Source: Solobacterium moorei (GTDB taxonomy: Bacteria; Bacillota_I; Bacilli_A; Erysipelotrichales; Erysipelotrichaceae). Taken from it: a DNA stretch of 64,000 nt. Shown here in pieces: positions 1-64,000 of this stretch. Location: assembly GCF_036323475.1 (NCBI RefSeq), contig NZ_AP028934.1, positions 1,984,001 through 2,048,000 of the forward strand. Reading direction: 5' to 3'. The notes under the pieces were generated by a model that was given only the letters and a program-made list of their open reading frames with translations, had not been told where the DNA came from and ran no database searches. Both the position numbers and the translations under genes were made by a program. Each line of letters begins with the position of its first letter. The first letter of the stretch is position 1.

Positions 1-1167
1 GAAGATAAGCGTATCAATGGTGAAGAAAATGTAATTGATGCAACGATTGGTACACTTTGTGATAACGATGGAAACCTCGTTGCACTCAAGTCAGTATTTG
101 ATCACTATGATGTAATCGACCACCGCGTAAAAGCTTCCTACGCCGCAAGCTTTGATGGAAATCCCAACTTCCGTAAAGATGTGTATGAATGGGTAACCCA
201 AGGTAATAACCTATTGCTTGCACATAACGTTGTCGCAACACCAGGTGGCTCAGGTGCTGTCAGTTCTACCTTTACCTCTGTATTAGACGAAGGAGAAACT
301 GTCATCATCCCAAATATTTCCTGGGGTAGTTATCGCTTGATGGCTACAGAAAACAACCTAAAAATTGCTGAATATGAACTCTTTGATGATGAAAATCATT
401 TCAACATCGATTCTATCAAAGAAACTATACAGGAGGTAATGAAGACACAGGAACGCATTCTATTACTCATCAATGACCCTTGTGAAAATCCTACTGGCTA
501 TACAATGAGCCATAAGGAATGGAAGGAAGTTATTGACTTTGTAAACGAGGTGTCAAAAACACATCCTATCGTTTTACTGGATGATATTGCATATATCGAT
601 TATGCTTACAATACAGATACATCTCGTAAGTATATGGACATCTGGAATGGACTCAGTGAGAATGCCATGGTTATTGTTAGCTTCTCTTGTTCAAAGACGA
701 TGACTTCCTATGGCTTACGTTGTGGAGCCGCTGTGATTCTCGCGCAAAAGGAAGAACCCGTTACAGAGATGAAGACAGTATTAGAAAAGAAAGCACGTGC
801 TACTTGGTCTAATATTCCTAATGCCGCAATGGAAAACTTCAGTTGGGTTGTTAATGAAAACAAAGAAGAATTCCTCAAGGAAAAACAATTTTATATTGAT
901 TTGATGAAAGAGCGCTCTTCTATTTTCCTAACAGAGGCACATCAAGTTGGACTAGCACATTACCCATTCCGCGAAGGCTTCTTCGTAACATTAAAAATCT
1001 ATGATAACGACCTATGCAAAAAAGTCCATGAAGCGTTCCTAGAGAATCATATTTATACAGTAAAAGTAAACCACGGCATTCGCGTTGGTTTATGTTCCCT
1101 ACCAAGCCATAAGATTTATGGTCTAGCAAAGAGAATGAAGGAGATTGAGGATACTATCCTCAAATAA
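1..1167 (+). CDS. Class I/II PLP-dependent aminotransferase (partial, 5' end outside window)
   Basis: The frame is open from base 1, so the gene starts upstream of the window; the GTG at 181 is internal. At least 388 residues are present. Fold-type I aminotransferase signatures are visible: an NDPCENPTGY motif (PLP-contacting Asn), LLDDIAYIDY (the Asp that contacts the pyridine nitrogen, and the Tyr), SCSKTMTSYGLR carrying the Schiff-base lysine, and a late HGIRVGLCS arginine that would bind the substrate carboxylate. The start of the protein matches the family's ATIGTL..EDG-like region, so only a short N-terminus is missing. Aromatic or aspartate-type amino acid transamination is likely; the exact substrate cannot be read. 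The next gene follows 6 bases later. Confidence 0.88.
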   Translation, partial: EDKRINGEENVIDATIGTLCDNDGNLVALKSVFDHYDVIDHRVKASYAASFDGNPNFRKDVYEWVTQGNNLLLAHNVVATPGGSGAVSSTFTSVLDEGETVIIPNISWGSYRLMATENNLKIAEYELFDDENHFNIDSIKETIQEVMKTQERILLLINDPCENPTGYTMSHKEWKEVIDFVNEVSKTHPIVLLDDIAYIDYAYNTDTSRKYMDIWNGLSENAMVIVSFSCSKTMTSYGLRCGAAVILAQKEEPVTEMKTVLEKKARATWSNIPNAAMENFSWVVNENKEEFLKEKQFYIDLMKERSSIFLTEAHQVGLAHYPFREGFFVTLKIYDNDLCKKVHEAFLENHIYTVKVNHGIRVGLCSLPSHKIYGLAKRMKEIEDTILK

Positions 1168-1173
1168 AAAACT

Positions 1174-2040
1174 ATGCCAGCTGCAACGACACATGTTGAA
1201 TTTGCGAAGGATGTACTTCGCACAATGGATGAAGCACATGCAAGCATTATAACAAATAAAGGAATGTTTTATCTCGGCTCCCAAGGCCCAGATATGCTAT
1301 TCTTCTCAAGAGCTTCCCTTTTACCAGGATCCCTTAAAAAATATGGTGATTTAATGCATGATGAAAAGTGTGCTGAGTTCATCAAATACTTTGATAAGTA
1401 TAGTGAAAATGATTCTGATCTTAGAAGCTACTTCTATGGTTTCTTGTGCCACTATGCTTTGGATTCCACTGCACATCCATTAATCAATGCAGTCGCAAGA
1501 GATACACATATTCAAACAGGTTTACATGAAGGTTCTGCTCACGTCATTAGTGAAGCCAATATTGATGTATGGATGTTGCATCAGCGTGGAAGAAGGGAAC
1601 AATCCTATGATGTATTCAAATATATGAAGATTGATAAAGTATCTAAGTCCAAACTTGGATTAATGTATGCAGGAATGTTCCAAAATGTATTCAATCTTGA
1701 GATTAAACCTAGCCTATGTGCAGAATCTGCTACAGAAATTGTTCGTTATACAAAGTTCTTATATCCAACAAAGCTAAAATATGACTTATTATGTGCACTA
1801 GAAAAACAAATGAAAATACCACCCGTTTTATCCGGTATGGTACTATACAACAAGAATGATTTTAAGGTAGTGAACCTTGAACATAAATCCTATCCACTTC
1901 GTTACGACCTAAGTCGAGAGATTCATGCGTCATTTCCAGAATTATATGGTAAGGCAATTAATTTTGCCAAACGATTAATTGATACACGTAGTCCTGAAGA
2001 CTTCCGTATCAACTTCAATGGCGAACCATACCAAGAGTAA
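1174..2040 (+). CDS. Zinc-dependent phospholipase C-like protein
   Basis: This 288-residue protein has the layout of the zinc-dependent phospholipase C family widespread in Bacillota. It begins MPAATTHVEFA with an early His, continues with GSQGPDMLFF, then FYGFLCHYALDSTAHPLI, whose two His and Asp residues are the likely metal ligands, and later HEGSAHVISEANID. There is no signal peptide, so it is probably cytoplasmic, and the physiological substrate of this subfamily is unknown. It lies 6 bases after the aminotransferase with no clear promoter between, so the two are probably cotranscribed. A terminator follows directly. Confidence 0.75.
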   Translation: MPAATTHVEFAKDVLRTMDEAHASIITNKGMFYLGSQGPDMLFFSRASLLPGSLKKYGDLMHDEKCAEFIKYFDKYSENDSDLRSYFYGFLCHYALDSTAHPLINAVARDTHIQTGLHEGSAHVISEANIDVWMLHQRGRREQSYDVFKYMKIDKVSKSKLGLMYAGMFQNVFNLEIKPSLCAESATEIVRYTKFLYPTKLKYDLLCALEKQMKIPPVLSGMVLYNKNDFKVVNLEHKSYPLRYDLSREIHASFPELYGKAINFAKRLIDTRSPEDFRINFNGEPYQE

Positions 2041-2069
2041 AGCCGATTCATCTGAACCGGCTTTTTAAA
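2041..2069 (+). terminator. Rho-independent terminator after the phospholipase-like gene
   Basis: A short AGCCG / CGGCT stem followed by TTTTT sits immediately after the stop codon. It may serve only the plus strand, ending against the convergent pyrophosphatase gene. Confidence 0.65.
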
Positions 2070-2457
2070 TATCTGTTTCTGCCCAAGAAGGTAATTCATT
2101 ACCTTTACGGATTAATACAGTCTTTTGATAATTTGTTTGATTGAGGAACCGTAATACTTGGTCCACTTCTTCCTCTGTACAACCCACAAGAACCTTTACA
2201 TCTAATTCCTTGATTAGAATATCTGCCGCAACAACCAATGCACTAATCTCATATCGATTGCCACTGCCTGCATAAAGCGATACACCATCTTTACCAAAGC
2301 TCTTTGTGTCGTTGATATATCCATAATCAACCGGATAGATCAAGTTCTGAAAACGCGGATGAACTTCACCTTTTTTTCTTGTAATCTGGTATCCGCTGGA
2401 TAAGTACAGCGTATCTAACTTCTGCCAGAAATAGGCATTATTTTCAAATTCAATCAT
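2065..2457 (-). CDS. Small inorganic pyrophosphatase-like protein
   Basis: The protein is about 130 residues. It contains ITRKKGEVHPRFQNLIYPVDYGYINDT, here cut into the two recognisable parts GEVHPRFQNLIYPVDYGY and a later GCTEEEVDQVLRF. These resemble the compact proteins usually annotated as inorganic pyrophosphatase in Firmicutes, which share the YPVDYGY core with family I enzymes but are shorter. The start at 2457 is chosen because AAAGGGG lies 6-7 bases upstream; a longer frame reaches 2511 without such a site. Whether this short form truly hydrolyses pyrophosphate is uncertain, because several family I acidic residues cannot be placed. Confidence 0.65.
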   Translation of the reverse strand: MIEFENNAYFWQKLDTLYLSSGYQITRKKGEVHPRFQNLIYPVDYGYINDTKSFGKDGVSLYAGSGNRYEISALVVAADILIKELDVKVLVGCTEEEVDQVLRFLNQTNYQKTVLIRKGNELPSWAETDI

Positions 2458-2576
2458 TGTATACCCCTTTGTCTGTTCCATTATACTATTACGAAATATT
2501 TCTGTAAACACATCCTATTTTCTCTGAAAAAAATTTCATTAAAATTGAATTTTTGAAATGTTTATTTCAAGTTTCC

Positions 2577-3242
2577 TTATTCCCAGATTGTGGAATCTTT
2601 ACCTGACGCAACTTCAAAGTGATACTTTGCAATTCCAATATCGGTATCTAATGCAAAGCCAAGACCCTTTTTAACATATACCTTTCCATCTCTATAACCA
2701 AAGCGATAACTATGCTGGTTTAGAGCTGACGGTGCCATAGCTACAGCCTCTACCCCTTTAATAAACCAATCCGGTAGTTCAGGATAGCCAATGGATAAGT
2801 CTTTTACCTTCTTATATTTATGTTCTCTTCCTTGGTTTTCACCATATCCAATTGCGATAATCATCAAGAACTTTTCACCAGGTTTGATATCTACGACACT
2901 TTCAATCTTTTTATAAGTACCACCTACCCAGCAGGTATTAAGACCTAACATTTGTGCCTTAAGAACGATCTTTTCTCCATAGTAGCCACAACGTTCATTG
3001 AAGGTTGCATCTTCCTTCCCTACTAGAGCGATGTAGTTTTTTACATTAGAGAATAAACCATAGTGATATAAGCGTTTAGCGAATGCCTGTGGTTCATTTT
3101 CAATCAGTTGAATATGCAGGTTTCCTTCTTGGTTACATTCTTCAATATACTTACATAATTCATTTCGTACATGTGTATCAATTGACTTATCCAAGTACGA
3201 ACGTACGGAATGTCTTTGCTTGATAGCATCTAATAATTCCAT
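2577..3242 (-). CDS. Nitroreductase family protein
   Basis: This 221-residue protein begins with MELLDAIKQRHSVRSYLDK, the typical FMN-binding start of the nitroreductase fold (RxSxRxY). It has a central GLNTCWVGGTY segment and a C-terminal half duplicating the fold (APSALNQHSYRF). It probably reduces nitro compounds, quinones or flavins using NAD(P)H. The start at 3242 has AGGAG 8 bases upstream; ATG at 3248 would be too close to it. An extended -10 (TGTTATAAT, 3308-3313) and a long 5' UTR containing an inverted repeat precede it. Confidence 0.85.
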   Translation of the reverse strand: MELLDAIKQRHSVRSYLDKSIDTHVRNELCKYIEECNQEGNLHIQLIENEPQAFAKRLYHYGLFSNVKNYIALVGKEDATFNERCGYYGEKIVLKAQMLGLNTCWVGGTYKKIESVVDIKPGEKFLMIIAIGYGENQGREHKYKKVKDLSIGYPELPDWFIKGVEAVAMAPSALNQHSYRFGYRDGKVYVKKGLGFALDTDIGIAKYHFEVASGKDSTIWE

Positions 3243-3264
3243 CTTCATTTCTCCTTTAAAAAGA

Positions 3265-3295
3265 AATGACAGCAACTATCTCAGGTTGTGTCATT
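3265..3295 (-). promoter_or_regulatory. Inverted repeat in the 5' UTR of the nitroreductase gene
   Basis: AATGACA (3265-3271) pairs with TGTCATT (3289-3295), and CAAC (3273-3276) with GTTG (3285-3288), leaving one bulged base and an 8-base loop. It lies between the extended -10 at 3308-3313 and the ribosome binding site, so it could be an operator or an mRNA hairpin. No T-run follows, so it is not a terminator. Confidence 0.5.
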
Positions 3296-3365
3296 ATCAA
3301 TGGATGTATTATAACAGGATAGTTTGTATTATCACCGTTATTTCATTTTTCTATTTTTGCAAAGA

Positions 3366-3389
3366 AAGCGACTAGCCCACTAGTCGCTT
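3366..3389 (-). terminator. Terminator of the surface-protein gene
   Basis: A perfect 10-bp stem, AAGCGACTAG pairing with CTAGTCGCTT around a 4-base loop, follows the stop codon of the minus-strand surface protein. On the minus strand it is followed by TTCTTTGC. Confidence 0.75.
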
Positions 3390-3400
3390 ATATGTATGCA

Positions 3401-5713
3401 TTATCGATAAGACTTCTTCATATAGGCAATGGATATCACTGCTAGTGAAGAAAGACATAGGACAGACATATACCAAACCATTTGGCTATAATCAGCCGTC
3501 TTTGGTGTAGAGATACCTACCCATCGATAGACATGAGTAGTATCACCATTTACAGCTGTATTTGAAGAAACATATACATATCCATCAAATACTTCTGGAC
3601 CAAATGTTCCATAAACTCTTTCCTTAATTGGTGTACCATCTTCTGTTACCCAATTTGTCTTGACACGGTATGTGTAGATAAAATCTAATAGATTCATCTG
3701 GTCAGACGAAAGTGTTAGGTTCTTACTTTCATAATCCACTGCATAATCTGGAATCAACTTTCCATATCTAAAGAGTACTGTAAATAGGTTATCATTTCCT
3801 GTATCTTCCTGCGCAAGAACTCTTCCTTGATCGTCGATATAGCGGATTCTCCAGTTTGTCGGCTTACGATTAACCCATTTTGCGTAGATTGTCATATCAT
3901 ATGCAATCGATTCATTGATATCAAAAGGTTGCGTAAATGCTGGGTCTTTATACCATCCATCAAACCAATATCCATCTTTAGAAGGAATATTTGGAATATC
4001 TTTACGAACACTAGACATCATTGGAATCGTTACAGTTGTAGGGAGTAGAGATGTAGCACCATTACTAACAACCGTAACATTTATCCTTGGTTCTTCCCAT
4101 CTTGCGTATAGAAAATGGTCACGGCTAGACATTGTTGCGTTTTCTTTCAACTTAGTACCCTCTTGGAATGTATCAGTTGTATACCAACCCGTAAATACAT
4201 AGTGTGATGGTACATTGCTTGGCTTAACTGGATTATTTAGGATATTTTGGTAGTTGGATAATGGCTCTCCATAATAAAGATTTAGTACTGTTCCATCTGT
4301 ATTTTCTAGGTGGAGATTGTACTTATTACGTGTTTTATATAAGTGCATATATGTTTGGCCATCACCATCATAGTCGTTTACCACTTGATTATTGTTATAT
4401 ACAACAATCAGTGAACCACCTGTATATGCAGTTAAATCAGGGTTGGACGCATTAACATCTGTCGTATACTCATCTACCCCATTTGTCCAATAATAATATG
4501 AATAGTTAAATGTGGCTGTATTAGGAAAATATACGCTAAACTTACTGTAAGTAAGTGTATCTATATCCGAAATACGATTATTTGGATTTCTTGACCATGT
4601 ACCATCAGGATTTTGCCCGTGATAGATTACATGAATCTTCTTTGCACTTGGAGCTACTGCTAATTTTCTAGCATGGAATTCCAAATGATATGGATCAACA
4701 TTAAAGAATTGTTGTTCTGTAAAGGTAGGTGGTGTTTTACCATAGTGAGAACTTGCACTATTTGGCGCAGACCATAGATAGGTTAGGTCAATGCTAAAAA
4801 TACCATCTGTCTTATGTCCATAGATTCCTTGATATGACTCACGTCGCTCTTCTGTATTTGTCGTGAAGTTGTAATACACAAGTGTGATTGTCATCACTGG
4901 ACGATCATAGTAGACATTTACTACCGTTGAACCATCTGCTAAGACTAGCTTTGTCGCATTCTCTGCATCTGTCTTTGCCTGATTATATTTACGATAGGTC
5001 GTATCATATTGTGGACCGTTATAGACAACCGCACTATTTACATTCTGTGTCTTTGTTTCAGTACTAAATAAGGAATAAGTCTTTTGTGCATCTGTATACG
5101 ATACTTCATCCGTTGCGTTTTGATACCAATAATTAACAATATATGTCGATTGGAATGGAATATCATACTCTGCATAGACATGCATATCCTCTGCCGGTTG
5201 TATCCCAGCATTCCATGTCTGTAAAGCACCTGTGCTATCCTGATATGCCCAACGAATAAATACCTTGCCTGGAATCGTTGGTTGAGCTGGTTGTGTCTGT
5301 GTACTTTCGTATAAATATGTTAAATGGAAATCTTGTGCTGGATCACCTGTATGAAAATATGTCGTTAACTTCTTTCTTGCATAATAAACAGAAACCGTAA
5401 TATCTCCACTTGGTGCTATCTGTACCTGTTCAGGAATCAGAGCTTGAAACCCAGGATATGTTCGATTGGCGATTGCCTGTGTCATATCCCCCACATTACC
5501 TGTAAGAGTTTCATATTCTGCCAAGGATTCGTCTTCATAGCTGCCAGACAATGTCTGACGAATATGGCGAACGGTATAAGTTCTAGTCGTTGGAACTGGT
5601 TGTGTTGTAGGTGTTGATGAATCTGCGAATACTGCAGTAGAAATTGTGGTCACACAAATGCTACATACCATCAGCAGAGCACAAAGAAAACTAATCACTC
5701 TGATTTTCTTCAT
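3401..5713 (-). CDS. Large repeat-containing cell-surface protein
   Basis: The protein is 770 residues from ATG 5713, chosen because GGGAGGA lies 7 bases upstream. An N-terminal signal peptide (MKKIRVISFLCALLMVCSIC, cleaved near VFADS) is followed by a Thr/Pro-rich linker. Then come several beta-grasp modules of MucBP or InlB-B (Listeria-Bacteroides repeat) type: motifs such as FIRWAYQDSTG, VFTGWYTTDTF with LYARWEE, and WFDGWYKDPAF with IYAKWVN. The C-terminus is STPKTADYSQ, a hydrophobic helix and a short basic tail (MKKSYR). This is a sortase-type anchor layout with PKTAD instead of LPXTG. It is probably an adhesin; the ligand is unknown. An IS element lies about 80 bases upstream and may affect its promoter. 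Confidence 0.85.
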   Translation of the reverse strand: MKKIRVISFLCALLMVCSICVTTISTAVFADSSTPTTQPVPTTRTYTVRHIRQTLSGSYEDESLAEYETLTGNVGDMTQAIANRTYPGFQALIPEQVQIAPSGDITVSVYYARKKLTTYFHTGDPAQDFHLTYLYESTQTQPAQPTIPGKVFIRWAYQDSTGALQTWNAGIQPAEDMHVYAEYDIPFQSTYIVNYWYQNATDEVSYTDAQKTYSLFSTETKTQNVNSAVVYNGPQYDTTYRKYNQAKTDAENATKLVLADGSTVVNVYYDRPVMTITLVYYNFTTNTEERRESYQGIYGHKTDGIFSIDLTYLWSAPNSASSHYGKTPPTFTEQQFFNVDPYHLEFHARKLAVAPSAKKIHVIYHGQNPDGTWSRNPNNRISDIDTLTYSKFSVYFPNTATFNYSYYYWTNGVDEYTTDVNASNPDLTAYTGGSLIVVYNNNQVVNDYDGDGQTYMHLYKTRNKYNLHLENTDGTVLNLYYGEPLSNYQNILNNPVKPSNVPSHYVFTGWYTTDTFQEGTKLKENATMSSRDHFLYARWEEPRINVTVVSNGATSLLPTTVTIPMMSSVRKDIPNIPSKDGYWFDGWYKDPAFTQPFDINESIAYDMTIYAKWVNRKPTNWRIRYIDDQGRVLAQEDTGNDNLFTVLFRYGKLIPDYAVDYESKNLTLSSDQMNLLDFIYTYRVKTNWVTEDGTPIKERVYGTFGPEVFDGYVYVSSNTAVNGDTTHVYRWVGISTPKTADYSQMVWYMSVLCLSSLAVISIAYMKKSYR

Positions 5714-5782
5714 TCTTTTGTCCTCCCATGAATGATAGAGTTGTTTTAGCACGCAAAAAGGAAATTGTAATCATTTTTTGAT

Positions 5783-5792
5783 ATTGTTTTTT
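5783..5792. repeat. Target site duplication, left copy
   Basis: ATTGTTTTTT at 5783-5792 is repeated exactly at 6941-6950, immediately outside the terminal inverted repeats of the IS element. Confidence 0.75.
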
Positions 5793-5832
5793 CTAACAGT
5801 AAACAAAAATGGCCTATGGAAATGCGATGAAA

Positions 5833-6801
5833 TCAAGTATTTCTCTTATATGTTCCGTTGAATAATATCAAATGTCGTAAAATTCTATCCATCTTTGGCC
5901 ACAGTTCTACTGCACCTTTTACTCTAAACAGATATACAAACCAATTTAAATAGGATTGTAGATTAGTCATTCTCATCCCAATGAAGCGATAGATATACCT
6001 TTTTAACCACGAGCACATATTGTTTATCAATGCCATGTTCTCTAGATATTCTTTGTCGTGTGTATTGGCTTTATAGAATTCTTCTTTCAAATCTAATTCT
6101 TTTATCAGCTTGTCATGTGCTCTTTCGCCATCATGTACTAGTGTTGATCCGGAAGCGATATGATTCTTTAGCGCTTCAAAGATACGTGAAGCAGATGGCT
6201 TTTCATGACCACAAATAACAGCGTATGTATTTTTGTGACAATCGATTGCCACAACGATACAGAGTTGGTTCTTAGATAGTCCTCTCTTCTTATAACCATC
6301 GTCATGAAGTAGAGAACTATCATAGAGATATGTCTCGTCTATCCATACACGATCTTTCAAATATAGATGTTCTTGGTATCCATCGACAGTAGAAAATACC
6401 TTTTCTCTCCATAACATAGCAGTAGGGTGTGATATATCACATATCTCTTCTGTCATTTCGAGTGGTACGTTGAATGTCATCAACGTAAGATAGATTACCC
6501 ATGTATTAAAATCTTTCTTTGATGAAGAGAAGATACTATTACCCATCAAAGTATATCTACAGCCACACTCATTACACAGATATCTATGTAACCCTTGTGG
6601 AGTGTGACTGCTTGGTTTATGATCTGTGCTACCGCACCTAGGACACGATGGGATACGATTATACTTAATAGCCAGTTCTACAAAGTTAGATACACCGTAT
6701 CTTTCCTTATTGTTTCGTGCAGCGATCACCTCTTGAAGTAGTTCAAAGTCCTTGTTGTCCATATTGAAAACAAGGTCAGTTAAAAATTCAGTTTTAGGCA
6801 T
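5833..6801 (-). CDS. IS1595-family transposase
   Basis: This 322-residue transposase starts at ATG 6801, which has GGAG 7-8 bases upstream; a TTG-initiated extension to 6834 is less likely. An N-terminal zinc ribbon (CPRCGSTDH ... CNECGCRY) is followed by an ISXO2-like catalytic domain. Candidate acidic residues are in VWIDETY, VVAIDCHKN and LVHDGERAH, and a later MALINNMCSWLKRY segment corresponds to the N/K-containing catalytic region of this family. No frameshift or internal stop is visible, so it is probably functional. Confidence 0.9.
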   Translation of the reverse strand: MPKTEFLTDLVFNMDNKDFELLQEVIAARNNKERYGVSNFVELAIKYNRIPSCPRCGSTDHKPSSHTPQGLHRYLCNECGCRYTLMGNSIFSSSKKDFNTWVIYLTLMTFNVPLEMTEEICDISHPTAMLWREKVFSTVDGYQEHLYLKDRVWIDETYLYDSSLLHDDGYKKRGLSKNQLCIVVAIDCHKNTYAVICGHEKPSASRIFEALKNHIASGSTLVHDGERAHDKLIKELDLKEEFYKANTHDKEYLENMALINNMCSWLKRYIYRFIGMRMTNLQSYLNWFVYLFRVKGAVELWPKMDRILRHLILFNGTYKRNT

Positions 6802-6816
6802 ACGACATCTCCGTAC

Positions 6817-6876
6817 ACTTAAGTAACCATCCAACCGGAGATGTCGCCAAACATTAAGTTGAATGGTTACTTAAGT
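6817..6876. repeat. Internal inverted repeat upstream of the transposase
   Basis: ACTTAAGTAACCAT (6817-6830) is perfectly complementary to ATGGTTACTTAAGT (6863-6876), enclosing 32 bases. It covers the transposase 5' leader and would fold into a stable mRNA hairpin, or bind a regulator. In other IS elements such hairpins limit transcription read in from outside; that role is inferred here. Confidence 0.6.
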
Positions 6877-6940
6877 ATTTTAATATTTGGCTATGTCATT
6901 ATACTACATTCTTATTTAGGCCATTTTTGTTTACTGTTAG

Positions 6941-6950
6941 ATTGTTTTTT
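6941..6950. repeat. Target site duplication, right copy
   Basis: ATTGTTTTTT matches 5783-5792 exactly and directly abuts the right terminal inverted repeat. Confidence 0.75.
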
Positions 6951-7013
6951 TTAAAAAAGTTGATATTAAGCTAGTAAAAAAACAACGAATATAAAGCGTA
7001 TCCATTGTTCGTT

Positions 7014-7574
7014 TTATAACTGATAAAGTTTTGTTTGACAACGTTCTAATAATTGATAAATATCATATTCTCCAACTAGATTCATCACTGCCATGACAAT
7101 TTCCAAACAACCATTCGCATCACTTAATGCATTATGGTGGTCCAGCTCAATTCCAATATAGTCACATACATCATTGAGACGATGATGCTTGAGATTTGAA
7201 AAGACGCGTTTACATAATTCTACTGTATCAAAATATTCTAATACATGAATCTTCTTACCTGTATTCAAACAAGTTTGTTTTAAGCAGTTCATATCAAATC
7301 TAGCATTATGTGCTACAAGAACTGCATCTTCAAAATATCCCGTTAACTCACGATAGATTTCTGAAAATGCAGGCGCAGCTTCTACATTTTTTGCAGTAAT
7401 GCCATGAACACGAATATTGTAAGGCGAAAAATAACTAACGTTTTCTTCTGGTTTAATCAAAGAGTAATAGTGATCAATGACTACCCCATCTTCCATTACC
7501 GCAACACCAACCGAACAAACACTCGCCATTTGGTTATTGGCTGTTTCAAAGTCAATCGCTACAATTTTAGTCAT
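7014..7574 (-). CDS. DnaQ-like 3'-5' exonuclease (DEDDh family)
   Basis: This 186-residue single-domain protein carries the three exonuclease motifs. Exo I is IVAIDFETANN (DxE), Exo II is LVAHNARFDMNCL, and Exo III is LDHHNALSDANGC with the His and Asp of DEDDh enzymes. It resembles the epsilon subunit of DNA polymerase III but lacks any polymerase-binding extension. It probably acts as a stand-alone DNA or RNA proofreading or degradation nuclease. Its start overlaps the end of the ArsR-type regulator by 8 bases, so the two are translationally coupled. Confidence 0.85.
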   Translation of the reverse strand: MTKIVAIDFETANNQMASVCSVGVAVMEDGVVIDHYYSLIKPEENVSYFSPYNIRVHGITAKNVEAAPAFSEIYRELTGYFEDAVLVAHNARFDMNCLKQTCLNTGKKIHVLEYFDTVELCKRVFSNLKHHRLNDVCDYIGIELDHHNALSDANGCLEIVMAVMNLVGEYDIYQLLERCQTKLYQL

Positions 7575-7905
7575 CTTCTTTAATGTGCTCGTATGTCATC
7601 TGGTAAATCTTTTCAATATGTTCATCTGCCATAGAATAATAGACATTCTTGCCAATCTTCTTTGTCTTCACTAGTTTTGTTTTCTTCAACGAAGATAATT
7701 GATGACTGATAGCACTAGTACTCATCTGTAATAGTGCAGCTAAATCACCAACACAGAGTTCACTGACAAAGAGTGCATTCATAATCTTTAATCTAGTACT
7801 ATCACTAAACATATCAAAGATAAGACTCATATCATCTACATCCGCTTCGCAGATCATATTCACCTTACATTTTTCAACTGCTTCAGGATTTACTAATTTC
7901 ATCAT
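7567..7905 (-). CDS. ArsR/SmtB-family metal-responsive transcriptional regulator
   Basis: This 112-residue winged-helix protein has the ArsR signature SDSTRLKIMNALFVSELCVGDLA and a recognition helix STSAISHQLSSLKK. ELCVGDLA matches the ELCV(C/G)DLA metal-site motif of CadC/SmtB-type sensors, and further Cys residues near the N-terminus (EKCKVNMICEAD) could complete a thiolate site for a soft metal such as Cd, Pb or Zn. It begins 3 bases after the stop of the upstream membrane-protein gene and overlaps the exonuclease gene. No metal transporter is adjacent, so its regulon is not evident. Confidence 0.82.
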   Translation of the reverse strand: MMKLVNPEAVEKCKVNMICEADVDDMSLIFDMFSDSTRLKIMNALFVSELCVGDLAALLQMSTSAISHQLSSLKKTKLVKTKKIGKNVYYSMADEHIEKIYQMTYEHIKEDD

Positions 7906-7908
7906 ACC

Positions 7909-8358
7909 CTACTTTCTATGATTCTTTTTCGCTTGTTTGCCTGGTGCTAAAGAATTTAACCACTTCTCAATGCGATATTTCGCATAGACTTCTTGTTTTT
8001 CTACACTACCATCTACTAATGAAATGACCAACTGATCAAAGCTTGGATTCCATTCATAATGCCAAGACACAATATCTTCGTAGTAAATAATGAAACATTC
8101 TGATTTATCGTGTCGATTATAGAGTACGATGTAGTCCTGATGAATTTCATACAGTTTACAATCCGGCAACATCAATAGCGAAAATAACGATACCATAATG
8201 ACCATGACCCCGATTACCTGCAAATACGAACGTATCCATAAAAAACTAATGCCAGCTATCATTGCAACGATTAAAAATGATGTCGGTTTTACATTGGAAA
8301 CGTAAAACGGAACGTCATTTTTCGGTAAATTTCTAACACGTATCTCTTTCGATTTCAT
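7909..8358 (-). CDS. Small membrane protein of unknown function
   Basis: This 149-residue protein is not recognised at family level. It has a basic N-terminus, two adjacent hydrophobic segments (about residues 28-65: SFLIVAMIAGISFLW and VIGVMVIMVSLFSLLML) and a soluble C-terminal half rich in aromatic residues. The half resembles the PH-like domains of small bacterial bPH or YcxB-type proteins (IVLYNRHDKSECFIIYYEDI). The C-terminus is basic. It is the first gene of a three-gene minus-strand operon with the ArsR regulator and the exonuclease, and is divergent from tgt. Confidence 0.5.
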   Translation of the reverse strand: MKSKEIRVRNLPKNDVPFYVSNVKPTSFLIVAMIAGISFLWIRSYLQVIGVMVIMVSLFSLLMLPDCKLYEIHQDYIVLYNRHDKSECFIIYYEDIVSWHYEWNPSFDQLVISLVDGSVEKQEVYAKYRIEKWLNSLAPGKQAKKNHRK

Positions 8359-8402
8359 AAAAACATTATAACACGCAGATGTTTCTCAGCGAATCAAAGT
8401 AA

Positions 8403-9572
<1,170 letters not shown>

Positions 9573-9573
9573 T

Positions 9574-10611
9574 ATGAAATGGAAAACAAGTGATTTTGAT
9601 TACAACTTACCAGAAGAACTAATTGCGCAAACCCCACTGCTTGATCGCAGCTCTTCTCGTATGCTTGTCATTCACAATACAGAAAAGAAATATGAAGACA
9701 AGCACTTCTACGATATTGTAGATTACCTGCATGCAGGTGATGTTCTAGTACGTAATAATACCCGTGTTATCCCTGCTAGATTATTTGGCACAAAGGAAGA
9801 AACAGGCGCACACGTTGAATTACTCTTACTTAGACAGCTTCCTGATGATGTTTGGGAGTGTCTTGTTGGTAATGCAAAGGTCGTTAAACTTGGTGCTATC
9901 ATTTCCTTCCACGATGGACGTTTACGTGCAGAATGCGTTGAAATAGGCGAAAAAGGTTTACGTAAGATGCGTATGATTTATGATGGTATCTTCAATGAAA
10001 TTCTAGATGAATTAGGAAACGTACCACTACCACCATATATTAAAGAGAAGTTAAATGACCCAGAACGCTACCAGACGGTATATGCCAAGGTAAGAGGTTC
10101 TGCCGCAGCCCCTACTGCCGGTCTACACTTTACAGATGAAATCTTTACCAAGCTTAAAGAAAAAGGTGTTACGGTCATTGATGTAACACTACATGTTGGT
10201 TTAGGTACCTTCAGGCCGATGGATACAGAAGATGTAGAAGACCATGACATGCATAGTGAAGTTTACTATATGTCCAAGGAAGCTGCGGATACATTAAACG
10301 TAGCTAAGGTAAATGGTCAACGAATCTTTGCGATTGGCACAACATCCGTACGTACACTTGAGTCCGTATGGAATCGCTTTGGTAAGTTTGAAGAATGTTC
10401 TGGTGAGACAAAACTATTTATCTACCCAGGATACCAGTGGCATACAATCGATGGTATGTTAACAAACTTTCACCTACCAAAATCAACATTGATTATGATG
10501 ATTTCGTCCTTTGTAGGATATGAATTTACACTAGAAGCCTACCGCCATGCAGTACAAGGGAAATACCGTTTCTTCTCCTTCGGCGATTGTATGTTAATCA
10601 CCAATGAATGA
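9574..10611 (+). CDS. queA: S-adenosylmethionine:tRNA ribosyltransferase-isomerase
   Basis: This 345-residue protein begins KWKTSDFDYNLPEELIAQTPLLDRSSSRMLV, here recognised by the FDYNLPEELIAQ block. It also has RNNTRVIPARLFG, GSAAAPTAGLHF and the C-terminal TNFHLPKSTLIMM motif, all typical of QueA. It transfers the ribosyl moiety of SAM to preQ1-34 in tRNA to give epoxyqueuosine. The start at 9574 lies one base after the tgt stop with AGGA upstream, indicating tight coupling. Confidence 0.97.
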   Translation: MKWKTSDFDYNLPEELIAQTPLLDRSSSRMLVIHNTEKKYEDKHFYDIVDYLHAGDVLVRNNTRVIPARLFGTKEETGAHVELLLLRQLPDDVWECLVGNAKVVKLGAIISFHDGRLRAECVEIGEKGLRKMRMIYDGIFNEILDELGNVPLPPYIKEKLNDPERYQTVYAKVRGSAAAPTAGLHFTDEIFTKLKEKGVTVIDVTLHVGLGTFRPMDTEDVEDHDMHSEVYYMSKEAADTLNVAKVNGQRIFAIGTTSVRTLESVWNRFGKFEECSGETKLFIYPGYQWHTIDGMLTNFHLPKSTLIMMISSFVGYEFTLEAYRHAVQGKYRFFSFGDCMLITNE

Positions 10612-11299
10612 GAAAGAAAAAGAAGCCTATATTGCCTATTTAAAGAATCGTAAATCTTCCACGAAGACCAACTACTATGTTGAGTCTCTTAAAGAGATGA
10701 AAAACATCAAAGCTAACACGAATGAAAAGCCAAAATTACTCTTGCATGCATGTTGTATTGTATGCGCATGCTGGCCATTGGAATTCCTTCACGAAGTCTT
10801 TGATGTAACGATTATGTATAACAACTCCAACATCTGGCCAGCCTCAGAATACGACATGCGTTTATCTGATATGAAACGGTATCTGGATGAAAGATGGCAT
10901 GGAGAAATCAAACTGGTAATAGAGCCTTATAACTATGATGCTTTTGATCAAAAGCTTTTGGCGAAGCGTAAAGATGATCCAGAGGGATGGCTACGTTGTT
11001 TCTCGTGTTATACAGAGCGAATGAACGCAGCGTTCGCCTACGCAGATGAAAATGGCTATGACTACTTCACTACTGTCATGACCTTCTCACGTCAAAAAGA
11101 TTCTCAAAAGCTCAATGAAATCGGCCGATCGCTTCAACAGAAATATTCCCACACGAAATATTTCTACTCCGATTTCAAAAAAGGAAATAGCCAACAACAT
11201 TCTACAGAAATCTCTGATGCGTATTGTCTATACCGCCAAGATTACTGCGGTTGTAAGTATTCCTATGATTCCCGAAAAAAAGATAAGTGCGACTCCTAA
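10604..11299 (+). CDS. queH: Epoxyqueuosine reductase QueH
   Basis: This 231-residue protein has the paired-cysteine patterns of QueH (DUF208): LLLHACCIVCACWP near the N-terminus, RCFSCYTERM in the middle and YCLYRQDYCGCKYSYDSR at the C-terminus. QueH is the non-orthologous counterpart of QueG and reduces epoxyqueuosine to queuosine, the last step after QueA. It overlaps queA by 8 bases, which supports the assignment. The preQ1 synthesis genes are not in this window. Confidence 0.93.
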   Translation: MNEKEKEAYIAYLKNRKSSTKTNYYVESLKEMKNIKANTNEKPKLLLHACCIVCACWPLEFLHEVFDVTIMYNNSNIWPASEYDMRLSDMKRYLDERWHGEIKLVIEPYNYDAFDQKLLAKRKDDPEGWLRCFSCYTERMNAAFAYADENGYDYFTTVMTFSRQKDSQKLNEIGRSLQQKYSHTKYFYSDFKKGNSQQHSTEISDAYCLYRQDYCGCKYSYDSRKKDKCDS

Positions 11300-11314
11300 G
11301 AATCGCACTTTTTC
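11285..11314 (+). terminator. Terminator of the tgt-queA-queH operon
   Basis: AAGTGCGA pairs with TCGCACTT around a short loop and is followed by TTTTT. It lies at the convergent end with the TetR operon and probably works for the queuosine operon. Confidence 0.8.
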
Positions 11315-11315
11315 A

Positions 11316-11642
11316 TTACTTCTCTAATACGTCTAACTTCTCGTTTAAGAGCTCAATTAATTTTTCTTTTGTACGGATGTTGTCCATCACTTCTGTATAT
11401 GTACCAGACTTCTTATTGATGACAATATCGTTGTAATAGTTACGTCCTAATGTTTCATAGTACTTTGATAGTTCACGTGAGTGATGACCAATCTCTGCAC
11501 GAATTTCAGCCTTCTGCTTTTCAACCTTTAGCTTAGAAGTAAGACCTTCTGTGCTTTCTGTTACAACCTTTGTAACATTTGTTAATAAATCGGAAATTGT
11601 TTTTCCTAAATCATCGAATCCATTCTTGTTATTTTCTGACAT
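11316..11642 (-). CDS. Small coiled-coil protein of unknown function
   Basis: This 108-residue protein is highly charged and predicted helical. An N-terminal amphipathic stretch (DLGKTISDLLTNVTKVV) is followed by Lys/Glu-rich heptad-like segments (KLKVEKQKAEIRAEIGHH, RTKEKLIELLNEKLDVLEK). No family is recognised. The start at 11642 lies 4 bases after the stop of the TetR regulator, so it is the second gene of that operon and likely under its control. The layout recalls regulator-plus-phasin-like or envelope-associated helical proteins, but this is only a resemblance. Confidence 0.55.
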   Translation of the reverse strand: MSENNKNGFDDLGKTISDLLTNVTKVVTESTEGLTSKLKVEKQKAEIRAEIGHHSRELSKYYETLGRNYYNDIVINKKSGTYTEVMDNIRTKEKLIELLNEKLDVLEK

Positions 11643-11646
11643 GTCC

Positions 11647-12210
11647 TTAGTCCTTTCCGGCCCTTTCAATGAGGTCCCAAATAATAAATGCGATTTCATC
11701 GTTACTAGCTTCACCTTGGTCAATTAATTCGACAATACCACTAATCAAGATATTTGCGTAATACTTCGTGTTATCTAATGTTAGCTCACCAAGTTGTACG
11801 CCTTCATCAAATAGCTTTGTTAAATCTGTAATTGCTTTATTCTTCGCTTCCAAGGTAGATCTAACACTTAAGTTAGAAAGATCCGCACCATCTTCGCCAT
11901 TGAGTTTTTCGTGTAATACGCGGAAAGACTTCACTGAGTTATTCACGAACTGTTTTAAACGTTCTGTATAATCCTCTTTATTCATGCTTTCCTGCATCAT
12001 GGCATTAAATGCTTCGTTGTATTTATTACTGATCGCTTCAATTACATCATCTTTTGACTTGAAGTAATAGTAGAATAGTCCTTTTGCTACATCCATCTCT
12101 TTTACGATAGAACTGATTGTTGTTTCTACAATGCCATTTTCTTTAAATAACTTTTCTGCCGCATCTATAAACTCATTCTTTCGTTCTTCGTTGTCTTTAT
12201 TTTCAGGCAT
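11647..12210 (-). CDS. TetR/AcrR-family transcriptional regulator
   Basis: This 187-residue protein has a TetR helix-turn-helix at residues about 10-55 (FIDAAEKLFKENGIVETTIS, then SIVKEMDVAKGLFYYYFKSKDDV). The C-terminal ligand domain is unspecific. GGAGG lies about 9 bases before the ATG. A strong promoter on the minus strand, TTGACT (12255-12260), 17 bases, TATAGT (12232-12237), contains a TGACT/AGTCA dyad, so autoregulation is likely. It is divergent from the methyltransferase gene, whose promoter region shares the dyad. Confidence 0.9.
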   Translation of the reverse strand: MPENKDNEERKNEFIDAAEKLFKENGIVETTISSIVKEMDVAKGLFYYYFKSKDDVIEAISNKYNEAFNAMMQESMNKEDYTERLKQFVNNSVKSFRVLHEKLNGEDGADLSNLSVRSTLEAKNKAITDLTKLFDEGVQLGELTLDNTKYYANILISGIVELIDQGEASNDEIAFIIWDLIERAGKD

Positions 12211-12231
12211 CTTTTATTACCTCCTACATCT

Positions 12232-12260
12232 ACTATACCCACTGACTGACTTTCAGTCAA
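12232..12260 (-). promoter_or_regulatory. TetR-gene promoter with overlapping operator dyad
   Basis: The -35 TTGACT and -10 TATAGT are separated by exactly 17 bases on the minus strand. The dyad TGACTGAAAGTCA covers the -35 and start of the spacer. The same DNA lies just upstream of the plus-strand methyltransferase promoter, so a bound repressor could act on both. Confidence 0.7.
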
Positions 12261-12271
12261 GTACTTTGTGC

Positions 12272-12277
12272 TATACT
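12272..12277 (+). promoter_or_regulatory. -10 element of a probably leaderless methyltransferase mRNA
   Basis: TATACT ends 6 bases before the ATG at 12284 and no Shine-Dalgarno sequence is visible between them. Transcription from this -10 would start at or next to the start codon. Confidence 0.5.
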
Positions 12278-12283
12278 TTGTCT

Positions 12284-13075
12284 ATGAAATTAATTTGTCC
12301 AATTTGTAAGTCAAGATTTACCCACATTGTTCATGAACTCGTATGTGAAAACAACCATCACTTCGATTTTGCAAAACAGGGTTATATCAATCTATATCGC
12401 TCAAACAAGCCGTTCCATGGCGATAACATAGAGATGGTAAAGGCACGTACCGCCTTTCTAGAGAAATGTGTTTACGCCTTCTTGAAGGAATATCTCATCA
12501 ATCTAAATACAAAGTTACATCCAGAAGTCTTTGTCGATCTAGGTTGTGGTGAAGGCTATTACACGGAAGGTTTTATCGCACAGGAAAAATATGGTTTTGA
12601 CTTATCCAAAGATGCACTAAAACACGCTTCTAAAAATGATAAATCGACACAATATGTTGTCTCTTCTATCTTCCATCTTCCAATCGAAGATGAATCCTGT
12701 GATGTAGCAGTCACTTGCTTTGCACCTGCCACAACTGAAGAATTACAGCGCATCTTAAAACCAGGTGGTAAATTTATCTTCGTTACACCTGGTCCAAAAC
12801 ACTTATTTGAAATGAAAGCTGTTCTCTATGATACTCCGTATGAAAATATTATGGAGGATATCAATACGAGCTTAACACTCATCCAAGATGAAATGATTGA
12901 AAATACTGCACCATTAGACCAAGAAACACTATATCAATTATTTCAAATGACACCATATGCCTATAAAACATCTATTGAGGACAAGCAACGTCTATTAAAT
13001 ATTCCAATGTTAGATCTTACTTGCCAGTTCCGTATTCGCGTATATGAAAAAACATCTATGCAACATGAAACATAG
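12284..13075 (+). CDS. RlmA-like rRNA (guanine-N1) methyltransferase
   Basis: This 263-residue protein begins with a zinc-finger-like module, CPICKSRF ... CENNHHFDFAKQGYINL, characteristic of RlmA(I)/RlmA(II)-type enzymes. It then has a Rossmann SAM-binding motif VFVDLGCGEGYYTEGF and the acidic loops YGFDLS and LPIEDESCDVAV, followed by FAPATTEELQRILKPGG. It probably methylates a guanine of 23S rRNA hairpin 35 (G745 or G748); which one is not decidable here. The long open extension upstream of 12284 overlaps the divergent TetR gene and is not coding. Expression may be leaderless. Confidence 0.82.
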   Translation: MKLICPICKSRFTHIVHELVCENNHHFDFAKQGYINLYRSNKPFHGDNIEMVKARTAFLEKCVYAFLKEYLINLNTKLHPEVFVDLGCGEGYYTEGFIAQEKYGFDLSKDALKHASKNDKSTQYVVSSIFHLPIEDESCDVAVTCFAPATTEELQRILKPGGKFIFVTPGPKHLFEMKAVLYDTPYENIMEDINTSLTLIQDEMIENTAPLDQETLYQLFQMTPYAYKTSIEDKQRLLNIPMLDLTCQFRIRVYEKTSMQHET

Positions 13076-13086
13076 ATGTTTTTATT
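13049..13086. terminator. Bidirectional terminator between methyltransferase and XRE regulator
   Basis: AACATCTATG pairs with CATAGATGTT around a 9-base loop, with A-runs on one side and TTTTT on the other. It lies between convergent genes and overlaps the methyltransferase stop region. Confidence 0.8.
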
Positions 13087-13495
13087 GATATTCACCTTCA
13101 TGATCACTTAACAAAGTTGTATAATCCGACTCTTCATCTTGTGTACGAAACTTCGTTCCATTAAAACAAAGCTCCCGTATCACCTTTCGCATCCAAGCAG
13201 GTCTTCTACGATATGCCATAAACATTTGTGCTTCCGTCTGCGTTGGAAATACATCATTGATCGGTCCATATAGATTGACACCTGTTAGATAATCCATATC
13301 CACTTTAAAATAGTCTGCGTATTTCATAATGATTTCGATATCTGGTCGAATCACACCATTTTCATACGCAGAAATCGATTGTGCTGAAACATTTAAAATA
13401 TCTGCCATTTGTTTTTGGGTCATATGATGATTGATACGTAATTTTCTCATCTGGTATGTCATCAATCGCATAGAATCTTGTATTGTTTTCTTCAT
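13082..13495 (-). CDS. XRE-family helix-turn-helix regulator
   Basis: This 137-residue protein has a Cro/CI-type HTH at residues about 15-70 (RKLRINHHMTQKQMADILNV, then SAQSISAYENGVIRPDIEII). The DYFKVDMDYLTG ending is typical of standalone XRE regulators. The C-terminal half is an Arg-rich domain without a recognised fold. Its target is unknown; it is single and convergent with the methyltransferase. Confidence 0.88.
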   Translation of the reverse strand: MKKTIQDSMRLMTYQMRKLRINHHMTQKQMADILNVSAQSISAYENGVIRPDIEIIMKYADYFKVDMDYLTGVNLYGPINDVFPTQTEAQMFMAYRRRPAWMRKVIRELCFNGTKFRTQDEESDYTTLLSDHEGEYQ

Positions 13496-13667
13496 AACTC
13501 AAATATAGAAAATTAATACTGGTTTTAATACTAAACTACAGAAATACTAGAGTAAGATTTTTATTCCATCATTTATGGATTATCGCATTATAACTAGTAT
13601 TATCTCCTATCATTTTCACCATCCTATCTCAAGGCATTCCAATAAAACTGGAATCTTTGTTTTTGAT

Positions 13668-13696
13668 TTGAAATCATTCTTATTCAGTGGTACACT
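13668..13696 (+). promoter_or_regulatory. Sigma-A type promoter of htpG
   Basis: TTGAAA (13668-13673) is followed after exactly 17 bases by TACACT (13691-13696). The expected transcription start falls in the CIRCE element just downstream, a common arrangement for HrcA control. Confidence 0.7.
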
Positions 13697-13699
13697 ATA

Positions 13700-13726
13700 T
13701 TAGCAGTCATAGAATAAGAGTGCTAA
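13700..13726 (+). promoter_or_regulatory. CIRCE operator (HrcA site) before htpG
   Basis: TTAGCAGTC, a 9-base spacer, then GAGTGCTAA. This matches the CIRCE consensus TTAGCACTC-N9-GAGTGCTAA except for one base in the left arm. The right arm overlaps the AAGGAGG ribosome binding site. Confidence 0.88.
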
Positions 13727-13740
13727 GGAGGTAAAATACT

Positions 13741-15642
13741 ATGGCAAAGAAACAATTTAAAGCAGAATCTAAAAGATTGCTAGATATGATGATTCACTCG
13801 ATTTATACCAATCGTGAAATCTTCTTACGTGAGTTAATCTCCAACGCTTCTGACGCTTTAGATAAACGTCATTATCTCTCTCTTACAGATTCTCGCTACG
13901 CAACAAACCAAGAGAATTTAAAGATTACATTAGAAATCAAGAAGGACGCACGCCAACTCATTATTGAAGATACTGGTGTTGGTATGAGTGCAGAGGAACT
14001 TGAAAAAAACCTAGGTACCATCGCAAGAAGTGGCTCCGCTGAATTCCGCAAGCAACTTGAGAACAATACAGATAGCGTCGATATCATCGGCCAATTCGGT
14101 GTTGGTTTCTATAGTGCGTTCATCGTCGCAAAACACGTACTCGTAGAGACAAAGTCTCCCGTTGAAGAAAAAGGTTATGCATGGTCAAGCTCTGGTGAGG
14201 ATGGATACACAGTCACCGAGATCGAAAAACCTGAAGCTGGCACAAAAATTACGATTGATCTTAAGGACAATACAGAGGAAGAATCCTTTGATGAGTTCCT
14301 AGAAGAATATAAGATTCGTGAACTCGTTAAAAAATATTCTGATTATGTTCGCTACCCTATCCAGATGGAAGTCACAAAGTCTGTCCCTGATCCAACAGAA
14401 GAAGGAAAGACAATTGACACCAAGGAACTTGTAACACTGAATTCTATGGTTCCACTTTGGAAAAAACCAAAGTCTGAAGTAACAGAAGAAGAATACAACT
14501 CTTTCTATAAGTCTAAGTTTAATGACTGGGAAAATCCTCAGAAGGTAATTCACTACAACGTAGAAGGAACACTCTCCTACACAGCCTTATTATTCATCCC
14601 TTCTAGAACACCCTATAACTTCTATTATCAAGACTTTGAAGCAGGATTACAGTTATACTCCAAGGGTGTATTCATCCTTGATAAGGCAAAGGACCTCGTA
14701 CCTGATTACTACCGCTTTGTACAGGGTATTATCGATAGTGATGATTTAAACCTCAATATATCACGTGAGATTCTCCAACAAGACCGTCAGGTTAAGTTAC
14801 TTGCAAAATCTATCGAAAAGAAGATTCATTCCGCATTAGAAGACATGTTAAAGAACGACCGTGAAAACTATGAGAAGTTCTTTGATAACTTCGGTTTAAA
14901 TCTAAAGTATGGTATCTATCAAGATTATGGTATTCATAAGGAACAACTCCAAGACCTCATTTTATTCCGTTCCTCTAAAGAAGGTAAGTATGTCACATTG
15001 AAGGAATATACAGACCGTATGGTAGAAGGTCAAAACGCAATCTACTACGCTGTGGGTACTTCTGTTGATGAAATCGAGCGTTCTCCTATCATGCCTAAGT
15101 TAAAAAAGAAAGGCTATGAAGTACTCTACTTCTTAGACCAGCGCGATGAATTCGTTTCCGGTATCATGCAAAGCTACGACGAAAAGAAGTTTATCTCCAT
15201 CTCTCAAGCAAATCTAGACTTAGATAGTGAAGAAGAAAAGAAGGAAATCGAAGAAAAGACAGCGGAAAACAAGGATATGTTAACAGCGATGAAGGATGCC
15301 CTAGCAGATAAAGTTAAGGAAGTACGTATCTCCTCTCGATTGATTGATGATCCTGTATGTATCGTTGCGGATGAAGGTGTTTCCCTTGATATGGAACGCT
15401 ATATGGCAAATGATCCAATGAATAAAGATAGAGCAATTACAGCCACAAAGATTCTAGAAATCAATCCAAACCACCCTATCTTTAATAAGCTACGTGAAGT
15501 ATCTACATCTTCCCCTGACAAACTCAAGGAGTATACAGATGTGCTATATGATCAAGCATTATTGATTGAAGGATTACCAATTAAAAATCCAGTTGAGTTT
15601 GCTAAGAAGATTACAAACCTCATCGTAGACGCAAAAAACTAA
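13741..15642 (+). CDS. htpG: Molecular chaperone HtpG (Hsp90)
   Basis: This 633-residue protein has the full bacterial Hsp90 layout. The N-terminal GHKL ATPase shows IYTNREIFLRELISNASDAL, DTGVGMSAEEL, GTIARSGSAEF and GQFGVGFYSAF. The middle domain shows RGIIDSDDLNLNISREILQ-like residues (here QGIIDSDDLNLNISREIL), and a C-terminal dimerisation domain follows. It is an ATP-driven chaperone of the cytosol. AAGGAGG lies 9 bases before the ATG. A promoter with a CIRCE element suggests heat-shock control by HrcA. It is monocistronic, ending in a strong hairpin. Confidence 0.97.
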   Translation: MAKKQFKAESKRLLDMMIHSIYTNREIFLRELISNASDALDKRHYLSLTDSRYATNQENLKITLEIKKDARQLIIEDTGVGMSAEELEKNLGTIARSGSAEFRKQLENNTDSVDIIGQFGVGFYSAFIVAKHVLVETKSPVEEKGYAWSSSGEDGYTVTEIEKPEAGTKITIDLKDNTEEESFDEFLEEYKIRELVKKYSDYVRYPIQMEVTKSVPDPTEEGKTIDTKELVTLNSMVPLWKKPKSEVTEEEYNSFYKSKFNDWENPQKVIHYNVEGTLSYTALLFIPSRTPYNFYYQDFEAGLQLYSKGVFILDKAKDLVPDYYRFVQGIIDSDDLNLNISREILQQDRQVKLLAKSIEKKIHSALEDMLKNDRENYEKFFDNFGLNLKYGIYQDYGIHKEQLQDLILFRSSKEGKYVTLKEYTDRMVEGQNAIYYAVGTSVDEIERSPIMPKLKKKGYEVLYFLDQRDEFVSGIMQSYDEKKFISISQANLDLDSEEEKKEIEEKTAENKDMLTAMKDALADKVKEVRISSRLIDDPVCIVADEGVSLDMERYMANDPMNKDRAITATKILEINPNHPIFNKLREVSTSSPDKLKEYTDVLYDQALLIEGLPIKNPVEFAKKITNLIVDAKN

Positions 15643-15651
15643 ACCAAGTGA

Positions 15652-15682
15652 AAAGGCGTAACACCACGTTACGCCTTTCTTT
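15652..15682 (+). terminator. Terminator of htpG
   Basis: AAGGCGTAAC and GTTACGCCTT form a 10-bp stem with a 5-base loop followed by TCTTT. It may also work for the convergent DMT transporter operon. Confidence 0.85.
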
Positions 15683-15693
15683 ATGCCTAGAGA

Positions 15694-16608
15694 TTATGTT
15701 TCTTTTGTGACATTTACCATGTCACGACGATCAGGAAGCTGTGCAATTACAATCGCAATAAAGATGACTACACAACCAATTAGTTCTCTTGTATTTAATA
15801 CTTGATGTAATATCAGATACCCTGCCAAAGCCGCAAATACAGACTCCAAGGATAATAACATTCCCGCAATCGTAGGATTAGCTTCCTTCTGGGCAAAAAT
15901 CTGTAATGTATACGCAACACAAGAAGAGAAGATACCCGTATATAGTAACGGAATATAGGCTGCTAAGATAGAACCTATTGTAGGTTTTTCAATCACAATC
16001 ATCGGAATGACTGTCGCAAAGCCACCAATTAATAGCTGCCCGCAAGATAATCTTACTGGGTCAACTCGCGTACTGAAATATCCAATGATGATAATATGTA
16101 TTGCAAATAAGAACGCAGCTAGAATCAATAAAATTTCTCCGATTCCAATCGCAAGATTGCCTGCCATACTTAAAAGGTATAACCCAAACAAAGCCATTGC
16201 GATACCAATCCAAACTTTCAAAGGAATCTTCTTGCCGAACAAGAGTGTAATCATTGGCACAAACAATACATATAGCGTTGTTAGAAAACCAGCTTTCGCA
16301 ACCGGCACCGTCAACATCGCAATCTGTTGTACAATACTACCAATCGATAAGGCAAGCCCACATAATACAGAGCCTAATAATAGCTTCATTTTTTCTTCCT
16401 TCGTCTTAGGACGAATCACATGTGTGCGTTTCTCATCTAAGATCGGAATGATTGCTAGTAGTGAAAAACCCGCAATCAAAAAACGGATTGTTGAAAACGT
16501 CCACGGGCCAATATAGTTCATTCCCACATTCTGTGCCACAAACGCACAACCCCAAATAATCGATGCCAATATCAACAATAAATTACTTTTCGAAAAGAAA
16601 TTTCTCAT
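15694..16608 (-). CDS. DMT-superfamily (EamA) transporter
   Basis: This 304-residue protein has about ten hydrophobic segments in two EamA repeats; the first begins LLLILASIIWGCAFVAQNVG and the second GEILLILAAFLFAIHIIIIG. The SLESVFAALAGYLIL segment near the C-terminus is typical of the family. It probably exports a small metabolite or amino acid; the substrate is unknown. Its ATG overlaps the stop of the upstream nucleotidase by 4 bases, and it is the last gene of a CDF-nucleotidase-DMT operon. Confidence 0.87.
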   Translation of the reverse strand: MRNFFSKSNLLLILASIIWGCAFVAQNVGMNYIGPWTFSTIRFLIAGFSLLAIIPILDEKRTHVIRPKTKEEKMKLLLGSVLCGLALSIGSIVQQIAMLTVPVAKAGFLTTLYVLFVPMITLLFGKKIPLKVWIGIAMALFGLYLLSMAGNLAIGIGEILLILAAFLFAIHIIIIGYFSTRVDPVRLSCGQLLIGGFATVIPMIVIEKPTIGSILAAYIPLLYTGIFSSCVAYTLQIFAQKEANPTIAGMLLSLESVFAALAGYLILHQVLNTRELIGCVVIFIAIVIAQLPDRRDMVNVTKET

Positions 16609-18005
16609 AGCCTACCTCGATGGAAACGAATTATTTTCGCAGATTCAATAAACTGTAGATCATTTAATTTCATCTCTAAAAGATCTCTAAAATACTCTTT
16701 CGCAAAGCTCGTCTCTTTTAGCGACTCCCCAAGCATATCATAGCCATATCCTCTCTGTAGAAAGTCACTTGTTAGAACACGATACTCCTTTTCTTCATCA
16801 AGTAGTTGTCCATCAATTGTGATTATTTGTAAACCGCAATCTACCTGTACGTTATAGCTTACCGCTATCGTACCAAGTTCTGTTCCCCGAAAGCCTGCCC
16901 AGCGATTTGAAGGCATATGAATATACGCTTCTTTTTGTGAAGCAAGTATCGCATCCTTAATCTGTTTTCCAGACCATACTAAAGTCGTTGGATTTAATGG
17001 GGATGGAGAAACTTCCAATAGATTTAACTTCGTAACCTCCTTTGTAATCCTTTTTGAAAGAATTCCATGATTGATCAAAGCCAAATCCGAAGGATACGTC
17101 TTCCACATCATATCCGCAAGTGCATTCATCGCCATGCATTCATGTTCAATTGAAAACTCTAGATTTTGTGGTAAGACGTAAAGAACTTTGCTGAGTTCTG
17201 TGATTGCCAACTTTGTTTGTTGTACCATCACTGATTCAATTTCAGGATCCTTCTCTTTCTCTACGACAATATTTTCTCCACAAGCAGACACAACATGAAA
17301 CTGGTCATCTACTTCCAAAGTTAATTTACCAAGATACTTAGCCCAACAACCACTTTGGTGAATCCAAGTACCATTGATATACTCCGCATCATCCATCTCT
17401 GTATGAGAATGTCCACCAATAATACAATCTAAACCATCCACCGTTTCCGCAATCACACGGTCTTTCTTAATACCACCATGAGATAGCAGAATTGAAATAT
17501 CATAATTACCCTTTTCTTGTACAAGAATATCTTGTACAAGTGGTGTTGGTTCGAGTAGTTTCACACCGCACATATCTGTAAATGCAGTGCTTTCAGGGCT
17601 CTCTCCCCAGTATGGTGAAATACCAATGATTAAAACCCGTACACCATTACGTTTAAGAATGATAAATGGCAATACACCAGGGATAGGCTCTTTGTTTAAA
17701 CGGAAAAGATTTGCGGATAGTAACGGAAAGTTTTGATTTGTCATTTCCTCTAAATACTCCATACCCGCAAAGAATTCATTGTTTCCAATCGCCATCGCAT
17801 CATAACCAGCTGTCTTTAGCAGTTCAATGCCACCTACTCCATGTGTACCGCTAATCATCACCGACTTCTGGTCGCAAAAATCTCCTGCATCAAGCAGGAA
17901 ATCTTTTTCAATATTTACATGTTCACGAATATAAGAAACAATCAGAGAGAAATCCTCAAACTGACTATGTACATCATTTGTATGCCAAATTGTTATCTTC
18001 TTCAT
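16605..18005 (-). CDS. 5'-nucleotidase / 2',3'-cyclic phosphodiesterase-like metallophosphoesterase
   Basis: The protein is 466 residues. The N-terminal calcineurin-like domain has the metal motifs ITIWHTNDVHSQFE, LLDAGDFCD, AIGNNEFFAG, SHGGIKKDR and CIIGGHSHTE. A C-terminal 5'-nucleotidase domain follows (LALINHGILSKRI, YEMLGES-like region). There is no signal peptide in the chosen form, so it would be cytoplasmic like the YunD group. ATG 18005 has AGGAGG about 6 bases upstream; the longer frame to 18104 overlaps the CDF gene and lacks a start signal. It is cotranscribed with the CDF and DMT genes. Confidence 0.87.
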   Translation of the reverse strand: MKKITIWHTNDVHSQFEDFSLIVSYIREHVNIEKDFLLDAGDFCDQKSVMISGTHGVGGIELLKTAGYDAMAIGNNEFFAGMEYLEEMTNQNFPLLSANLFRLNKEPIPGVLPFIILKRNGVRVLIIGISPYWGESPESTAFTDMCGVKLLEPTPLVQDILVQEKGNYDISILLSHGGIKKDRVIAETVDGLDCIIGGHSHTEMDDAEYINGTWIHQSGCWAKYLGKLTLEVDDQFHVVSACGENIVVEKEKDPEIESVMVQQTKLAITELSKVLYVLPQNLEFSIEHECMAMNALADMMWKTYPSDLALINHGILSKRITKEVTKLNLLEVSPSPLNPTTLVWSGKQIKDAILASQKEAYIHMPSNRWAGFRGTELGTIAVSYNVQVDCGLQIITIDGQLLDEEKEYRVLTSDFLQRGYGYDMLGESLKETSFAKEYFRDLLEMKLNDLQFIESAKIIRFHRGRL

Positions 18006-18006
18006 A

Positions 18007-19182
18007 TCAGCCTCCTGTATACGGATGATCGAATGTAATAACAGCATAAATCTTATTTGGATACTTTTCAAAGTGACGGTCAATCTCTGCTTTGATTTGT
18101 TCATCCTCTAAATAGAAGCTATAAGGAATAACCAAATCAAATACTAGATTGGTATGTTCATCGCCTAATACAGTTCTAAAATCATGTACTGTAATTGCAG
18201 GATCAATCTGTGAAAGGATACACTTTAAATCCTCAAAATATGCATTTGTAATTGGATTGTCATATTCAATTGGATCCATATGCAATGTCATCATGACGTG
18301 TAGTGTATCTCCAACTTCACGTTCTGCTTGGTCGATGATGTCGTGAATCTTTACAAAGTTCATCTTCGCATCTACTTCCGCATGCGCACTACCAATCTTA
18401 ACGCTAGGTCCATAATCATGAATAATCAAATCATGAAGACCTCGAATCTCTTTATGTTTTAAAATGATTTCACGAATTTGTTTTACCAATTCTTGATCAG
18501 CTGGCTTTCCAATTAAACGGTCAATAATTTCTTTGATTAATTCATATCCGGACTTTAAAATGAAACACGCAATTACAAGTGTCGCAACACCATCAAACGG
18601 GAATGTTGTTTTTAATTGACTCAACAACATCGCCACAATGGTAATCAGAGTTGACCATGCATCATTACGTGCATCCTGTGCAGTCGCAATCATCGCTAGA
18701 TTATCAATTCTCTTTCCAATCGTATGATTGAGATAACTGATCCACAATTTAACACCAATGGATAATACCAGTATTAACATTAGCACTGGTTTAAAGAGAA
18801 TCTCATTTGGTTCTATAATTTGTTGGATACCCTGTTTAATCAGTTCAAAACTTACAGTAAAGATAACAACCGCAATCACAAAACTAACCACATACTCTAC
18901 TCGGCCATGCCCAAAAGGATGTTCCTTATCCGCTGGCTTACTAGCGATACGATAGCCAAGCACCGTCACAAGACAAGTCATCACATCAGATAGGTTATTA
19001 AAACCATCTGACATGATGGACACGGATCTTGTCATAAAACCAATTGTTAGTTTAACGATAAATAATAATAGATTTGCGGCAATCCCAATAGTACTTGTCA
19101 GTTTTCCATACGCAAAGCGTACGGTTTCATTTTGAATGTCATCCGCATTTTTAATATATTTGTTAATCAGATAGTTTATCAT
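18007..19182 (-). CDS. Cation diffusion facilitator (CDF) transporter
   Basis: This 391-residue protein has six predicted membrane helices followed by a long cytoplasmic domain. Metal-site motifs are SIMSDGFNNLSDVMT in TM2 and ATAQDARNDAWST in TM5 (a DxxxD pair where Zn transporters have HxxxD), plus HPFGHGRVEYV. The DxxxD form is often seen in Mn or Fe/Mg exporters, so manganese export is possible; this is inference. The C-terminal domain is longer than usual, with two ferredoxin-like parts. It is the first gene of the operon and ends one base before the nucleotidase ATG. Confidence 0.9.
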   Translation of the reverse strand: MINYLINKYIKNADDIQNETVRFAYGKLTSTIGIAANLLLFIVKLTIGFMTRSVSIMSDGFNNLSDVMTCLVTVLGYRIASKPADKEHPFGHGRVEYVVSFVIAVVIFTVSFELIKQGIQQIIEPNEILFKPVLMLILVLSIGVKLWISYLNHTIGKRIDNLAMIATAQDARNDAWSTLITIVAMLLSQLKTTFPFDGVATLVIACFILKSGYELIKEIIDRLIGKPADQELVKQIREIILKHKEIRGLHDLIIHDYGPSVKIGSAHAEVDAKMNFVKIHDIIDQAEREVGDTLHVMMTLHMDPIEYDNPITNAYFEDLKCILSQIDPAITVHDFRTVLGDEHTNLVFDLVIPYSFYLEDEQIKAEIDRHFEKYPNKIYAVITFDHPYTGG

Positions 19183-19205
19183 AAGTACTTTCCTTAGTAC
19201 CTATT

Positions 19206-19712
19206 TTAACGTAACGTAGCCTTCTTATCCAAGGTATTTGCATAGACTTTTGTAAATAACAATGTAATTCCATAGGAAAAAAGTATAGGCATAAACACAA
19301 TTGCGATAAATACCATTGTATAGCCAAACTGTAAGGAACTTAACGGTAATACTATAGAAATCCCAATAAGCACAAACATCAAAGATAAGATATGTACTAA
19401 TAATTCTGATACTGTGTGGAAATGATACTTCACCCAATTTACCGCAAACAGTGCAGAAGCGTATGCGGATACTTCTAGCATTGGTAATGTTGTATGTAAA
19501 CCAACCATACGAATCAATCCACTTAGCATAATACCTATAAATAACATCTTTATTACGCTATCCTTTATCTTTTCATATCCAATAAACTCACACGTCAAGA
19601 AACTAGATATGATACTACAAGCCAATGACGGTAGTGTATATCCATTGATTGCGTAGGCAATTGCTAGAAATAACACGGAACGATTTACGAAATATAGTTG
19701 TTTGTTTGTCAT
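19206..19712 (-). CDS. Multi-pass membrane protein of unknown function
   Basis: This 168-residue protein is mostly hydrophobic, with about five membrane helices (for example LFLAIAYAINGYTLPSLACS, LLVHILSLMFVLIGISIVL, MVFIAIVFMPILFSYGI). No family is recognised. The start at 19712 is chosen because AAGGTGA lies upstream at a usable distance; 19721 is an alternative. It is divergent from the WYL regulator, and the palindrome between them could control both. Confidence 0.55.
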   Translation of the reverse strand: MTNKQLYFVNRSVLFLAIAYAINGYTLPSLACSIISSFLTCEFIGYEKIKDSVIKMLFIGIMLSGLIRMVGLHTTLPMLEVSAYASALFAVNWVKYHFHTVSELLVHILSLMFVLIGISIVLPLSSLQFGYTMVFIAIVFMPILFSYGITLLFTKVYANTLDKKATLR

Positions 19713-19754
19713 GTTCATCACCTTCTCTATATGTATTATCTTAGCAGTTAGGTA

Positions 19755-19787
19755 TATAATTGATGTGCATATAAATGCACATCAATT
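19755..19787. promoter_or_regulatory. 12-bp-arm palindrome with -10 element between divergent genes
   Basis: AATTGATGTGCA (19758-19769) and TGCACATCAATT (19776-19787) are perfect inverted arms around a 6-base spacer. A plus-strand TATAAT (19755-19760) overlaps the left arm. The site lies directly before the WYL regulator and is a likely autoregulatory operator. Confidence 0.7.
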
Positions 19788-19793
19788 AAGAAT

Positions 19794-20753
19794 ATGAAAA
19801 ACACAAATGCACTCCCATTACAAATTCTTGAAATACTGTATCAATATCCAGATCCAGAGCATCTAATCTCAATGTCTGAACTACAGGCCATATTAGAGAC
19901 AGAAGGATTCCCCTCCAATCGACGTACTGTATATCGAGCCATTGAGACACTACGAGAATATAACCATGATATTCGTTATGAATTTCATAAGTTTTACTCT
20001 GGTTATTATCTTGTGCCATACTTTGATGAAGCAGAGCACTTTATCCTATCAGACTATTTAAATCAACTCTGCTCTTTATCTAACAAGGAAGTTACCACAA
20101 TACAAACAAAGTTACAGGCACTTGCAAGCCCTTATCACAGTCTTAAACGCAAATCTAGTTCACGCACAAGGAGTCAAGAGATACTTTCCAATATCAAACT
20201 GATTTTGCACGCCATTAAACACTCGTATCAGATTTCCTTCTACTACTTCGACTATACAATTTCTAAGGAAAAGAAATACCGCAAGAATAAAAAGCGCTAT
20301 ATTCTAACACCTTATGCAGTTACTTCCTACGAAGGAAAATACTATTGTATACTCTACAGCGAGAAATACCGATCCTTTACAAACTATCGTATTGATAAAA
20401 TGGAAACTGTACGTCAGATTGATCAGCCAGTAGAAACAATCTCTTTTGATTTAGAACAGCACCTGCAAACATCCATGAAGATGTATGCAGGGAAAGCAGA
20501 AACGATTACTATTAAATGCACAACCGATATGGCAAGTATCATCTTAGATGAATTTGGCAGTCATATGATTATCTCAGAAGTAAAAGACAACTCCTTTACA
20601 GTAAGCTTAAAAACAGCGATTACACCAACACTTTTGAGTTGGTTAATGTTATTCTATGACCGCATCACTGTAATTCAGCCAATAGAACTGAAAGAAAAAC
20701 TATTAGATATCGCAAATATGGTAATCACAACCTATCAGAAAGGAACAGTATGA
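19794..20753 (+). CDS. WYL-domain transcriptional regulator
   Basis: This 319-residue protein has an N-terminal winged helix (LQILEILYQYPDPEHLISMS ... FPSNRRTVYRAIETLREYNH), then a WYL domain (KKRYILTPYAVTSYEGKYYC, YRIDKMETVRQI) and a C-terminal WCX-like extension. WYL domains sense nucleotides or other small ligands. There is almost no leader between the palindrome and the ATG and no obvious ribosome binding site. It overlaps the sirtuin gene by 4 bases, so regulator and deacylase form one operon. Confidence 0.88.
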   Translation: MKNTNALPLQILEILYQYPDPEHLISMSELQAILETEGFPSNRRTVYRAIETLREYNHDIRYEFHKFYSGYYLVPYFDEAEHFILSDYLNQLCSLSNKEVTTIQTKLQALASPYHSLKRKSSSRTRSQEILSNIKLILHAIKHSYQISFYYFDYTISKEKKYRKNKKRYILTPYAVTSYEGKYYCILYSEKYRSFTNYRIDKMETVRQIDQPVETISFDLEQHLQTSMKMYAGKAETITIKCTTDMASIILDEFGSHMIISEVKDNSFTVSLKTAITPTLLSWLMLFYDRITVIQPIELKEKLLDIANMVITTYQKGTV

Positions 20754-21472
20754 ACGAAAAGATACAAGAGCTTCAAGACATTATTGACCATTCAAATCAC
20801 ATCGTCTTCTTTACCGGTGCCGGTGTCTCCACCGCTAGTGGTATCCCTGATTTCCGTAGCACCGATGGGCTCTACAATCAGAAGTATCAATTCCCACCAG
20901 AAGAAATCTTAAGTCACCACTTTTTCAAACAACACACGGAAGAATTCTTCCGCTTCTATCGCGATAAATTATTATATCCAGATGTGAAGCCTTCTTATGT
21001 ACATGCGTATATCGCCTCATTAGAGAAGCGCAATAAAAAGGTTACAGTCATCACGCAAAACATTGATGGTTTACATCAACTTGCCGGTTCAACAAACGTA
21101 TTAGAATTGCATGGTAGTGTTTTACGAAATACATGCCTGCAATGTCATGCAAAGTATTCACTCGATGATATTTTAACAATGGATACTATACCACATTGTC
21201 CAAAATGTAACGGCATCATCAAGCCAAATGTAGTCTTGTATGAAGAAGGATTAGATGAAACCATACTCAATCAGTCCTTGTATGCATTACAAACTGCAGA
21301 TACCTGTATCGTGTTAGGCACTTCTCTTGTTGTATATCCAGCTGCAGGACTACTACGTTACTTTGACGGTAATACACTTGTTTTAATCAATCGTGATCAA
21401 ACAAGTTATGATTCTACAGCCGATTTAACAATTCACGATGACTTTATCAATGTCTTTCCAAACTTAAAATAA
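20750..21472 (+). CDS. NAD-dependent protein deacylase (sirtuin)
   Basis: This 240-residue SIR2-family enzyme has the NAD-binding motif FFTGAGVSTASGIPDFRS, the TQNIDGLHQLAG motif, catalytic His in LELHGSV, and a complete four-Cys zinc site (CLQCH ... CPKCNG). VVLYEEGL and LGTSLVVYPAAGL follow. It removes acyl groups from lysines, consuming NAD+. It is translationally coupled to the WYL regulator. Confidence 0.95.
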   Translation: MNEKIQELQDIIDHSNHIVFFTGAGVSTASGIPDFRSTDGLYNQKYQFPPEEILSHHFFKQHTEEFFRFYRDKLLYPDVKPSYVHAYIASLEKRNKKVTVITQNIDGLHQLAGSTNVLELHGSVLRNTCLQCHAKYSLDDILTMDTIPHCPKCNGIIKPNVVLYEEGLDETILNQSLYALQTADTCIVLGTSLVVYPAAGLLRYFDGNTLVLINRDQTSYDSTADLTIHDDFINVFPNLK

Positions 21473-21473
21473 A

Positions 21474-21518
21474 GGCTTAATCAACTTCACTTCGTGTCGT
21501 TCATTAAGCTTTTAAATT
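21474..21518 (+). terminator. Terminator of the WYL-sirtuin operon
   Basis: GGCTTAAT near 21476 pairs with ATTAAGCT near 21505 around a long loop and is followed by TTTAAATTT. The stem is moderate and the loop is large. Confidence 0.5.
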
Positions 21519-21886
21519 TATAATTCTAATACTATTCCTTTTTTTCTCAAGTTTTCTATACACTCGATTAGATATTCATGAGTATGTTCTTTGTAAATTG
21601 GAGTATTTATATTTACTTCTTCAAGATTATTATATTCTTCTGCTATCTTCCCTCGATAATTCTTATCTCTCCATTCTGCAGAAACCTTATACCCTCTTTT
21701 TTCCATTTCATCCATGACTAAGGAATGATAACGATATAAGCAATACGGAGAGTATAAAAACACATAATCTACTGTTCTATGTTTCTTCTCCCATCCATTT
21801 CCTCTCAGTGCGCAACATTCTCTATGCTGTCCAAGAAGTTGATTTTTAGGTAATCGGTTAATCATTTGTTCATGCCACAGTCTCAT
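21518..21886 (-). CDS. Pyrimidine dimer DNA glycosylase-like protein (TIGR02328 group)
   Basis: This 122-residue protein starts MRLWHEQMINRLPKNQLLGQ and continues with HRECCALRGNGWEKKHRTVDY and YHSLVMDEMEKRGY. This matches the family of small proteins related to T4 endonuclease V-type pyrimidine dimer glycosylases. It would act on UV-damaged DNA, although activity in the bacterial branch is largely unproven. ATG 21886 has AGGAG about 6 bases upstream. It overlaps the upstream gene, which points to coupling. Confidence 0.75.
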   Translation of the reverse strand: MRLWHEQMINRLPKNQLLGQHRECCALRGNGWEKKHRTVDYVFLYSPYCLYRYHSLVMDEMEKRGYKVSAEWRDKNYRGKIAEEYNNLEEVNINTPIYKEHTHEYLIECIENLRKKGIVLEL

Positions 21887-22274
21887 CATATTCTCCTGTT
21901 AATAAAGTAGATTCTTGTAAATATTTGTTTGGATATTTCTTTAATAAAACTTTGATATATTCAATAACAGCATTCTGATTCATTTTTCCTACCATATATT
22001 TTTCTAGTATGGTAAACAATCCCTGTTTTTCAACTTCACTTGCGTCTTTCTTAAAGTATCCCCATACATGAAGAATGGCATTATTAAAATCTTTTTTACT
22101 TTCTTCAAGATCCCTTACTGTTTGTATCCTTTCTTTCAGAAATAGAATATCCACTTCTTTTGCTTTTAAATATTCTCTGATCTCTAGGTATGCTTTGTGT
22201 GATTTGCTTAACACATAATATTTATTTTTTGCCCATAGCATCTCACACTCTTTTTTCATATTTGTGCAGTTCAT
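21870..22274 (-). CDS. YbgA-like (DUF1722) protein
   Basis: This 134-residue protein has the DUF1722 pattern: LWAKNKYYVLSKSHKAYLEI near the N-terminus, then FNNAILHVWGYFKKDASEVEK and LLKKYPNKYLQES. YbgA proteins are often encoded near photolyase or with DUF523, and here the partner is a UV-damage glycosylase-like gene, so a DNA-repair link is plausible. Biochemical function is unknown. ATG 22274 has AGAAGGTG at a good distance. The end overlaps the glycosylase-like gene by 17 bases. Confidence 0.75.
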   Translation of the reverse strand: MNCTNMKKECEMLWAKNKYYVLSKSHKAYLEIREYLKAKEVDILFLKERIQTVRDLEESKKDFNNAILHVWGYFKKDASEVEKQGLFTILEKYMVGKMNQNAVIEYIKVLLKKYPNKYLQESTLLTGEYDETVA

Positions 22275-22397
22275 ATTAACACCTTCTTTCAAAAGTTTTA
22301 GTCATCAATCATGTAGTATCTTGCATATTATACAATTTAACAACCTATAAATATATAGTACTATTTCATCCAGTGCATAAAGTAAAAAAGGTTATTT

Positions 22398-22985
22398 TTA
22401 CAATAACCCAATTCCTGTCACAAATATTTCAATGCCAATGAAAATAAGAATCATCCCACCTAAGATGGATGATTTATTGGCAAAGACCATACCAAACTTC
22501 TTACCTAGTATTATTCCTATATAACAGATGACAAAAGTTACAACTGCGATAATCACAGAAGTGATGAAGGCAGAGGATAATGAGTAGTGTGCAATGGTAA
22601 ATCCAACGGATAAGGCATCTATTGAAGTTGCGATACCTTGAATCAGAAGTTTACGAGTACTGGCTTCATATTCAGCTTCCCCCTCTTCCTCTTCTTCAAG
22701 TCCATCCTTGATCATCCCACCACCAATATACAATAGTAAGATCAAGGCAATCCATGGTACAGCATCCATAAAAATCGTAAAGGTAGAGGAAACTGTATGT
22801 ACTGCAAACCATCCAATCATCGGCATTAAAAATTGAAATCCCGCAAAAACAACGGCAATCTGAATCATTCTAGATATTGCCATTTTCTTTTCATTCATTC
22901 CATTCGCCATTGATACAGAGAAAGCATCCATCGCAAGACCAACACCCAACAAAGCAGCTTGTATTAATAGTTTTATCATATCCAT
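22398..22985 (-). CDS. mntP: Manganese efflux pump MntP
   Basis: This 195-residue protein has six membrane helices. The two repeated MntP signatures are GVGLAMDAFSVSMANGM near the N-terminus and GIATSIDALSVGFTIA in the second half, each with the intramembrane Asp. An acidic cytoplasmic loop (EEEEEGEAEYE) separates the halves. It exports Mn2+. The leader carries a yybP-ykoY riboswitch, which agrees with manganese-induced expression. Confidence 0.95.
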   Translation of the reverse strand: MDMIKLLIQAALLGVGLAMDAFSVSMANGMNEKKMAISRMIQIAVVFAGFQFLMPMIGWFAVHTVSSTFTIFMDAVPWIALILLLYIGGGMIKDGLEEEEEGEAEYEASTRKLLIQGIATSIDALSVGFTIAHYSLSSAFITSVIIAVVTFVICYIGIILGKKFGMVFANKSSILGGMILIFIGIEIFVTGIGLL

Positions 22986-23014
22986 TCACTCCTCTTGAAT
23001 ATGGTAAGGAACAT

Positions 23015-23137
23015 GTCAATAAAAAAAAGACCATGTATTACCAAAAAGGCAATCATGAGTCTCGCTAATTAAAACAAGCCAGGTTTTTACCAGTATGTTG
23101 ACTTGCTGCACGGGCATGTGCCAGCTACTCCCTCAAA
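23015..23137 (-). ncRNA. yybP-ykoY manganese riboswitch with terminator
   Basis: Read on the minus strand, the leader contains GGGAGTAGC near 23120-23130, a central AGTCAACATACTGG segment, and GCGAGACTC near 23060. These are the conserved parts of the Mn2+-sensing yybP-ykoY element. The 3' part GACTCATG can pair with CATGGTC followed by eight T residues (about 23022-23029), forming a terminator that competes with the aptamer. Mn2+ binding would allow read-through into mntP. Confidence 0.85.
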
Positions 23138-23169
23138 TTACATCTATATTTTCGCCGAACACGTTTCTG

Positions 23170-24639
23170 TTAGTCAAGGCTTACTTCAACTTTCAAAGTC
23201 TTTTCGAGCCATACACTAACACTACCATCGCAACAGGAGAATTCTCCACAACCTTCATCATCAATCGTTACCGTATCTGTGCAGTGACCTAGTATATCTC
23301 TGAACTCTTTTCCCGCATGATTGGTACCGATATACATTCTCTTAGAACCACCACATCGATTACTTAGCACAACAGCCAAACCACTTCCAGTAAATTCATC
23401 ACTGCCACTTCTTGTCCAACCAATTACATTTGGATGATCGAAATAGTCATGCTGTTCACCATAAGCATATAGTTCTCTAATCTTCATCAGTGTTGGAAGC
23501 TCAACTACTGCAGGAATATTCTTAGCAGGAATCCCATATAAATCCCCATAGAACACACACGGTAGACCATCTATACGCAATAAAATTAATGCATACGCCA
23601 ATGACTTAAACCAAGATAAGACAAAGGATTGTAGTGACTGTCCTGGTTCTGTATCGTGATTATCCACAAACGTCACCGCATGCCATGCATCAGTTTGTAC
23701 AAGTGTTCCTTGAAATATCTCTCGCATGTCAAAGTTTCCATTTGTATCGGATGCGTTTAATAACTGATAGTGTAACGGTACATCAAATAAAGACATACAA
23801 TCTGATGTATCCGCAAGATACTCCTGCAGCTTACCAACGTCACCATTCCAATACTCACCTACCGCAAAGAAATTATTCCCTTTATATGCACGCATGTCAG
23901 ATAACCAATTCTTAAAGAATTGATTATCAATATGTTTAACCGCATCCAAACGCATACCGTTGGTGCCAGTGATATCTAAATACCATTTACCCCAACGGTT
24001 GAATTCTTGTAACACTTCTTGATTTTTAAAATCAATATCACAACCCATCAAATAATCAAAGTTACCATGTTCACCATCTACATTTGGATTCCAGTTCTTT
24101 CCTTCAATGAGGTAGATGGCGCTTTGTTTCTTCTTTTCATCCCAATCTATGCCATCAAAATGACTTGCATTCCATGTAAACGTAGAGTACTTTTCTTTAC
24201 GATTCGGAAAAGTAAATTTTGTCCACGCGGTAATCTGATAATCACCACCGATCTCTTCATTGCGATTATTTGGATCCGATTTAATGACATCTATCGTTTC
24301 TTCTGTATCGCCACCCATTTTCTGATTGAGTACAATATCCGCAAGAACTAATATATTTTCTTTTTGCAATGCACCAATCGCATCTAGATATTCTTGTTTT
24401 GTGCCATATTTTGTAGGAATCGTCCCCTTTTGATCAAATTCTCCAAGATCATATAAATCATAGACACCATATCCTACATCATGTACTCCACTAGCACCTT
24501 TATATGCTGGTGGTAGCCACACCACTGTTACTCCCAGATTAGAAAAAGAAGGTGCCAGCACCTTCAGTTTATTCCAATGTTGACTATCATCTGGAAGATA
24601 CCACTCAAAAGCTTGTAATAGTGTATCATTTTTCTCCAT
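23170..24639 (-). CDS. Cytoplasmic alpha-amylase (GH13)
   Basis: This 489-residue glycoside hydrolase 13 enzyme has no signal peptide, like the intracellular amylases of subfamily GH13_5. Conserved regions: VLADIVLNQKMGGD (region I with an Asn-Gln variant of the usual NH), GMRLDAVKHID (nucleophile Asp), FAVGEYWNGD (acid/base Glu) and TFVDNHDTEPGQSLQ (transition-state Asp). It hydrolyses internal alpha-1,4 bonds of maltodextrin or glycogen. Start 24639 has AGAGGTG upstream. It follows carD by 9 bases. Confidence 0.92.
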   Translation of the reverse strand: MEKNDTLLQAFEWYLPDDSQHWNKLKVLAPSFSNLGVTVVWLPPAYKGASGVHDVGYGVYDLYDLGEFDQKGTIPTKYGTKQEYLDAIGALQKENILVLADIVLNQKMGGDTEETIDVIKSDPNNRNEEIGGDYQITAWTKFTFPNRKEKYSTFTWNASHFDGIDWDEKKKQSAIYLIEGKNWNPNVDGEHGNFDYLMGCDIDFKNQEVLQEFNRWGKWYLDITGTNGMRLDAVKHIDNQFFKNWLSDMRAYKGNNFFAVGEYWNGDVGKLQEYLADTSDCMSLFDVPLHYQLLNASDTNGNFDMREIFQGTLVQTDAWHAVTFVDNHDTEPGQSLQSFVLSWFKSLAYALILLRIDGLPCVFYGDLYGIPAKNIPAVVELPTLMKIRELYAYGEQHDYFDHPNVIGWTRSGSDEFTGSGLAVVLSNRCGGSKRMYIGTNHAGKEFRDILGHCTDTVTIDDEGCGEFSCCDGSVSVWLEKTLKVEVSLD

Positions 24640-24648
24640 AGTCACCTC

Positions 24649-25158
24649 TTATTCAAGAGATAGTTTCGCTACCTCTTTTTCGAAATATTCCTTTGTGTCT
24701 TCAATTGATAAATCTAATACAACAGAAAGTTCTTCATATAGGTATTTCTCAGCTATCTGTAAATATTCATCATCGATAGAAGCTAACTTCTTATGTTGTT
24801 CAAGACGCTCTTGATTGCGTCCATAGGAAGTCTTGATAATACGTACTAACTCACTGATATCATTTCCCTTTAACAGTGAAGCATATTGACTCTTCATATT
24901 TGCAGGCTTACTTTCAAGAGTCTCTAAATCAGGTGTATCAATAATCAGCTGATTAATCTCCTCTTTTGTAATCAAATCACGTATATGACCTGCTTTATTG
25001 GACACCGGAACCTGAATGGAAACAGATCCTGAAGTAGGAAAATAGGGTTCAAGAATATAACATTGTTCCCCCGTAAAGTCACTGCGTTTCTTTCCTGTAA
25101 TGCGACATACATCTCTCCGATAGACAACGATATCTTTTACTTTATACAAAGAAATCAC
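24649..25158 (-). CDS. CarD-family transcription factor
   Basis: This 169-residue protein begins YKVKDIVVYRRDVCRITGKK and includes CYILEPYFPTSGSVSIQVP, the RNA-polymerase-interacting Tudor-like domain of CarD/CdnL and the TRCF RID. It then has a helical C-terminal domain. It stabilises open promoter complexes by binding the RNA polymerase beta subunit. It lies immediately upstream of the amylase gene, probably in one transcript. The start at 25158 has no perfect ribosome binding site. Confidence 0.85.
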   Translation of the reverse strand: MISLYKVKDIVVYRRDVCRITGKKRSDFTGEQCYILEPYFPTSGSVSIQVPVSNKAGHIRDLITKEEINQLIIDTPDLETLESKPANMKSQYASLLKGNDISELVRIIKTSYGRNQERLEQHKKLASIDDEYLQIAEKYLYEELSVVLDLSIEDTKEYFEKEVAKLSLE

Positions 25159-25233
25159 CTACTTTCACCATTTCTATTCTACCACAATATCCATCTTTTT
25201 TCTAATGTGTCAAAAGCCTTGAAAGAAAAGAAA

Positions 25234-25257
25234 GAAAAGAAGTTGCCTGTCGCAACC
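25234..25257 (-). terminator. Likely terminator of the nucleoside ABC transporter operon
   Basis: A short GTTGC/GCAAC hairpin on the minus strand is followed by a pyrimidine-rich TTCTTTTCTTTCTTTTC stretch. The stem is only about 5 bp, so confidence is limited. Confidence 0.45.
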
Positions 25258-25272
25258 TCTCTATCTTTATGA

Positions 25273-26256
25273 TTAACGTGTCCCCTTATCGTAAGGAATA
25301 CCTTCCGCCTTAGGCGCTCTTGATTTTCCGCTAGAGAATCCTAAAACAATTAATACGACTAGATAAGGAATGATATTATAGAAATACATTGGTAATGGTA
25401 AGTTTTTTGTAAATGGAATCTGGTTATAAACTACACTTAAACACTTCAAGAATCCAAACATCAAGGATCCAAAGGCAACACCAAGTGGTGACCAGTTACC
25501 AAAAATCATGATAGCCATTGCCAAGAATCCCATGCCGGCTACCGCACCAGATGCTGTACCATTAGCAACTGTCGCAATGTATAAGTAACCACCAAATCCA
25601 CCTAATGCACCAGAGATTGTTGTACCAAGATAACGCATCTTATAGACATTGATACCTACAGAGTCAGCAGCCTGTGGATGTTCACCACATGCACGCAAGC
25701 GCAAGCCTGTCTTAGTCTTGTATAAGAAGATAGATAGGATAATAAATAATGCAATCGCGATAAAGGTTGAAATATAAGCCTTATCAAATAGTACCGCAAA
25801 GACACCACTCACTTCCTTATTTTGGATGACATAACCAAAGTCATGACGTTGTCCTAGGGAGTCAACAGCTGTACCCATCTCTAACTGGTCTTTACTTGTA
25901 AATACCTTGATGAAGAAGAGTGCAATAGCTGGTGCAAGAAGATTTAATGCTGTACCAGCGATTGTCTGATCTGCTTTAAACTTAATCGCAGATACAGATA
26001 ATAGAAGCGAGAATAATGCACCTGCAACGGCTGCCGCAAGCATCGCTACCACAAACATGATTTGATTATGATCAACAAAGAACGGAACATTCTGTCGTAA
26101 TAATAATGTCACAACCGCACCAATGAAAGCACCGAAAATCATGATACCATCTAATGCGATGTTGATGATACCACTACGTTCTGCAAACATACCTGCTAAG
26201 GCAACAATCAATAGCGGAATGGTAAAAATCAATGTTTTCTGAAGAATAAAAATCAT
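25273..26256 (-). CDS. BMP-type nucleoside ABC transporter permease (second permease)
   Basis: This 327-residue protein has about nine membrane helices. AERSGIINIALDGIMIFGAF and LRACGEHPQAADSVGINVYK are signatures of the branched-chain-amino-acid/ribose-type permeases that partner BMP lipoproteins (YufQ/NupQ-like). It probably imports purine or other nucleosides together with the three genes upstream. It overlaps the first permease by 4 bases. Confidence 0.9.
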   Translation of the reverse strand: MIFILQKTLIFTIPLLIVALAGMFAERSGIINIALDGIMIFGAFIGAVVTLLLRQNVPFFVDHNQIMFVVAMLAAAVAGALFSLLLSVSAIKFKADQTIAGTALNLLAPAIALFFIKVFTSKDQLEMGTAVDSLGQRHDFGYVIQNKEVSGVFAVLFDKAYISTFIAIALFIILSIFLYKTKTGLRLRACGEHPQAADSVGINVYKMRYLGTTISGALGGFGGYLYIATVANGTASGAVAGMGFLAMAIMIFGNWSPLGVAFGSLMFGFLKCLSVVYNQIPFTKNLPLPMYFYNIIPYLVVLIVLGFSSGKSRAPKAEGIPYDKGTR

Positions 26257-27440
26257 TTCTTTTCCTCCTTGCTATTTTTGATTTCTGTCTCAATTTCCTG
26301 TAAGGATTTCTTCTTTGTGCTTAATAACATACTGATATATCTTGCAAAGCCTGAGAAGTATACTATCATTGCTATCATTAATTGAGATACATATTCGTTG
26401 AAGGCAGTATTCGCCGCAAGGTTTGATCCACCCACGTTGATATACTTTAAGAAAATTGCAGTAAAGATAATACCGATAGGATTATTTCCTGCCAGCAAGG
26501 CTGCCGGGATACCATTGAATCCATCTACCGGTAATGTCTGGTATGTTTCCCACTTAAAGTCTTGATGACCATTCAGGCACCAAATAGAAGCACCCATTGC
26601 CGCAAGACCACCAGCGATAGCCATTGCTAGAAGTAGATTTCTCTTTTCGTTCATGCCTGCATACTTTGCACCATCACGGTTGAATCCACAAGCCTTCAGT
26701 TCATATCCAAACGTTGTCTTATTCATCACAACATAAAGTGCAATAGCTACGCAGATTGCTAAGAAGATACTTGCATCTGCATAGGATACAACCGAACCGC
26801 CAGAGAAGATCTTATCTAAGCCAAATGTTGCTGTTGCGATATTGTTTACTTCCGTCTTCATGATGAAGTTTACTTTTGACTCCGCGACGTTAATAAACTT
26901 AGAACCATTAAATACCCAGCTGACTACATTCGCTGCAATCCAGTTTGTCATAATACAAACGATAACTTCGTTAACATTCAGATATGCTTTGAAGAAACCT
27001 GGAATCGCACCCCATAGTGCACCTGCTAACGTACCAGAGATTAATGCAAGTAACCAAATGACTGGTGAAGGAACAGAAGCGGATGGAATAGATAATGAAA
27101 CAATTAATGTTACCATCGCACCCATTAAGTACTGTCCTGGAGTACCGATATTAAATAATCCTGTCTTAAATGCAATACATGCAGATAAACCCGTTAGAAT
27201 TAATGGAGTTGCATTAAACAACATATTACCAAACTGGAATAATGAGTTACCCCCACCAGAGAATGGTCCACCGAGGACGACAAGAATACCGTGTACCGCT
27301 TCTGCAAATCCAATACGTGGATTAAATACAGATAGTAATACGAGGACGACAAATCCAACAAAGATACCGCCGAAGATGCATAGTAAAGAAGCACTTAGCG
27401 ACTTCAAGCCTTCAGAGGATTTTTTATTCTTATTTTTCAT
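26253..27440 (-). CDS. BMP-type nucleoside ABC transporter permease (first permease)
   Basis: This 395-residue permease has a basic cytoplasmic N-terminus and about nine helices. It contains CIAFKTGLFNIGTPGQYLMG and LKACGFNRDGAKYAGMNEKR, typical of YufP/NupP-like subunits. The start at 27440 has GGAGGAG 7 bases upstream and lies inside the end of the ATPase gene (11-base overlap), indicating coupling. A longer frame to 27473 has no such site. Confidence 0.9.
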   Translation of the reverse strand: MKNKNKKSSEGLKSLSASLLCIFGGIFVGFVVLVLLSVFNPRIGFAEAVHGILVVLGGPFSGGGNSLFQFGNMLFNATPLILTGLSACIAFKTGLFNIGTPGQYLMGAMVTLIVSLSIPSASVPSPVIWLLALISGTLAGALWGAIPGFFKAYLNVNEVIVCIMTNWIAANVVSWVFNGSKFINVAESKVNFIMKTEVNNIATATFGLDKIFSGGSVVSYADASIFLAICVAIALYVVMNKTTFGYELKACGFNRDGAKYAGMNEKRNLLLAMAIAGGLAAMGASIWCLNGHQDFKWETYQTLPVDGFNGIPAALLAGNNPIGIIFTAIFLKYINVGGSNLAANTAFNEYVSQLMIAMIVYFSGFARYISMLLSTKKKSLQEIETEIKNSKEEKK

Positions 27441-29010
27441 CGTTCTTCTCCTCCTTACCATTACGCTTCGCATCAGCCATGTATAGACCTAACTCTTGTA
27501 CAGTTGTCTTCTTTGGATCTAATTCACCAACGATTTCACCTTCATACATAACAAGAATACGATCAGATAAGTTCATAACCTCATCTAATTCTAGAGAAAC
27601 AAGTAATACACCTGCTCCACTATCACGGCTTTGAATAATCTGTTTATGAATATACTCAATCGCACCAACGTCTAGACCACGAGTAGGCTGTACAGCAATC
27701 AATAGATTGTGTTTACGGTCTAATTCACGCGCAATAATAGCCTTCTGTTGGTTACCACCAGACATACTACGAGAAATTGTAATCGGTCCTTGACCACTGC
27801 GTACATCGTATTCTTGAATGAGTCTTTCCGCATACTTTCTAACTTCCTTGAAACGAATCATGCCATGACTTTGGAACTCCGGTTCAAGATATCGTTGTAG
27901 AACTAAGTTTTGTTCTAAAGTGTAATCCAAAATTAAACCATGTTTATGACGATCTTCCGGAATATGAGAAATACCATGCGTATTCTTATAACGAATCGAA
28001 GTATGAGATACATCCCTCATTTCACCGTTAATATTGAGTTTTACCTTACCACCCTTAATCTTTTCAAGACCAGTGATTGCATGTACTAGCTCTGTTTGGC
28101 CATTTCCATCAATACCTGCGATACAAACAATTTCACCCTTACGTACCTTGAAAGATACATCGTGGATACTATCCTTCTTATGAATCTTATCAAAGACACA
28201 TAAGTTCTCCAGTTCTAATACTTCCTCTGCAGGACTACTTTCCTTCTTATCTACGACAAACTTAACATCACGACCAACCATCATATTGGATAGTTCTTCC
28301 TTCGTTGTATTCTTAACGTCAACCGTACCGATATACGCACCTTTACGAAGTACTGAGCATCGATCTGCTACCTGCATAATTTCATTTAACTTATGCGTGA
28401 TAAATAAGATAGATTTTCTTTCCTTTGCAAGACTCTTCATGATTTGCATGAGTTCTTCAATTTCCTGTGGTGTTAATACAGCTGTAGGCTCATCAAAAAT
28501 CAAGATATCATTATCACGGTATAGCATCTTTAGGATTTCTGTACGCTGCTGCATACCTACCGTAATATTTTCAACTAACGCATCAGGGTCTACGTTTAAT
28601 CCATAGGATTTGGATAATGCAACAACCTTCTTGCGTGCCTCTTTCTTACTAATAAAGCCAAGCTTTGTCGTTTCAACACCGAGAATAATATTCTCTAAAA
28701 CAGTAAACACCTGTACTAGCTTAAAGTGCTGGTGGACCATTCCAATACCCAAATCATTCGCATCATTTGGATTGTTGATTTGAACTGGCTTTCCATTCTT
28801 ATAAATCTGTCCCTCTTCTGGTTGATATAGACCGAAAAGAACACTCATCAGAGTACTCTTACCCGCACCATTCTCACCCAAAAGTGCATGAATTTCACCC
28901 TTCTTTAACTGTAAAGTGATATTGTCATTCGCGATAATACCAGGGAAAATCTTGGTAATATTGCGCATTTCAATAATATAGGGAGATTCATGAACTAACT
29001 TTTCATCCAT
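27430..29010 (-). CDS. BMP-type nucleoside ABC transporter ATP-binding protein
   Basis: This 526-residue protein carries two ABC modules. The first has Walker A LLGENGAGKSTL and Walker B ILIFDEPTAVLT. The second has a degenerate P-loop GIDGNGQTEL but a canonical signature SGGNQQKAIIAREL and a LIAVQPTRGLD Walker B-like strand. This layout is standard for sugar/nucleoside importers of the RbsA/NupO type. It energises uptake with the two downstream permeases. Confidence 0.92.
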   Translation of the reverse strand: MDEKLVHESPYIIEMRNITKIFPGIIANDNITLQLKKGEIHALLGENGAGKSTLMSVLFGLYQPEEGQIYKNGKPVQINNPNDANDLGIGMVHQHFKLVQVFTVLENIILGVETTKLGFISKKEARKKVVALSKSYGLNVDPDALVENITVGMQQRTEILKMLYRDNDILIFDEPTAVLTPQEIEELMQIMKSLAKERKSILFITHKLNEIMQVADRCSVLRKGAYIGTVDVKNTTKEELSNMMVGRDVKFVVDKKESSPAEEVLELENLCVFDKIHKKDSIHDVSFKVRKGEIVCIAGIDGNGQTELVHAITGLEKIKGGKVKLNINGEMRDVSHTSIRYKNTHGISHIPEDRHKHGLILDYTLEQNLVLQRYLEPEFQSHGMIRFKEVRKYAERLIQEYDVRSGQGPITISRSMSGGNQQKAIIARELDRKHNLLIAVQPTRGLDVGAIEYIHKQIIQSRDSGAGVLLVSLELDEVMNLSDRILVMYEGEIVGELDPKKTTVQELGLYMADAKRNGKEEKNDEK

Positions 29011-29101
29011 AGTCTATCCTCCATTACCGATGATATAATAATCAAATTTTCTCTTGTTTTAAGACAATTATACATGATATTTTCGCAAGGTTATATGAGC
29101 A

Positions 29102-29138
29102 GTTTTATATCACGTATCTTTGATACAGGATATAAAAC
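29102..29138 (-). repeat. Stem-loop downstream of the BMP lipoprotein gene (distal)
   Basis: GTTTTATATC (29102-29111) pairs with GATATAAAAC (29129-29138), and GTATC with GATAC inside it. It lies between the lipoprotein and ATPase genes and may limit read-through or protect the lipoprotein mRNA. Confidence 0.55.
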
Positions 29139-29169
29139 CGTCCTTGCGTACAACAAGAATATACAAATA

Positions 29170-29198
29170 CAGGGATGATAGCGTTACTATCATCCCTG
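29170..29198 (-). repeat. Strong stem-loop after the BMP lipoprotein gene (proximal)
   Basis: CAGGGATGATAG and CTATCATCCCTG form a perfect 12-bp stem with a 5-base loop, 20 bases after the lipoprotein stop. No clear T-run follows on the minus strand, so it is more likely a partial terminator or 3'-end stabiliser. Confidence 0.65.
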
Positions 29199-29217
29199 CA
29201 AAAAACTTATGACTTCA

Positions 29218-30336
29218 TTACGCTTCAAAATCAATTGTTACGTTTGGAATGCCCTTCAACCAGTCAGCGTTGTTTGCGTCATCCGGTGTCTTAGAATCTG
29301 GTACGATTTCACCATCAGCAACCTTCTTGAACAATGCCTTGTATTGTTCAACTGTGAAGTTCTTCATTGACCATGTGTCTTCTGGTAAGCCTGTAGCACC
29401 TTCAGCTGCACCGAGGTTCTGAGCCTTATCAGCAAGTTCACTGTCCCACTTACCATCATAGAATTGACCTAAAATACGTTCAACAGATGAACTTAAGCCC
29501 TTCACAGCACTTGTGATAACCTTTGAACTTTCGGCAGACTGGTCAACGTCTACACCGATAATCTTCGCATTTTCATATTCAGAAGCTGCAGATAATACAG
29601 ACTGGAACATTGATCCACCACATGCAAATACAACTTCAGTTCCAGATGCATACCAACCAGCAATCTGTGTCTGTAATTCTGTTGAAGCTGAGAATGTAGA
29701 ACCATACTTATAGGAGTACTTGATTTCTACTGTGATTCCCTTTTCCTTCGCAGCAGCACTTGCGCCTTGAACAAAACCATAACCGAAACGGTTACATGCA
29801 GGGTTAGCACCTCCGCCTCCACCTGTATAACCTAGTTTTGTATAGCCTTCCATAACTGCAGCATATCCAGCAAAGTAACCAGCTTCCTGTTCCTTATAAA
29901 CGATAGCTGTTACGTTTGGTAGACCTAAAGCCCAACCATCAACGAATGCAAACCTAACATCAGGATTTTCCTTGGCAACTGTTTCCATTGCCTTAGCCTG
30001 CAAGAATCCTGGAGCCACAATAATCTTCGCACCATTTTCGATAGCCTGCTTCATAGCATCGATACGGTCATTATCTGTTGCGTCTGCACCGTTCGCTGGC
30101 TGATAGTAATTGTGCGTTAACTTATGGTCTTCTGCATACTTTACAGCACCTTCATAAGTACCTTGGTTGAAGCCCTTGTCCATTAACTGACCAACGTCAG
30201 TAACGACTGCAACTTCAGCAGTAGCCTTGCCTGAATCTGTGTTTGTAGCGTTACTGTTCTTGGCAGTATCTCCGCCACAACCTGCCATCGTCGCAATCAT
30301 TGCAAATGATAGCACAGAAGTTAATAATTTCTTCAT
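29218..30336 (-). CDS. BMP-family nucleoside-binding lipoprotein
   Basis: This 372-residue lipoprotein has a signal peptide ending in lipobox TMAGC (MKKLLTSVLSFAMIATMAGC) and a Ser/Thr/Asn linker. The periplasmic-binding-protein fold follows: VVTDVGQLMDKGFNQGTYEG near the N-terminus, VRFAFVDGWALGLPNV and AGYFAGYAAVMEG are BMP/PnrA-like signatures. It delivers nucleosides to the permeases encoded downstream. Two stem-loops after it probably raise its level relative to the ATPase and permeases. Confidence 0.93.
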   Translation of the reverse strand: MKKLLTSVLSFAMIATMAGCGGDTAKNSNATNTDSGKATAEVAVVTDVGQLMDKGFNQGTYEGAVKYAEDHKLTHNYYQPANGADATDNDRIDAMKQAIENGAKIIVAPGFLQAKAMETVAKENPDVRFAFVDGWALGLPNVTAIVYKEQEAGYFAGYAAVMEGYTKLGYTGGGGGANPACNRFGYGFVQGASAAAKEKGITVEIKYSYKYGSTFSASTELQTQIAGWYASGTEVVFACGGSMFQSVLSAASEYENAKIIGVDVDQSAESSKVITSAVKGLSSSVERILGQFYDGKWDSELADKAQNLGAAEGATGLPEDTWSMKNFTVEQYKALFKKVADGEIVPDSKTPDDANNADWLKGIPNVTIDFEA

Positions 30337-30356
30337 GATAATTCTTTCCCTTTCTT

Positions 30357-30415
30357 TGTCAGAATTTTCTGACTCCCGTTATGTATATTTTAAAACGTAA
30401 CGAAAGCGTTTACAA
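30357..30415 (-). promoter_or_regulatory. Promoter with cre-like site for the BMP transporter operon
   Basis: On the minus strand, TTGTAA is followed after 17 bases by TAAAAT. TGTAAACGCTTTCG (30401-30414) overlaps the -35 and differs from the CcpA cre consensus only at the last base. A GTCAGAA/TTCTGAC dyad (30358-30373) lies in the leader. Catabolite control is likely but not proven. Confidence 0.6.
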
Positions 30416-30552
30416 CAGCCCAATTCTGAACTTATTCTTTTAGTTGTCAAAATTATTCTTTAATTTGCCTTTTTGTCTATTAAGAACAATAAAAGCGTGT
30501 TACGCTAAACACAGATATTGTAGAAAGAAGCTTTTTAGCAAACGAGGTCACT

Positions 30553-31857
30553 ATGAAAGTAGAATTTAAAAAATTAGGAATTAATGGCGAAGGTATCGGT
30601 TTTATCAAGCGCAAGCCAGTATTCTGTGATGGAGTATTACCTGAAGAAGCAGCAGAAGTTGAAATCATTGAAGAGAAACCAAAGTACGTAATGGCTCGCC
30701 TCAAGCGACTTATTACAAAGTCACCAGAACGTATTGAATCCCCAAGCCCATTAGAACAAGCACATGGTTGTCCTCTCTTTATTTTGGATTACCAAAAGCA
30801 ATTACGTCACAAACAAGATATCCTTGAACAAGCATTATATAAATACGGAAATGTAAAACGTTCCTTTGTGCGTGATATGCACGCAAGTGAAAAACAAGTT
30901 GGTTACCGTTCCCAATGCAAGCTACCAGTCCAAAAATCACATGATATTTTGGTCAATGGTATGTATGAACCAAAGACAAACCATTTTCACCCTATCGACC
31001 ATTTCCTAATACATGATCCAAAGTTAGAAGAAATCCGTAAAGAAATCTTACGCATTCTCAACGAAGAAGGTTATGATGCCTATAACCAGAGATCACAAAA
31101 AGGACTACGCTATATCGTTCTACGCGTAATTGATGGCAAAGCACAGTGTACCCTTATCACTGGTAAAGAACATATCCCTTCCATCATCATTGATAGAATC
31201 ATGGAAATTCCTGGTATGGAATCTCTATGTCAATCCTTTAATACTAATCGTAAGACAAATCAGATATTTGGTTCACCCGCAAAAGTACTCGCGGGCCAAA
31301 ACACATTAACAATTTCTATGGATCAGATTCAACTACAACTTTCAGCGGAATCCTTCTTCCAGCTAAACATCAATCAAGCCGAAAAGATGTATCAGATGGC
31401 AATCAGTAAGATTGATCCATGTAAGGTATTAGTAGAAGCTTATTGCGGTATTGGTACGATGGCACTTATGGCCAAGGATAAGGCAAATGTAGTCTATGGT
31501 ATTGAATCCGTTCCAAGTGCAGTCGAAAATGCCACAAACAATGCGAAACTAAACAACATCACAAACACAGAATTTATCTGTGATGATGCGGCACATGGTT
31601 TACGCAAGATTGCGATGAAGAAGACAGTTGACTGCTTATTAATCGATCCACCTCGTAGTGGTATGGATGATGAAATGTTAAATACCATCATGCATGTATT
31701 ACCAAAGAAGATCATATATATCTCCTGTAATCCATCCACTCTTGCAAAGAACCTAAAAGTACTCAAACAACGCTATCATGTAGTAACTGTGATTCCATAT
31801 GACTTATTCCCGCAAACACCGCTGGTAGAATCTATTACAGTATTGGAGCTAGGTTAA
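30553..31857 (+). CDS. RlmCD/RlmD-like 23S rRNA (uracil-5-)-methyltransferase
   Basis: This 434-residue protein has an N-terminal TRAM domain (VEFKKLGINGEGIGFIKRKP), a central region, and a class I SAM domain with LVEAYCGIGTMALMA. The TrmA-family catalytic segment is LLIDPPRSGMDDEM, and the nucleophile Cys lies in IYISCNPSTLAKNL. The usual Fe-S cysteine cluster after the TRAM domain is not seen; only HGCPLF remains. It would make m5U in 23S rRNA (U747 and/or U1939); the site is not decidable. It is followed without gap by a pseudouridine synthase. Confidence 0.88.
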   Translation: MKVEFKKLGINGEGIGFIKRKPVFCDGVLPEEAAEVEIIEEKPKYVMARLKRLITKSPERIESPSPLEQAHGCPLFILDYQKQLRHKQDILEQALYKYGNVKRSFVRDMHASEKQVGYRSQCKLPVQKSHDILVNGMYEPKTNHFHPIDHFLIHDPKLEEIRKEILRILNEEGYDAYNQRSQKGLRYIVLRVIDGKAQCTLITGKEHIPSIIIDRIMEIPGMESLCQSFNTNRKTNQIFGSPAKVLAGQNTLTISMDQIQLQLSAESFFQLNINQAEKMYQMAISKIDPCKVLVEAYCGIGTMALMAKDKANVVYGIESVPSAVENATNNAKLNNITNTEFICDDAAHGLRKIAMKKTVDCLLIDPPRSGMDDEMLNTIMHVLPKKIIYISCNPSTLAKNLKVLKQRYHVVTVIPYDLFPQTPLVESITVLELG

Positions 31858-32747
31858 TGAAATATCTCGTCAAAGAAAATACGATTACGATTGATCCAGA
31901 AGGAAAATATCTCAAAAAAACAGTAGATGATTTTCTAAACGATTACTATCAATCAAAGAAAAACAAATATCTTCTACTGTTAAATAAACAAATCTTATTA
32001 GATGGTAATACGGTCAAGCATGGTAAAGAAATCATTGACCACAAAACAATCACAATCACCCTCCCAGAAGAAGCAGTAGATTGGATTCCTGCAGAAACAG
32101 AATGCAAAGTCGTATACGAAGACGCATTTATCTATATCGTGCATAAAGGTGCAGGCATGATTATCCATGGTGATCCTGGAGATACAACATGCTTGAATGC
32201 TTATGCGGCTAGATACCAAATAAACCATGGCATCAAACAACCAGTACGACCAATTCACCGTTTAGATAAAGATACGGTTGGACTTGTTATCTATTCAAAG
32301 ATACCATTCTTCCAACCATGGTTTGATGCACAACTTTCTAGCAAGAAAATTCATCGTCACTACCTAGCAATTACAAATGGTAATATTGATCCAAACTTCC
32401 GTATGACAATCAACAAACCACTAGGAAGGGATCGTCATAATAGTGGTATGTATCGCGTTTCTCCAGCAGGAGTTGACGCTATCACACGCGTAGAAGCACT
32501 AGGTAATTATCAATCTTATAGTTTACTAGGATGTACACTTGAAACTGGCAGAACTCACCAAATCCGCGTTCACCTTGCCAGTATTGAACATCCTATTGTC
32601 AATGACGTACTCTATGGTATTAAAACAAAAGATTTCCCTGCTATGGGCTTATGGGCAGATTGGATTGCATTTAGAAATCCAATCACCAATAAAAAACACA
32701 AGATATTCGATCAACCTAATCCAATGTATGAACCATTCAAAAAGTAG
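31857..32747 (+). CDS. RluA-family RNA pseudouridine synthase
   Basis: This 296-residue protein has an S4-like N-terminus (YQSKKNKYLLLLNKQILLDG). The RluA/RluD catalytic motif is RPIHRLDKDTVGLVIYSK, with the catalytic Asp, followed by TGRTHQIRVHLASIEHPIV. It isomerises uridines in 23S rRNA or tRNA. Its ATG overlaps the stop of the methyltransferase by one base, so both RNA-modification genes are one operon. Confidence 0.92.
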   Translation: MKYLVKENTITIDPEGKYLKKTVDDFLNDYYQSKKNKYLLLLNKQILLDGNTVKHGKEIIDHKTITITLPEEAVDWIPAETECKVVYEDAFIYIVHKGAGMIIHGDPGDTTCLNAYAARYQINHGIKQPVRPIHRLDKDTVGLVIYSKIPFFQPWFDAQLSSKKIHRHYLAITNGNIDPNFRMTINKPLGRDRHNSGMYRVSPAGVDAITRVEALGNYQSYSLLGCTLETGRTHQIRVHLASIEHPIVNDVLYGIKTKDFPAMGLWADWIAFRNPITNKKHKIFDQPNPMYEPFKK

Positions 32748-32771
32748 ATGTCCAGCATCTACTTTTCGTTA
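32744..32771 (+). terminator. Terminator of the RNA-modification operon
   Basis: AAGTAGATG and CATCTACTT form a 9-bp stem with a 4-base loop, followed by TTTCG. It also lies at the end of the convergent phosphatase gene. Confidence 0.78.
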
Positions 32772-33584
32772 TACAATCCCTAATTCTTCTAATACCTTCG
32801 CAACACCATCATTTGCACAAGTATCCGCAATGATATCCGCGTACTGGCGAACATCATCCTTCGCATTGCCTAAGGCAACACCAATTCCTGCTTTTTGAAT
32901 AAATGGTGTATCATTTCCTGCATCACCAAACGCAATGACATTCTCCCAAGTATAGCCTTTTTCCTTGAGAACGGCTTCTACGGTTAACGACTTATTGATA
33001 GAATGCAAGAATACATCAAATCCCTTCAAAGATGACCAAGCAAATACCAGCTCAGGCATCTCCTTCGCAAAACCCATAATTACATCTTCATCACCCACTA
33101 AGAACGTTCCTAGAGGATTACCATATTCTAAGTGATGCGTACGTTTCTCTGTATCATTAATGAGAAGTTGTGCCTTAACAGGATCCCCATTGACATAACC
33201 ATCCACAAACTTCTGATGTGCGTTGTATGTTACAACATGATCTACAAACTTAAAGCCTAAACCAATATTATTCGCTTGTGCAAAGGCAATAATTCGCTCC
33301 ATATATTCTGTTGGTAGTGGATGTGTTTCTAACACAGTTCCATCACGATTCACCAAACACGCACCATTGATCGTACCAATGATATCCATAGGTAAATCAT
33401 CAAATAGCGTTGGCTGTAAGAATGTATAATGTCTACCCGTATTAATCATGACATCATACCCATTCGCCATCGCTGCTTGTAAAGCATTACGATTACGCTC
33501 ACTTAACTGCTCAGAGCCACTTGGAATCAGTGTATTGTCTATATCACAGACAATCATTTTAATCTTGTCAACATTCATATTCAT
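32769..33584 (-). CDS. Cof-type HAD-family phosphatase
   Basis: This 271-residue protein has HAD motif I MIVCDIDNTLIPSG (nucleophile and acid Asp), motif II VMINTGRH, and motif IV ENVIAFGDAGNDTPFI, with a Cof-type C2B cap between. It probably dephosphorylates sugar phosphates or flavin-related metabolites. The start is either 33584 or 33578. An extended -10 TGCTATAAT lies about 10 bases upstream, so the leader is very short. Frames running further upstream pass through the tRNA gene and are not coding. Confidence 0.88.
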   Translation of the reverse strand: MNMNVDKIKMIVCDIDNTLIPSGSEQLSERNRNALQAAMANGYDVMINTGRHYTFLQPTLFDDLPMDIIGTINGACLVNRDGTVLETHPLPTEYMERIIAFAQANNIGLGFKFVDHVVTYNAHQKFVDGYVNGDPVKAQLLINDTEKRTHHLEYGNPLGTFLVGDEDVIMGFAKEMPELVFAWSSLKGFDVFLHSINKSLTVEAVLKEKGYTWENVIAFGDAGNDTPFIQKAGIGVALGNAKDDVRQYADIIADTCANDGVAKVLEELGIV

Positions 33585-33628
33585 AACTTCAAAATTATAG
33601 CATACCGTGCTAATATATAAAGTGTTCT

Positions 33629-33705
33629 GTGCTCGTGGCGCAACTGGATAGCGCATTTGATTCCGAATCAAAAGGTTGTGGGTTCAATTCCCATCGAGCA
33701 CACCA
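33629..33705 (+). tRNA. tRNA-Arg (anticodon CCG)
   Basis: The cloverleaf is complete: acceptor GTGCTCG/CGAGCAC, D stem GCGC/GCGC, anticodon stem TTTGA/TCAAA with loop TTCCGAA (CCG), T stem GTGGG/CCCAT with loop TTCAATT, discriminator A and encoded CCA. It lies at the junction of core chromosome and prophage, so its 3' end is the likely attachment site. Confidence 0.95.
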
Positions 33706-33718
33706 TTCAAAATTCTTA

Positions 33719-33748
33719 TAACCCTTTATTTATAAGGGTTTTTATTAT
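33719..33748 (+). terminator. Terminator after tRNA-Arg
   Basis: AACCCTT pairs with AAGGGTT around a short AT loop, followed by TTTTATT. Confidence 0.75.
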
Positions 33749-33760
33749 ATCAGAGTACAC

Positions 33761-33782
33761 TTGGAGAACTTTTTGGAGAACT
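33761..33782. repeat. Tandem 10-bp repeat at the prophage end
   Basis: TTGGAGAACT occurs at 33761-33770 and again at 33773-33782. It lies between the tRNA terminator and the last phage gene, where integrase arm-binding sites are expected. That role is inference. Confidence 0.45.
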
Positions 33783-33802
33783 CACCTAATTTCAGACATA
33801 AA

Positions 33803-33837
33803 AAAAACAGCCTACCCTCGCAATGAGAGTAGGCTTT
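33803..33837 (-). terminator. Terminator of the phage lysis genes
   Basis: On the minus strand AGCCTAC pairs with GTAGGCT and is followed by G and eight T residues. It follows the holin gene. Confidence 0.8.
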
Positions 33838-33856
33838 CAAATTACTTCAAATCTTC

Positions 33857-34063
33857 TTACTGTGCTTCTTTGTATTGTTTGTTCGATACATGTAAGATAG
33901 CGCCTAAGAACGCATCAATCGCCATGATTGTGCCACTTACTTGCTGTGGATAAGGCAAACCCCATAAGCCAGCAAGCGCTAAGTACAATACAGATAAAGC
34001 TGGTAATACTGTTAGCGCGATTTCCTTTAGTACGTCATAAATCTTGTTGTTTTTAATAAGCAT
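33857..34063 (-). CDS. Phage holin
   Basis: This 68-residue protein begins MLIKNNKIYDVLKEIALTVL and continues PALSVLYLALAGLWGLPYPQ. It has two hydrophobic segments and the pattern of Dp-1-type phage holins (a short N-terminal ...YD.LK.IAL..LPAL motif). It would permeabilise the membrane to release the endolysin encoded two genes upstream. It is the last gene of the prophage block. Confidence 0.8.
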   Translation of the reverse strand: MLIKNNKIYDVLKEIALTVLPALSVLYLALAGLWGLPYPQQVSGTIMAIDAFLGAILHVSNKQYKEAQ

Positions 34064-34075
34064 TTTCTTTTCCTC

Positions 34076-34405
34076 CTATATTTTATGCCTTAAATAACTA
34101 ACGATTGCATCACTTGCAGATCTGATTGCATCCGCATCACCGTTAGCAAGTGCAGCTACCTGAGCCAGCAATAGTCGGCTCATTTCTTTTAGGTCTGTAA
34201 GTTGTTCTGACATGTCTTCAATATCAGCTTCTAGTTTCAATATTCTTTTGTCGTGGTCTGCTAATCTTGCATTCTGCTCATCTTCGGGTTTTTTAAATTT
34301 TACTGACCATCTTTCTAAAATAGCCACCGCACCGCCAACAGTAATGATCAACCCACACGACCACATGATGAACGCAAGAAACATTTCAAAATCTAAATTT
34401 GGCAT
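34076..34405 (-). CDS. Phage membrane protein with coiled coil (possible holin accessory)
   Basis: This 109-residue protein has one N-terminal membrane helix (MFLAFIMWSCGLIITVGGAV), then a long acidic coiled coil (DHDKRILKLEADIEDMSEQL) and a short Ala-rich C-terminus. Similar small proteins occur between endolysin and holin genes in siphophages of Bacillota. It may assist the holin; no specific family is certain. Confidence 0.6.
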   Translation of the reverse strand: MPNLDFEMFLAFIMWSCGLIITVGGAVAILERWSVKFKKPEDEQNARLADHDKRILKLEADIEDMSEQLTDLKEMSRLLLAQVAALANGDADAIRSASDAIVSYLRHKI

Positions 34406-34417
34406 TTTGTCACCACC

Positions 34418-35410
34418 TTATAAACCATAATAAATTCGGTCTACCGCACGCTGTACCGCTTCAGGATCATACCCTGCTGCACGTAGAGCATTGATTCTAT
34501 CTTGACCATTGCCGTAGTCGCCACGGTAGACCGCTTCTGCAATAGCACTCAGATTATCCAGTGGTGCGTTTGAAGCTGTATCACCTTGAAGAATCTCATT
34601 GACACGTTGCTGGACCGCTACATTGTCATATCCTGCTGCAGCTAATGCATTGATACGGTCTACACCGTTACCAAATTCACCAGCGATAACACGATATGCA
34701 ATAGCATCAATAGAATAGTCAATCGTAGCTGTAACACCACCATACATTTCATTGATGCGTGCTTGTACAGCACTATACATATCGCCTAACGCGGCACGTC
34801 TTGCATCACCATTGCCGAACTCACCTGCAATTGCTCTAAGCGCTAAGTCTTCAACATCTCCACCAACTGGTTGAGTTGATTGTGGTGTGTTTACTATGCC
34901 ACCTGCCATAGCGGCACGAATATCATTCTCGATGACGTGGTTTACCTGCATTGCGTGAATTGTAGGACCTGGGCAATTCGTAGCTACAAACATACAATGC
35001 TCCGTCAATGTCGCGGATGGTGTCCCATCGTAATAAGGATAGATTCCGTATCTATTACAGATATCTGCACATAAACGAATTAAAGAAGTGTAAGCTGCTT
35101 GACTGATTGGCCAATCGCCACCAGTCTCGCTATTAGCAACTTCGATAGTGATTGCACGATCATCGTTATCCCAGTTAGCGGATGTCCACGGATGATTTTC
35201 TTCATCGACATAACATGCGATTCGACCGTCAGAACCGATTCCATAGTTGGATGATGCCTGTCTGTTTGGATTTAAAAAGACGTTTCCACACGTCTCGATT
35301 GAAAGATTACCAGCCATATGATGAATAGTAATCTTTGAAATTGAATTGTATCGTGAGCCTGAATGGTTAGGGCTCATGATTGCTACATTAGTTAAAGCTG
35401 AATATCCCAT
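34418..35410 (-). CDS. Phage endolysin: N-acetylmuramoyl-L-alanine amidase with three CW_7 repeats
   Basis: This 330-residue lysin has an N-terminal amidase-2 domain with zinc ligands in KITIHHMAGN and LTEHCMFVATNCPGP. Three C-terminal Cpl-7-type cell-wall-binding repeats follow, each ending in a GxFGNG/GDYGNG...RxxALxxAGY...VQxRV pattern at about residues 180-225, 230-275 and 285-330. It cleaves the amide bond between MurNAc and the peptide stem. No signal peptide is present, so it needs the holin for access to the wall. Confidence 0.93.
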   Translation of the reverse strand: MGYSALTNVAIMSPNHSGSRYNSISKITIHHMAGNLSIETCGNVFLNPNRQASSNYGIGSDGRIACYVDEENHPWTSANWDNDDRAITIEVANSETGGDWPISQAAYTSLIRLCADICNRYGIYPYYDGTPSATLTEHCMFVATNCPGPTIHAMQVNHVIENDIRAAMAGGIVNTPQSTQPVGGDVEDLALRAIAGEFGNGDARRAALGDMYSAVQARINEMYGGVTATIDYSIDAIAYRVIAGEFGNGVDRINALAAAGYDNVAVQQRVNEILQGDTASNAPLDNLSAIAEAVYRGDYGNGQDRINALRAAGYDPEAVQRAVDRIYYGL

Positions 35411-35413
35411 AAA

Positions 35414-35491
35414 TTATTCCTCTACTTTCTCTGCTTTGTTGTTGCTTAATTCTTCTAACTGCTCTGTTGTTAAAGCTAAATCTTCATTCAT
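35414..35491 (-). CDS. Very small phage-encoded acidic peptide (25 residues)
   Basis: ATG at 35491 has AAAGAGG about 9 bases upstream and the frame ends 3 bases before the endolysin start. The peptide is acidic and predicted helical (LALTTEQLEELSNNKAEKVEE). It lies directly after the 3' end of the group II intron. It may be a real short gene like the small proteins near phage tail-fibre genes, or mainly a translational lead-in to the endolysin. Confidence 0.45.
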   Translation of the reverse strand: MNEDLALTTEQLEELSNNKAEKVEE

Positions 35492-35562
35492 GATTCATCC
35501 TCTTTCTATCTAATAGAGTAGAGTGAGAATATCTTATCCAGATATTCCTCGACCCTCTCATT

Positions 35563-35593
35563 GCACCGTACATACGGGTCTCGTATACGGCGC
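35563..35593 (-). ncRNA. Group II intron domain V
   Basis: A compact hairpin on the minus strand runs from GCGCCGTATAC through a short loop to GTACGGTGC. The CGC at the 5' side fits the catalytic triad of class C introns. It lies 22 bases after the reverse transcriptase stop. Confidence 0.8.
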
Positions 35594-35615
35594 TACATTT
35601 GTATTGTTTCTACCT

Positions 35616-36911
35616 TTACTTAGATTGATAATATTCTAGTGGATTGATTAATCCCGGTCTGTCTTTGCTTTTCATCGATAGTACCTTTGGACTCAATAAG
35701 AATTTTATTGTGTTTCCATTTGCCTGTCGATATAGACCTAGTCTAGTATTGGCTGTACTGTAGATTCTTTCATCAGAGATATTGACCTTGAGTATCCGAT
35801 TTAGACTTTGTAGGTTGGTATAGATACGTTTTGGTTTCTTCCATTGTTTTAGAATTATCACACGTATCTTGTGTCGCAACCATTCTCCAAATTCTTTTAA
35901 GAAGGTCTTCATCGAGCCAATCCTGAAGTAGTTTATCCATCCTCTCACGATTTGGTTTACTTGGGTGAATACAGTCGATAAAGGAAGTGCACTTGCCTTT
36001 TTACGGCATAGCACTTCTTTTATTTTCTTACATAGTTTTTGTTTCCTATCGTATGTAGGCATACTTTTCCATCCATCTTTGTTTTTCCAGAACGTGAAGC
36101 CAAGAAACGAACTATTGCTAGGTCTTACTACTTTTGTTTTTGTCATGTTGACCTTTAGAAATAGTTTTCTTTCTAGCCAACTTGATACAGACTTCATGAC
36201 TCTGTTGGCTGACATCTCACTCTTCACGAGGATATTACAGTCATCTGCGTATCTTACGAATCTTAGCCCTCTGCTTTCCAGTTCCTTATCAAACCTATCT
36301 AGGTAGATATTGGATAATATTGGACTGAGCGGACCTCCTTGTGGAACTCCTTCTTCATTTCTGTGGATGATTCCATCTTCCATGATTCCAGCCCTCAAAA
36401 AGGACCTTACGAGATGTAGCGTTACATCATCTTTTACTTTCTCTCTAAGTATGGATATCAACTTATCATGATTCACTGTGTCAAAGTACTTTTCAATATC
36501 TAGGTCTATTACCCATTCACACCCTTCGTTTAGGTAGAAGAGTACTTCCTCCATCGCTTGGTGGGCACTTCTGTTTGGTCTGAATCCGTAACTATGCTCA
36601 CTAAAGCACTCGTCATAGAGTTCACTAAACACTTGTGCCACTGCTTGTTGGATTACTCTATCCACTACAACGGGTATCCCCAATGGTCTTTTCTTTCCAT
36701 TTGGTTTTGGGATATAGACTCTTTTTACTGCCCGAGGTCTGTATTTCTTTTCCCATATCGAAGTTTTGATTTCTTCTATATGTTTACTGAAGTATTCGTC
36801 AATTTCTTCCACAGACATCTTGTCAATGCCCGATGCACCTTTATTACTCTTGACTCTTTTCATCGCCTCTTGTAAGTTCTTTTGACTTAGAATCTTGTCC
36901 ATTAATTCCAT
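35616..36911 (-). CDS. Group II intron reverse transcriptase/maturase
   Basis: This 431-residue intron-encoded protein has RT blocks including KKYRPRAVKRVYIPKPNGKK-like residues (here EKKYRPRAVKRVYIPKPNGK), the active-site FVRYADDCNILV, and GVPQGGPLSPILSNIYLD. A maturase (X) domain follows with FRIGSMKTFLKEFGEWLRHK. The protein ends soon after, with no HNH endonuclease, as in class C. ATG 36911 has AAGGAGGAG upstream; longer frames are less likely. The frame is intact. Confidence 0.95.
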   Translation of the reverse strand: MELMDKILSQKNLQEAMKRVKSNKGASGIDKMSVEEIDEYFSKHIEEIKTSIWEKKYRPRAVKRVYIPKPNGKKRPLGIPVVVDRVIQQAVAQVFSELYDECFSEHSYGFRPNRSAHQAMEEVLFYLNEGCEWVIDLDIEKYFDTVNHDKLISILREKVKDDVTLHLVRSFLRAGIMEDGIIHRNEEGVPQGGPLSPILSNIYLDRFDKELESRGLRFVRYADDCNILVKSEMSANRVMKSVSSWLERKLFLKVNMTKTKVVRPSNSSFLGFTFWKNKDGWKSMPTYDRKQKLCKKIKEVLCRKKASALPLSTVFTQVNQIVRGWINYFRIGSMKTFLKEFGEWLRHKIRVIILKQWKKPKRIYTNLQSLNRILKVNISDERIYSTANTRLGLYRQANGNTIKFLLSPKVLSMKSKDRPGLINPLEYYQSK

Positions 36912-37450
36912 GGCTGCTCCTCCTTCTATTGCACAAATAATGAAATTCTCTTCTTGCCTTTTCACCATCCATAGTTACGTTCTATGGTTCTAGGTGATAT
37001 CTCAATTCCAGAGTATTCATTTTCTTACATATAGTGATTTGCACTATACAAACATTAACCCCTTCAGTACTGGTGTATACCTACTATGGGCTCAGCTGAC
37101 TTCTTGTGATAGACCTTTTCCGACCGATGGTACTATAGTTGTTTGAAAACGTCTAGGATTCATCGTCCACAAGACCTCACAGGGTAAGTCACATACCTTT
37201 CTCTCTTCTTTCACAAGTTCCTGATTTACTGTTTTGGTTTTACGTTTACCTTTTGGGCTTCGATTTGTAGAGCAATCTCACCCTCCATTTAGCCTTATAT
37301 CAGATTTCTGTTCGTAACCTCGAAAGAATCGCTACACCACTTCCTTCACCCAAAGCCTCACGGCTTACGGCTTGTGGTTCGCTACGCTTGGCGGTAACTA
37401 CCTACGACTGGACTTTCACCAGTTAGGTTTGCGACATGCCCGTCACACTC

Positions 37451-37477
37451 TAAAAAGGCGACTGATTAAGCCGCCTT
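37451..37477 (-). terminator. Phage tail-operon terminator, 5' exon of the intron
   Basis: AAGGCG and CGCCTT form a stem on the minus strand followed by TTT. It lies right after the stop of the last tail gene, and the intron starts 3 bases beyond. Confidence 0.8.
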
Positions 37478-37496
37478 AATAGCCTTAATTTTTTAT

Positions 37497-38165
37497 TTAT
37501 TTTCCATCCCACTCTTTCCAAGCTGAAGAAATACTTGGTTCGTGGTTTTTGTTATCGGCCCACTTCGATATCCATAGCTTGCCGTTGTGGCGAACGATAT
37601 CACCGATATTGTAGATTTTGTTTTTATCGTAATCTTTGTAGGTATCTTCCACCGTGACTTCTTTGTAATAACGTAGTGCTTTTTCTGGAGGCTCATTCTT
37701 GTTCGATATAACGTCCTCTTTCACTTCGTACGGCTTGTTGTTATGTTTGAACCGCTCGCCCTTTTTGTACGGAAACTTGTACTCGTTCCACGGATCCAAA
37801 AATTCGCACCATTGGATTACAAATTTTGGAGATAAAACATTTAGACCAGCGACTGCACATAATCGCAACGCTTCGCTCTTCGCTCTCTCTTTGGCTAGGT
37901 CTATTTCACTTTGAGGAACCTCTTTAAAGAAAAGCGTTATACGATAATCTACAGCTTCTTTGTCAACATTAAAACTAAGAAGTTTTAAGTTCCCTAAAGC
38001 AGTGATTTTATTATCTCCCTCGACCTTAGCATTTGACACATTCTCTTGCGACATATCCTCTACGATTAGCTTAACATCTTCTAGTTTACATTTTTTCCCA
38101 ATTTGAGTTTGGGTTAGATAATCAACGGTATAGAAGTGCCCATTATTTAACGTTATTTTTGCCAT
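37497..38165 (-). CDS. Phage tail-associated protein with carbohydrate-binding module
   Basis: This 222-residue protein starts MAKITLNNGHFYTVDYLTQT and has an uncharacterised N-terminal half. Its C-terminus (about residues 175-220) shows the CBM5/12-like pattern YNIGDIVRHNGKLWISKW ... SAWKEW. This suggests binding to cell-wall or capsule glycans and a role in host recognition. It is the last gene before the terminator and intron. Confidence 0.65.
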   Translation of the reverse strand: MAKITLNNGHFYTVDYLTQTQIGKKCKLEDVKLIVEDMSQENVSNAKVEGDNKITALGNLKLLSFNVDKEAVDYRITLFFKEVPQSEIDLAKERAKSEALRLCAVAGLNVLSPKFVIQWCEFLDPWNEYKFPYKKGERFKHNNKPYEVKEDVISNKNEPPEKALRYYKEVTVEDTYKDYDKNKIYNIGDIVRHNGKLWISKWADNKNHEPSISSAWKEWDGK

Positions 38166-38168
38166 TTT

Positions 38169-39917
38169 TTACGCCTCCTTCTTGATAAATAGTCCATGTA
38201 TTGTAACTTTTCCGCTAGGAGACGACCAGTTTGTCCACGAATTGAACACATGCACCACACAGCTATCTGAATATATAGATTTAATAGATGCAACAACGGC
38301 AGTTTCGGAATACACTCTGTAAATATCTATTAACTCATACCCTGCGGGTACAGTAAAAGGTACTGTAATATATGCGGCGATCATTGAGCCTAATGCTGGG
38401 TATGTTGCAGAAAACTCTCTTCGTACAAGAAAAGTATTTTGCCCTTTTATTCCAATTCCCCCACTTGCAATCAATTTGCCGGCTGCGTATGTGGTTCCTA
38501 CCGTAGTCATGTCGCCCTCGTTATAAATTCCACATGGATTATTTCCATTTCGTCGAACCCACAGCATGTGAAAACTGGCTGTGAGTTTTCCAAGAATCAT
38601 GGCCCAAAGATTACCGGAAAGTGTGTAAGTACGCTCTGTAGACTGGCCATAATAATCCGTAATAGTAAGTGTTAGCTTGTAGTTTTTATCGTAGCTATAT
38701 CCACTTACACGTTGCTTAACAATTACATTATTTCCGTTAGAAGTATACGAACAATTTACGCTATGATTTTGCTCATCTTTAATTACTATTTTTAACTGAT
38801 TATTCTCACCGTTAAAAAAGGTACCTTTGGCATTTGCATACCCTTCGTTAACTGTCGGATTATCTCGCTCTGCGTTGAAATCCGTTATGGAAGGATAGAA
38901 GTATGGAACGTAGGTTCCATGCCAATTTCGTATCGTTTTAAAGCCCCTACTGTCTTCGATGACAAACTGTATATCCCCATCTGTCATCCCCTCTAAATTC
39001 GTGCTATACAAGCTATCTGAGAGTGATAAAGGATACTGCTGTTTATTATGTAACGCATATACATTTTTAACAGTTGAATATCCCCTTACTTCTATCTGCA
39101 TGGATAGTTTTTTCTTGGATAAATAGCGGAATACTTTATCTTCTGGAATTTTGCTATTTCCGATTTCCTTTACAGTTGCAGAGCTAATAACAGGACCATA
39201 TCTTTCTTCAGGCAAATCAATGAAAAAGCCAATATTCATAGAGCCAATCATCGTGGCGTTCGGATCACCGCTAGAATACGTTCCAACCCCAAGATAGCCA
39301 TAAATATATCTACCATTTGTAGAATATTTCAGCATTTCTTCTGTCGGTCTAAACGTGTATTCAGTGTCGATATTGTTTGTATTAAGCCATTTATATCCGC
39401 TATCACCAATTACCCATACGAGCGAGTGACGATATGCAGGAACTTTTTTATCAAGAACTAACGTAATTGTATCCGTTCCATCAAGCTTTACACGATTCTT
39501 TCCGTTTTTCCAAGAAGGAACACTCGCTCGGGGAATATTAGGAAGTTCAATAGAACCATCTAAGTATGCATCAGCTGCAGAAAAGTAAAAACTTAAATTC
39601 GCATTAATACTTGTCGAGTAGTTACCACTGTTGTCGTGATAAGCCCAGAAGCCTCCACTTATTAATGTTCCACTTCCATTCAGTGTACCACCGCCAGATA
39701 CATCGGAACATCCTGTTGCAGTAAATGTCCAAGATCCAGAATAGATATAACCACTATTCATGGTATATGTTACTTGTGTTTCTACGTAATCCCTATTTAA
39801 TTCAATACTATGATATTGAGGATTAATACGCGCTAATAATTGATAAGTTACGTTTGCTGCACCAGGTGTTCGTGTAGCTTCAGAAACAACTTTCCAGTTT
39901 TCATTTAACAAGACCAT
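38169..39917 (-). CDS. Phage tail fibre-like structural protein (DUF859-like)
   Basis: This 582-residue protein is rich in beta-strand patterns and glycine (DVSGGGTLNGSGTLISGG). Repeated Ig-like segments follow. It resembles DUF859-type phage minor structural proteins seen after tail-tip genes. It is probably a tail fibre or receptor-binding protein. The start overlaps the stop of the previous gene by one base. Confidence 0.65.
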   Translation of the reverse strand: MVLLNENWKVVSEATRTPGAANVTYQLLARINPQYHSIELNRDYVETQVTYTMNSGYIYSGSWTFTATGCSDVSGGGTLNGSGTLISGGFWAYHDNSGNYSTSINANLSFYFSAADAYLDGSIELPNIPRASVPSWKNGKNRVKLDGTDTITLVLDKKVPAYRHSLVWVIGDSGYKWLNTNNIDTEYTFRPTEEMLKYSTNGRYIYGYLGVGTYSSGDPNATMIGSMNIGFFIDLPEERYGPVISSATVKEIGNSKIPEDKVFRYLSKKKLSMQIEVRGYSTVKNVYALHNKQQYPLSLSDSLYSTNLEGMTDGDIQFVIEDSRGFKTIRNWHGTYVPYFYPSITDFNAERDNPTVNEGYANAKGTFFNGENNQLKIVIKDEQNHSVNCSYTSNGNNVIVKQRVSGYSYDKNYKLTLTITDYYGQSTERTYTLSGNLWAMILGKLTASFHMLWVRRNGNNPCGIYNEGDMTTVGTTYAAGKLIASGGIGIKGQNTFLVRREFSATYPALGSMIAAYITVPFTVPAGYELIDIYRVYSETAVVASIKSIYSDSCVVHVFNSWTNWSSPSGKVTIHGLFIKKEA

Positions 39918-42106
39918 TAATTAACATCTCCAATCCAATTAATAATAGATGCATCAATCTTTGCCGTCTTAATTGAACCCCCAACAAAACTTGTAATTTC
40001 TGCTTCGATATTCTTAGCTTCGATACGATGTGCTCCTGCGCATAGATACTCCAGTACCTTTAGATATGCGAGCATGCTGTCGACTTTATCGAAACGAGCT
40101 AATAATTTACCGTCTGAAGCGACGATACTAACACCGCTTGCATCAATAGTAGTAACTGTATCTTCTTTATCAGATCCGATATGAAGACCTTTATTATCAA
40201 GTTGTTCTTCTATTTCATTGATTGTCTTATCGTACTCAGATTTCTGAACTGTTCTGTTAAATCCGTCAGCAGTTTGTTTCTCCAAAGTACTTAATCCTGT
40301 TTGCACAGTTTTAAGTTCATTTTTAGTTTCACTAGTTTGCACCACGAGATGAGTAATACTGTCATTTAACTGAGCTATGTTTGACTTGTTACTAATTGAT
40401 ATATCCACTAAGCCATTCAACACTTCATCTAATACACCATCTGAATATCCTGTGCTGTCATCTGTGAATATGGTTTTGTATCGTACCCATATCCATGCAT
40501 CTTTTGGTTTCTCAGGTTGAGTTGTGCTCCACGTACCACCTGTTATTTCTGTCTTGGAAGTTGACAAATAGTATTCAGGATACACCTGTTTAATCCCTCT
40601 ACCAGCTTTACCTGCTATTGACGGAGAATATACGTCTGATGTTGTTTTATCACTGTAGGTATATGTAATCTTAGTCCATAGCGTATAGCCTTCATTAACA
40701 AGTGGTATATTCTCTAACCACTGACCGGTTGGAGGTACTATAGAGCTCGTACTCGCTTGATACGTTAGCTTGGGATTACCAACAATCCCCCTACCTGCAT
40801 CACCTTTAATGCCCGTCAGTTCAAATGGATCGTGTTTGATTTCAGAACCATTGGCCAATACATCTGCAAGCATGTACCACATGCGCTGTCCTGCTATTGA
40901 TGGAGGCTTTGTGGTAGACCATGCCGAATCTGTCTTGGACGGTTTATCTTCTGATGTCGTTTGCAGATAGTATTGCTTTGTACCAGAAACTGTTCCAGCA
41001 GAAATATTTTCAACTTGTGTCTTAATCTTGTTTGTTTCAATTTGCAGATTACCTACATCGCCTTTTGCATCTTCAAGATTCTTTGCAACGATTTCAAGCT
41101 TGTTTGCATCTTGATCCACTTTAACCTGTAGGCGTTTAATCCTAACTTTATCGGAAACCTTAGTAACAACAGAATCGACATTCTTTAACGCAACCTCTCC
41201 GTCAAGTTCGACTACTGACTGTGTACCTACATACTTTCGCTTAATACTTAGGACGATACACTTGTTGCCGTCATATGTGGCCGTATCGCCTAATTTGATC
41301 GTATCTTTACCAAAGGTTTTTAAACCTGACATACCATAGAACGATTGGCCTTTATACTTCGCTAAAATTGCATCTGTATATGTTTGGCTATCGCAATAGG
41401 AATTGTTTGCATCGATGTAGATTGTCTTTCCTGCATCGTTTCCTGAAGCAATCAAATTAACGCCGTCATCATATGCAACACGTGAGATGATTATCAGATC
41501 TGTTTTTTCAAAATCTGATGTAAATTCTATATCGTGATTAGTAGCAAAGAGATTTCTGAAAATAAGCGTATTTGACTCATTTATGAGTGCGTTTGTTCCG
41601 CTTAATTCAGCAATCCAACCAATGTAATCACGCATAATAATTGTTGAGTCTATCCACTGTGCTTTTTTGTTCAGTACAGTATTTGATAAATCTGTTTTAT
41701 CAATGCTGACACCAGCCAATCTAGACATCTCATCTAATTGCTGCGAGATAGTTGGATATTTATCCTTTTCATAAGTTAACTCACTTTTATACGGCTTATT
41801 AAACTTAATCATCACGTCATACAAATTCAGCGATAACTTCTTTGTGTATTTCTCTGGAGCTTCTTGGACGATGAATTCTTGTGTCGGAATTTCCCTACTA
41901 TCAGCTTCTTTTAAATCAATCAAAAAGGTGTTCCCAGCACAATCACTAAGAACACCATCTGTATTGTTTAAATCGAGATCCAACATCATGCTTGGAGTGT
42001 TACCCAAAAGTCTATCCTCTTGCATGCTGTTAGACGAATCGAACGATACAACTAGGTCTGTTATTTCAACAGGTGTTGCGGTTCCTTTTTTTATATAGAC
42101 TTTCAT
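39917..42106 (-). CDS. Phage tail-tip protein (Tal/endopeptidase-like minor structural protein)
   Basis: This 729-residue protein has an N-terminal tail-hub-like domain (about 1-330; LVVSFDSSNSMQEDRLLGNT, TYEKDKYPTISQQLDEMSRL). A coiled coil follows (VKVDQDANKLEIVAKNLEDA), then repeated Gly-rich segments of collar type (DSAWSTTKPPSIAGQRMWYM and TWSTTQPEKPKDAWIWVRYK) and a C-terminal receptor-like part. It occupies the Tal position after the distal tail protein. Confidence 0.72.
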   Translation of the reverse strand: MKVYIKKGTATPVEITDLVVSFDSSNSMQEDRLLGNTPSMMLDLDLNNTDGVLSDCAGNTFLIDLKEADSREIPTQEFIVQEAPEKYTKKLSLNLYDVMIKFNKPYKSELTYEKDKYPTISQQLDEMSRLAGVSIDKTDLSNTVLNKKAQWIDSTIIMRDYIGWIAELSGTNALINESNTLIFRNLFATNHDIEFTSDFEKTDLIIISRVAYDDGVNLIASGNDAGKTIYIDANNSYCDSQTYTDAILAKYKGQSFYGMSGLKTFGKDTIKLGDTATYDGNKCIVLSIKRKYVGTQSVVELDGEVALKNVDSVVTKVSDKVRIKRLQVKVDQDANKLEIVAKNLEDAKGDVGNLQIETNKIKTQVENISAGTVSGTKQYYLQTTSEDKPSKTDSAWSTTKPPSIAGQRMWYMLADVLANGSEIKHDPFELTGIKGDAGRGIVGNPKLTYQASTSSIVPPTGQWLENIPLVNEGYTLWTKITYTYSDKTTSDVYSPSIAGKAGRGIKQVYPEYYLSTSKTEITGGTWSTTQPEKPKDAWIWVRYKTIFTDDSTGYSDGVLDEVLNGLVDISISNKSNIAQLNDSITHLVVQTSETKNELKTVQTGLSTLEKQTADGFNRTVQKSEYDKTINEIEEQLDNKGLHIGSDKEDTVTTIDASGVSIVASDGKLLARFDKVDSMLAYLKVLEYLCAGAHRIEAKNIEAEITSFVGGSIKTAKIDASIINWIGDVN

Positions 42107-42109
42107 ATT

Positions 42110-42484
42110 CTAGCACTCCGTTAAATCAAAGGTGTAGCCTTGGCTATAAATGCCATCACCGATAGCGATATACTTAAATTTACATTTACTGCAATACATT
42201 TTGTACGTTTTACGCCGCAGTGTTTTAATATCAAATGTTTCGACCATAAACTCTGGTGGTTCTAGCATATTCATTACTTCTGAAACCACTTCTAAGTCAT
42301 CGATAGCATAAGCCAGCGCAATCTTCAACACACGAGAACGAATACGCATACGATGCATGATTCCTTTTTTAACATCACGCAACGAACTGTCGCTGTCTAA
42401 ATCACCGTATTCAGGTTCAAACTTAGTCGGCGCAGGGAGATCTTTACCATCAATTTTAATTTTTATTAATTCATAATCAATCAT
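42110..42484 (-). CDS. Distal tail/baseplate phage protein
   Basis: This 124-residue protein is of the type found directly between tape measure and tail-tip genes (DUF6711-like). It has LIKIKIDGKDLPAPTKFEPE at the start and a C-terminal CSKCKFKYIAIGDGIYSQGY. Position and size suggest a distal tail or hub protein. Confidence 0.6.
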   Translation of the reverse strand: MIDYELIKIKIDGKDLPAPTKFEPEYGDLDSDSSLRDVKKGIMHRMRIRSRVLKIALAYAIDDLEVVSEVMNMLEPPEFMVETFDIKTLRRKTYKMYCSKCKFKYIAIGDGIYSQGYTFDLTEC

Positions 42485-42487
42485 GCT

Positions 42488-45130
42488 TTAACCTCCCTTT
42501 GCTAACTGTAGTTGTTTATTTCTTTGATCTATTAGTTTTAGCAATTTATCTCGGTCAATCACGATTCCTAGATTTTGTAGTGTCTCTAAGATTTCATACA
42601 TTAATTGGATTATTACTTCTTGACCATTACCGCCTTGTGATGCCATCAACGCATCATCTATCGCGCGTTTGGTCTGTTCATAGATCTTACTCTCAGGCGA
42701 AACGATTTCACCTTCATGGCGGTTATCACCAATTAAAGCTAATCGCGGAGCATTTGCTCCAACATATCCACCTTGCGCTAATGCTGGAATATTAGGTAAA
42801 TCTACTCGGAAGCCTTTACCACCGATAATAGGTACCCAATCCGGTACGGTGAAGCCTACACCGTTGATTCGATTAATTGCACCATTGACGATAGCAATTA
42901 CCGCATTGATTGGTCCTTTTACCACACCTGAAATCGTACTGAAAATACCACCGAAGATATCGACAATACCCTGCCAAGCTTGTTTCCAATTTCCTGTGAA
43001 TATTCCCTGAACAAAATTAATCAAGCCACCAAATATCTGTTTGATACCATCGAAAATTTGTTGTGTTCCACTGAAGAACGCCATTACGATTCCGTTGATA
43101 AACTTAAACGATGAGCTGAAATTTGTTCCGAAAACTCTATCCAAGAATCCTAAGAATGTACGAAGGATCTCCTGGACTCCTTGCATAGCTTTATCAACAT
43201 CTAATGTGAAGATACCAATCAAGAAATCAGAAAAGCCTTTAAACATCGAAGTTGCGCTCTTCAACAACTCATCAACGAATTTGCCAAGAACTGCAAATGC
43301 ATCTAGCATTGCTCCTTTAATGAAGTCCGCTAGTGGAGATAAGATATTGTTCCAAACCCATGCGACACCTGCTCCAATTGCTTCAATGGCAGGTTTCCAA
43401 CCATTCCACACATCTACAATTGTTTTTAATGCAATGCTTAGGACTGTGACCAAGAAATTGGCTATTGGTGCAAGTACGTTATTCCAAAGTGAAAGCAGTC
43501 CGCTAAAGAGTACATCAACTGCTTTAACAAACACCTGTGCTAAGAAGGTAGCAATCGGTACGATGACCGTGTTGAATACATCTAGCAGAAATGCACCTAA
43601 AGGAACTAAAACGTTATTCCATAGTTTGCTTAGAATGCCTAACAAGCTATCCAGTGCTGTCTGTACTAAAGCTCTAAAATCGCTACTTGTCTGATACAAA
43701 TAGATTAGAGCTGCAGATACCGCCGCAACAATCGCAGCAAAGAATAAAGCCGTTCCAGTTGCTGTACCAAAGACTGCCTGCAACGATGTCAACACACCTT
43801 CACCGTTAGCTATACCTGTGAAGAAAGTAGAGAACCCTGTTGCTAATGCCTTGAGCGGTGCTAAAAGTCCAGTGAAGACACCTTTAATAGCACTCCAATT
43901 CTTTATGATTCCAAAAGTCGCAAATCCTGCAAACATTCCTCCTAAAAGCGAGGTGATGATTACTTTGTGGTCTTTTAGAAATCCTGTAACTTTATCGAAT
44001 ATGCCCTTAACACGATCATAGATCTCATCTACTCCGCTCATGTCGATTGAGCCATCAGGAATACCTAAAGAGCCAAAGTCGGCACCACCGCCTCCAGCGC
44101 CTCCACCTCCTCCGGAGCCTGAATCCTCTGAATCGTGCAATACGTTTAAATCATCGAAGCCAGCAAGAGCTCCTTTTAATTTATCTGCGGCTTTACCTGC
44201 CTTGCCAAGTCCAGATGTTAATCCACCTGCAGCTGCGCCAGCCTTACCTATATTGGATGCTATTGCTCCTGTAGCACCTGCCGCGCCTTTGCCACCAGTG
44301 ATTAACCTTGTAAAAGCGACAAAGTAATTAGCAAGTGTCTGTAGGCCTCCTAGAATGACGTTTATGACGCCGATAATTGGAGTTAATACATTTATCAAAC
44401 CTTGGCCAATTGTCGCCTTAAGCTCTTCGAAACGAAGTGATAAGACACGTGTACTATTTGCCCAGCCGTCTGATGTTCTTTCGAAGTCTCCTGCAGCATT
44501 AGATAACGCATTCTGTACAAACGCCAATCGTAATGCTACCTTTTCTTGCTCTGACATCTTGGCTGTTGTTTTACCGAAGCCATTCGCCAAAGCATATTCA
44601 TCAAGAGCCGATTGAGTCATAACGACACCCAAGCTCTTGAGTGATTCTGTTTCACCTGTAAATACAGATTTCAACTTAGTGAATGCCTCATCATTCGATA
44701 GGTTATAGAACGATGCTACATCACCTGTTAATGTTGTGATAGCCGAAGCCATATCGTATGATGCAGCTTCTCCGTAACCAAATGCCTGCGCCATAGAACC
44801 AAGTTGTCCCATGTACTCTTTGGCTACCTTTTGCGACATACCAATACTTGTTATTGCGTTACGTGCAAATTCGTCTACACGTTTTGACATTGTAGGGAAT
44901 GTAACGTCAACAACGTTTTGGACTTCAGCAAGGTCAGAGCCCAATTGAATACATTGCGATCCGAATCTCGCTAAAGCTGTAATAGCCAATACTTTGCCAA
45001 TCGTAGCGCCAATAGCATTAAATCTTCCAGTTAAGATGCTATCTGCCTTATTCGCAACTTTCGCTACATCTTTTTCAAGATTGTCGTTAAGCTTGACACC
45101 TAATTCAACGGACCCTACTTCTGTTGCCAT
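42488..45130 (-). CDS. Phage tail tape measure protein
   Basis: This 880-residue protein sets tail length. The N-terminus is helical with a TP901-like tape-measure region (ATEVGSVELGVKLNDNLEKD, VVDVTFPTMSKRVDEFA). A Gly-rich linker follows, and then hydrophobic helices (ITSLLGGMFAGFATFGIIKN) and repeated LWNNVLVPLGAFL/LWNNVLAPIANFL motifs. The Trp-Asn repeats at about residues 500-600 are typical. Confidence 0.9.
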   Translation of the reverse strand: MATEVGSVELGVKLNDNLEKDVAKVANKADSILTGRFNAIGATIGKVLAITALARFGSQCIQLGSDLAEVQNVVDVTFPTMSKRVDEFARNAITSIGMSQKVAKEYMGQLGSMAQAFGYGEAASYDMASAITTLTGDVASFYNLSNDEAFTKLKSVFTGETESLKSLGVVMTQSALDEYALANGFGKTTAKMSEQEKVALRLAFVQNALSNAAGDFERTSDGWANSTRVLSLRFEELKATIGQGLINVLTPIIGVINVILGGLQTLANYFVAFTRLITGGKGAAGATGAIASNIGKAGAAAGGLTSGLGKAGKAADKLKGALAGFDDLNVLHDSEDSGSGGGGGAGGGGADFGSLGIPDGSIDMSGVDEIYDRVKGIFDKVTGFLKDHKVIITSLLGGMFAGFATFGIIKNWSAIKGVFTGLLAPLKALATGFSTFFTGIANGEGVLTSLQAVFGTATGTALFFAAIVAAVSAALIYLYQTSSDFRALVQTALDSLLGILSKLWNNVLVPLGAFLLDVFNTVIVPIATFLAQVFVKAVDVLFSGLLSLWNNVLAPIANFLVTVLSIALKTIVDVWNGWKPAIEAIGAGVAWVWNNILSPLADFIKGAMLDAFAVLGKFVDELLKSATSMFKGFSDFLIGIFTLDVDKAMQGVQEILRTFLGFLDRVFGTNFSSSFKFINGIVMAFFSGTQQIFDGIKQIFGGLINFVQGIFTGNWKQAWQGIVDIFGGIFSTISGVVKGPINAVIAIVNGAINRINGVGFTVPDWVPIIGGKGFRVDLPNIPALAQGGYVGANAPRLALIGDNRHEGEIVSPESKIYEQTKRAIDDALMASQGGNGQEVIIQLMYEILETLQNLGIVIDRDKLLKLIDQRNKQLQLAKGG

Positions 45131-45147
45131 CTAATCACCTCTCATTT

Positions 45148-45537
45148 CTATGAAGCCAATGCCTTCATGGCTTCTTCAAGGGCTCTCATAGACTGCATAT
45201 AGGACTTGCTATCGATAGGTTTATTACTCTGTCTTGCCTGCCACTCAGCTCGTATCCTTTTATCGCTTGCAGACATATTTTTGATGCGTTCTTTATCCGT
45301 AGTGGATCTAACATCAACCACATGCCCTAATGGCGTATCACCATTCAATCCAGTAAGTAGAGTACAGAACTCTCCCCACTGCATTTCAGGCTCATATCTT
45401 AAACGGATTCCGTATTGCTGAGTAACTGAAGCATCGATTAAATCCCAATCCTCAAACAAGTCATAGTAAGACTCATCGTTATGCTGTGGTGTTACGAAAA
45501 GTCTGCTCCATTTCTTCAAATGACTTATCTGTAACAA
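45148..45537 (-). CDS. Tail assembly chaperone, Gp15-like second part (frameshift product)
   Basis: This frame gives a 129-residue Gp15-like protein (MQWGEFCTLLTGLNGDTPLG, VVDVRSTTDKERI). It overlaps the end of the upstream chaperone by 59 bases and has no ATG or ribosome binding site at its 5' end; the only start is TTG at 45537. Expression by ribosomal frameshifting from the upstream gene, as in gpG/gpGT, is likely. In the overlap the second frame is +1 (equivalently -2) relative to the first, near ACTTTTCGT. Confidence 0.7.
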   Translation of the reverse strand: MLQISHLKKWSRLFVTPQHNDESYYDLFEDWDLIDASVTQQYGIRLRYEPEMQWGEFCTLLTGLNGDTPLGHVVDVRSTTDKERIKNMSASDKRIRAEWQARQSNKPIDSKSYMQSMRALEEAMKALAS

Positions 45538-45805
45538 GAGCCATCATGCCAATAAATAGTGATTGATAAGCTGTAATAGATAACTCCATTGCTTCAATTT
45601 CTTTAAAAGCCTTTTCTCCAAGACCTAACTTAATAGCCTTATCGATTCCATCTACTGAAGCTGCACCCTCACTAAGCAGTGCGTTCATCTTTAGAACTGT
45701 ATTTTTGCGGTCGTCAACTTTATAAGTTTTCCCTTCTGCAACTTGTAAGAACTTAGGCTCATTTACGAGCTTTGCACTAATATCGATAATTTTTCCCATA
45801 TACAT
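45479..45805 (-). CDS. Tail assembly chaperone, first part (gpG-like)
   Basis: This 108-residue protein lies between the tail tube and tape measure genes. It is largely helical (FKEIEAMELSITAYQSLFIG) and fits the position of gpG-type chaperones that bind the tape measure protein. Start is at 45805 or 45799. The last codons contain ACT TTT CGT, where a ribosome could shift into the Gp15-like frame. Confidence 0.7.
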   Translation of the reverse strand: MYMGKIIDISAKLVNEPKFLQVAEGKTYKVDDRKNTVLKMNALLSEGAASVDGIDKAIKLGLGEKAFKEIEAMELSITAYQSLFIGMMALVTDKSFEEMEQTFRNTTA

Positions 45806-45811
45806 TTAAAA

Positions 45812-45832
45812 GGGCAGCCGTCTTGACCGCCC
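45812..45832 (-). terminator. Weak hairpin after the tail tube gene
   Basis: GGGC/GCCC ends flank a short arm on the minus strand followed by TTTT. It may partly limit read-through from the highly expressed tail tube gene. Confidence 0.35.
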
Positions 45833-45853
45833 ATTCCTTTCTATTTTTTGTTT

Positions 45854-46297
45854 TTAAACTGCTGGAGTATAAGTTGGCTTTCCATCAGAGTTAACAGTGA
45901 ACTCTAACGCTCCAACATTTGTTGAGTCTCCGCCTTCTGCAGATGTGACATCCACAATTGCATTGAAAGCTAACTTCGCGCCACTTACCATCGTCCATTC
46001 AAATGGAATCGTAGCTTCCTTGCCTGTCTTGAAAGCAAGAGAAGCAATGTAGTCGTTTCCTTCATCGCCGATGTTTCTCTTACCCTTAAATTCAATCTTC
46101 AAAGACTTGGAAGTCATCAGACCACGCTGCCAACCTTTTGTATCCATTGGATTCCAGTTTTCAATACCATTAGAAAATGATACTGAAAATGACTCCAAAT
46201 CCGCTACATTAACCTTCTTTGGAGTATCTTTTGTGCCAATATCAAACTTGAATTCATTGTTGAATACTGGGAATACACCTGTATATTTTTCAGACAT
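45854..46297 (-). CDS. Major tail tube protein
   Basis: This 147-residue protein has EKYTGVFPVFNNEFKFDIGT and KNIGDEGNDY-like segments (here KRNIGDEGNDYIASLAFKTG) and GALEFTVNSDGKPTYTP at the end. This is typical of phi13-like tail tube proteins of siphophages. ATG 46297 has AAAGGAAA upstream. Confidence 0.82.
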   Translation of the reverse strand: MSEKYTGVFPVFNNEFKFDIGTKDTPKKVNVADLESFSVSFSNGIENWNPMDTKGWQRGLMTSKSLKIEFKGKRNIGDEGNDYIASLAFKTGKEATIPFEWTMVSGAKLAFNAIVDVTSAEGGDSTNVGALEFTVNSDGKPTYTPAV

Positions 46298-46301
46298 ATG
46301 A

Positions 46302-46703
46302 TTATTTCCTTTCGTAATATATTTCAATTTCTATGACTGATTCATAGATTCCTTTATCATCCGTTCCAACGTCTTGTGGTTCTGGGACTAGCATGTTAAT
46401 AAACTGCACTTTCCAATCACCTATAGTTGGATGTTTTGCATTCATGATTGTTTCAAAAAGCGTATTTGCCGCTTCATCGGTTTCCCTGGCATTGTTGTTC
46501 CAGTGAATCAATAGTGATGCGCGTTTAACGTTGTAAGAGGACTTATTACCCAATGCTGTTATTGGACTACCAGAAGTAGACAACTGATAAACACCTATTG
46601 CCTTATCAGGCTTCTGATCCAACTTACCGATATAGTAATGTTCAAATAAATTTAATGTTTTCAACCAGTTTCTAATTTCATAAAGTCTCATTGTACTAGA
46701 CAT
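46302..46703 (-). CDS. Tail terminator-like / minor capsid phage protein
   Basis: This 133-residue protein starts at ATG 46703 with AAGGAG 7 bases upstream. Segments LYEIRNWLKTLNLFEHYYIG and KAIGVYQLSTSGSPITALG, and an ending IYESVIEIEIYYERK, fit the tail terminator-like proteins that precede the tail tube gene. It overlaps the previous gene by 8 bases. Confidence 0.65.
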   Translation of the reverse strand: MSSTMRLYEIRNWLKTLNLFEHYYIGKLDQKPDKAIGVYQLSTSGSPITALGNKSSYNVKRASLLIHWNNNARETDEAANTLFETIMNAKHPTIGDWKVQFINMLVPEPQDVGTDDKGIYESVIEIEIYYERK

Positions 46704-47061
46704 CTGCACACTCCTTAATGAACGCTTCAAAGCGTCGTTTTACCCAGTTAGCGTACTTGCCTTTCGTAGTCCACGGTTCAAACCACTTACCACCTGCGTG
46801 CTCATTGTTTTCTGTACGGAAGTTGTATTCCGGATGGAAGTAAAGCCTACGAGCGTACGGCATGGCTGAAACAACATATGCCTTATTTGGTTCTCTTGTA
46901 TCATCGGGCTTTGTCTCCTCCGACAGTATACCTTTGTGAAACGGTATCACTTGCTTATCATGTACATCTGTACAGATAGCATCAGCAGTCTTATACAACG
47001 CCTGACGTAATCCATCTCGCAATGTAGCAACGTTTCTGTAATGGATTCTAACCTTACCCAA
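46696..47061 (-). CDS. Minor capsid protein (HK97 gp10-like)
   Basis: This 121-residue protein has IHYRNVATLRDGLRQALYKT and VSAMPYARRLYFHPEYNFRT, then GGKWFEPWTTKGKYANWVKR. It matches Minor_capsid_2/gp10-like head-tail joining proteins. It overlaps both neighbours by 8 bases. Confidence 0.72.
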   Translation of the reverse strand: MGKVRIHYRNVATLRDGLRQALYKTADAICTDVHDKQVIPFHKGILSEETKPDDTREPNKAYVVSAMPYARRLYFHPEYNFRTENNEHAGGKWFEPWTTKGKYANWVKRRFEAFIKECADV

Positions 47062-47395
47062 GATCTACCTCACAATAATTCACGCTACCATCAGGGTTGC
47101 GTGCCTTCTTTCCAGAAACGATGGTCCTCTTCTCTCCGAAAATAATCGCCTCACCTGTGCCAATTTCAAGCACGCTAGGGGCTATATCTCCGTTAAATAG
47201 GCAAATACCCGTCAATTGCACAAACGTCTCTTTATCGGTACGTACGCGCTTTGCAGAGCCTTGATAATTACACAAGGCATCCAACTCTAAAGCTTTGATT
47301 GGTGCTCCATCTTCATCGATTCCTTCTTGATGGAAAATCAGATGAATTGGTGTCTTGCAGAACTGTGGCAATACCAAAGATGGCCAACTACCCAT
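47054..47395 (-). CDS. Head-tail joining / minor capsid protein
   Basis: This 113-residue protein starts at ATG 47395 (GAGGG upstream at a long spacing). Segments FCKTPIHLIFHQEGIDEDGA and GEAIIFGEKRTIVSGKKARN fit the small head-closure proteins (Minor_capsid_1 type). The longer frame up to 47464 overlaps the upstream gene and is unlikely. Confidence 0.62.
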   Translation of the reverse strand: MGSWPSLVLPQFCKTPIHLIFHQEGIDEDGAPIKALELDALCNYQGSAKRVRTDKETFVQLTGICLFNGDIAPSVLEIGTGEAIIFGEKRTIVSGKKARNPDGSVNYCEVDLG

Positions 47396-47774
47396 AATAG
47401 CCAAACCCTCTATAGCAAAGCCCTGTCCTAAGTAGTGTTTGATACAGTTCTTCAGGCATTGCAATTCCGCCTTCTACATGTAGATTCCATGATTGGCCAA
47501 ACTGCATTGAAACACCGTTAATTGCATAGCTACTTAAGTATGTTTCCAACATGCTTTCGTTTTGATAAAGAAATTCTGCTTGCCGGCATATCACCTCTTG
47601 TATAGAAGACTTACGAAAAGGGGACAGGCTGTCAAAGCCCATCCCTTCAATTCTTCCTCTACAGATAGCGTTAACTTGCCGCGAAGCAATCGTTAAATAT
47701 CTATCAGCATTATCATCAGTCAAGATAATACCGTTATAGGTGTCCTTGTAATACGCTTTATCGACGTATTGCAT
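47388..47774 (-). CDS. Head-tail connector protein (gp6-like)
   Basis: This 128-residue helical protein begins MQYVDKAYYKDTYNGIILTD, with FRKSSIQEVICRQAEFLYQN in the middle. This is the pattern of gp6-like DNA-packaging or connector proteins placed after the capsid gene. Confidence 0.7.
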   Translation of the reverse strand: MQYVDKAYYKDTYNGIILTDDNADRYLTIASRQVNAICRGRIEGMGFDSLSPFRKSSIQEVICRQAEFLYQNESMLETYLSSYAINGVSMQFGQSWNLHVEGGIAMPEELYQTLLRTGLCYRGFGYYG

Positions 47775-47784
47775 TTACATCACC

Positions 47785-47925
47785 TCATTTCTTGTTGCTT
47801 TTCTTATCTGTTTCTTCGATTTCAGGCTGAATCTCCGGTTTAACAATTGGCTCAATAGGCTCAACTTGTTCAACTGTTTCTAGATCCACTTCTTTTACGA
47901 AGATTTTTCCTACTGTCTCTGCCAT
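47785..47925 (-). CDS. Small acidic phage protein (46 residues)
   Basis: ATG 47925 has AAGAGG about 8 bases upstream and the frame ends just before the connector gene. The product is Glu/Pro/Val-rich (VEQVEPIEPIVKPEIQPEIE) with a Lys-rich tail. Such short proteins are common between capsid and connector genes; function unknown. Confidence 0.6.
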   Translation of the reverse strand: MAETVGKIFVKEVDLETVEQVEPIEPIVKPEIQPEIEETDKKSNKK

Positions 47926-47940
47926 AATCTGTACCTCTTA

Positions 47941-48810
47941 TTAGGCAACGTGGTGGCAATATACACCAGCAAGCTTGTTTTCATACACATCAACTAAGCC
48001 ATACTTGCGGTAGCCAAAGATATAGCCGTCTGCTGTTTGGTTTTGATCAGGTGTAACAATCTTAGGAGCGACGTGCTTGTTGTACTTTAAGATTGCAGAC
48101 TTTTCAACAATCATGAAGTTGATTTCCTTACCGGCTGTGTTCTTTCTGAAACCACCAGCTTCTTCGCCGCTTGTCTTACCATCAAGTAAATCAATTGTTG
48201 TATAGAAACGAGCTTGTGGAACTTCTACAACCTTTGAGAACTTGTTTAGAACAGCCTTAGACTTTGTTGTGTCTAGATCATCAATCAAGCCCTTTAATGT
48301 AGGAGTGATGTAAAGGATACGACTTTCTGTTGGAACCTGGTCTTCATCCATCTTTGTAGAGGCTGCACGTAGCGCCTTAACTACAGCTTCACCAGTAGCT
48401 AATGCACCAGTTGCACTTGAAACGCCTGTCTTACCTGCTAACTTGGCAAAAGTAAATGCATCTCCTTCAGGAGCTACCTTTGTGCGTGTGAACTCTCCCA
48501 TAATCTTTGGAGCAATCACATTCATTGTTTCTTCTTCATCCATGTTGTCTACATTGAATGCACGACCACGCTCATAGTTGAACTTAACAGTTTCATACTT
48601 GAACTTAACATTGCCCTTTGTATAGCCTTCGTTACGGTCATATTTTCCTAAACCATCCATCTCTAACTTAGGAACAACGATTTCATTCGCATTTGCTCCT
48701 TCTTTAGCTAGTTCTGGATCAGATTCTAGATCGGCTGTTAATGATGCGAGTGCATAAACCTGATCTAAGAGTGGTACATACTTCTTTGCATATTCGATTG
48801 TATTTGGCAT
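47941..48810 (-). CDS. Major capsid protein
   Basis: This 289-residue protein starts MPNTIEYAKKYVPLLDQVYA and has the HK97-like pattern of N4-gp56/phi-type capsids: EIVVPKLEMDGLGKYDRNEG, NYERGRAFNVDNMDEEE (here FNYERGRAFNVDNMD) and ILYITPTLKGLIDDL. It is the shell protein and follows a scaffold gene. Confidence 0.88.
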   Translation of the reverse strand: MPNTIEYAKKYVPLLDQVYALASLTADLESDPELAKEGANANEIVVPKLEMDGLGKYDRNEGYTKGNVKFKYETVKFNYERGRAFNVDNMDEEETMNVIAPKIMGEFTRTKVAPEGDAFTFAKLAGKTGVSSATGALATGEAVVKALRAASTKMDEDQVPTESRILYITPTLKGLIDDLDTTKSKAVLNKFSKVVEVPQARFYTTIDLLDGKTSGEEAGGFRKNTAGKEINFMIVEKSAILKYNKHVAPKIVTPDQNQTADGYIFGYRKYGLVDVYENKLAGVYCHHVA

Positions 48811-48822
48811 TTAATATTCCTC

Positions 48823-49461
48823 CTATTTTTTAACACCAAAATTTTTGGCAAGGACATCGTCTAATGATGCCTTTGAGTTGGAGCCATCTGCTCCGATTTT
48901 TGTGAAACCTTGTGTTGTCGTTCCTGCCTGCGCTTTGAAATCAGGGAATGCCTTTACAACTTCTTCGATAGCAGATTTAACGCTGTCTTCAACAATTTCC
49001 CCTTTATCGTTTAACAACTTGGAACGATCAATAAGCTTTGCTAAGAAAGGTAATTTTTCAGCACTAACGCCTTCAGCAAGTTCTGAAATCTTCTTATCGA
49101 TTTCGATGTTTTGAATCTGCAGCTTTAATCGCTGATTTTCTGCAAGCATGTCTGCTTGTTCTTTTTCTTTAGATTGCTTGTCAGCTTCTTTCTTATCCTT
49201 GAACTCTTTGATTGCCTTATCCATTTCATCAGCAGATACACCCTGCTCCTTTAGATACCCTTTCAGGGCAGCATATTGAGCTTGTGATCCACGCTTATCT
49301 AAAACATCAGCAATCTTGTCGTAGTCGATAGAAACGCTTGAATTTGCTCCTTGCGCGCTAGGTGAAGCACCGTTGTTGTCATTTCCATCTCCTGTGTTTG
49401 GTTGTGCTCCATTATCAGCAAAAAACTGAATGTGAAGCGGATACTTTAATACTTCTTTCAT
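48823..49461 (-). CDS. Capsid scaffolding protein
   Basis: This 212-residue protein begins with HIQFFADNGAQPNTGDGNDN, the QFFA-type start of DUF4355/GP20 phage scaffolds. A coiled coil follows (KEADKQSKEKEQADMLAENQ) and a helical C-terminus (DDVLAKNFGVKK). AGGAGG lies 4-6 bases before the ATG. It directs assembly of the capsid encoded next. Confidence 0.83.
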   Translation of the reverse strand: MKEVLKYPLHIQFFADNGAQPNTGDGNDNNGASPSAQGANSSVSIDYDKIADVLDKRGSQAQYAALKGYLKEQGVSADEMDKAIKEFKDKKEADKQSKEKEQADMLAENQRLKLQIQNIEIDKKISELAEGVSAEKLPFLAKLIDRSKLLNDKGEIVEDSVKSAIEEVVKAFPDFKAQAGTTTQGFTKIGADGSNSKASLDDVLAKNFGVKK

Positions 49462-49546
49462 AGTTCCTCCTGTTTTTTGGGTGTCTCCCTTAAATCAAAC
49501 ACGCACAGTTTTTAAGGCATATCGTGATTGGCCATAAGAAAAGCCA

Positions 49547-49729
49547 CTACTCTTCTGCAGTGACTTCTGTTTCTTCGATGATTTCTTTACCTTCACTTAC
49601 AATTTCTGCTACTCCGAACATCGTAAGAAGCTCGGCACGTTCTTGAGAACATTCAAATTGATCATCAACATTCATCAACTTATCTTGTTCTCTATCGAAA
49701 TAATTCTGTGTGACTTTTACTTGCACCAT
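49547..49729 (-). CDS. Small phage protein (60 residues)
   Basis: ATG 49729 is preceded by AAGGAG and AGGGAA. The product (VQVKVTQNYFDREQDKLMNV, then FECSQERAELLTMFGVAEIV) resembles short phage proteins found near the scaffold gene. Function unknown. Confidence 0.6.
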   Translation of the reverse strand: MVQVKVTQNYFDREQDKLMNVDDQFECSQERAELLTMFGVAEIVSEGKEIIEETEVTAEE

Positions 49730-49804
49730 TTCCCTTTCTCCTTTCATGCATGAAAAAAGCACCCTATTCTAGGATGCTTGATAAACAAACGATTTAGCCG
49801 ACTA

Positions 49805-50017
49805 TCAGAAAAAATAATCTTTGCTAGTGTATAAGCCCTCTTCGTGTCTTCTCTTTGTTTCTTCAATTAATTTAGGATAAAGTTCCAAAACCTTATCCTT
49901 AATTTCCTTAGGACAATTTTTTGTAAAATGAATATGATATCCAGGCTCTTCTCTTATCGGGAAAACAAACATATATTCTCTAGCAAAGTCTAATTCATGC
50001 CCATATGTTTCACTCAT
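49805..50017 (-). CDS. Small protein overlapping the minor head gene (candidate immunity protein)
   Basis: This 70-residue protein has no recognised family (LDFAREYMFVFPIREEPGYH, then CPKEIKDKVLELYPKLIEET). Its ATG overlaps the stop of the minor head gene by 3 bases and GGAGTGG precedes it, so expression is coupled. Downstream of a minor head protein with an enzymatic C-terminal domain, this is where immunity proteins of MuF-type toxins are found. That role is inference. Confidence 0.55.
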   Translation of the reverse strand: MSETYGHELDFAREYMFVFPIREEPGYHIHFTKNCPKEIKDKVLELYPKLIEETKRRHEEGLYTSKDYFF

Positions 50018-50964
50018 TTTAGCCACTCCTTTACAAACCAATCATACACCTTTTTGGAGGTTTCGCTATATTTTCCGCCAAAATATTGAGTTAATGCCTC
50101 TGATATCAATTCTCCAACATCTGTTGCCCGTAGACTAATATCATTTTTTACTTCTTCCATTATTTCATCAAATGATAGGTTATTACTAAAACAGTTTTCA
50201 AACATCGATATAAATAATCGTCGTTTTTCTTGATTAACGTCTGCTACTGTATGCTTTTCTAGCACCATTCCATCTAATAAACCTAGATTTTTCATGGCCA
50301 GTTGGTTTATCAAATCATGAGCTCTTTCATGAAGGCTATTTGCAAGTGCTGGATTTCCTATATCTACATTTGTTTCTCCAGGAGGCGTAGCTGCATTAAC
50401 TATTCTCCTTCTAATTACATATCTATTGAATCCAAATTTATCAAACATAGAAGTATAGCTTTCGCTACCAGCGATTAATTCAGCAGGGTCGTATCCCTTA
50501 AAAATAATTGAATACTTTCTAACAACTTCATTATCAGCAAGTTTTATTTCATAATCTGTAGTAGAAGAAGACTGTTCTGCTTGTTTTACATACTTCTCAT
50601 CAAGCCCTATTAAGCGTTGTTCTTTATCCGCATGTTCTCTAATTTTATCTTCGCTTAAAGAACCGACCTGCAATCTTCTTTCACGCTGAATCTGATGCTG
50701 CAGATAGTGATGTTCTTGTGAGCCGGGTGGATTTTCATATGTCGGCTGTCTTGGATCACCATCATCATCGTTATCCATACCAGGATAATAAGTGCTTAAG
50801 TGATGCTTGCAGTTTGGATGGAATAAACCACCGGATATAGCCGTGCTCAACAAAGGTAAGTTAAGTTCTTCAGCTTCTTCAGGTGTTCCTCCACTATACA
50901 CATCATCAACATATACACGTCCCTGCCATGGTTGACATGTTTTAGAACACATGCCATGTGGAGA
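50014..50964 (-). pseudogene. Phage minor head (MuF/min_cap2-like) protein with zincin-like C-terminal domain, 5'-truncated
   Basis: The frame is open to 50964, then meets a stop in foreign sequence, so the N-terminal part is missing. The start of the remaining part (HGMCSKTCQPWQGRVYVDDV, GLFHPNCKHHLSTYYPG) is the conserved end of phage minor capsid protein 2. After a linker, the C-terminal 190 residues form a separate domain. It has HERAH (an HExxH zinc motif) in SLHERAHDLINQ and a later ELISEALTQYFGG whose Glu could be the third ligand. This is the arrangement of MuF-type polymorphic toxins. An ATG at 50952 could start a shortened product. Confidence 0.7.
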
Positions 50965-50992
50965 CTATAGCGTTGATACAAAGAGTGAAATC

Positions 50993-51151
50993 GTGAAAAT
51001 CCTGCATTTTAAGCAGTTTTACAAGCATTATGTCTTTAATGAAGATGGCGATGGAGGACGAAAAAAAGTCCTAAAAAATTATATTGATGTGAATGTTTGT
51101 ATTGATATGGTGTGTGGAGATACAAGGAATGGATTGGAAAGTGAGGAATAA
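50993..51151 (+). CDS. Short hypothetical ICE protein, possibly truncated
   Basis: This frame gives about 52 residues from GTG 50993 (VKILHFKQFYKHYVFNEDGD, ending DTRNGLESEE). The frame continues upstream into phage sequence, where it is unlikely to be coding, so the gene may have lost its 5' end at the junction. It ends 3 bases before the next ATG. Function unknown. Confidence 0.4.
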   Translation: MKILHFKQFYKHYVFNEDGDGGRKKVLKNYIDVNVCIDMVCGDTRNGLESEE

Positions 51152-51154
51152 GAA

Positions 51155-51439
51155 ATGATTAGGTGGATAATAAAAATAATATTGTTTCCAATCAGCTTGC
51201 TGCTTAGTATTCTCACTGCATTTCTAACATTCCTGCTCAGCATAGGAACAGCATTGTTATACTTGCTGATGATGTTTTGTATATTTGGAGCAATAGCATC
51301 TTTTTTGCAAAAAGAAGTTACCATTGGAATCGAAGCATTGATTATTGGATTTTTAGTTAGTCCATACGGAATACCGATGGTTGGAGCAGCAGTTATAGCA
51401 TTCCTTCAAGGAATCAATGAAGCAATAAAATCAATCTAA
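51155..51439 (+). CDS. Small ICE membrane protein
   Basis: This 94-residue hydrophobic protein has about three helices (IIKIILFPISLLLSILTAFL, IGTALLYLLMMFCIFGAIAS, IPMVGAAVIAFLQGINEA). Proteins of this type precede the replication initiator in CTn-like elements (CD1845-like). Function unknown. Confidence 0.6.
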   Translation: MIRWIIKIILFPISLLLSILTAFLTFLLSIGTALLYLLMMFCIFGAIASFLQKEVTIGIEALIIGFLVSPYGIPMVGAAVIAFLQGINEAIKSI

Positions 51440-51527
51440 AAAAATTCATAAAAATGGTTACCAAAGACGATAGAGTAAAAACTATCGTCTTTTTCTTTGC
51501 CAATTTTTAAGGAAGGGAGGTGAAGTG

Positions 51528-52298
51528 ATGGACTTTGACTATTTCTATAACAGAGAAGCGGAAAGATTTAACTTTTTAAAAGTGCCTGAAATATTGGTAG
51601 ACGGAGAAGAATTTAAGGGACTGTCTGCTGAAGCCATTATCCTATACTCCATGCTTTTGAAACGCACAGGAATGTCCTTTAAGAATAACTGGGTGGACAA
51701 GGAAGGTAGAGTATTTATCTATTTTACTGTTGAAGAAATTATGAGAAGAAGAAATATCTCAAAGCCGACAGCTATAAAAACATTGGACGAGTTAGACAGC
51801 AAAAAAGGAATAGGACTGATTGAAAGAGTAAGGCTTGGACTTGGTAAGCCGAATGTCATTTATGTCAAAGACTTTATGAGCATAATAGCGGTAAAAGAAA
51901 ATGACTTTCAGAAGTCAAAAAACTTAACTTCAGAAGTAAGAGATTTTAACCTCAGAAGTAAAGAAAATGAACTTCAGGAAGTTCAAAATGTTGACTCTAA
52001 CTATATAGAGAATAATAAGAGTAAGTATAGTAAGAGAGAATATAGTTTTGGGAAAAGCGGACTTGGAACATTTCAAAATGTCTTTTTAAAGGACGAAGAC
52101 ATAGGAGAATTACAAATAAAAATGGCAGGAGAGCTTGATAACTACATTGAAAGACTATCAACCTATCTTCAAAGTACCGGAAAGACATATAAAGACCATA
52201 AAGCAACAATCCTTTCTTGGTTTTATAAAGATCAGGGAAGTAAGAAAACATCCAATATCCCTACATGGGAGGAATATAACAAAGGAGTACATTTATGA
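51528..52298 (+). CDS. Replication initiator protein (RepA N-terminal domain)
   Basis: This 256-residue protein has the RepA_N pattern: FYNREAERFNFLKVPEILVD, LSAEAIILYSMLLKRTGMSF, then VFIYFTVEEIMRRRNISKPT and a winged-helix. GGGAGGTG precedes the ATG at 51528 (a GTG lies one codon upstream). The element probably replicates autonomously as a circle during transfer. It overlaps the DnaC-like gene by 4 bases. Confidence 0.85.
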   Translation: MDFDYFYNREAERFNFLKVPEILVDGEEFKGLSAEAIILYSMLLKRTGMSFKNNWVDKEGRVFIYFTVEEIMRRRNISKPTAIKTLDELDSKKGIGLIERVRLGLGKPNVIYVKDFMSIIAVKENDFQKSKNLTSEVRDFNLRSKENELQEVQNVDSNYIENNKSKYSKREYSFGKSGLGTFQNVFLKDEDIGELQIKMAGELDNYIERLSTYLQSTGKTYKDHKATILSWFYKDQGSKKTSNIPTWEEYNKGVHL

Positions 52299-53146
52299 TT
52301 AAAGAATTAGAAAAAGTGATGATAGAAGATGTGGAATATAGCTTTGATCCTGAAAAAGAATACATCAAAGACGGACACGCCTACTGTAAAGTGTGCCATG
52401 AAAGAAAAGATGGAAAAGCATTAGAATTTTTCGGAAAGCAGATGATATTTAAGACAGCTTGTAAATGCGATAGAGATAGGGAAGCGAAAGAAAAAGAAAG
52501 ACAAAAGCAGCTTGAAATCGAGAGATTAAAAAGTATCTGCTTCACATCCATGATTCAATGGGCATATACCTTTGAAAACTATCAGGGAAAAGAAAATCAG
52601 AGTCTTATCATCGCAAAGAATTTTGTAAAAGACTATGAGCTGATGAGAAAAGAAAATATCGGACTCCTGTTCTATGGTTCGGTTGGTAGCGGAAAGACCT
52701 ATCTTGCCTGCTCTATTGCCAATGCACTGATTGAACAATATCAGATAAACGTCAAGATTAGAAACTTTGCTCAGATAATTAACGAACTGCAAAAAGGCGG
52801 ATTTGACCTTGATAAAAACGCATATATCGAGTCCCTTGTAAACACTTCCATTCTCATCTTAGATGATTTAGGAATTGAAAGAGATACAAGCTATGCCAAA
52901 GAGCAGGTATATAACATTGTGAATAACAGGTACTTAAAGCATAAGCCAACAATCTTTACCACAAATCTTTCATACAGCCAAATTGAAAACTGTACGGAGA
53001 GTGTGGAATACCAAAGAATTTACTCAAGAATTATTGAGATGTGTATTCCTGTGATGGTGCTTGGAGAAGATTACAGAAAAGTTATTCAGGAAGAAAAATT
53101 AAAGAGGAATAAAGAAAGATTACTGACTGGAGGTGAGAGAACTTGA
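52295..53146 (+). CDS. DnaC/IstB-like ATP-binding protein
   Basis: This 283-residue AAA+ protein has a Cys-containing N-terminal zinc-finger-like part (CKVCHERKDGKALE ... TACKCD). Walker A is GSVGSGKTYLACSI, Walker B is ILILDDLGIERDT, and a sensor 1 follows in TIFTTNLSYSQI. It probably loads the replicative helicase at the ICE origin with the RepA-like protein. It overlaps the neighbouring genes by 4 bases on both sides. Confidence 0.88.
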   Translation: MIKELEKVMIEDVEYSFDPEKEYIKDGHAYCKVCHERKDGKALEFFGKQMIFKTACKCDRDREAKEKERQKQLEIERLKSICFTSMIQWAYTFENYQGKENQSLIIAKNFVKDYELMRKENIGLLFYGSVGSGKTYLACSIANALIEQYQINVKIRNFAQIINELQKGGFDLDKNAYIESLVNTSILILDDLGIERDTSYAKEQVYNIVNNRYLKHKPTIFTTNLSYSQIENCTESVEYQRIYSRIIEMCIPVMVLGEDYRKVIQEEKLKRNKERLLTGGERT

Positions 53147-53628
53147 TCAATGAAGAAATTGCAAGAAAAACGCTGAATATGGAAGTGAAAGCTGGAAAAG
53201 TAACAGCAAAACTTCTTTTGACTTTACTCAAGAAACTGATGAAAGAGGCTGAGAAACTCGGAGGACTGGAAAAGCTCGTTAGTAGCAAAGGAAATGAAGT
53301 GAAGCTCAAAGATATGGTTAAAAAGGGACAGCTTGAAGAAATTCCGGTAGAAGAAGCAGAGCTTAAAGAACTTAAAAAGGAACTGAATCGGTATGGGGTA
53401 AAGTTTTCTGTGATGAAAGATAAAGAAAGCGGAAAATACTCCGTATTCTTTCAGGCAAAAGACATGAAAGTGATGGATAAAGCCTTTAAACACGCTCTTG
53501 CAGAATCAGAAAAGAAAACGGAAAGGAAAGAGTCCATTCACAAAAATATTGAGAAGTTCAAGGAGATGGCAAAGAACACTGTTTCTAAAGATAAAGTCAA
53601 GAATAAACAAAAGGAGCAGAGCCTATGA
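53143..53628 (+). CDS. PcfB-family conjugation accessory protein
   Basis: This 161-residue protein starts INEEIARKTLNMEVKAGKVT and has a central EELKELKKELNRYGVKFSVM-like part (AELKELKKELNRYGVKFSVM) and a Lys-rich tail. It matches PcfB of conjugative plasmids and ICEs, whose gene sits directly upstream of the coupling protein. It overlaps the coupling-protein gene by 4 bases. Confidence 0.88.
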   Translation: MINEEIARKTLNMEVKAGKVTAKLLLTLLKKLMKEAEKLGGLEKLVSSKGNEVKLKDMVKKGQLEEIPVEEAELKELKKELNRYGVKFSVMKDKESGKYSVFFQAKDMKVMDKAFKHALAESEKKTERKESIHKNIEKFKEMAKNTVSKDKVKNKQKEQSL

Positions 53629-54194
53629 TAGATAAGATACTAAAAGACATCAAAGGCTTATTCAAAGTGCAAGATAAGGCAAAGTTTCTAAAGCAGAATA
53701 TTCCCTATCTTGCATTTTTCTATGTTGGCAATATCTTTTCTCATCATGTAAGAGCCTATACAGGCGGCGATGTGATAGACAAAATCTTTCAAGGAATATT
53801 AGAGCTTAATACCATGAGCTTTATTCCGAGTATTCATCCAACTGATATTTTAATAGGCGTGGGAGTAGTAGTTTTAATTAAATTTATTGTCTATACCAAA
53901 GGTAAAAATGCAAAAAAGTTCAGACAAGGAAAAGAGTATGGATCAGCCCGATGGGGAACGAGAAAAGATATAGAGCCGTATGTGGATGAAAAGTTCCAAA
54001 ATAATATCTTGCTTACTCAAACCGAGCGATTAACCATGAATGGTAGACCGCCAAATCCAAAGTATGCAAGAAACAAGAATGTGCTTGTTATTGGTGGTTC
54101 AGGCTCCGGAAAGACGAGATTTTATGTAAAACCGAATCTAATGCAAATGCACTCGTCATATTGTGTAACAGATCCTAAAGGATTAACCTCTTAG
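53625..54194 (+). pseudogene. VirD4/TraG coupling protein, 5' part (interrupted by IME)
   Basis: The true part is 186 residues, to the Gly codon at 54180-54182; the last codons read into the inserted element and stop at 54194. It has an N-terminal membrane region (TDILIGVGVVVLIKFIVY) and the Walker A NVLVIGGSGSGKTRFYVKPN, then YCVTDPKG. The remainder is at 62287-63513. Joined at the 6-bp repeat, the frame continues DPKG-TIVIECGK without change and gives a 594-residue protein. It couples relaxosomes to the secretion channel. Confidence 0.92.
54177..54182. repeat. Left attachment core of the IME
   Basis: AAAGGA occurs here and at 62281-62286. Taking one copy away joins GATCCTAAAGGA to ACAATAGTC in frame, giving the DPKG-TIV sequence expected for VirD4 proteins. 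Confidence 0.85.
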
Positions 54195-54236
54195 GGACAG
54201 AGAAAATAATAAAAACTTGGAAAGGAGGTAATTCTC

Positions 54237-55895
54237 ATGTCAAATATGAATAGAACAGGACAAACAGCCCTTTATGAGCGTTTAAGTCGTGATGATGAAA
54301 TGCAAGGAGAAAGCAATTCCATCACAAATCAGAAGCAGCTACTTGAAAATTATGCTAAAAGAAATGGCTTTGTAAATATCTATCACTATACCGATGATGG
54401 AGTGAGTGGAACAACCTTTGATAGAGATGGATTTCAAAAGATGATAAAAGCAGTAGAAGAAAATAAAATTTCTACTGTGATAGTAAAAGATATGAGTAGG
54501 TTTGGCAGAGATTACCTCAAAGTAGGTTTTTATACCGAAATACTGTTCAAAGAAAAGGGAGTAAGGTTTATTGCTATCAATAACGGAATAGATAGTGAGA
54601 AACAAGCAGAAAGCGACTTTACACCATTTCTAAACATTATGAACGAATGGTATGCAAGAGATACCTCAAGAAAAATACAATCCATATTTAGAGCAAGAAT
54701 GGAAGAGGGTAAAAGAGTATCACCAAGCGTTCCATACGGCTATTACAGAAACCCTAAGAACAAACAGGAGCTACTTGTCGATAAAGAGAGTTCAAAGGTC
54801 GTAAAACGCATTTACAGGCTTGTTATAGAGGGATATGGAGTAACACAGATAGCAGAGATACTAACCAAAGATAAAGTCCTTATTCCGTCAGCCTATGCAG
54901 AAATACATTATCCTGAAAATAATCATAGTTCCAAGAAAAGAGGAATAGACGATCCATATTTTTGGACGCCGACAACAGTTGGCTACATTTTGGAAAAAAG
55001 AGAATACATGGGACACACTGTTCTTGGTAAAACAATATGCCTTGATTACAAAACCAAGAAACGCAGAAAGGCGAAAGAAGATGAACTAATTATCTTCAAG
55101 AACACTCACGAAGCCATTATTGATGAAGAAACATGGAATAATGCTCAAAGGTTAAGAAAAACAGTGAGAAGAAGTCCAAAGTATGGAACAACATCAAATC
55201 CACTTACAGGACTTTTAATCTGTGCAGATTGCGGTGGTAAATTAAGTTACAGAGAGCCGGCAGAACATAAAGAAAAGAAATACGATTGTGATTATTGCTT
55301 TGTATGTCAACATTATAGACACAGAAAAGGAACTTGCAGTATCCACTACATCAAATTAAAAACAGTGAATGAAATTCTCTTAAAATCAATTAAAGAAATA
55401 ACCAATTTTGCAAAAGAAGATAAGCAAGAGTTTCTAAAAGTGATGAATAAGTTATCTGATGAAAAAAGAGAAGAAAAGTATCAAGGAGATAAAGAGAAAT
55501 TAGAAAAACTATCATCAAGAAATGCAGAACTAACAACCCTTATTACAAAACTATATGAAGACCATGCACTTGGAAAAATTCCTGTAAAACACTTTGATAG
55601 ATTATTTAATGTTTATGATACTGAGCAACAAGATTTAGAAAAACAAATACAGTATTTTGAGCAAGAAATAGAAAGCTATCATCAGAGAAAAATTGACACA
55701 GATAAGTTCCTAAAAATGATAGAGAAATATACAGACATTGAGGAACTGACAGTACCAATGATAAATGAGTATATAGAAAAAGTTGTAGTCCATGAAGCCA
55801 CAGGGGGAAGAAAAGGAAAAGACAGAAAACAACAAGTTGATGTGTACTTTAATTTTATTGGCAAGTTTGAAGTGTCACAAGAAGAACCTAAATAA
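54237..55895 (+). CDS. Large serine recombinase (TnpX-like)
   Basis: This 552-residue protein has a resolvase domain with catalytic Ser in ALYERLSRDDEMQGES, IVKDMSRFGRDYLKVGFYTE, and FLNIMNEWYARDTSRKIQSI. A recombinase domain follows, then a zinc ribbon (LICADCGGKLSYRE ... CFVCQHYRH ... GTCSIHYI) and a DUF4368-like C-terminus with a coiled coil. It would insert and excise the element at the AAAGGA core. AAGGAGG precedes the ATG. The 552 residues are shorter than TnpX. Confidence 0.95.
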   Translation: MSNMNRTGQTALYERLSRDDEMQGESNSITNQKQLLENYAKRNGFVNIYHYTDDGVSGTTFDRDGFQKMIKAVEENKISTVIVKDMSRFGRDYLKVGFYTEILFKEKGVRFIAINNGIDSEKQAESDFTPFLNIMNEWYARDTSRKIQSIFRARMEEGKRVSPSVPYGYYRNPKNKQELLVDKESSKVVKRIYRLVIEGYGVTQIAEILTKDKVLIPSAYAEIHYPENNHSSKKRGIDDPYFWTPTTVGYILEKREYMGHTVLGKTICLDYKTKKRRKAKEDELIIFKNTHEAIIDEETWNNAQRLRKTVRRSPKYGTTSNPLTGLLICADCGGKLSYREPAEHKEKKYDCDYCFVCQHYRHRKGTCSIHYIKLKTVNEILLKSIKEITNFAKEDKQEFLKVMNKLSDEKREEKYQGDKEKLEKLSSRNAELTTLITKLYEDHALGKIPVKHFDRLFNVYDTEQQDLEKQIQYFEQEIESYHQRKIDTDKFLKMIEKYTDIEELTVPMINEYIEKVVVHEATGGRKGKDRKQQVDVYFNFIGKFEVSQEEPK

Positions 55896-56016
55896 CTTAT
55901 ACAGGAAGAACTTGATGAAATAGATGGGCAACGAAAAAAGAAACACGAATACAATTATATATAATTGGAAGAGGTAAAAGAAAAGACGAAAATTGGTAGT
56001 ATGTAATGATGGATTT

Positions 56017-56053
56017 TTGACGATTTTTGAAGAATATGATAAAATATTATAAT
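56017..56053 (+). promoter_or_regulatory. Candidate promoter of the MATE leader
   Basis: TATAAT at 56048-56053 has weak -35 candidates upstream (TTTTGA at 56025-56030, 17-base spacing). It lies 20 bases before the leader-peptide ATG. Confidence 0.45.
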
Positions 56054-56072
56054 ATATGGAAAGGGAATTGTT

Positions 56073-56162
56073 ATGAGAATTTATTTAAGAAATCATCCTA
56101 AGAACAAACTTAACTCTGTACAAATGAAACCGATGAAACATTGTACAGAGTATAGCAAATAA
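56073..56162 (+). CDS. Leader peptide ORF upstream of the MATE pump (29 residues)
   Basis: ATG 56073 has GGAAAGGGA upstream. The product is basic (MRIYLRNHPKNKLNSVQ...) and ends at 56162. Its codons contain both arms of an 11-bp inverted repeat and one arm of a second, so ribosome position would decide which RNA hairpin forms. This is the plan of translation-dependent attenuators. Confidence 0.5.
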   Translation: MRIYLRNHPKNKLNSVQMKPMKHCTEYSK

Positions 56163-56296
56163 ATTACATTTAAGATTTCATCGGGAAATACAAAAAATTA
56201 GGTCATTTAGTTGGCTTTGTTTTTGTGTGCATTTCTCGATATATAAATAGAATGTAAAAGGCTATAGGCAATGTTTTGTCTGTAGCCTTTTGTTTT
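56113..56296 (+). promoter_or_regulatory. Putative transcription attenuator before the MATE gene
   Basis: Stem 1 is ACTCTGTACAA (56113-56123) with TTGTACAGAGT (56141-56151). Stem 2 is CCGATGAAA (56130-56138), lying in the loop of stem 1, with TTTCATCGG (56176-56184). They cannot both form fully. CGGGAAAT (56182-56189) can also pair with ATTTCTCG near 56231-56238. A terminator, AAAAGGCTA/TAGCCTTTT with TTGTTTT (about 56256-56296), follows before the pump gene. Confidence 0.6.
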
Positions 56297-56395
56297 ATAA
56301 ATTATTGAACAAAAGGCAGATACTATTTTGTATTTATGCCTTTTTTTGTTGCATAAATACAGAAAATAAAATATTGAGAAGTGGAGAAATTTTAA

Positions 56396-57748
56396 ATGAA
56401 CGAAAGCAGAATAAAAATTTTGAAGGAAGAAAATATTAATACAGCACTTTTTAAATTAGGTATGCCTATGGTTATCAGTTTGTTGGTAGCTGCCTTATAC
56501 AATGTTGTGGACACATATTTTGTGTCCGGACTTGGTAAAGAAGCAGTAGCTGCTGTTTCCGTTGCCTTTCCGATTCAACTTATTTTTTTAGGGATAGGAT
56601 TAACATTTGGTGCAGGAGCAGGCTCTTATATATCAAGGCTACTTGGAGGAAATAATAAAAAAGAAGCAAGTATTGTAGCGACAGTTGCTCTACTAACAAG
56701 TGCAATTTTAGGGATAGTTACAGCTATTGTATTGTTTTGCTATTTAGATGGCGTTTTGAAATTTATGGGAGCCATACCATCTATTATTGAAATCTCTAAG
56801 TCTTATACAGGGATATTCATAGTAGGTGGCATTTTGGGTGCAATAAATGTAACGGTTGGTAACTTAGCTGTTGCACAAGGGGCTGCTAAAATTTCTTTGA
56901 AAGCCATGATTTTAGGCTCTATATCAAATATGATTTTAGATCCGATATTCATATTCGGACTTAATTTAGGAGTGAGAGGTGCAGCTATTGCGACACTCAT
57001 AGCCAGAGTGATAACCAGTCTAATGTATCTCATTTACTTTGTAGGAGATAAAAATTTAATTGAGATAAAGTTATCTAACTTTAAACCAACAGTTGCAATT
57101 TACAAGGAGATATTAAAGATAGGTATATCCATGTTAATACTTCAAATTCTACAAACAATATCTATCAGCAAAATATCTTATGCAGCGTCCTTTTATGGAG
57201 AAGAAGCAATAGCTGCAATGGGTATTGTTCTTAGGATTGTAACATTAGGAACAAATGTTGTATTCGGATATATGAAAGGACTTCAACCGTTAGCTGGATT
57301 TAATTACGGAGCTAAGAATTATGAAAGAGTGAGAGAAGCTATAAAGGCAAGTGTTAAATGGACAAATGTATTTTGTGTAGTGTGGACTGTGATGGTTTAT
57401 ATATTTGCACCAAGTATATTATCTATATTTGGGACTGATGAAAATGTATTAAATATAGCAGTGCTGGCATTACGAGCAGCCGTAATTATGTTTATAACAT
57501 TTGGTTTTCAGTTTACTTACTCTACCTTGTATTTGTCTACAGGAAAGGCGTTAGGGGGAGTATTTCTAAACTCATTGCGACAAGGAATTGTGTTTATCCC
57601 TATCATTTTATTGTTGCCTAAACTTATGGGATTAAATGGTGTTATATATGCTCAAACAATTTCAGATTTGATAACAACAATCATCACAATTCCTTTTGCT
57701 ATTAGCATTCATAAAAAATTAAGATTAGCAATAAAAAACAATTTGTAA
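56396..57748 (+). CDS. MATE-family multidrug efflux pump
   Basis: This 450-residue protein has twelve predicted helices in two MatE repeats. The first begins FKLGMPMVISLLVAALYNVV and has VDTYFVSGLGKEAVAAVSVA; the second includes LQILQTISISKISYAASFYG. NorM/DinF-type MATE pumps export cationic drugs in exchange for Na+ or H+. It is the likely cargo gene of the IME. Expression may be controlled by the leader upstream; specificity is unknown. Confidence 0.93.
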   Translation: MNESRIKILKEENINTALFKLGMPMVISLLVAALYNVVDTYFVSGLGKEAVAAVSVAFPIQLIFLGIGLTFGAGAGSYISRLLGGNNKKEASIVATVALLTSAILGIVTAIVLFCYLDGVLKFMGAIPSIIEISKSYTGIFIVGGILGAINVTVGNLAVAQGAAKISLKAMILGSISNMILDPIFIFGLNLGVRGAAIATLIARVITSLMYLIYFVGDKNLIEIKLSNFKPTVAIYKEILKIGISMLILQILQTISISKISYAASFYGEEAIAAMGIVLRIVTLGTNVVFGYMKGLQPLAGFNYGAKNYERVREAIKASVKWTNVFCVVWTVMVYIFAPSILSIFGTDENVLNIAVLALRAAVIMFITFGFQFTYSTLYLSTGKALGGVFLNSLRQGIVFIPIILLLPKLMGLNGVIYAQTISDLITTIITIPFAISIHKKLRLAIKNNL

Positions 57749-57820
57749 TTAGGAATTACATCTGTTGATTAAAAAATAAGGAGGCATCTAAGTGTAGAAA
57801 TAGCTAAGGAGGTAATGTGA

Positions 57821-57889
57821 ATGAGCGTATATTCATATTTTTTAAATAGATTATGGTTGATAATGCCTTTTTGGTTCGTTTTTATATGA
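57821..57889 (+). CDS. Hydrophobic leader peptide (22 residues)
   Basis: ATG 57821 has a perfect AAGGAGG 8 bases upstream, very strong for so short a frame. The product is Trp/Phe/Leu-rich (MSVYSYFLNRLWLIMPFWF...). It is followed by alternative hairpins and a terminator before the sigma-like gene. It is probably a regulatory leader. Confidence 0.5.
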   Translation: MSVYSYFLNRLWLIMPFWFVFI

Positions 57890-57900
57890 ATATTTTCTTG

Positions 57901-57992
57901 AACAATTAAATAATCTAATAACAATAAGAGTTAATTTAATTGTTATTTTCGGAGGACTTTTTACGTCAAAGTGTAGAAGTCCTCCTTTTTTA
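57901..57992 (+). promoter_or_regulatory. Putative attenuator before the sigma-like gene
   Basis: AACAATTAAAT (57901-57911) can pair with ATTTAATTGTT (57934-57944). AATAACAAT (57917-57925) can pair with ATTGTTATT (57939-57947). The two stems share sequence and exclude each other. A strong terminator, GGAGGACTT (57951-57959) with AAGTCCTCC (57977-57985) and TTTTTT, follows. Confidence 0.6.
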
Positions 57993-58037
57993 TTCTCAAA
58001 AAGCAAAACAGAGAACTTAAAAAAGGAGGATAACTAA

Positions 58038-58451
58038 GTGGCTAAAGAATATTACCTTTATGTGAAAGGCAAAGCCGTACCTGTAAGCGAAGAAGTCTAC
58101 AAAGCCTACTGGAAGATAACAGAGCATGAAAAGTATCTCCAAAGAAAAGATTGGAAGTATAATGTTATATCATTTTCGGTACTGGATTATGACGGACACT
58201 TTGTAGATAACATCATAGATGAAAAAATAGACTTAGAAAAAATTGTAGAAGTAAAAATGCAAATTGAAGAACTTCATAGAGCATTAAATACTCTAACAAA
58301 AGAAGAACAAGAGTTAATGGAAGCCATCTTCTACAGAGAAGAAAGTCTAAGGTCAATCGGTAAAAAAGAAAAAGTAAGCTATCAAGCAATTGGAAAAAGG
58401 AGGGACAAGATTTTAGAAAAACTAAGAGAGATATTAAAAGATAAAATCTAA
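58038..58451 (+). CDS. Sigma-70 region 4-like protein
   Basis: This 137-residue protein ends with a sigma region 4-type helix-turn-helix (LNTLTKEEQELMEAIFYREE, SLRSIGKKEKVSYQAIGKRR). The N-terminus (KEYYLYVKGKAVPVSEEVYK) is the form seen in Tn1549/Tn4451-type elements. It probably regulates element genes. GGAGG lies upstream. Confidence 0.8.
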   Translation: MAKEYYLYVKGKAVPVSEEVYKAYWKITEHEKYLQRKDWKYNVISFSVLDYDGHFVDNIIDEKIDLEKIVEVKMQIEELHRALNTLTKEEQELMEAIFYREESLRSIGKKEKVSYQAIGKRRDKILEKLREILKDKI

Positions 58452-58463
58452 GAGTAGAAAGAG

Positions 58464-58502
58464 AAAGGCTATTTACCTATAAAAAGGTATTTAGCCTTTT
58501 TC
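58464..58502 (+). terminator. Terminator after the sigma-like gene
   Basis: AAAGGCTA pairs with TAGCCTTT, with an inner ACC/GGT, followed by TTTTT. Confidence 0.7.
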
Positions 58503-58534
58503 GATACAAAAACATTAAAACGGAGGAAATGACA

Positions 58535-58930
58535 ATGAAAGAATTAGATAATGTAATCAGCCAATTAGAAAAAGAAACTAAGAAAAAAGAACAAGCCGAA
58601 AACAAGATTAAGTTATTAAAACAGAAAAAAAGCAAACTGAAAAGAAGTGCCGATACAAAAAGAAAAGTAGAGAAAGGTGGAGTATTTGAAAAGTTTGAAA
58701 GACAAATAACAGGTGCAGAAGAAAATACAGATAATGATTTAATCTATGCCTTTTTAGACTATGTGTTTTCAGATAACAGATACAGAGAAAAATTAAAGGA
58801 ACTAACTGAAAAGCATTTTAGCGAAAAGGGAATATCTTTAGAAGAAACTTCATATACTGAAAATGAAAACGATGGGATAGATGATGAAGAACCCCAAAAG
58901 GACTTGGAAGAATTTGAAGATGAGATATAA
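58535..58930 (+). CDS. DUF3847-family mobilization-associated protein
   Basis: This protein of about 131 residues has an N-terminal coiled coil (LDNVISQLEKETKKKEQAEN, IKLLKQKKSKLKRSADTKRK) and then an acidic tail (DDEEPQKDLEEFEDEI). DUF3847 genes regularly precede MobA/MobL relaxase genes in Gram-positive elements, so it may be a relaxosome accessory factor. ATG 58535 has GGAGG 9-10 bases upstream. Confidence 0.78.
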   Translation: MKELDNVISQLEKETKKKEQAENKIKLLKQKKSKLKRSADTKRKVEKGGVFEKFERQITGAEENTDNDLIYAFLDYVFSDNRYREKLKELTEKHFSEKGISLEETSYTENENDGIDDEEPQKDLEEFEDEI

Positions 58931-58965
58931 GCAGTCGGAAAAATTAAATAAGAAAATTAGAGCAT

Positions 58966-59000
58966 AGCAGAGTGAAATCATTTTAACACTTTGCTTTTTT
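58966..59000 (+). terminator. Terminator after the DUF3847 gene
   Basis: AGCAGAGTG pairs with CACTTTGCT (one mismatch) and is followed by TTTTTTG. Confidence 0.65.
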
Positions 59001-59035
59001 GTTGATTTGAAAAATCTACAAAAAACAAAGTCCAC

Positions 59036-59215
59036 AGGGGTTAAGGGGGAGTAGCCCCCTTGAACAAATAAAAATGCTTTAGCGTTTTTGTTTCCTTAGC
59101 GGAACGTATAGCTTTCCGCAGGAACGCAAGGCACCGAATGTAGTCGGTGTATCTTTGCGCCCTTTGAAAAAGGGAGCGAAGATACTTCCGACATATAGAG
59201 ATAAGAAAACATCTA
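59036..59215 (+). other. Candidate oriT of the IME
   Basis: This 300-base non-coding gap precedes the relaxase gene. It holds AAGGGGG/CCCCCTT (about 59040-59060), CACCGA/TCGGTG (about 59132-59148), and a hairpin running from GTATCTTTGCGCCC to AAGATAC. TTTGCGCCCT (59154-59163) resembles the MOBQ nick region TAAGTGCG/CCCT of RSF1010. The predicted nick is between 59159 and 59160. The relaxase is of the matching MobA/MobL type. Confidence 0.6.
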
Positions 59216-59239
59216 AATAGAATATCAAAAGAAAGTAAA

Positions 59240-59286
59240 TGAGCAGATGGGAAGAAGAAAGAAAAATAACCTATCTGCTTTTTATG
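59240..59286 (+). terminator. Hairpin before the relaxase gene
   Basis: GAGCAGAT pairs with ATCTGCTT around a purine-rich loop and is followed by TTTT. It may insulate the relaxase gene from upstream transcription. Confidence 0.45.
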
Positions 59287-59336
59287 TGTCTAAAAACAAT
59301 TTACTGAATGTGAAAAAGGAAAGGAGCATACCATAA

Positions 59337-60977
59337 ATGGAAGCAAAAAGTTTGCATACCCATGTAGATATAGTTACAAGGTCAAAAGGAGCAAGCGTAA
59401 TTGCGAAAGCTGCATATAACGCAAGAGATAAATTGAATGATGAACACTATGGAAAAGTTCATGACTATTCTAAAAAAGAAGACCTTGTATTTTCAAAAAT
59501 ATTTCTGCCGGAACATATCTCAAAAGAGTTTTCTGATAGAGAATACCTATGGAATAGTGTAGAGAAAATAGAGAAAAGTAAAAACTCTCAGCTTGCAAGA
59601 AATTTACTTTTTACACTTCCAAGAGAATTAAATGAAGAAGATAGAATAAGGCTCATTAGTGAATTTATAGAGGAAAACTTTACTTCAAAAGGAATGATAG
59701 CGGACTGTAATATCCATAATCCCTTAGCAAGCGATAACGAAGAACAACCACATGCCCATATCCTACTTACTCTTAGAGAAATTGATAGTGAGGGAAAATG
59801 GAAACCCAAATGTAGAAAAGAATATATCCTTGATGAAAACGGAGAAAAGATAAAACTTAAAAGTGGAAACTATAAATCAAGAAAAGTAAATCTAAATGAT
59901 TGGAATGAACCTGACAAGGCAAAAAAGTGGAGAGAAGATTTTTCTAAAAAGGCAAATGAGTATTTAGAGAAAAATGGTATAGATAAAAGAATAGATCCAC
60001 GCACCTTTGAAGAACAAGGAAAAGAAGAACTTCCACAAATACATTTAGGAACAGCAAGCTATCAGATGGAGAAAAAAGGAATTAAAACCGAAAGAGGAAA
60101 TCACAACCGAAAGATTATAGCTTTTAATTTGGAGTTTAAGAAATTAAAAGAAGAACTATCAAAACTTACTTTTTGGATAGGATCATTAGTTGGAAAACTT
60201 CAATCCAAGTATGATGAATATAAGCAAGAGAAAAAAGACGAACTGGAGAACAAAGCAGAACTCTTTAATCTCTATGAATACATTTCTATCTATCACGACT
60301 TACAGGGAGAAAAAGCCAAAGAATTAAAGCCTTATGCAAGCAATAAAAAGATGGCTGCTGACCTTAGAAGATTTTCAAAAGCAATCTATTATCTTAGAGA
60401 TAATAAGCTACAAACCATAGCAGACTTGCAAGAAAAAATAGGCACTCTTCAATCAGAAAATAAGAACATCCATCAAGAAGTTAAAGTTAAAAGCAAAAGA
60501 ATAGAAAACTTAAATAAGTGTTTTACTTATGCAGATATTATCAAAGACAACAAGGCAACCTACGATGAATGGAACAATAAAACTCTATTCAAAGATAGCT
60601 TTTACAATTCCCATAAAGAGGAAATAGACAAATACAAAAGAGCAAGGGCAATCCTTGAAAAAATAACAGGCTCATCTGCGATTAAGAGCAAAGATTGGCA
60701 AAAAGAAATGAAAAGCCTTGAAGATGAAATTACTAAGCTCAATAAAAACTCTCAAGCTATCAAAGAAGAATACGAAAATATTAACCATATCAAATATGCG
60801 GTAAAGATAGTCAATGATGATTATGGAATAGATTTATCTATAGAGATAGACAAGGCAATTAAGCGAGGAGAAAAGCCAAGTGTAATTGCACAGATTAAAA
60901 AGTACCAAGAGCAACAGGAGAAATACGAAAAGAAAAAAGAGAAAACAAAAGATTATTACAGAAATGAGGAAAGGTAG
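59337..60977 (+). CDS. MobA/MobL-family relaxase
   Basis: This 546-residue MOBQ-type relaxase has an N-terminal nuclease domain with LHTHVDIVTRSKGASVIAKA, the likely catalytic Tyr in AAYNARDKL, and the metal-binding EQPHAHILLTLREID. A long coiled-coil C-terminal half follows (ADLQEKIGTLQSENKNIHQE). No helicase or primase domain is seen. It would nick at oriT so the element can be mobilised by a resident ICE. Confidence 0.92.
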   Translation: MEAKSLHTHVDIVTRSKGASVIAKAAYNARDKLNDEHYGKVHDYSKKEDLVFSKIFLPEHISKEFSDREYLWNSVEKIEKSKNSQLARNLLFTLPRELNEEDRIRLISEFIEENFTSKGMIADCNIHNPLASDNEEQPHAHILLTLREIDSEGKWKPKCRKEYILDENGEKIKLKSGNYKSRKVNLNDWNEPDKAKKWREDFSKKANEYLEKNGIDKRIDPRTFEEQGKEELPQIHLGTASYQMEKKGIKTERGNHNRKIIAFNLEFKKLKEELSKLTFWIGSLVGKLQSKYDEYKQEKKDELENKAELFNLYEYISIYHDLQGEKAKELKPYASNKKMAADLRRFSKAIYYLRDNKLQTIADLQEKIGTLQSENKNIHQEVKVKSKRIENLNKCFTYADIIKDNKATYDEWNNKTLFKDSFYNSHKEEIDKYKRARAILEKITGSSAIKSKDWQKEMKSLEDEITKLNKNSQAIKEEYENINHIKYAVKIVNDDYGIDLSIEIDKAIKRGEKPSVIAQIKKYQEQQEKYEKKKEKTKDYYRNEER

Positions 60978-61078
60978 GATATTTTAATTTCATATGTAAC
61001 TGTCAAGTGTTGTAGCTAATGTTATAATTAAACTAATATTTTATTTTAGAAATTTCAAAAATAAAATTTTAAAATGTA

Positions 61079-61109
61079 TTGACCTGTCCATTGGGGGCAG
61101 TGCTATCTT
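61079..61109 (+). promoter_or_regulatory. MerR-type promoter with 19-bp spacer
   Basis: TTGACC (61079-61084) and TATCTT (61104-61109) are 19 bases apart. The spacer carries the near-palindrome CTGTCC...GGGCAG. Over-long spacers with a central dyad are typical of promoters activated by MerR proteins, and a MerR gene follows. Confidence 0.78.
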
Positions 61110-61132
61110 TTAATTAAAGGAGGTGGCAAACC

Positions 61133-61981
61133 ATGTTAAGAAATGAAATTCAAAACAAAACAGGTTTAACAAGAAAAGCAATTGAATATTATGAGGAGAA
61201 AGGACTTATAAATCCTCAAAAAACTGAAAACGGTTATAGAGATTATAGCGATAATGATTTAGAGGTTTTAATTAAAGTATCTTTATTTAGAAAACTTGGA
61301 ATTAGTGTAACTGAAATAGAAGATTATCTATCTACTGGTATTAGTTCATTATCTTCTGTTTTAAGAAGAAAGCAACATCAATTAGATGTTGAAGAAAAAA
61401 GAAAAGAAGTTCTTGAGCTTGTAGTAAAAGGTGAAAGTCAGGAACTGATAAATGAAAAAATTAAATTGATTGAAGCAGAAGAATCAATCTATGTAAGATT
61501 AGAGAGATTATTTCCCGGATATTTTGGACAAATGTTTTTTGCAGCGTATCAACCATTTTTAAATGAATCATTAGGAAAAGATGAGGAAGAAGCATTTGAA
61601 AAATATGTAGATTACTTAGATAATTTACCATCACTTCAGTTAAGTAAGGAAGAGCAAGACTATATTGAAAAGATAAGTTCTACTTTTGATATGCAGACAC
61701 TAAACAAAGTCAATGAAGATAAAATTAACGCTATTGAAAATGTTGAAGAATGGCTAAAAGAAAATGATAATGCTATTTCTCAATATGAACAATATAAAAA
61801 TAGTGAAGAATATCAAAATAGCTTAATGAAGAAAATTCAAGATAAATTGCAAAACTTTATGAAGGACAACAAGTATTATGAAATCGCAATTCCTCTAATT
61901 AGAAAATTCAGCAAGAGTTATGACGAATACTATGAGAAATTGCTTAGGGCAAATGAAATATATCTTGATATGAAAAAATAA
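61133..61981 (+). CDS. MerR-family transcriptional regulator
   Basis: This 282-residue protein has an N-terminal MerR HTH (NKTGLTRKAIEYYEEKGLIN, GYRDYSDNDLEVLIKVSLFR) and dimerisation helix. A long helical C-terminal domain follows, of the ligand-responsive multidrug type (LFPGYFGQMFFAAYQPFLNE). It probably activates its own gene and perhaps others in the element in response to a drug. AAAGGAGGTGG precedes the ATG. Confidence 0.9.
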   Translation: MLRNEIQNKTGLTRKAIEYYEEKGLINPQKTENGYRDYSDNDLEVLIKVSLFRKLGISVTEIEDYLSTGISSLSSVLRRKQHQLDVEEKRKEVLELVVKGESQELINEKIKLIEAEESIYVRLERLFPGYFGQMFFAAYQPFLNESLGKDEEEAFEKYVDYLDNLPSLQLSKEEQDYIEKISSTFDMQTLNKVNEDKINAIENVEEWLKENDNAISQYEQYKNSEEYQNSLMKKIQDKLQNFMKDNKYYEIAIPLIRKFSKSYDEYYEKLLRANEIYLDMKK

Positions 61982-62009
61982 TAAAGTTACTTAAATTTAT
62001 GGTCAAACA

Positions 62010-62042
62010 TGAACAGTAAATCAAGAAGATTTACTGTTTTTT
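62010..62042 (+). terminator. Terminator after the MerR gene
   Basis: AACAGTAAATC pairs with GATTTACTGTT around a 5-base loop, followed by TTTTC. Confidence 0.85.
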
Positions 62043-62071
62043 CTTTGCCCAAAAGATGGAAAGGAGGACTT

Positions 62072-62236
62072 ATGGAAGAAGAAAAAAGAGGAACAAAAGC
62101 ACCGCCTAACAAACAGTTAATTATGGATATTGGAAAGACAAAATATACTGTAAACCTACATTTCAAGCAAGGAACAGGCGAAACATACAAAGATAAAATA
62201 CTAAAACTAATTAAGAGGGAAGCAGAAAAGATATAA
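62072..62236 (+). CDS. TnpW-like transposon protein
   Basis: This 54-residue protein starts at ATG 62072 with AAAGGAGG upstream. Its sequence (MDIGKTKYTVNLHFKQGTGE, TYKDKILKLIKREAEKI) follows the TnpW pattern of Tn4451-family elements, where it is linked to the large serine recombinase. Its molecular role is unknown. It lies right before the element's right end. Confidence 0.8.
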   Translation: MEEEKRGTKAPPNKQLIMDIGKTKYTVNLHFKQGTGETYKDKILKLIKREAEKI

Positions 62237-62280
62237 ATTTATCAAAGAAATTTTGTTTATGTCCTTGACAAATCTTCCCA

Positions 62281-62286
62281 AAAGGA
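62281..62286. repeat. Right attachment core of the IME
   Basis: AAAGGA, the second copy of the core seen at 54177-54182. The coupling-protein frame resumes at 62287. Confidence 0.85.
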
Positions 62287-63513
62287 ACAATAGTCATTGA
62301 GTGTGGCAAGATGCTTGAAGATAATGGCTATGAGATAAAAATCTTAAATACCATCAACTTCAAAAAGAGTATGAAGTATAATCCATTCGCCTATCTCAGA
62401 AGTGAAAAAGATATACTCAAATTAGTGCAGACAATCATTGCAAACACTAAGGGTGAGGGTGAAAAAGCAGGCGAGGATTTTTGGGTCAAAGCCGAAAAAC
62501 TCTACTATACGGCTCTTATCGGCTATATCTTCTATGAAGCTCCAAAAGAAGAAAAGAACTTTGCAACACTACTGGATATGATAGATGCTTCAGAAGTCAG
62601 GGAAGATGATGAAACATATATGAATCCCATAGACAGACTCTTTGAAGCACTTGAAAAGAAAGAGCCTACGCATTTTGCGGTCAAGCAATATAAAAAGTAC
62701 AAACTTGCTGCTGGAAAAACAGCAAAGTCTATTCTTATTTCATGTGGTGCAAGGCTTGCACCTTTTGATATTCAAGAGCTTAGGGACTTGATGAAAGAAG
62801 ATGAACTTGAGCTTGATACACTTGGAGATAGAAAGACAGCACTCTTTGTTATTATCTCTGATACAGATGATACTTTTAACTTTGTGGTGTCTATTATGTA
62901 CTCGCAGTTATTTAACCTACTTTGCGATAAGGCAGATGATGAATACGGGGGAAGATTACCTGTTCATGTAAGGTGCTTGCTTGACGAGTTTGCCAACATC
63001 GGCTTAATTCCTAAATTCGAGAAATTGATTGCAACAATCCGAAGCAGAGAGATTTCAGCAAGCATTATTTTGCAAGCACAATCTCAGCTAAAGGCAATCT
63101 ACAAGGATAATGCAGATACCATTGTAGGCAACTGCGATAGCACTTTGTTTCTTGGTGGGAAGGAAAAGACCACACTAAAGGAGCTATCTGAAACACTTGG
63201 TAAAGAAACCATAGATCTGTATAACACATCGGAAACACGATCCAATGCCAATAGCTATGGACTGAATTACCAAAAGACAGGAAAAGAGCTGATGAGTCAA
63301 GATGAGATAACGGTTATGGATGGCAGTAAATGTATTTTTCAGCTTCGAGGTGTAAGACCGTTTTTATCAGATAAATTTGATATTACAAAGCATAAGAATT
63401 ACAAGTTACTTGAAGATTTTAATAAGAAAAATGCCTTTGATATTGAGGAATATATCAAGCGAAAAGGGAAAGTAAAATTAAATAGAGAAACGGTTATTAC
63501 AAGAGTGCAGTAA
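62287..63513 (+). pseudogene. VirD4/TraG coupling protein, 3' part (interrupted by IME)
   Basis: This part encodes 408 residues and starts TIVIECGKMLEDNGYEIKIL directly after the core repeat; ATG 62311 could start a fragment. It has the Walker B VRCLLDEFANIGLIPKFEKL and ASIILQAQSQLKAIY of VirD4/TraG. The P-loop is in the 5' part, so neither fragment alone can be functional. Excision of the IME would restore the gene. Confidence 0.92.
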
Positions 63514-63545
63514 GTCTAAAGAACATAGATTTACTGCTTTTTTTA
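63507..63545 (+). terminator. Terminator after the coupling-protein gene
   Basis: GCAGTAA pairs with TTACTGC, with inner TCT/AGA, followed by seven T residues. It overlaps the stop codon. Confidence 0.75.
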
Positions 63546-63609
63546 TTGCAAGGAGAAGATATGATAAGGATACGAAGTCCCACTAAGGAAAACTAAATAA
63601 CACGAGCAT

Positions 63610-63649
63610 AAGCGATTGGAAAAGAAAAAACTCCAGTCGCTTTTTTTAT
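63610..63649 (+). terminator. Second terminator before ssb
   Basis: AGCGATTGGA pairs with TCCAGTCGCT (one mismatch) around a long A-rich loop, followed by seven T residues. Confidence 0.7.
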
Positions 63650-63673
63650 TGAAAAGAAAAGGAGAAATTTTTA

Positions 63674-63985
63674 ATGAAGCAAGAAATGATTAACATCAAT
63701 GCCAACTTATTGGCAGAACCAACTTTTTCAAGTTTTGACAAAGATGGAGAAACGGTAGAAGTTACAAACTTTACACTTGTAAAAAAGTATGGAAAAGGCA
63801 AGGAATATATCAACTGTGCAGCCTATGGAGAAAAATCAGAAACAGCAAAAGCCTTTGAAAAGGGTGATTTGATTCATATCTTTGGCTACTTCAAGAAACG
63901 TGAAAAAGAGGGAAAGACTTACAAAAACTTTGTTGTGAAGTCATATAACAAGATTGAAAAGAAAGAAGAAAACGAGGAGGAATAA
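63674..63985 (+). CDS. ICE single-stranded DNA-binding protein
   Basis: This 103-residue OB-fold protein starts MININANLLAEPTFSSFDKD and has YINCAAYGEKSETAKAFEKG and IHIFGYFKKREKEG, typical of the compact Ssb proteins in Tn1549-like elements. It protects transferred single strands. The C-terminus is acidic. Confidence 0.85.
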   Translation: MKQEMININANLLAEPTFSSFDKDGETVEVTNFTLVKKYGKGKEYINCAAYGEKSETAKAFEKGDLIHIFGYFKKREKEGKTYKNFVVKSYNKIEKKEENEEE

Positions 63986-63988
63986 ATT

Positions 63989-64000
63989 ATGGAATTTTTT
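63989..64000 (+). CDS. Start of next ICE gene (cut by window end)
   Basis: ATG 63989 with GAGGAGG about 7 bases upstream; only MEFF is present. In Tn1549-like elements the next gene after ssb is usually a Maff2-family membrane protein, which starts similarly. Identity is inferred from order. Confidence 0.45.

Follow-up and report, generated by a model that had tools for sequence, protein, structure and literature searches.

The uup RNA motif, reportedly defined by Weinberg et al. in 2017, is modelled in Rfam (RF03060) as one hairpin, of no known function; an association with ABC-F (Uup-type) genes is not part of the model. In C. difficile it is situated upstream of a gene for a Uup-family ABC ATPase (PMC11477304). 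The closest described systems to the locus considered here are leaders which control resistance and efflux genes. In Streptococcus the mef(E)/mel leader regulates a mobile-element gene for drug efflux by transcriptional attenuation, employing a leader peptide (MTASMRLR) with a +X+ motif, stem-loops and an intrinsic terminator; its R7/R8 stem was rejected as a second terminator (PMC4335068). The bmrB leader of bmrCD in B. subtilis is a longer ORF, which holds alternative stem-loops and mediates drug-dependent readthrough into a multidrug transporter (PMC4191407). Likewise, in the tlrB (yxjB) leader of B. subtilis, macrolide stalling at R-Y-R controls a terminator (PMC6851288), while the cplR and vmlR uORFs (MRI and MIN) belong to leader-controlled ABC-F resistance genes in Bacillota (PMC10201436) and msrD constitutes a further precedent (PMC10314930).

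The window, that is, the whole stretch of DNA analysed, comprises 64,000 nucleotides of Solobacterium moorei (contig NZ_AP028934.1, positions 1,984,001 to 2,048,000). Upstream of a gene for a MATE family efflux transporter it contains a match to RF03060 which extends over the entire model (1-48/48) and scores 65.8 bits (E 1.6e-10) against a gathering threshold of 36.8 bits. We propose, with a probability of roughly 0.8, that this region attenuates transcription in a ribosome-dependent manner through a two-step RNA relay, in which stalling of the ribosome by a drug would turn on the pump, and that the Rfam hairpin corresponds to the coding protector hairpin of this longer device. The features concerned are as follows.

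56017..56045, plus strand: candidate promoter, TTGACG / 17 nt / TAAAAT with extended TG, from a consensus scan
56058..56066, plus strand: Shine-Dalgarno of the leader ORF, GGAAAGGGA, read from the sequence
56073..56162, plus strand: leader peptide ORF of 29 codons, MRIYLRNHPKNKLNSVQMKPMKHCTEYSK followed by the stop, from ORF translation and frame-specific selection among homologues
56100..56108, plus strand: basic +X+ codons K10-N11-K12, predicted stall site, from K/R conservation
56104..56151, plus strand: Rfam RF03060 uup RNA
56114..56123, plus strand: arm 1 of the protector hairpin S1, CUCUGUACAA
56130..56138, plus strand: loop segment 2' of S2, CCGAUGAAA
56132..56144, plus strand: antiterminator strand E3, 5' side of AT1, GAUGAAACAUUGU, from duplex energy and pair counts
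56141..56150, plus strand: arm 3 of the protector hairpin S1, UUGUACAGAG, from S1 pair counts on the alignment
56151..56156, plus strand: AT1 extension UAUAGC, pairing with GCUAUA at 56261-56266, from a permutation test
56176..56184, plus strand: segment 4' of S2, partner of 2', UUUCAUCGG, 3' of the leader stop
56256..56297, plus strand: intrinsic terminator T1
56268..56280, plus strand: 3' side of AT1, GCAAUGUUUUGUC, within the 5' arm and loop of T1, from duplex energy and pair counts
56285..56294, plus strand: 5' side of AT2, GCCUUUUGUU, T1 3' arm and U tract
56308..56317, plus strand: 3' side of AT2, AACAAAAGGC, T2 5' arm, from pair counts
56311..56347, plus strand: second intrinsic terminator T2
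56396..57748, plus strand: regulated MATE family efflux transporter gene (profile TIGR00797, 201.8 bits over cut-off)

The described systems differ from this arrangement in several respects. The mef(E)/mel leader has 8 codons of unrelated sequence and no S2 has been described for it (PMC4335068); bmrB has one terminator, located inside its 53-codon ORF, and serves an ABC exporter rather than a MATE pump (PMC4191407). For tlrB, with a 9-codon leader, no antiterminator was found and translation attenuation is added (PMC6851288), whereas cplR and vmlR have three-codon consensus uORFs of unrelated sequence, with translational attenuation added in cplR (PMC10201436). A relay disarming two terminators in turn was not found in the literature searched. 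The kind of mechanism is thus already known, while the relay and the role assigned to uup RNA are new, and the functional reading of this RNA family is apparently the first in that literature.

Homologues were collected with a degenerate hairpin pattern against one genome per species, which gave at least 120 stretches, supplemented by 7 from viral contigs and 5 obtained by searching whole genomes with the Rfam model; together these sources provided at least 92 distinct homologues. Some pattern matches (L014, L031, L045, L052, L073, L091 and others) arose by chance, being unrelated sequence without a leader peptide. A survey of 392 genomes of the phylum with the Rfam model added just one homologue, so that the family appears patchy. 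A blast search of plasmids and phages with the leader DNA gave no match, and a tblastn search of plasmids with the leader peptide gave chance-level matches only.

In the window a short ORF with its ribosome binding site precedes the regulated gene, and the evidence for its translation is evolutionary. Nearly all homologues encode a peptide of the form ...[K/R]xxSVQxxxMKHC[T/A]E. Among closely related leaders, single-base codon differences in the stretch 5' of the hairpin are synonymous and nonsynonymous in a ratio of 138:88 in the leader frame, whereas the two alternative frames give 64:165 and 39:172; the mean BLOSUM62 score of the differing codons is +0.50 in the leader frame and about -1.0 in the alternative ones. 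The start codon is ATG in 78 of 81 distinct leaders, and 89% have a Shine-Dalgarno of at least 4 bases compared with 26% in shuffles. On these sequence comparisons the leader ORF is translated and its frame is under protein-level selection. Deviations from the common frame were also observed. In Beduini massiliensis (L005:1475-1560 and L029) the same hairpin, together with its downstream partner, lies before a Mef-like MFS gene; its reading frame differs (...MALYKGEDETLYRA) and AT1 is absent, while in L107 another frame is used for the 5' arm of the hairpin only.

Lysine or arginine occupies the three +X+ positions in 65, 74 and 90% of the 81 leaders; the motif K/R-X-K/R, represented in the window by the macrolide arrest motif K10-N11-K12, is found in 74% of leaders, its strict form being missing from a quarter. 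This enrichment, together with a geometry the same as that of trp-type attenuators, could in principle mean that the stall senses a cue other than a drug, such as low levels of charged Lys or Arg tRNA or generally slow translation. We regard this as quite improbable, since the leaders lack a long run of a single codon, that of the window having only K-N-K, and since the downstream genes are of the resistance type, not biosynthetic, in all classified cases. Among the matches listed, with identical copies and the window itself included, the genes 3' of the leader are 90 ABC-F, 17 MATE and 5 MFS. Their ABC-F representatives are ribosomal-protection-like (NF000355, just above or just below cut-off), the MATE representatives score to TIGR00797, and the MFS representatives are related to Mef(A)/(B), scoring well under the curated cut-offs for these. 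Most homologues of the uup RNA hence do precede ABC-F genes, although the window itself has a MATE gene, and the occurrence of all three families behind the same leader makes MATE one of three cargo types. The MATE protein of the window is not a MepA equivalog by profile search, and its best relative in the PDB is BH2163.

The structural organisation of the leader was analysed on an alignment of 44 diverse leaders, with shuffle controls that ignore relatedness. The leader region as a whole folds with a z of -6.5 relative to shuffles, and S1, S2, T1 and T2 are each stable when folded alone. The sequence-only reading had described a 29-codon ORF containing both arms of one stem and one arm of a second stem with its partner after the stop, the arms being interlocked and followed by a terminator, and all of this holds. 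S1 has a folding energy of -11.7 kcal/mol (-3.1 +/- 2.0 for shuffles) and a compensatory U-A to C-G change in 8 rows of the alignment; 99.8% of its cells are paired, an invariance that is partly by construction because the search pattern fixes much of S1 and E3. The covariation rests on positions free in the pattern, together with T1, T2 and 4', which lie beyond it. S2, of almost equal energy (-12.1), is paired in 91.6% of cells, so that the arms of both stems are conserved in relatives; segment 4' is conserved outside any ORF and has an own pairing score of 21.5 compared with 13.1 +/- 2.4 for shuffled downstream DNA. Taken together, S1 and S2 are 95.9% paired, as against 29-44% when slid by 1-3 columns. 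Pairing of S2 segments with their own rather than other partners across homologues gave no discrimination, a comparison made uninformative by the near-identity of these partners.

Intrinsic terminators were found twice between the leader and the MATE gene, so that the terminator noticed in the sequence-only reading is real (T1, z -7.3, conserved with covariation in homologues) but not single, the second (T2, -12.5 kcal/mol, z -3.8) having been overlooked along with the antiterminator pairings and the RF03060 match. Two terminators are found in 96% of homologues, with 2.08 per leader compared with 0.00 in shuffles. A consensus terminator scan of the window listed no terminator at all, missing T1 because of the A-U pairs that lengthen its stem and T2 because of its bulge. 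In two leaders from Erysipelotrichaceae, preceding an MFS and an ABC-F gene (L004 and L133:1470-1720), apparently one terminator only is present, suggesting that T2 and AT2 may be an added tier.

The link between hairpin and terminators is provided by two antiterminator pairings, of which the first is exclusive with T1 and overlaps the leader ORF. E3 is complementary to T1 over 13 consecutive bases (56132-56144 with 56268-56280), and in 87 homologues the AT1 duplex has a mean energy of -22.1 kcal/mol compared with -12.4 +/- 3.5 with shuffled T1. The AT1 extension fits its own partner better than 2000 of 2000 permutations among homologues, one group having UAUAGC:GCUAUA and another CUUAAUC:GAUUAAG; similarly, in Paenibacillus (L023) GCGUUGU stands opposite ACAACGC, the pairing following the change in sequence. 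AT2, paired in 94.3% of cells, has GAUCUUUUGU opposite ACAAAAGAU in L003 and GGUCCUUUGU opposite GCAGAGGACC in L087, and alone has 5 pairs with double changes. On the 44-leader alignment AT1 and AT2 form standard pairs in 96.7% of cells (42-61% in slid versions), with two-sided changes at 7 pairs in 29 cells, a result reached in 0 of 500 shuffles. Since all these features of the window are conserved by homologues, they are far beyond chance. In other MATE cassettes, too, the attenuator architecture is conserved, as it is in many leaders before ABC-F and MFS genes, and such cargo is consistent with resistance to ribosome-targeting drugs.

The hairpins S1 and S2, described in the sequence-only reading as mutually exclusive, are not exclusive by pairing, because their interlocked arms have 0 nucleotides in common; the conserved exclusion is that of S1 and S2, both of which overlap AT1, against AT1, which contacts T1. 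With spacers of 6, 2 and 25 nt the coexistence of S1 and S2 as an H-type pseudoknot would be geometrically possible. It could still be argued that within the same attenuator S1 and S2 are true alternative states, S2 being the ON structure and AT1 secondary, as their energies are nearly equal, nested folding gives one or the other, and S2 forms with arm 1 blocked and T1 complete. Yet the spacers permit the pseudoknot, no base is shared, and S2 alone cannot stop termination because it contacts neither T1 nor T2; we consider this variant unlikely.

The preferred reading, in which AT1 disarms T1, was also explored by constrained folding. When RNA polymerase has barely cleared the T1 loop, the partner of E3 is arm 1 in the absence of a ribosome and T1 when arm 1 is blocked; a ribosome exactly on the stop codon leaves E3 partly free. 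Once T1 is complete, however, it is the minimum-energy structure even with arm 1 blocked, S2 being formed at the same time, so that the ON state must be kinetic; a kinetic decision is usual for attenuators.

Alternatively, the region could be a ligand-binding riboswitch, with the uup RNA hairpin serving as a small aptamer for a drug or metabolite and the leader ORF being incidental. Rfam lists the family as a structured cis-regulatory RNA with highly conserved loop bases, and a 2024 review groups it with riboswitch-like motifs of unknown function while itself stating that there is no evidence for riboswitch function (PMC11477304). The conservation of the loop is explained by its pairing with 4' and T1 and by the MKHC codons, and purifying selection acts on the ORF 5' of the hairpin, outside the Rfam motif, which makes an aptamer highly improbable. 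More probably, the uup RNA is a hairpin that both codes for peptide and donates the antiterminator strand. It would belong to a widespread mobile attenuator that disarms its two terminators one after the other in a domino (arm 1, E3, T1, T2), has a protector which may be a capped-loop pseudoknot, and serves three unrelated resistance families.

The computational support for the attenuator consists of a translated leader, the conservation with compensatory changes of S1, S2, T1, T2, AT1 and AT2, and the association with resistance-type genes. We envisage that when no stalled ribosome is present, because it has finished and gone or was never there, the leader would fold into S1, segment 4' would cap the S1 loop (S2), and T1 and T2 would form, ending transcription before the pump gene. 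A drug would presumably halt the ribosome at about codons 10-13, covering arm 1. As the ribosome edge is 15-16 nt past the P-site codon (PMC6851288), stalling on codon 11 (P site) would place this edge at about 56118-56119 and open arm 1. The freed E3 with its extension (56132-56156) would then pair with the emerging 5' arm and loop of T1 (AT1). Deprived of its partner, the 3' arm of T1 would in turn bind the 5' arm of T2 (AT2), such that no terminator would form and the MATE pump would be transcribed. With arm 1 covered, S2 could form as well, competing with the 5' half of AT1, which it overlaps. Which way the device switches, where the ribosome stalls, that S1 and S2 form a pseudoknot and that a ribosome-stalling drug induces the pump are all inferred. 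A macrolide-like drug class is suggested by the K/R-x-K/R cluster, which would put the ribosome edge on arm 1, and macrolides are indicated by the Mef-like cargo and the +X+ precedents of mef(E) and tlrB, although lincosamides or pleuromutilins would be compatible with the ABC-F cargo as well.

The MATE Shine-Dalgarno (56381-56386) is about 33 nt past T2 and within no relay helix. Since neither terminator overlaps it, the device is probably a transcription attenuator, like trp, mef(E) or bmrB, rather than a translational one of the erm type, to which it had been likened; the earlier reading as a ribosome-sensing attenuator was of the right type but incomplete as to the switch.

The orphan uup RNA is thereby given a concrete and testable function, its conserved bases representing pairing with a distant terminator as well as codons. 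Resistance-type genes (ABC-F, MATE and Mef-like) would be inducible and silent until exposure, in a predicted range including Lachnospiraceae, Peptoniphilus, Anaerococcus, Erysipelotrichales, Paenibacillus and others, many of them gut and skin bacteria, and for such inducible genes the phenotype would be mispredicted from gene presence alone.

The MATE cassette of the window is enclosed by an integrative element (54177-62290) which splits a CD1115-family VirD4 gene into 53625-54194 and 62311-63513. AAAGGA is present at both ends of the element, and the VirD4 frame becomes continuous again when the empty site is read through. Within the element are:

54237-55895: large serine recombinase
59337-60977: MobQ relaxase

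Homology of the window to the MATE loci of Anaerococcus and Peptoniphilus often extends from about 56015 to about 57705 with 80-96% identity, beginning near the candidate promoter, which in the consensus scan scored no higher than the shuffled count. The rest of the element is absent from those contigs, which suggests that promoter, leader and pump move together as one cassette. The element also encodes a MerR-family regulator with a long C-terminal half (61133-61981), which could be a second, protein-level sensor. Elsewhere in the window, on the minus strand at 37059-37367, there are two Rfam matches to group II intron domains (RF02001 and RF01998).
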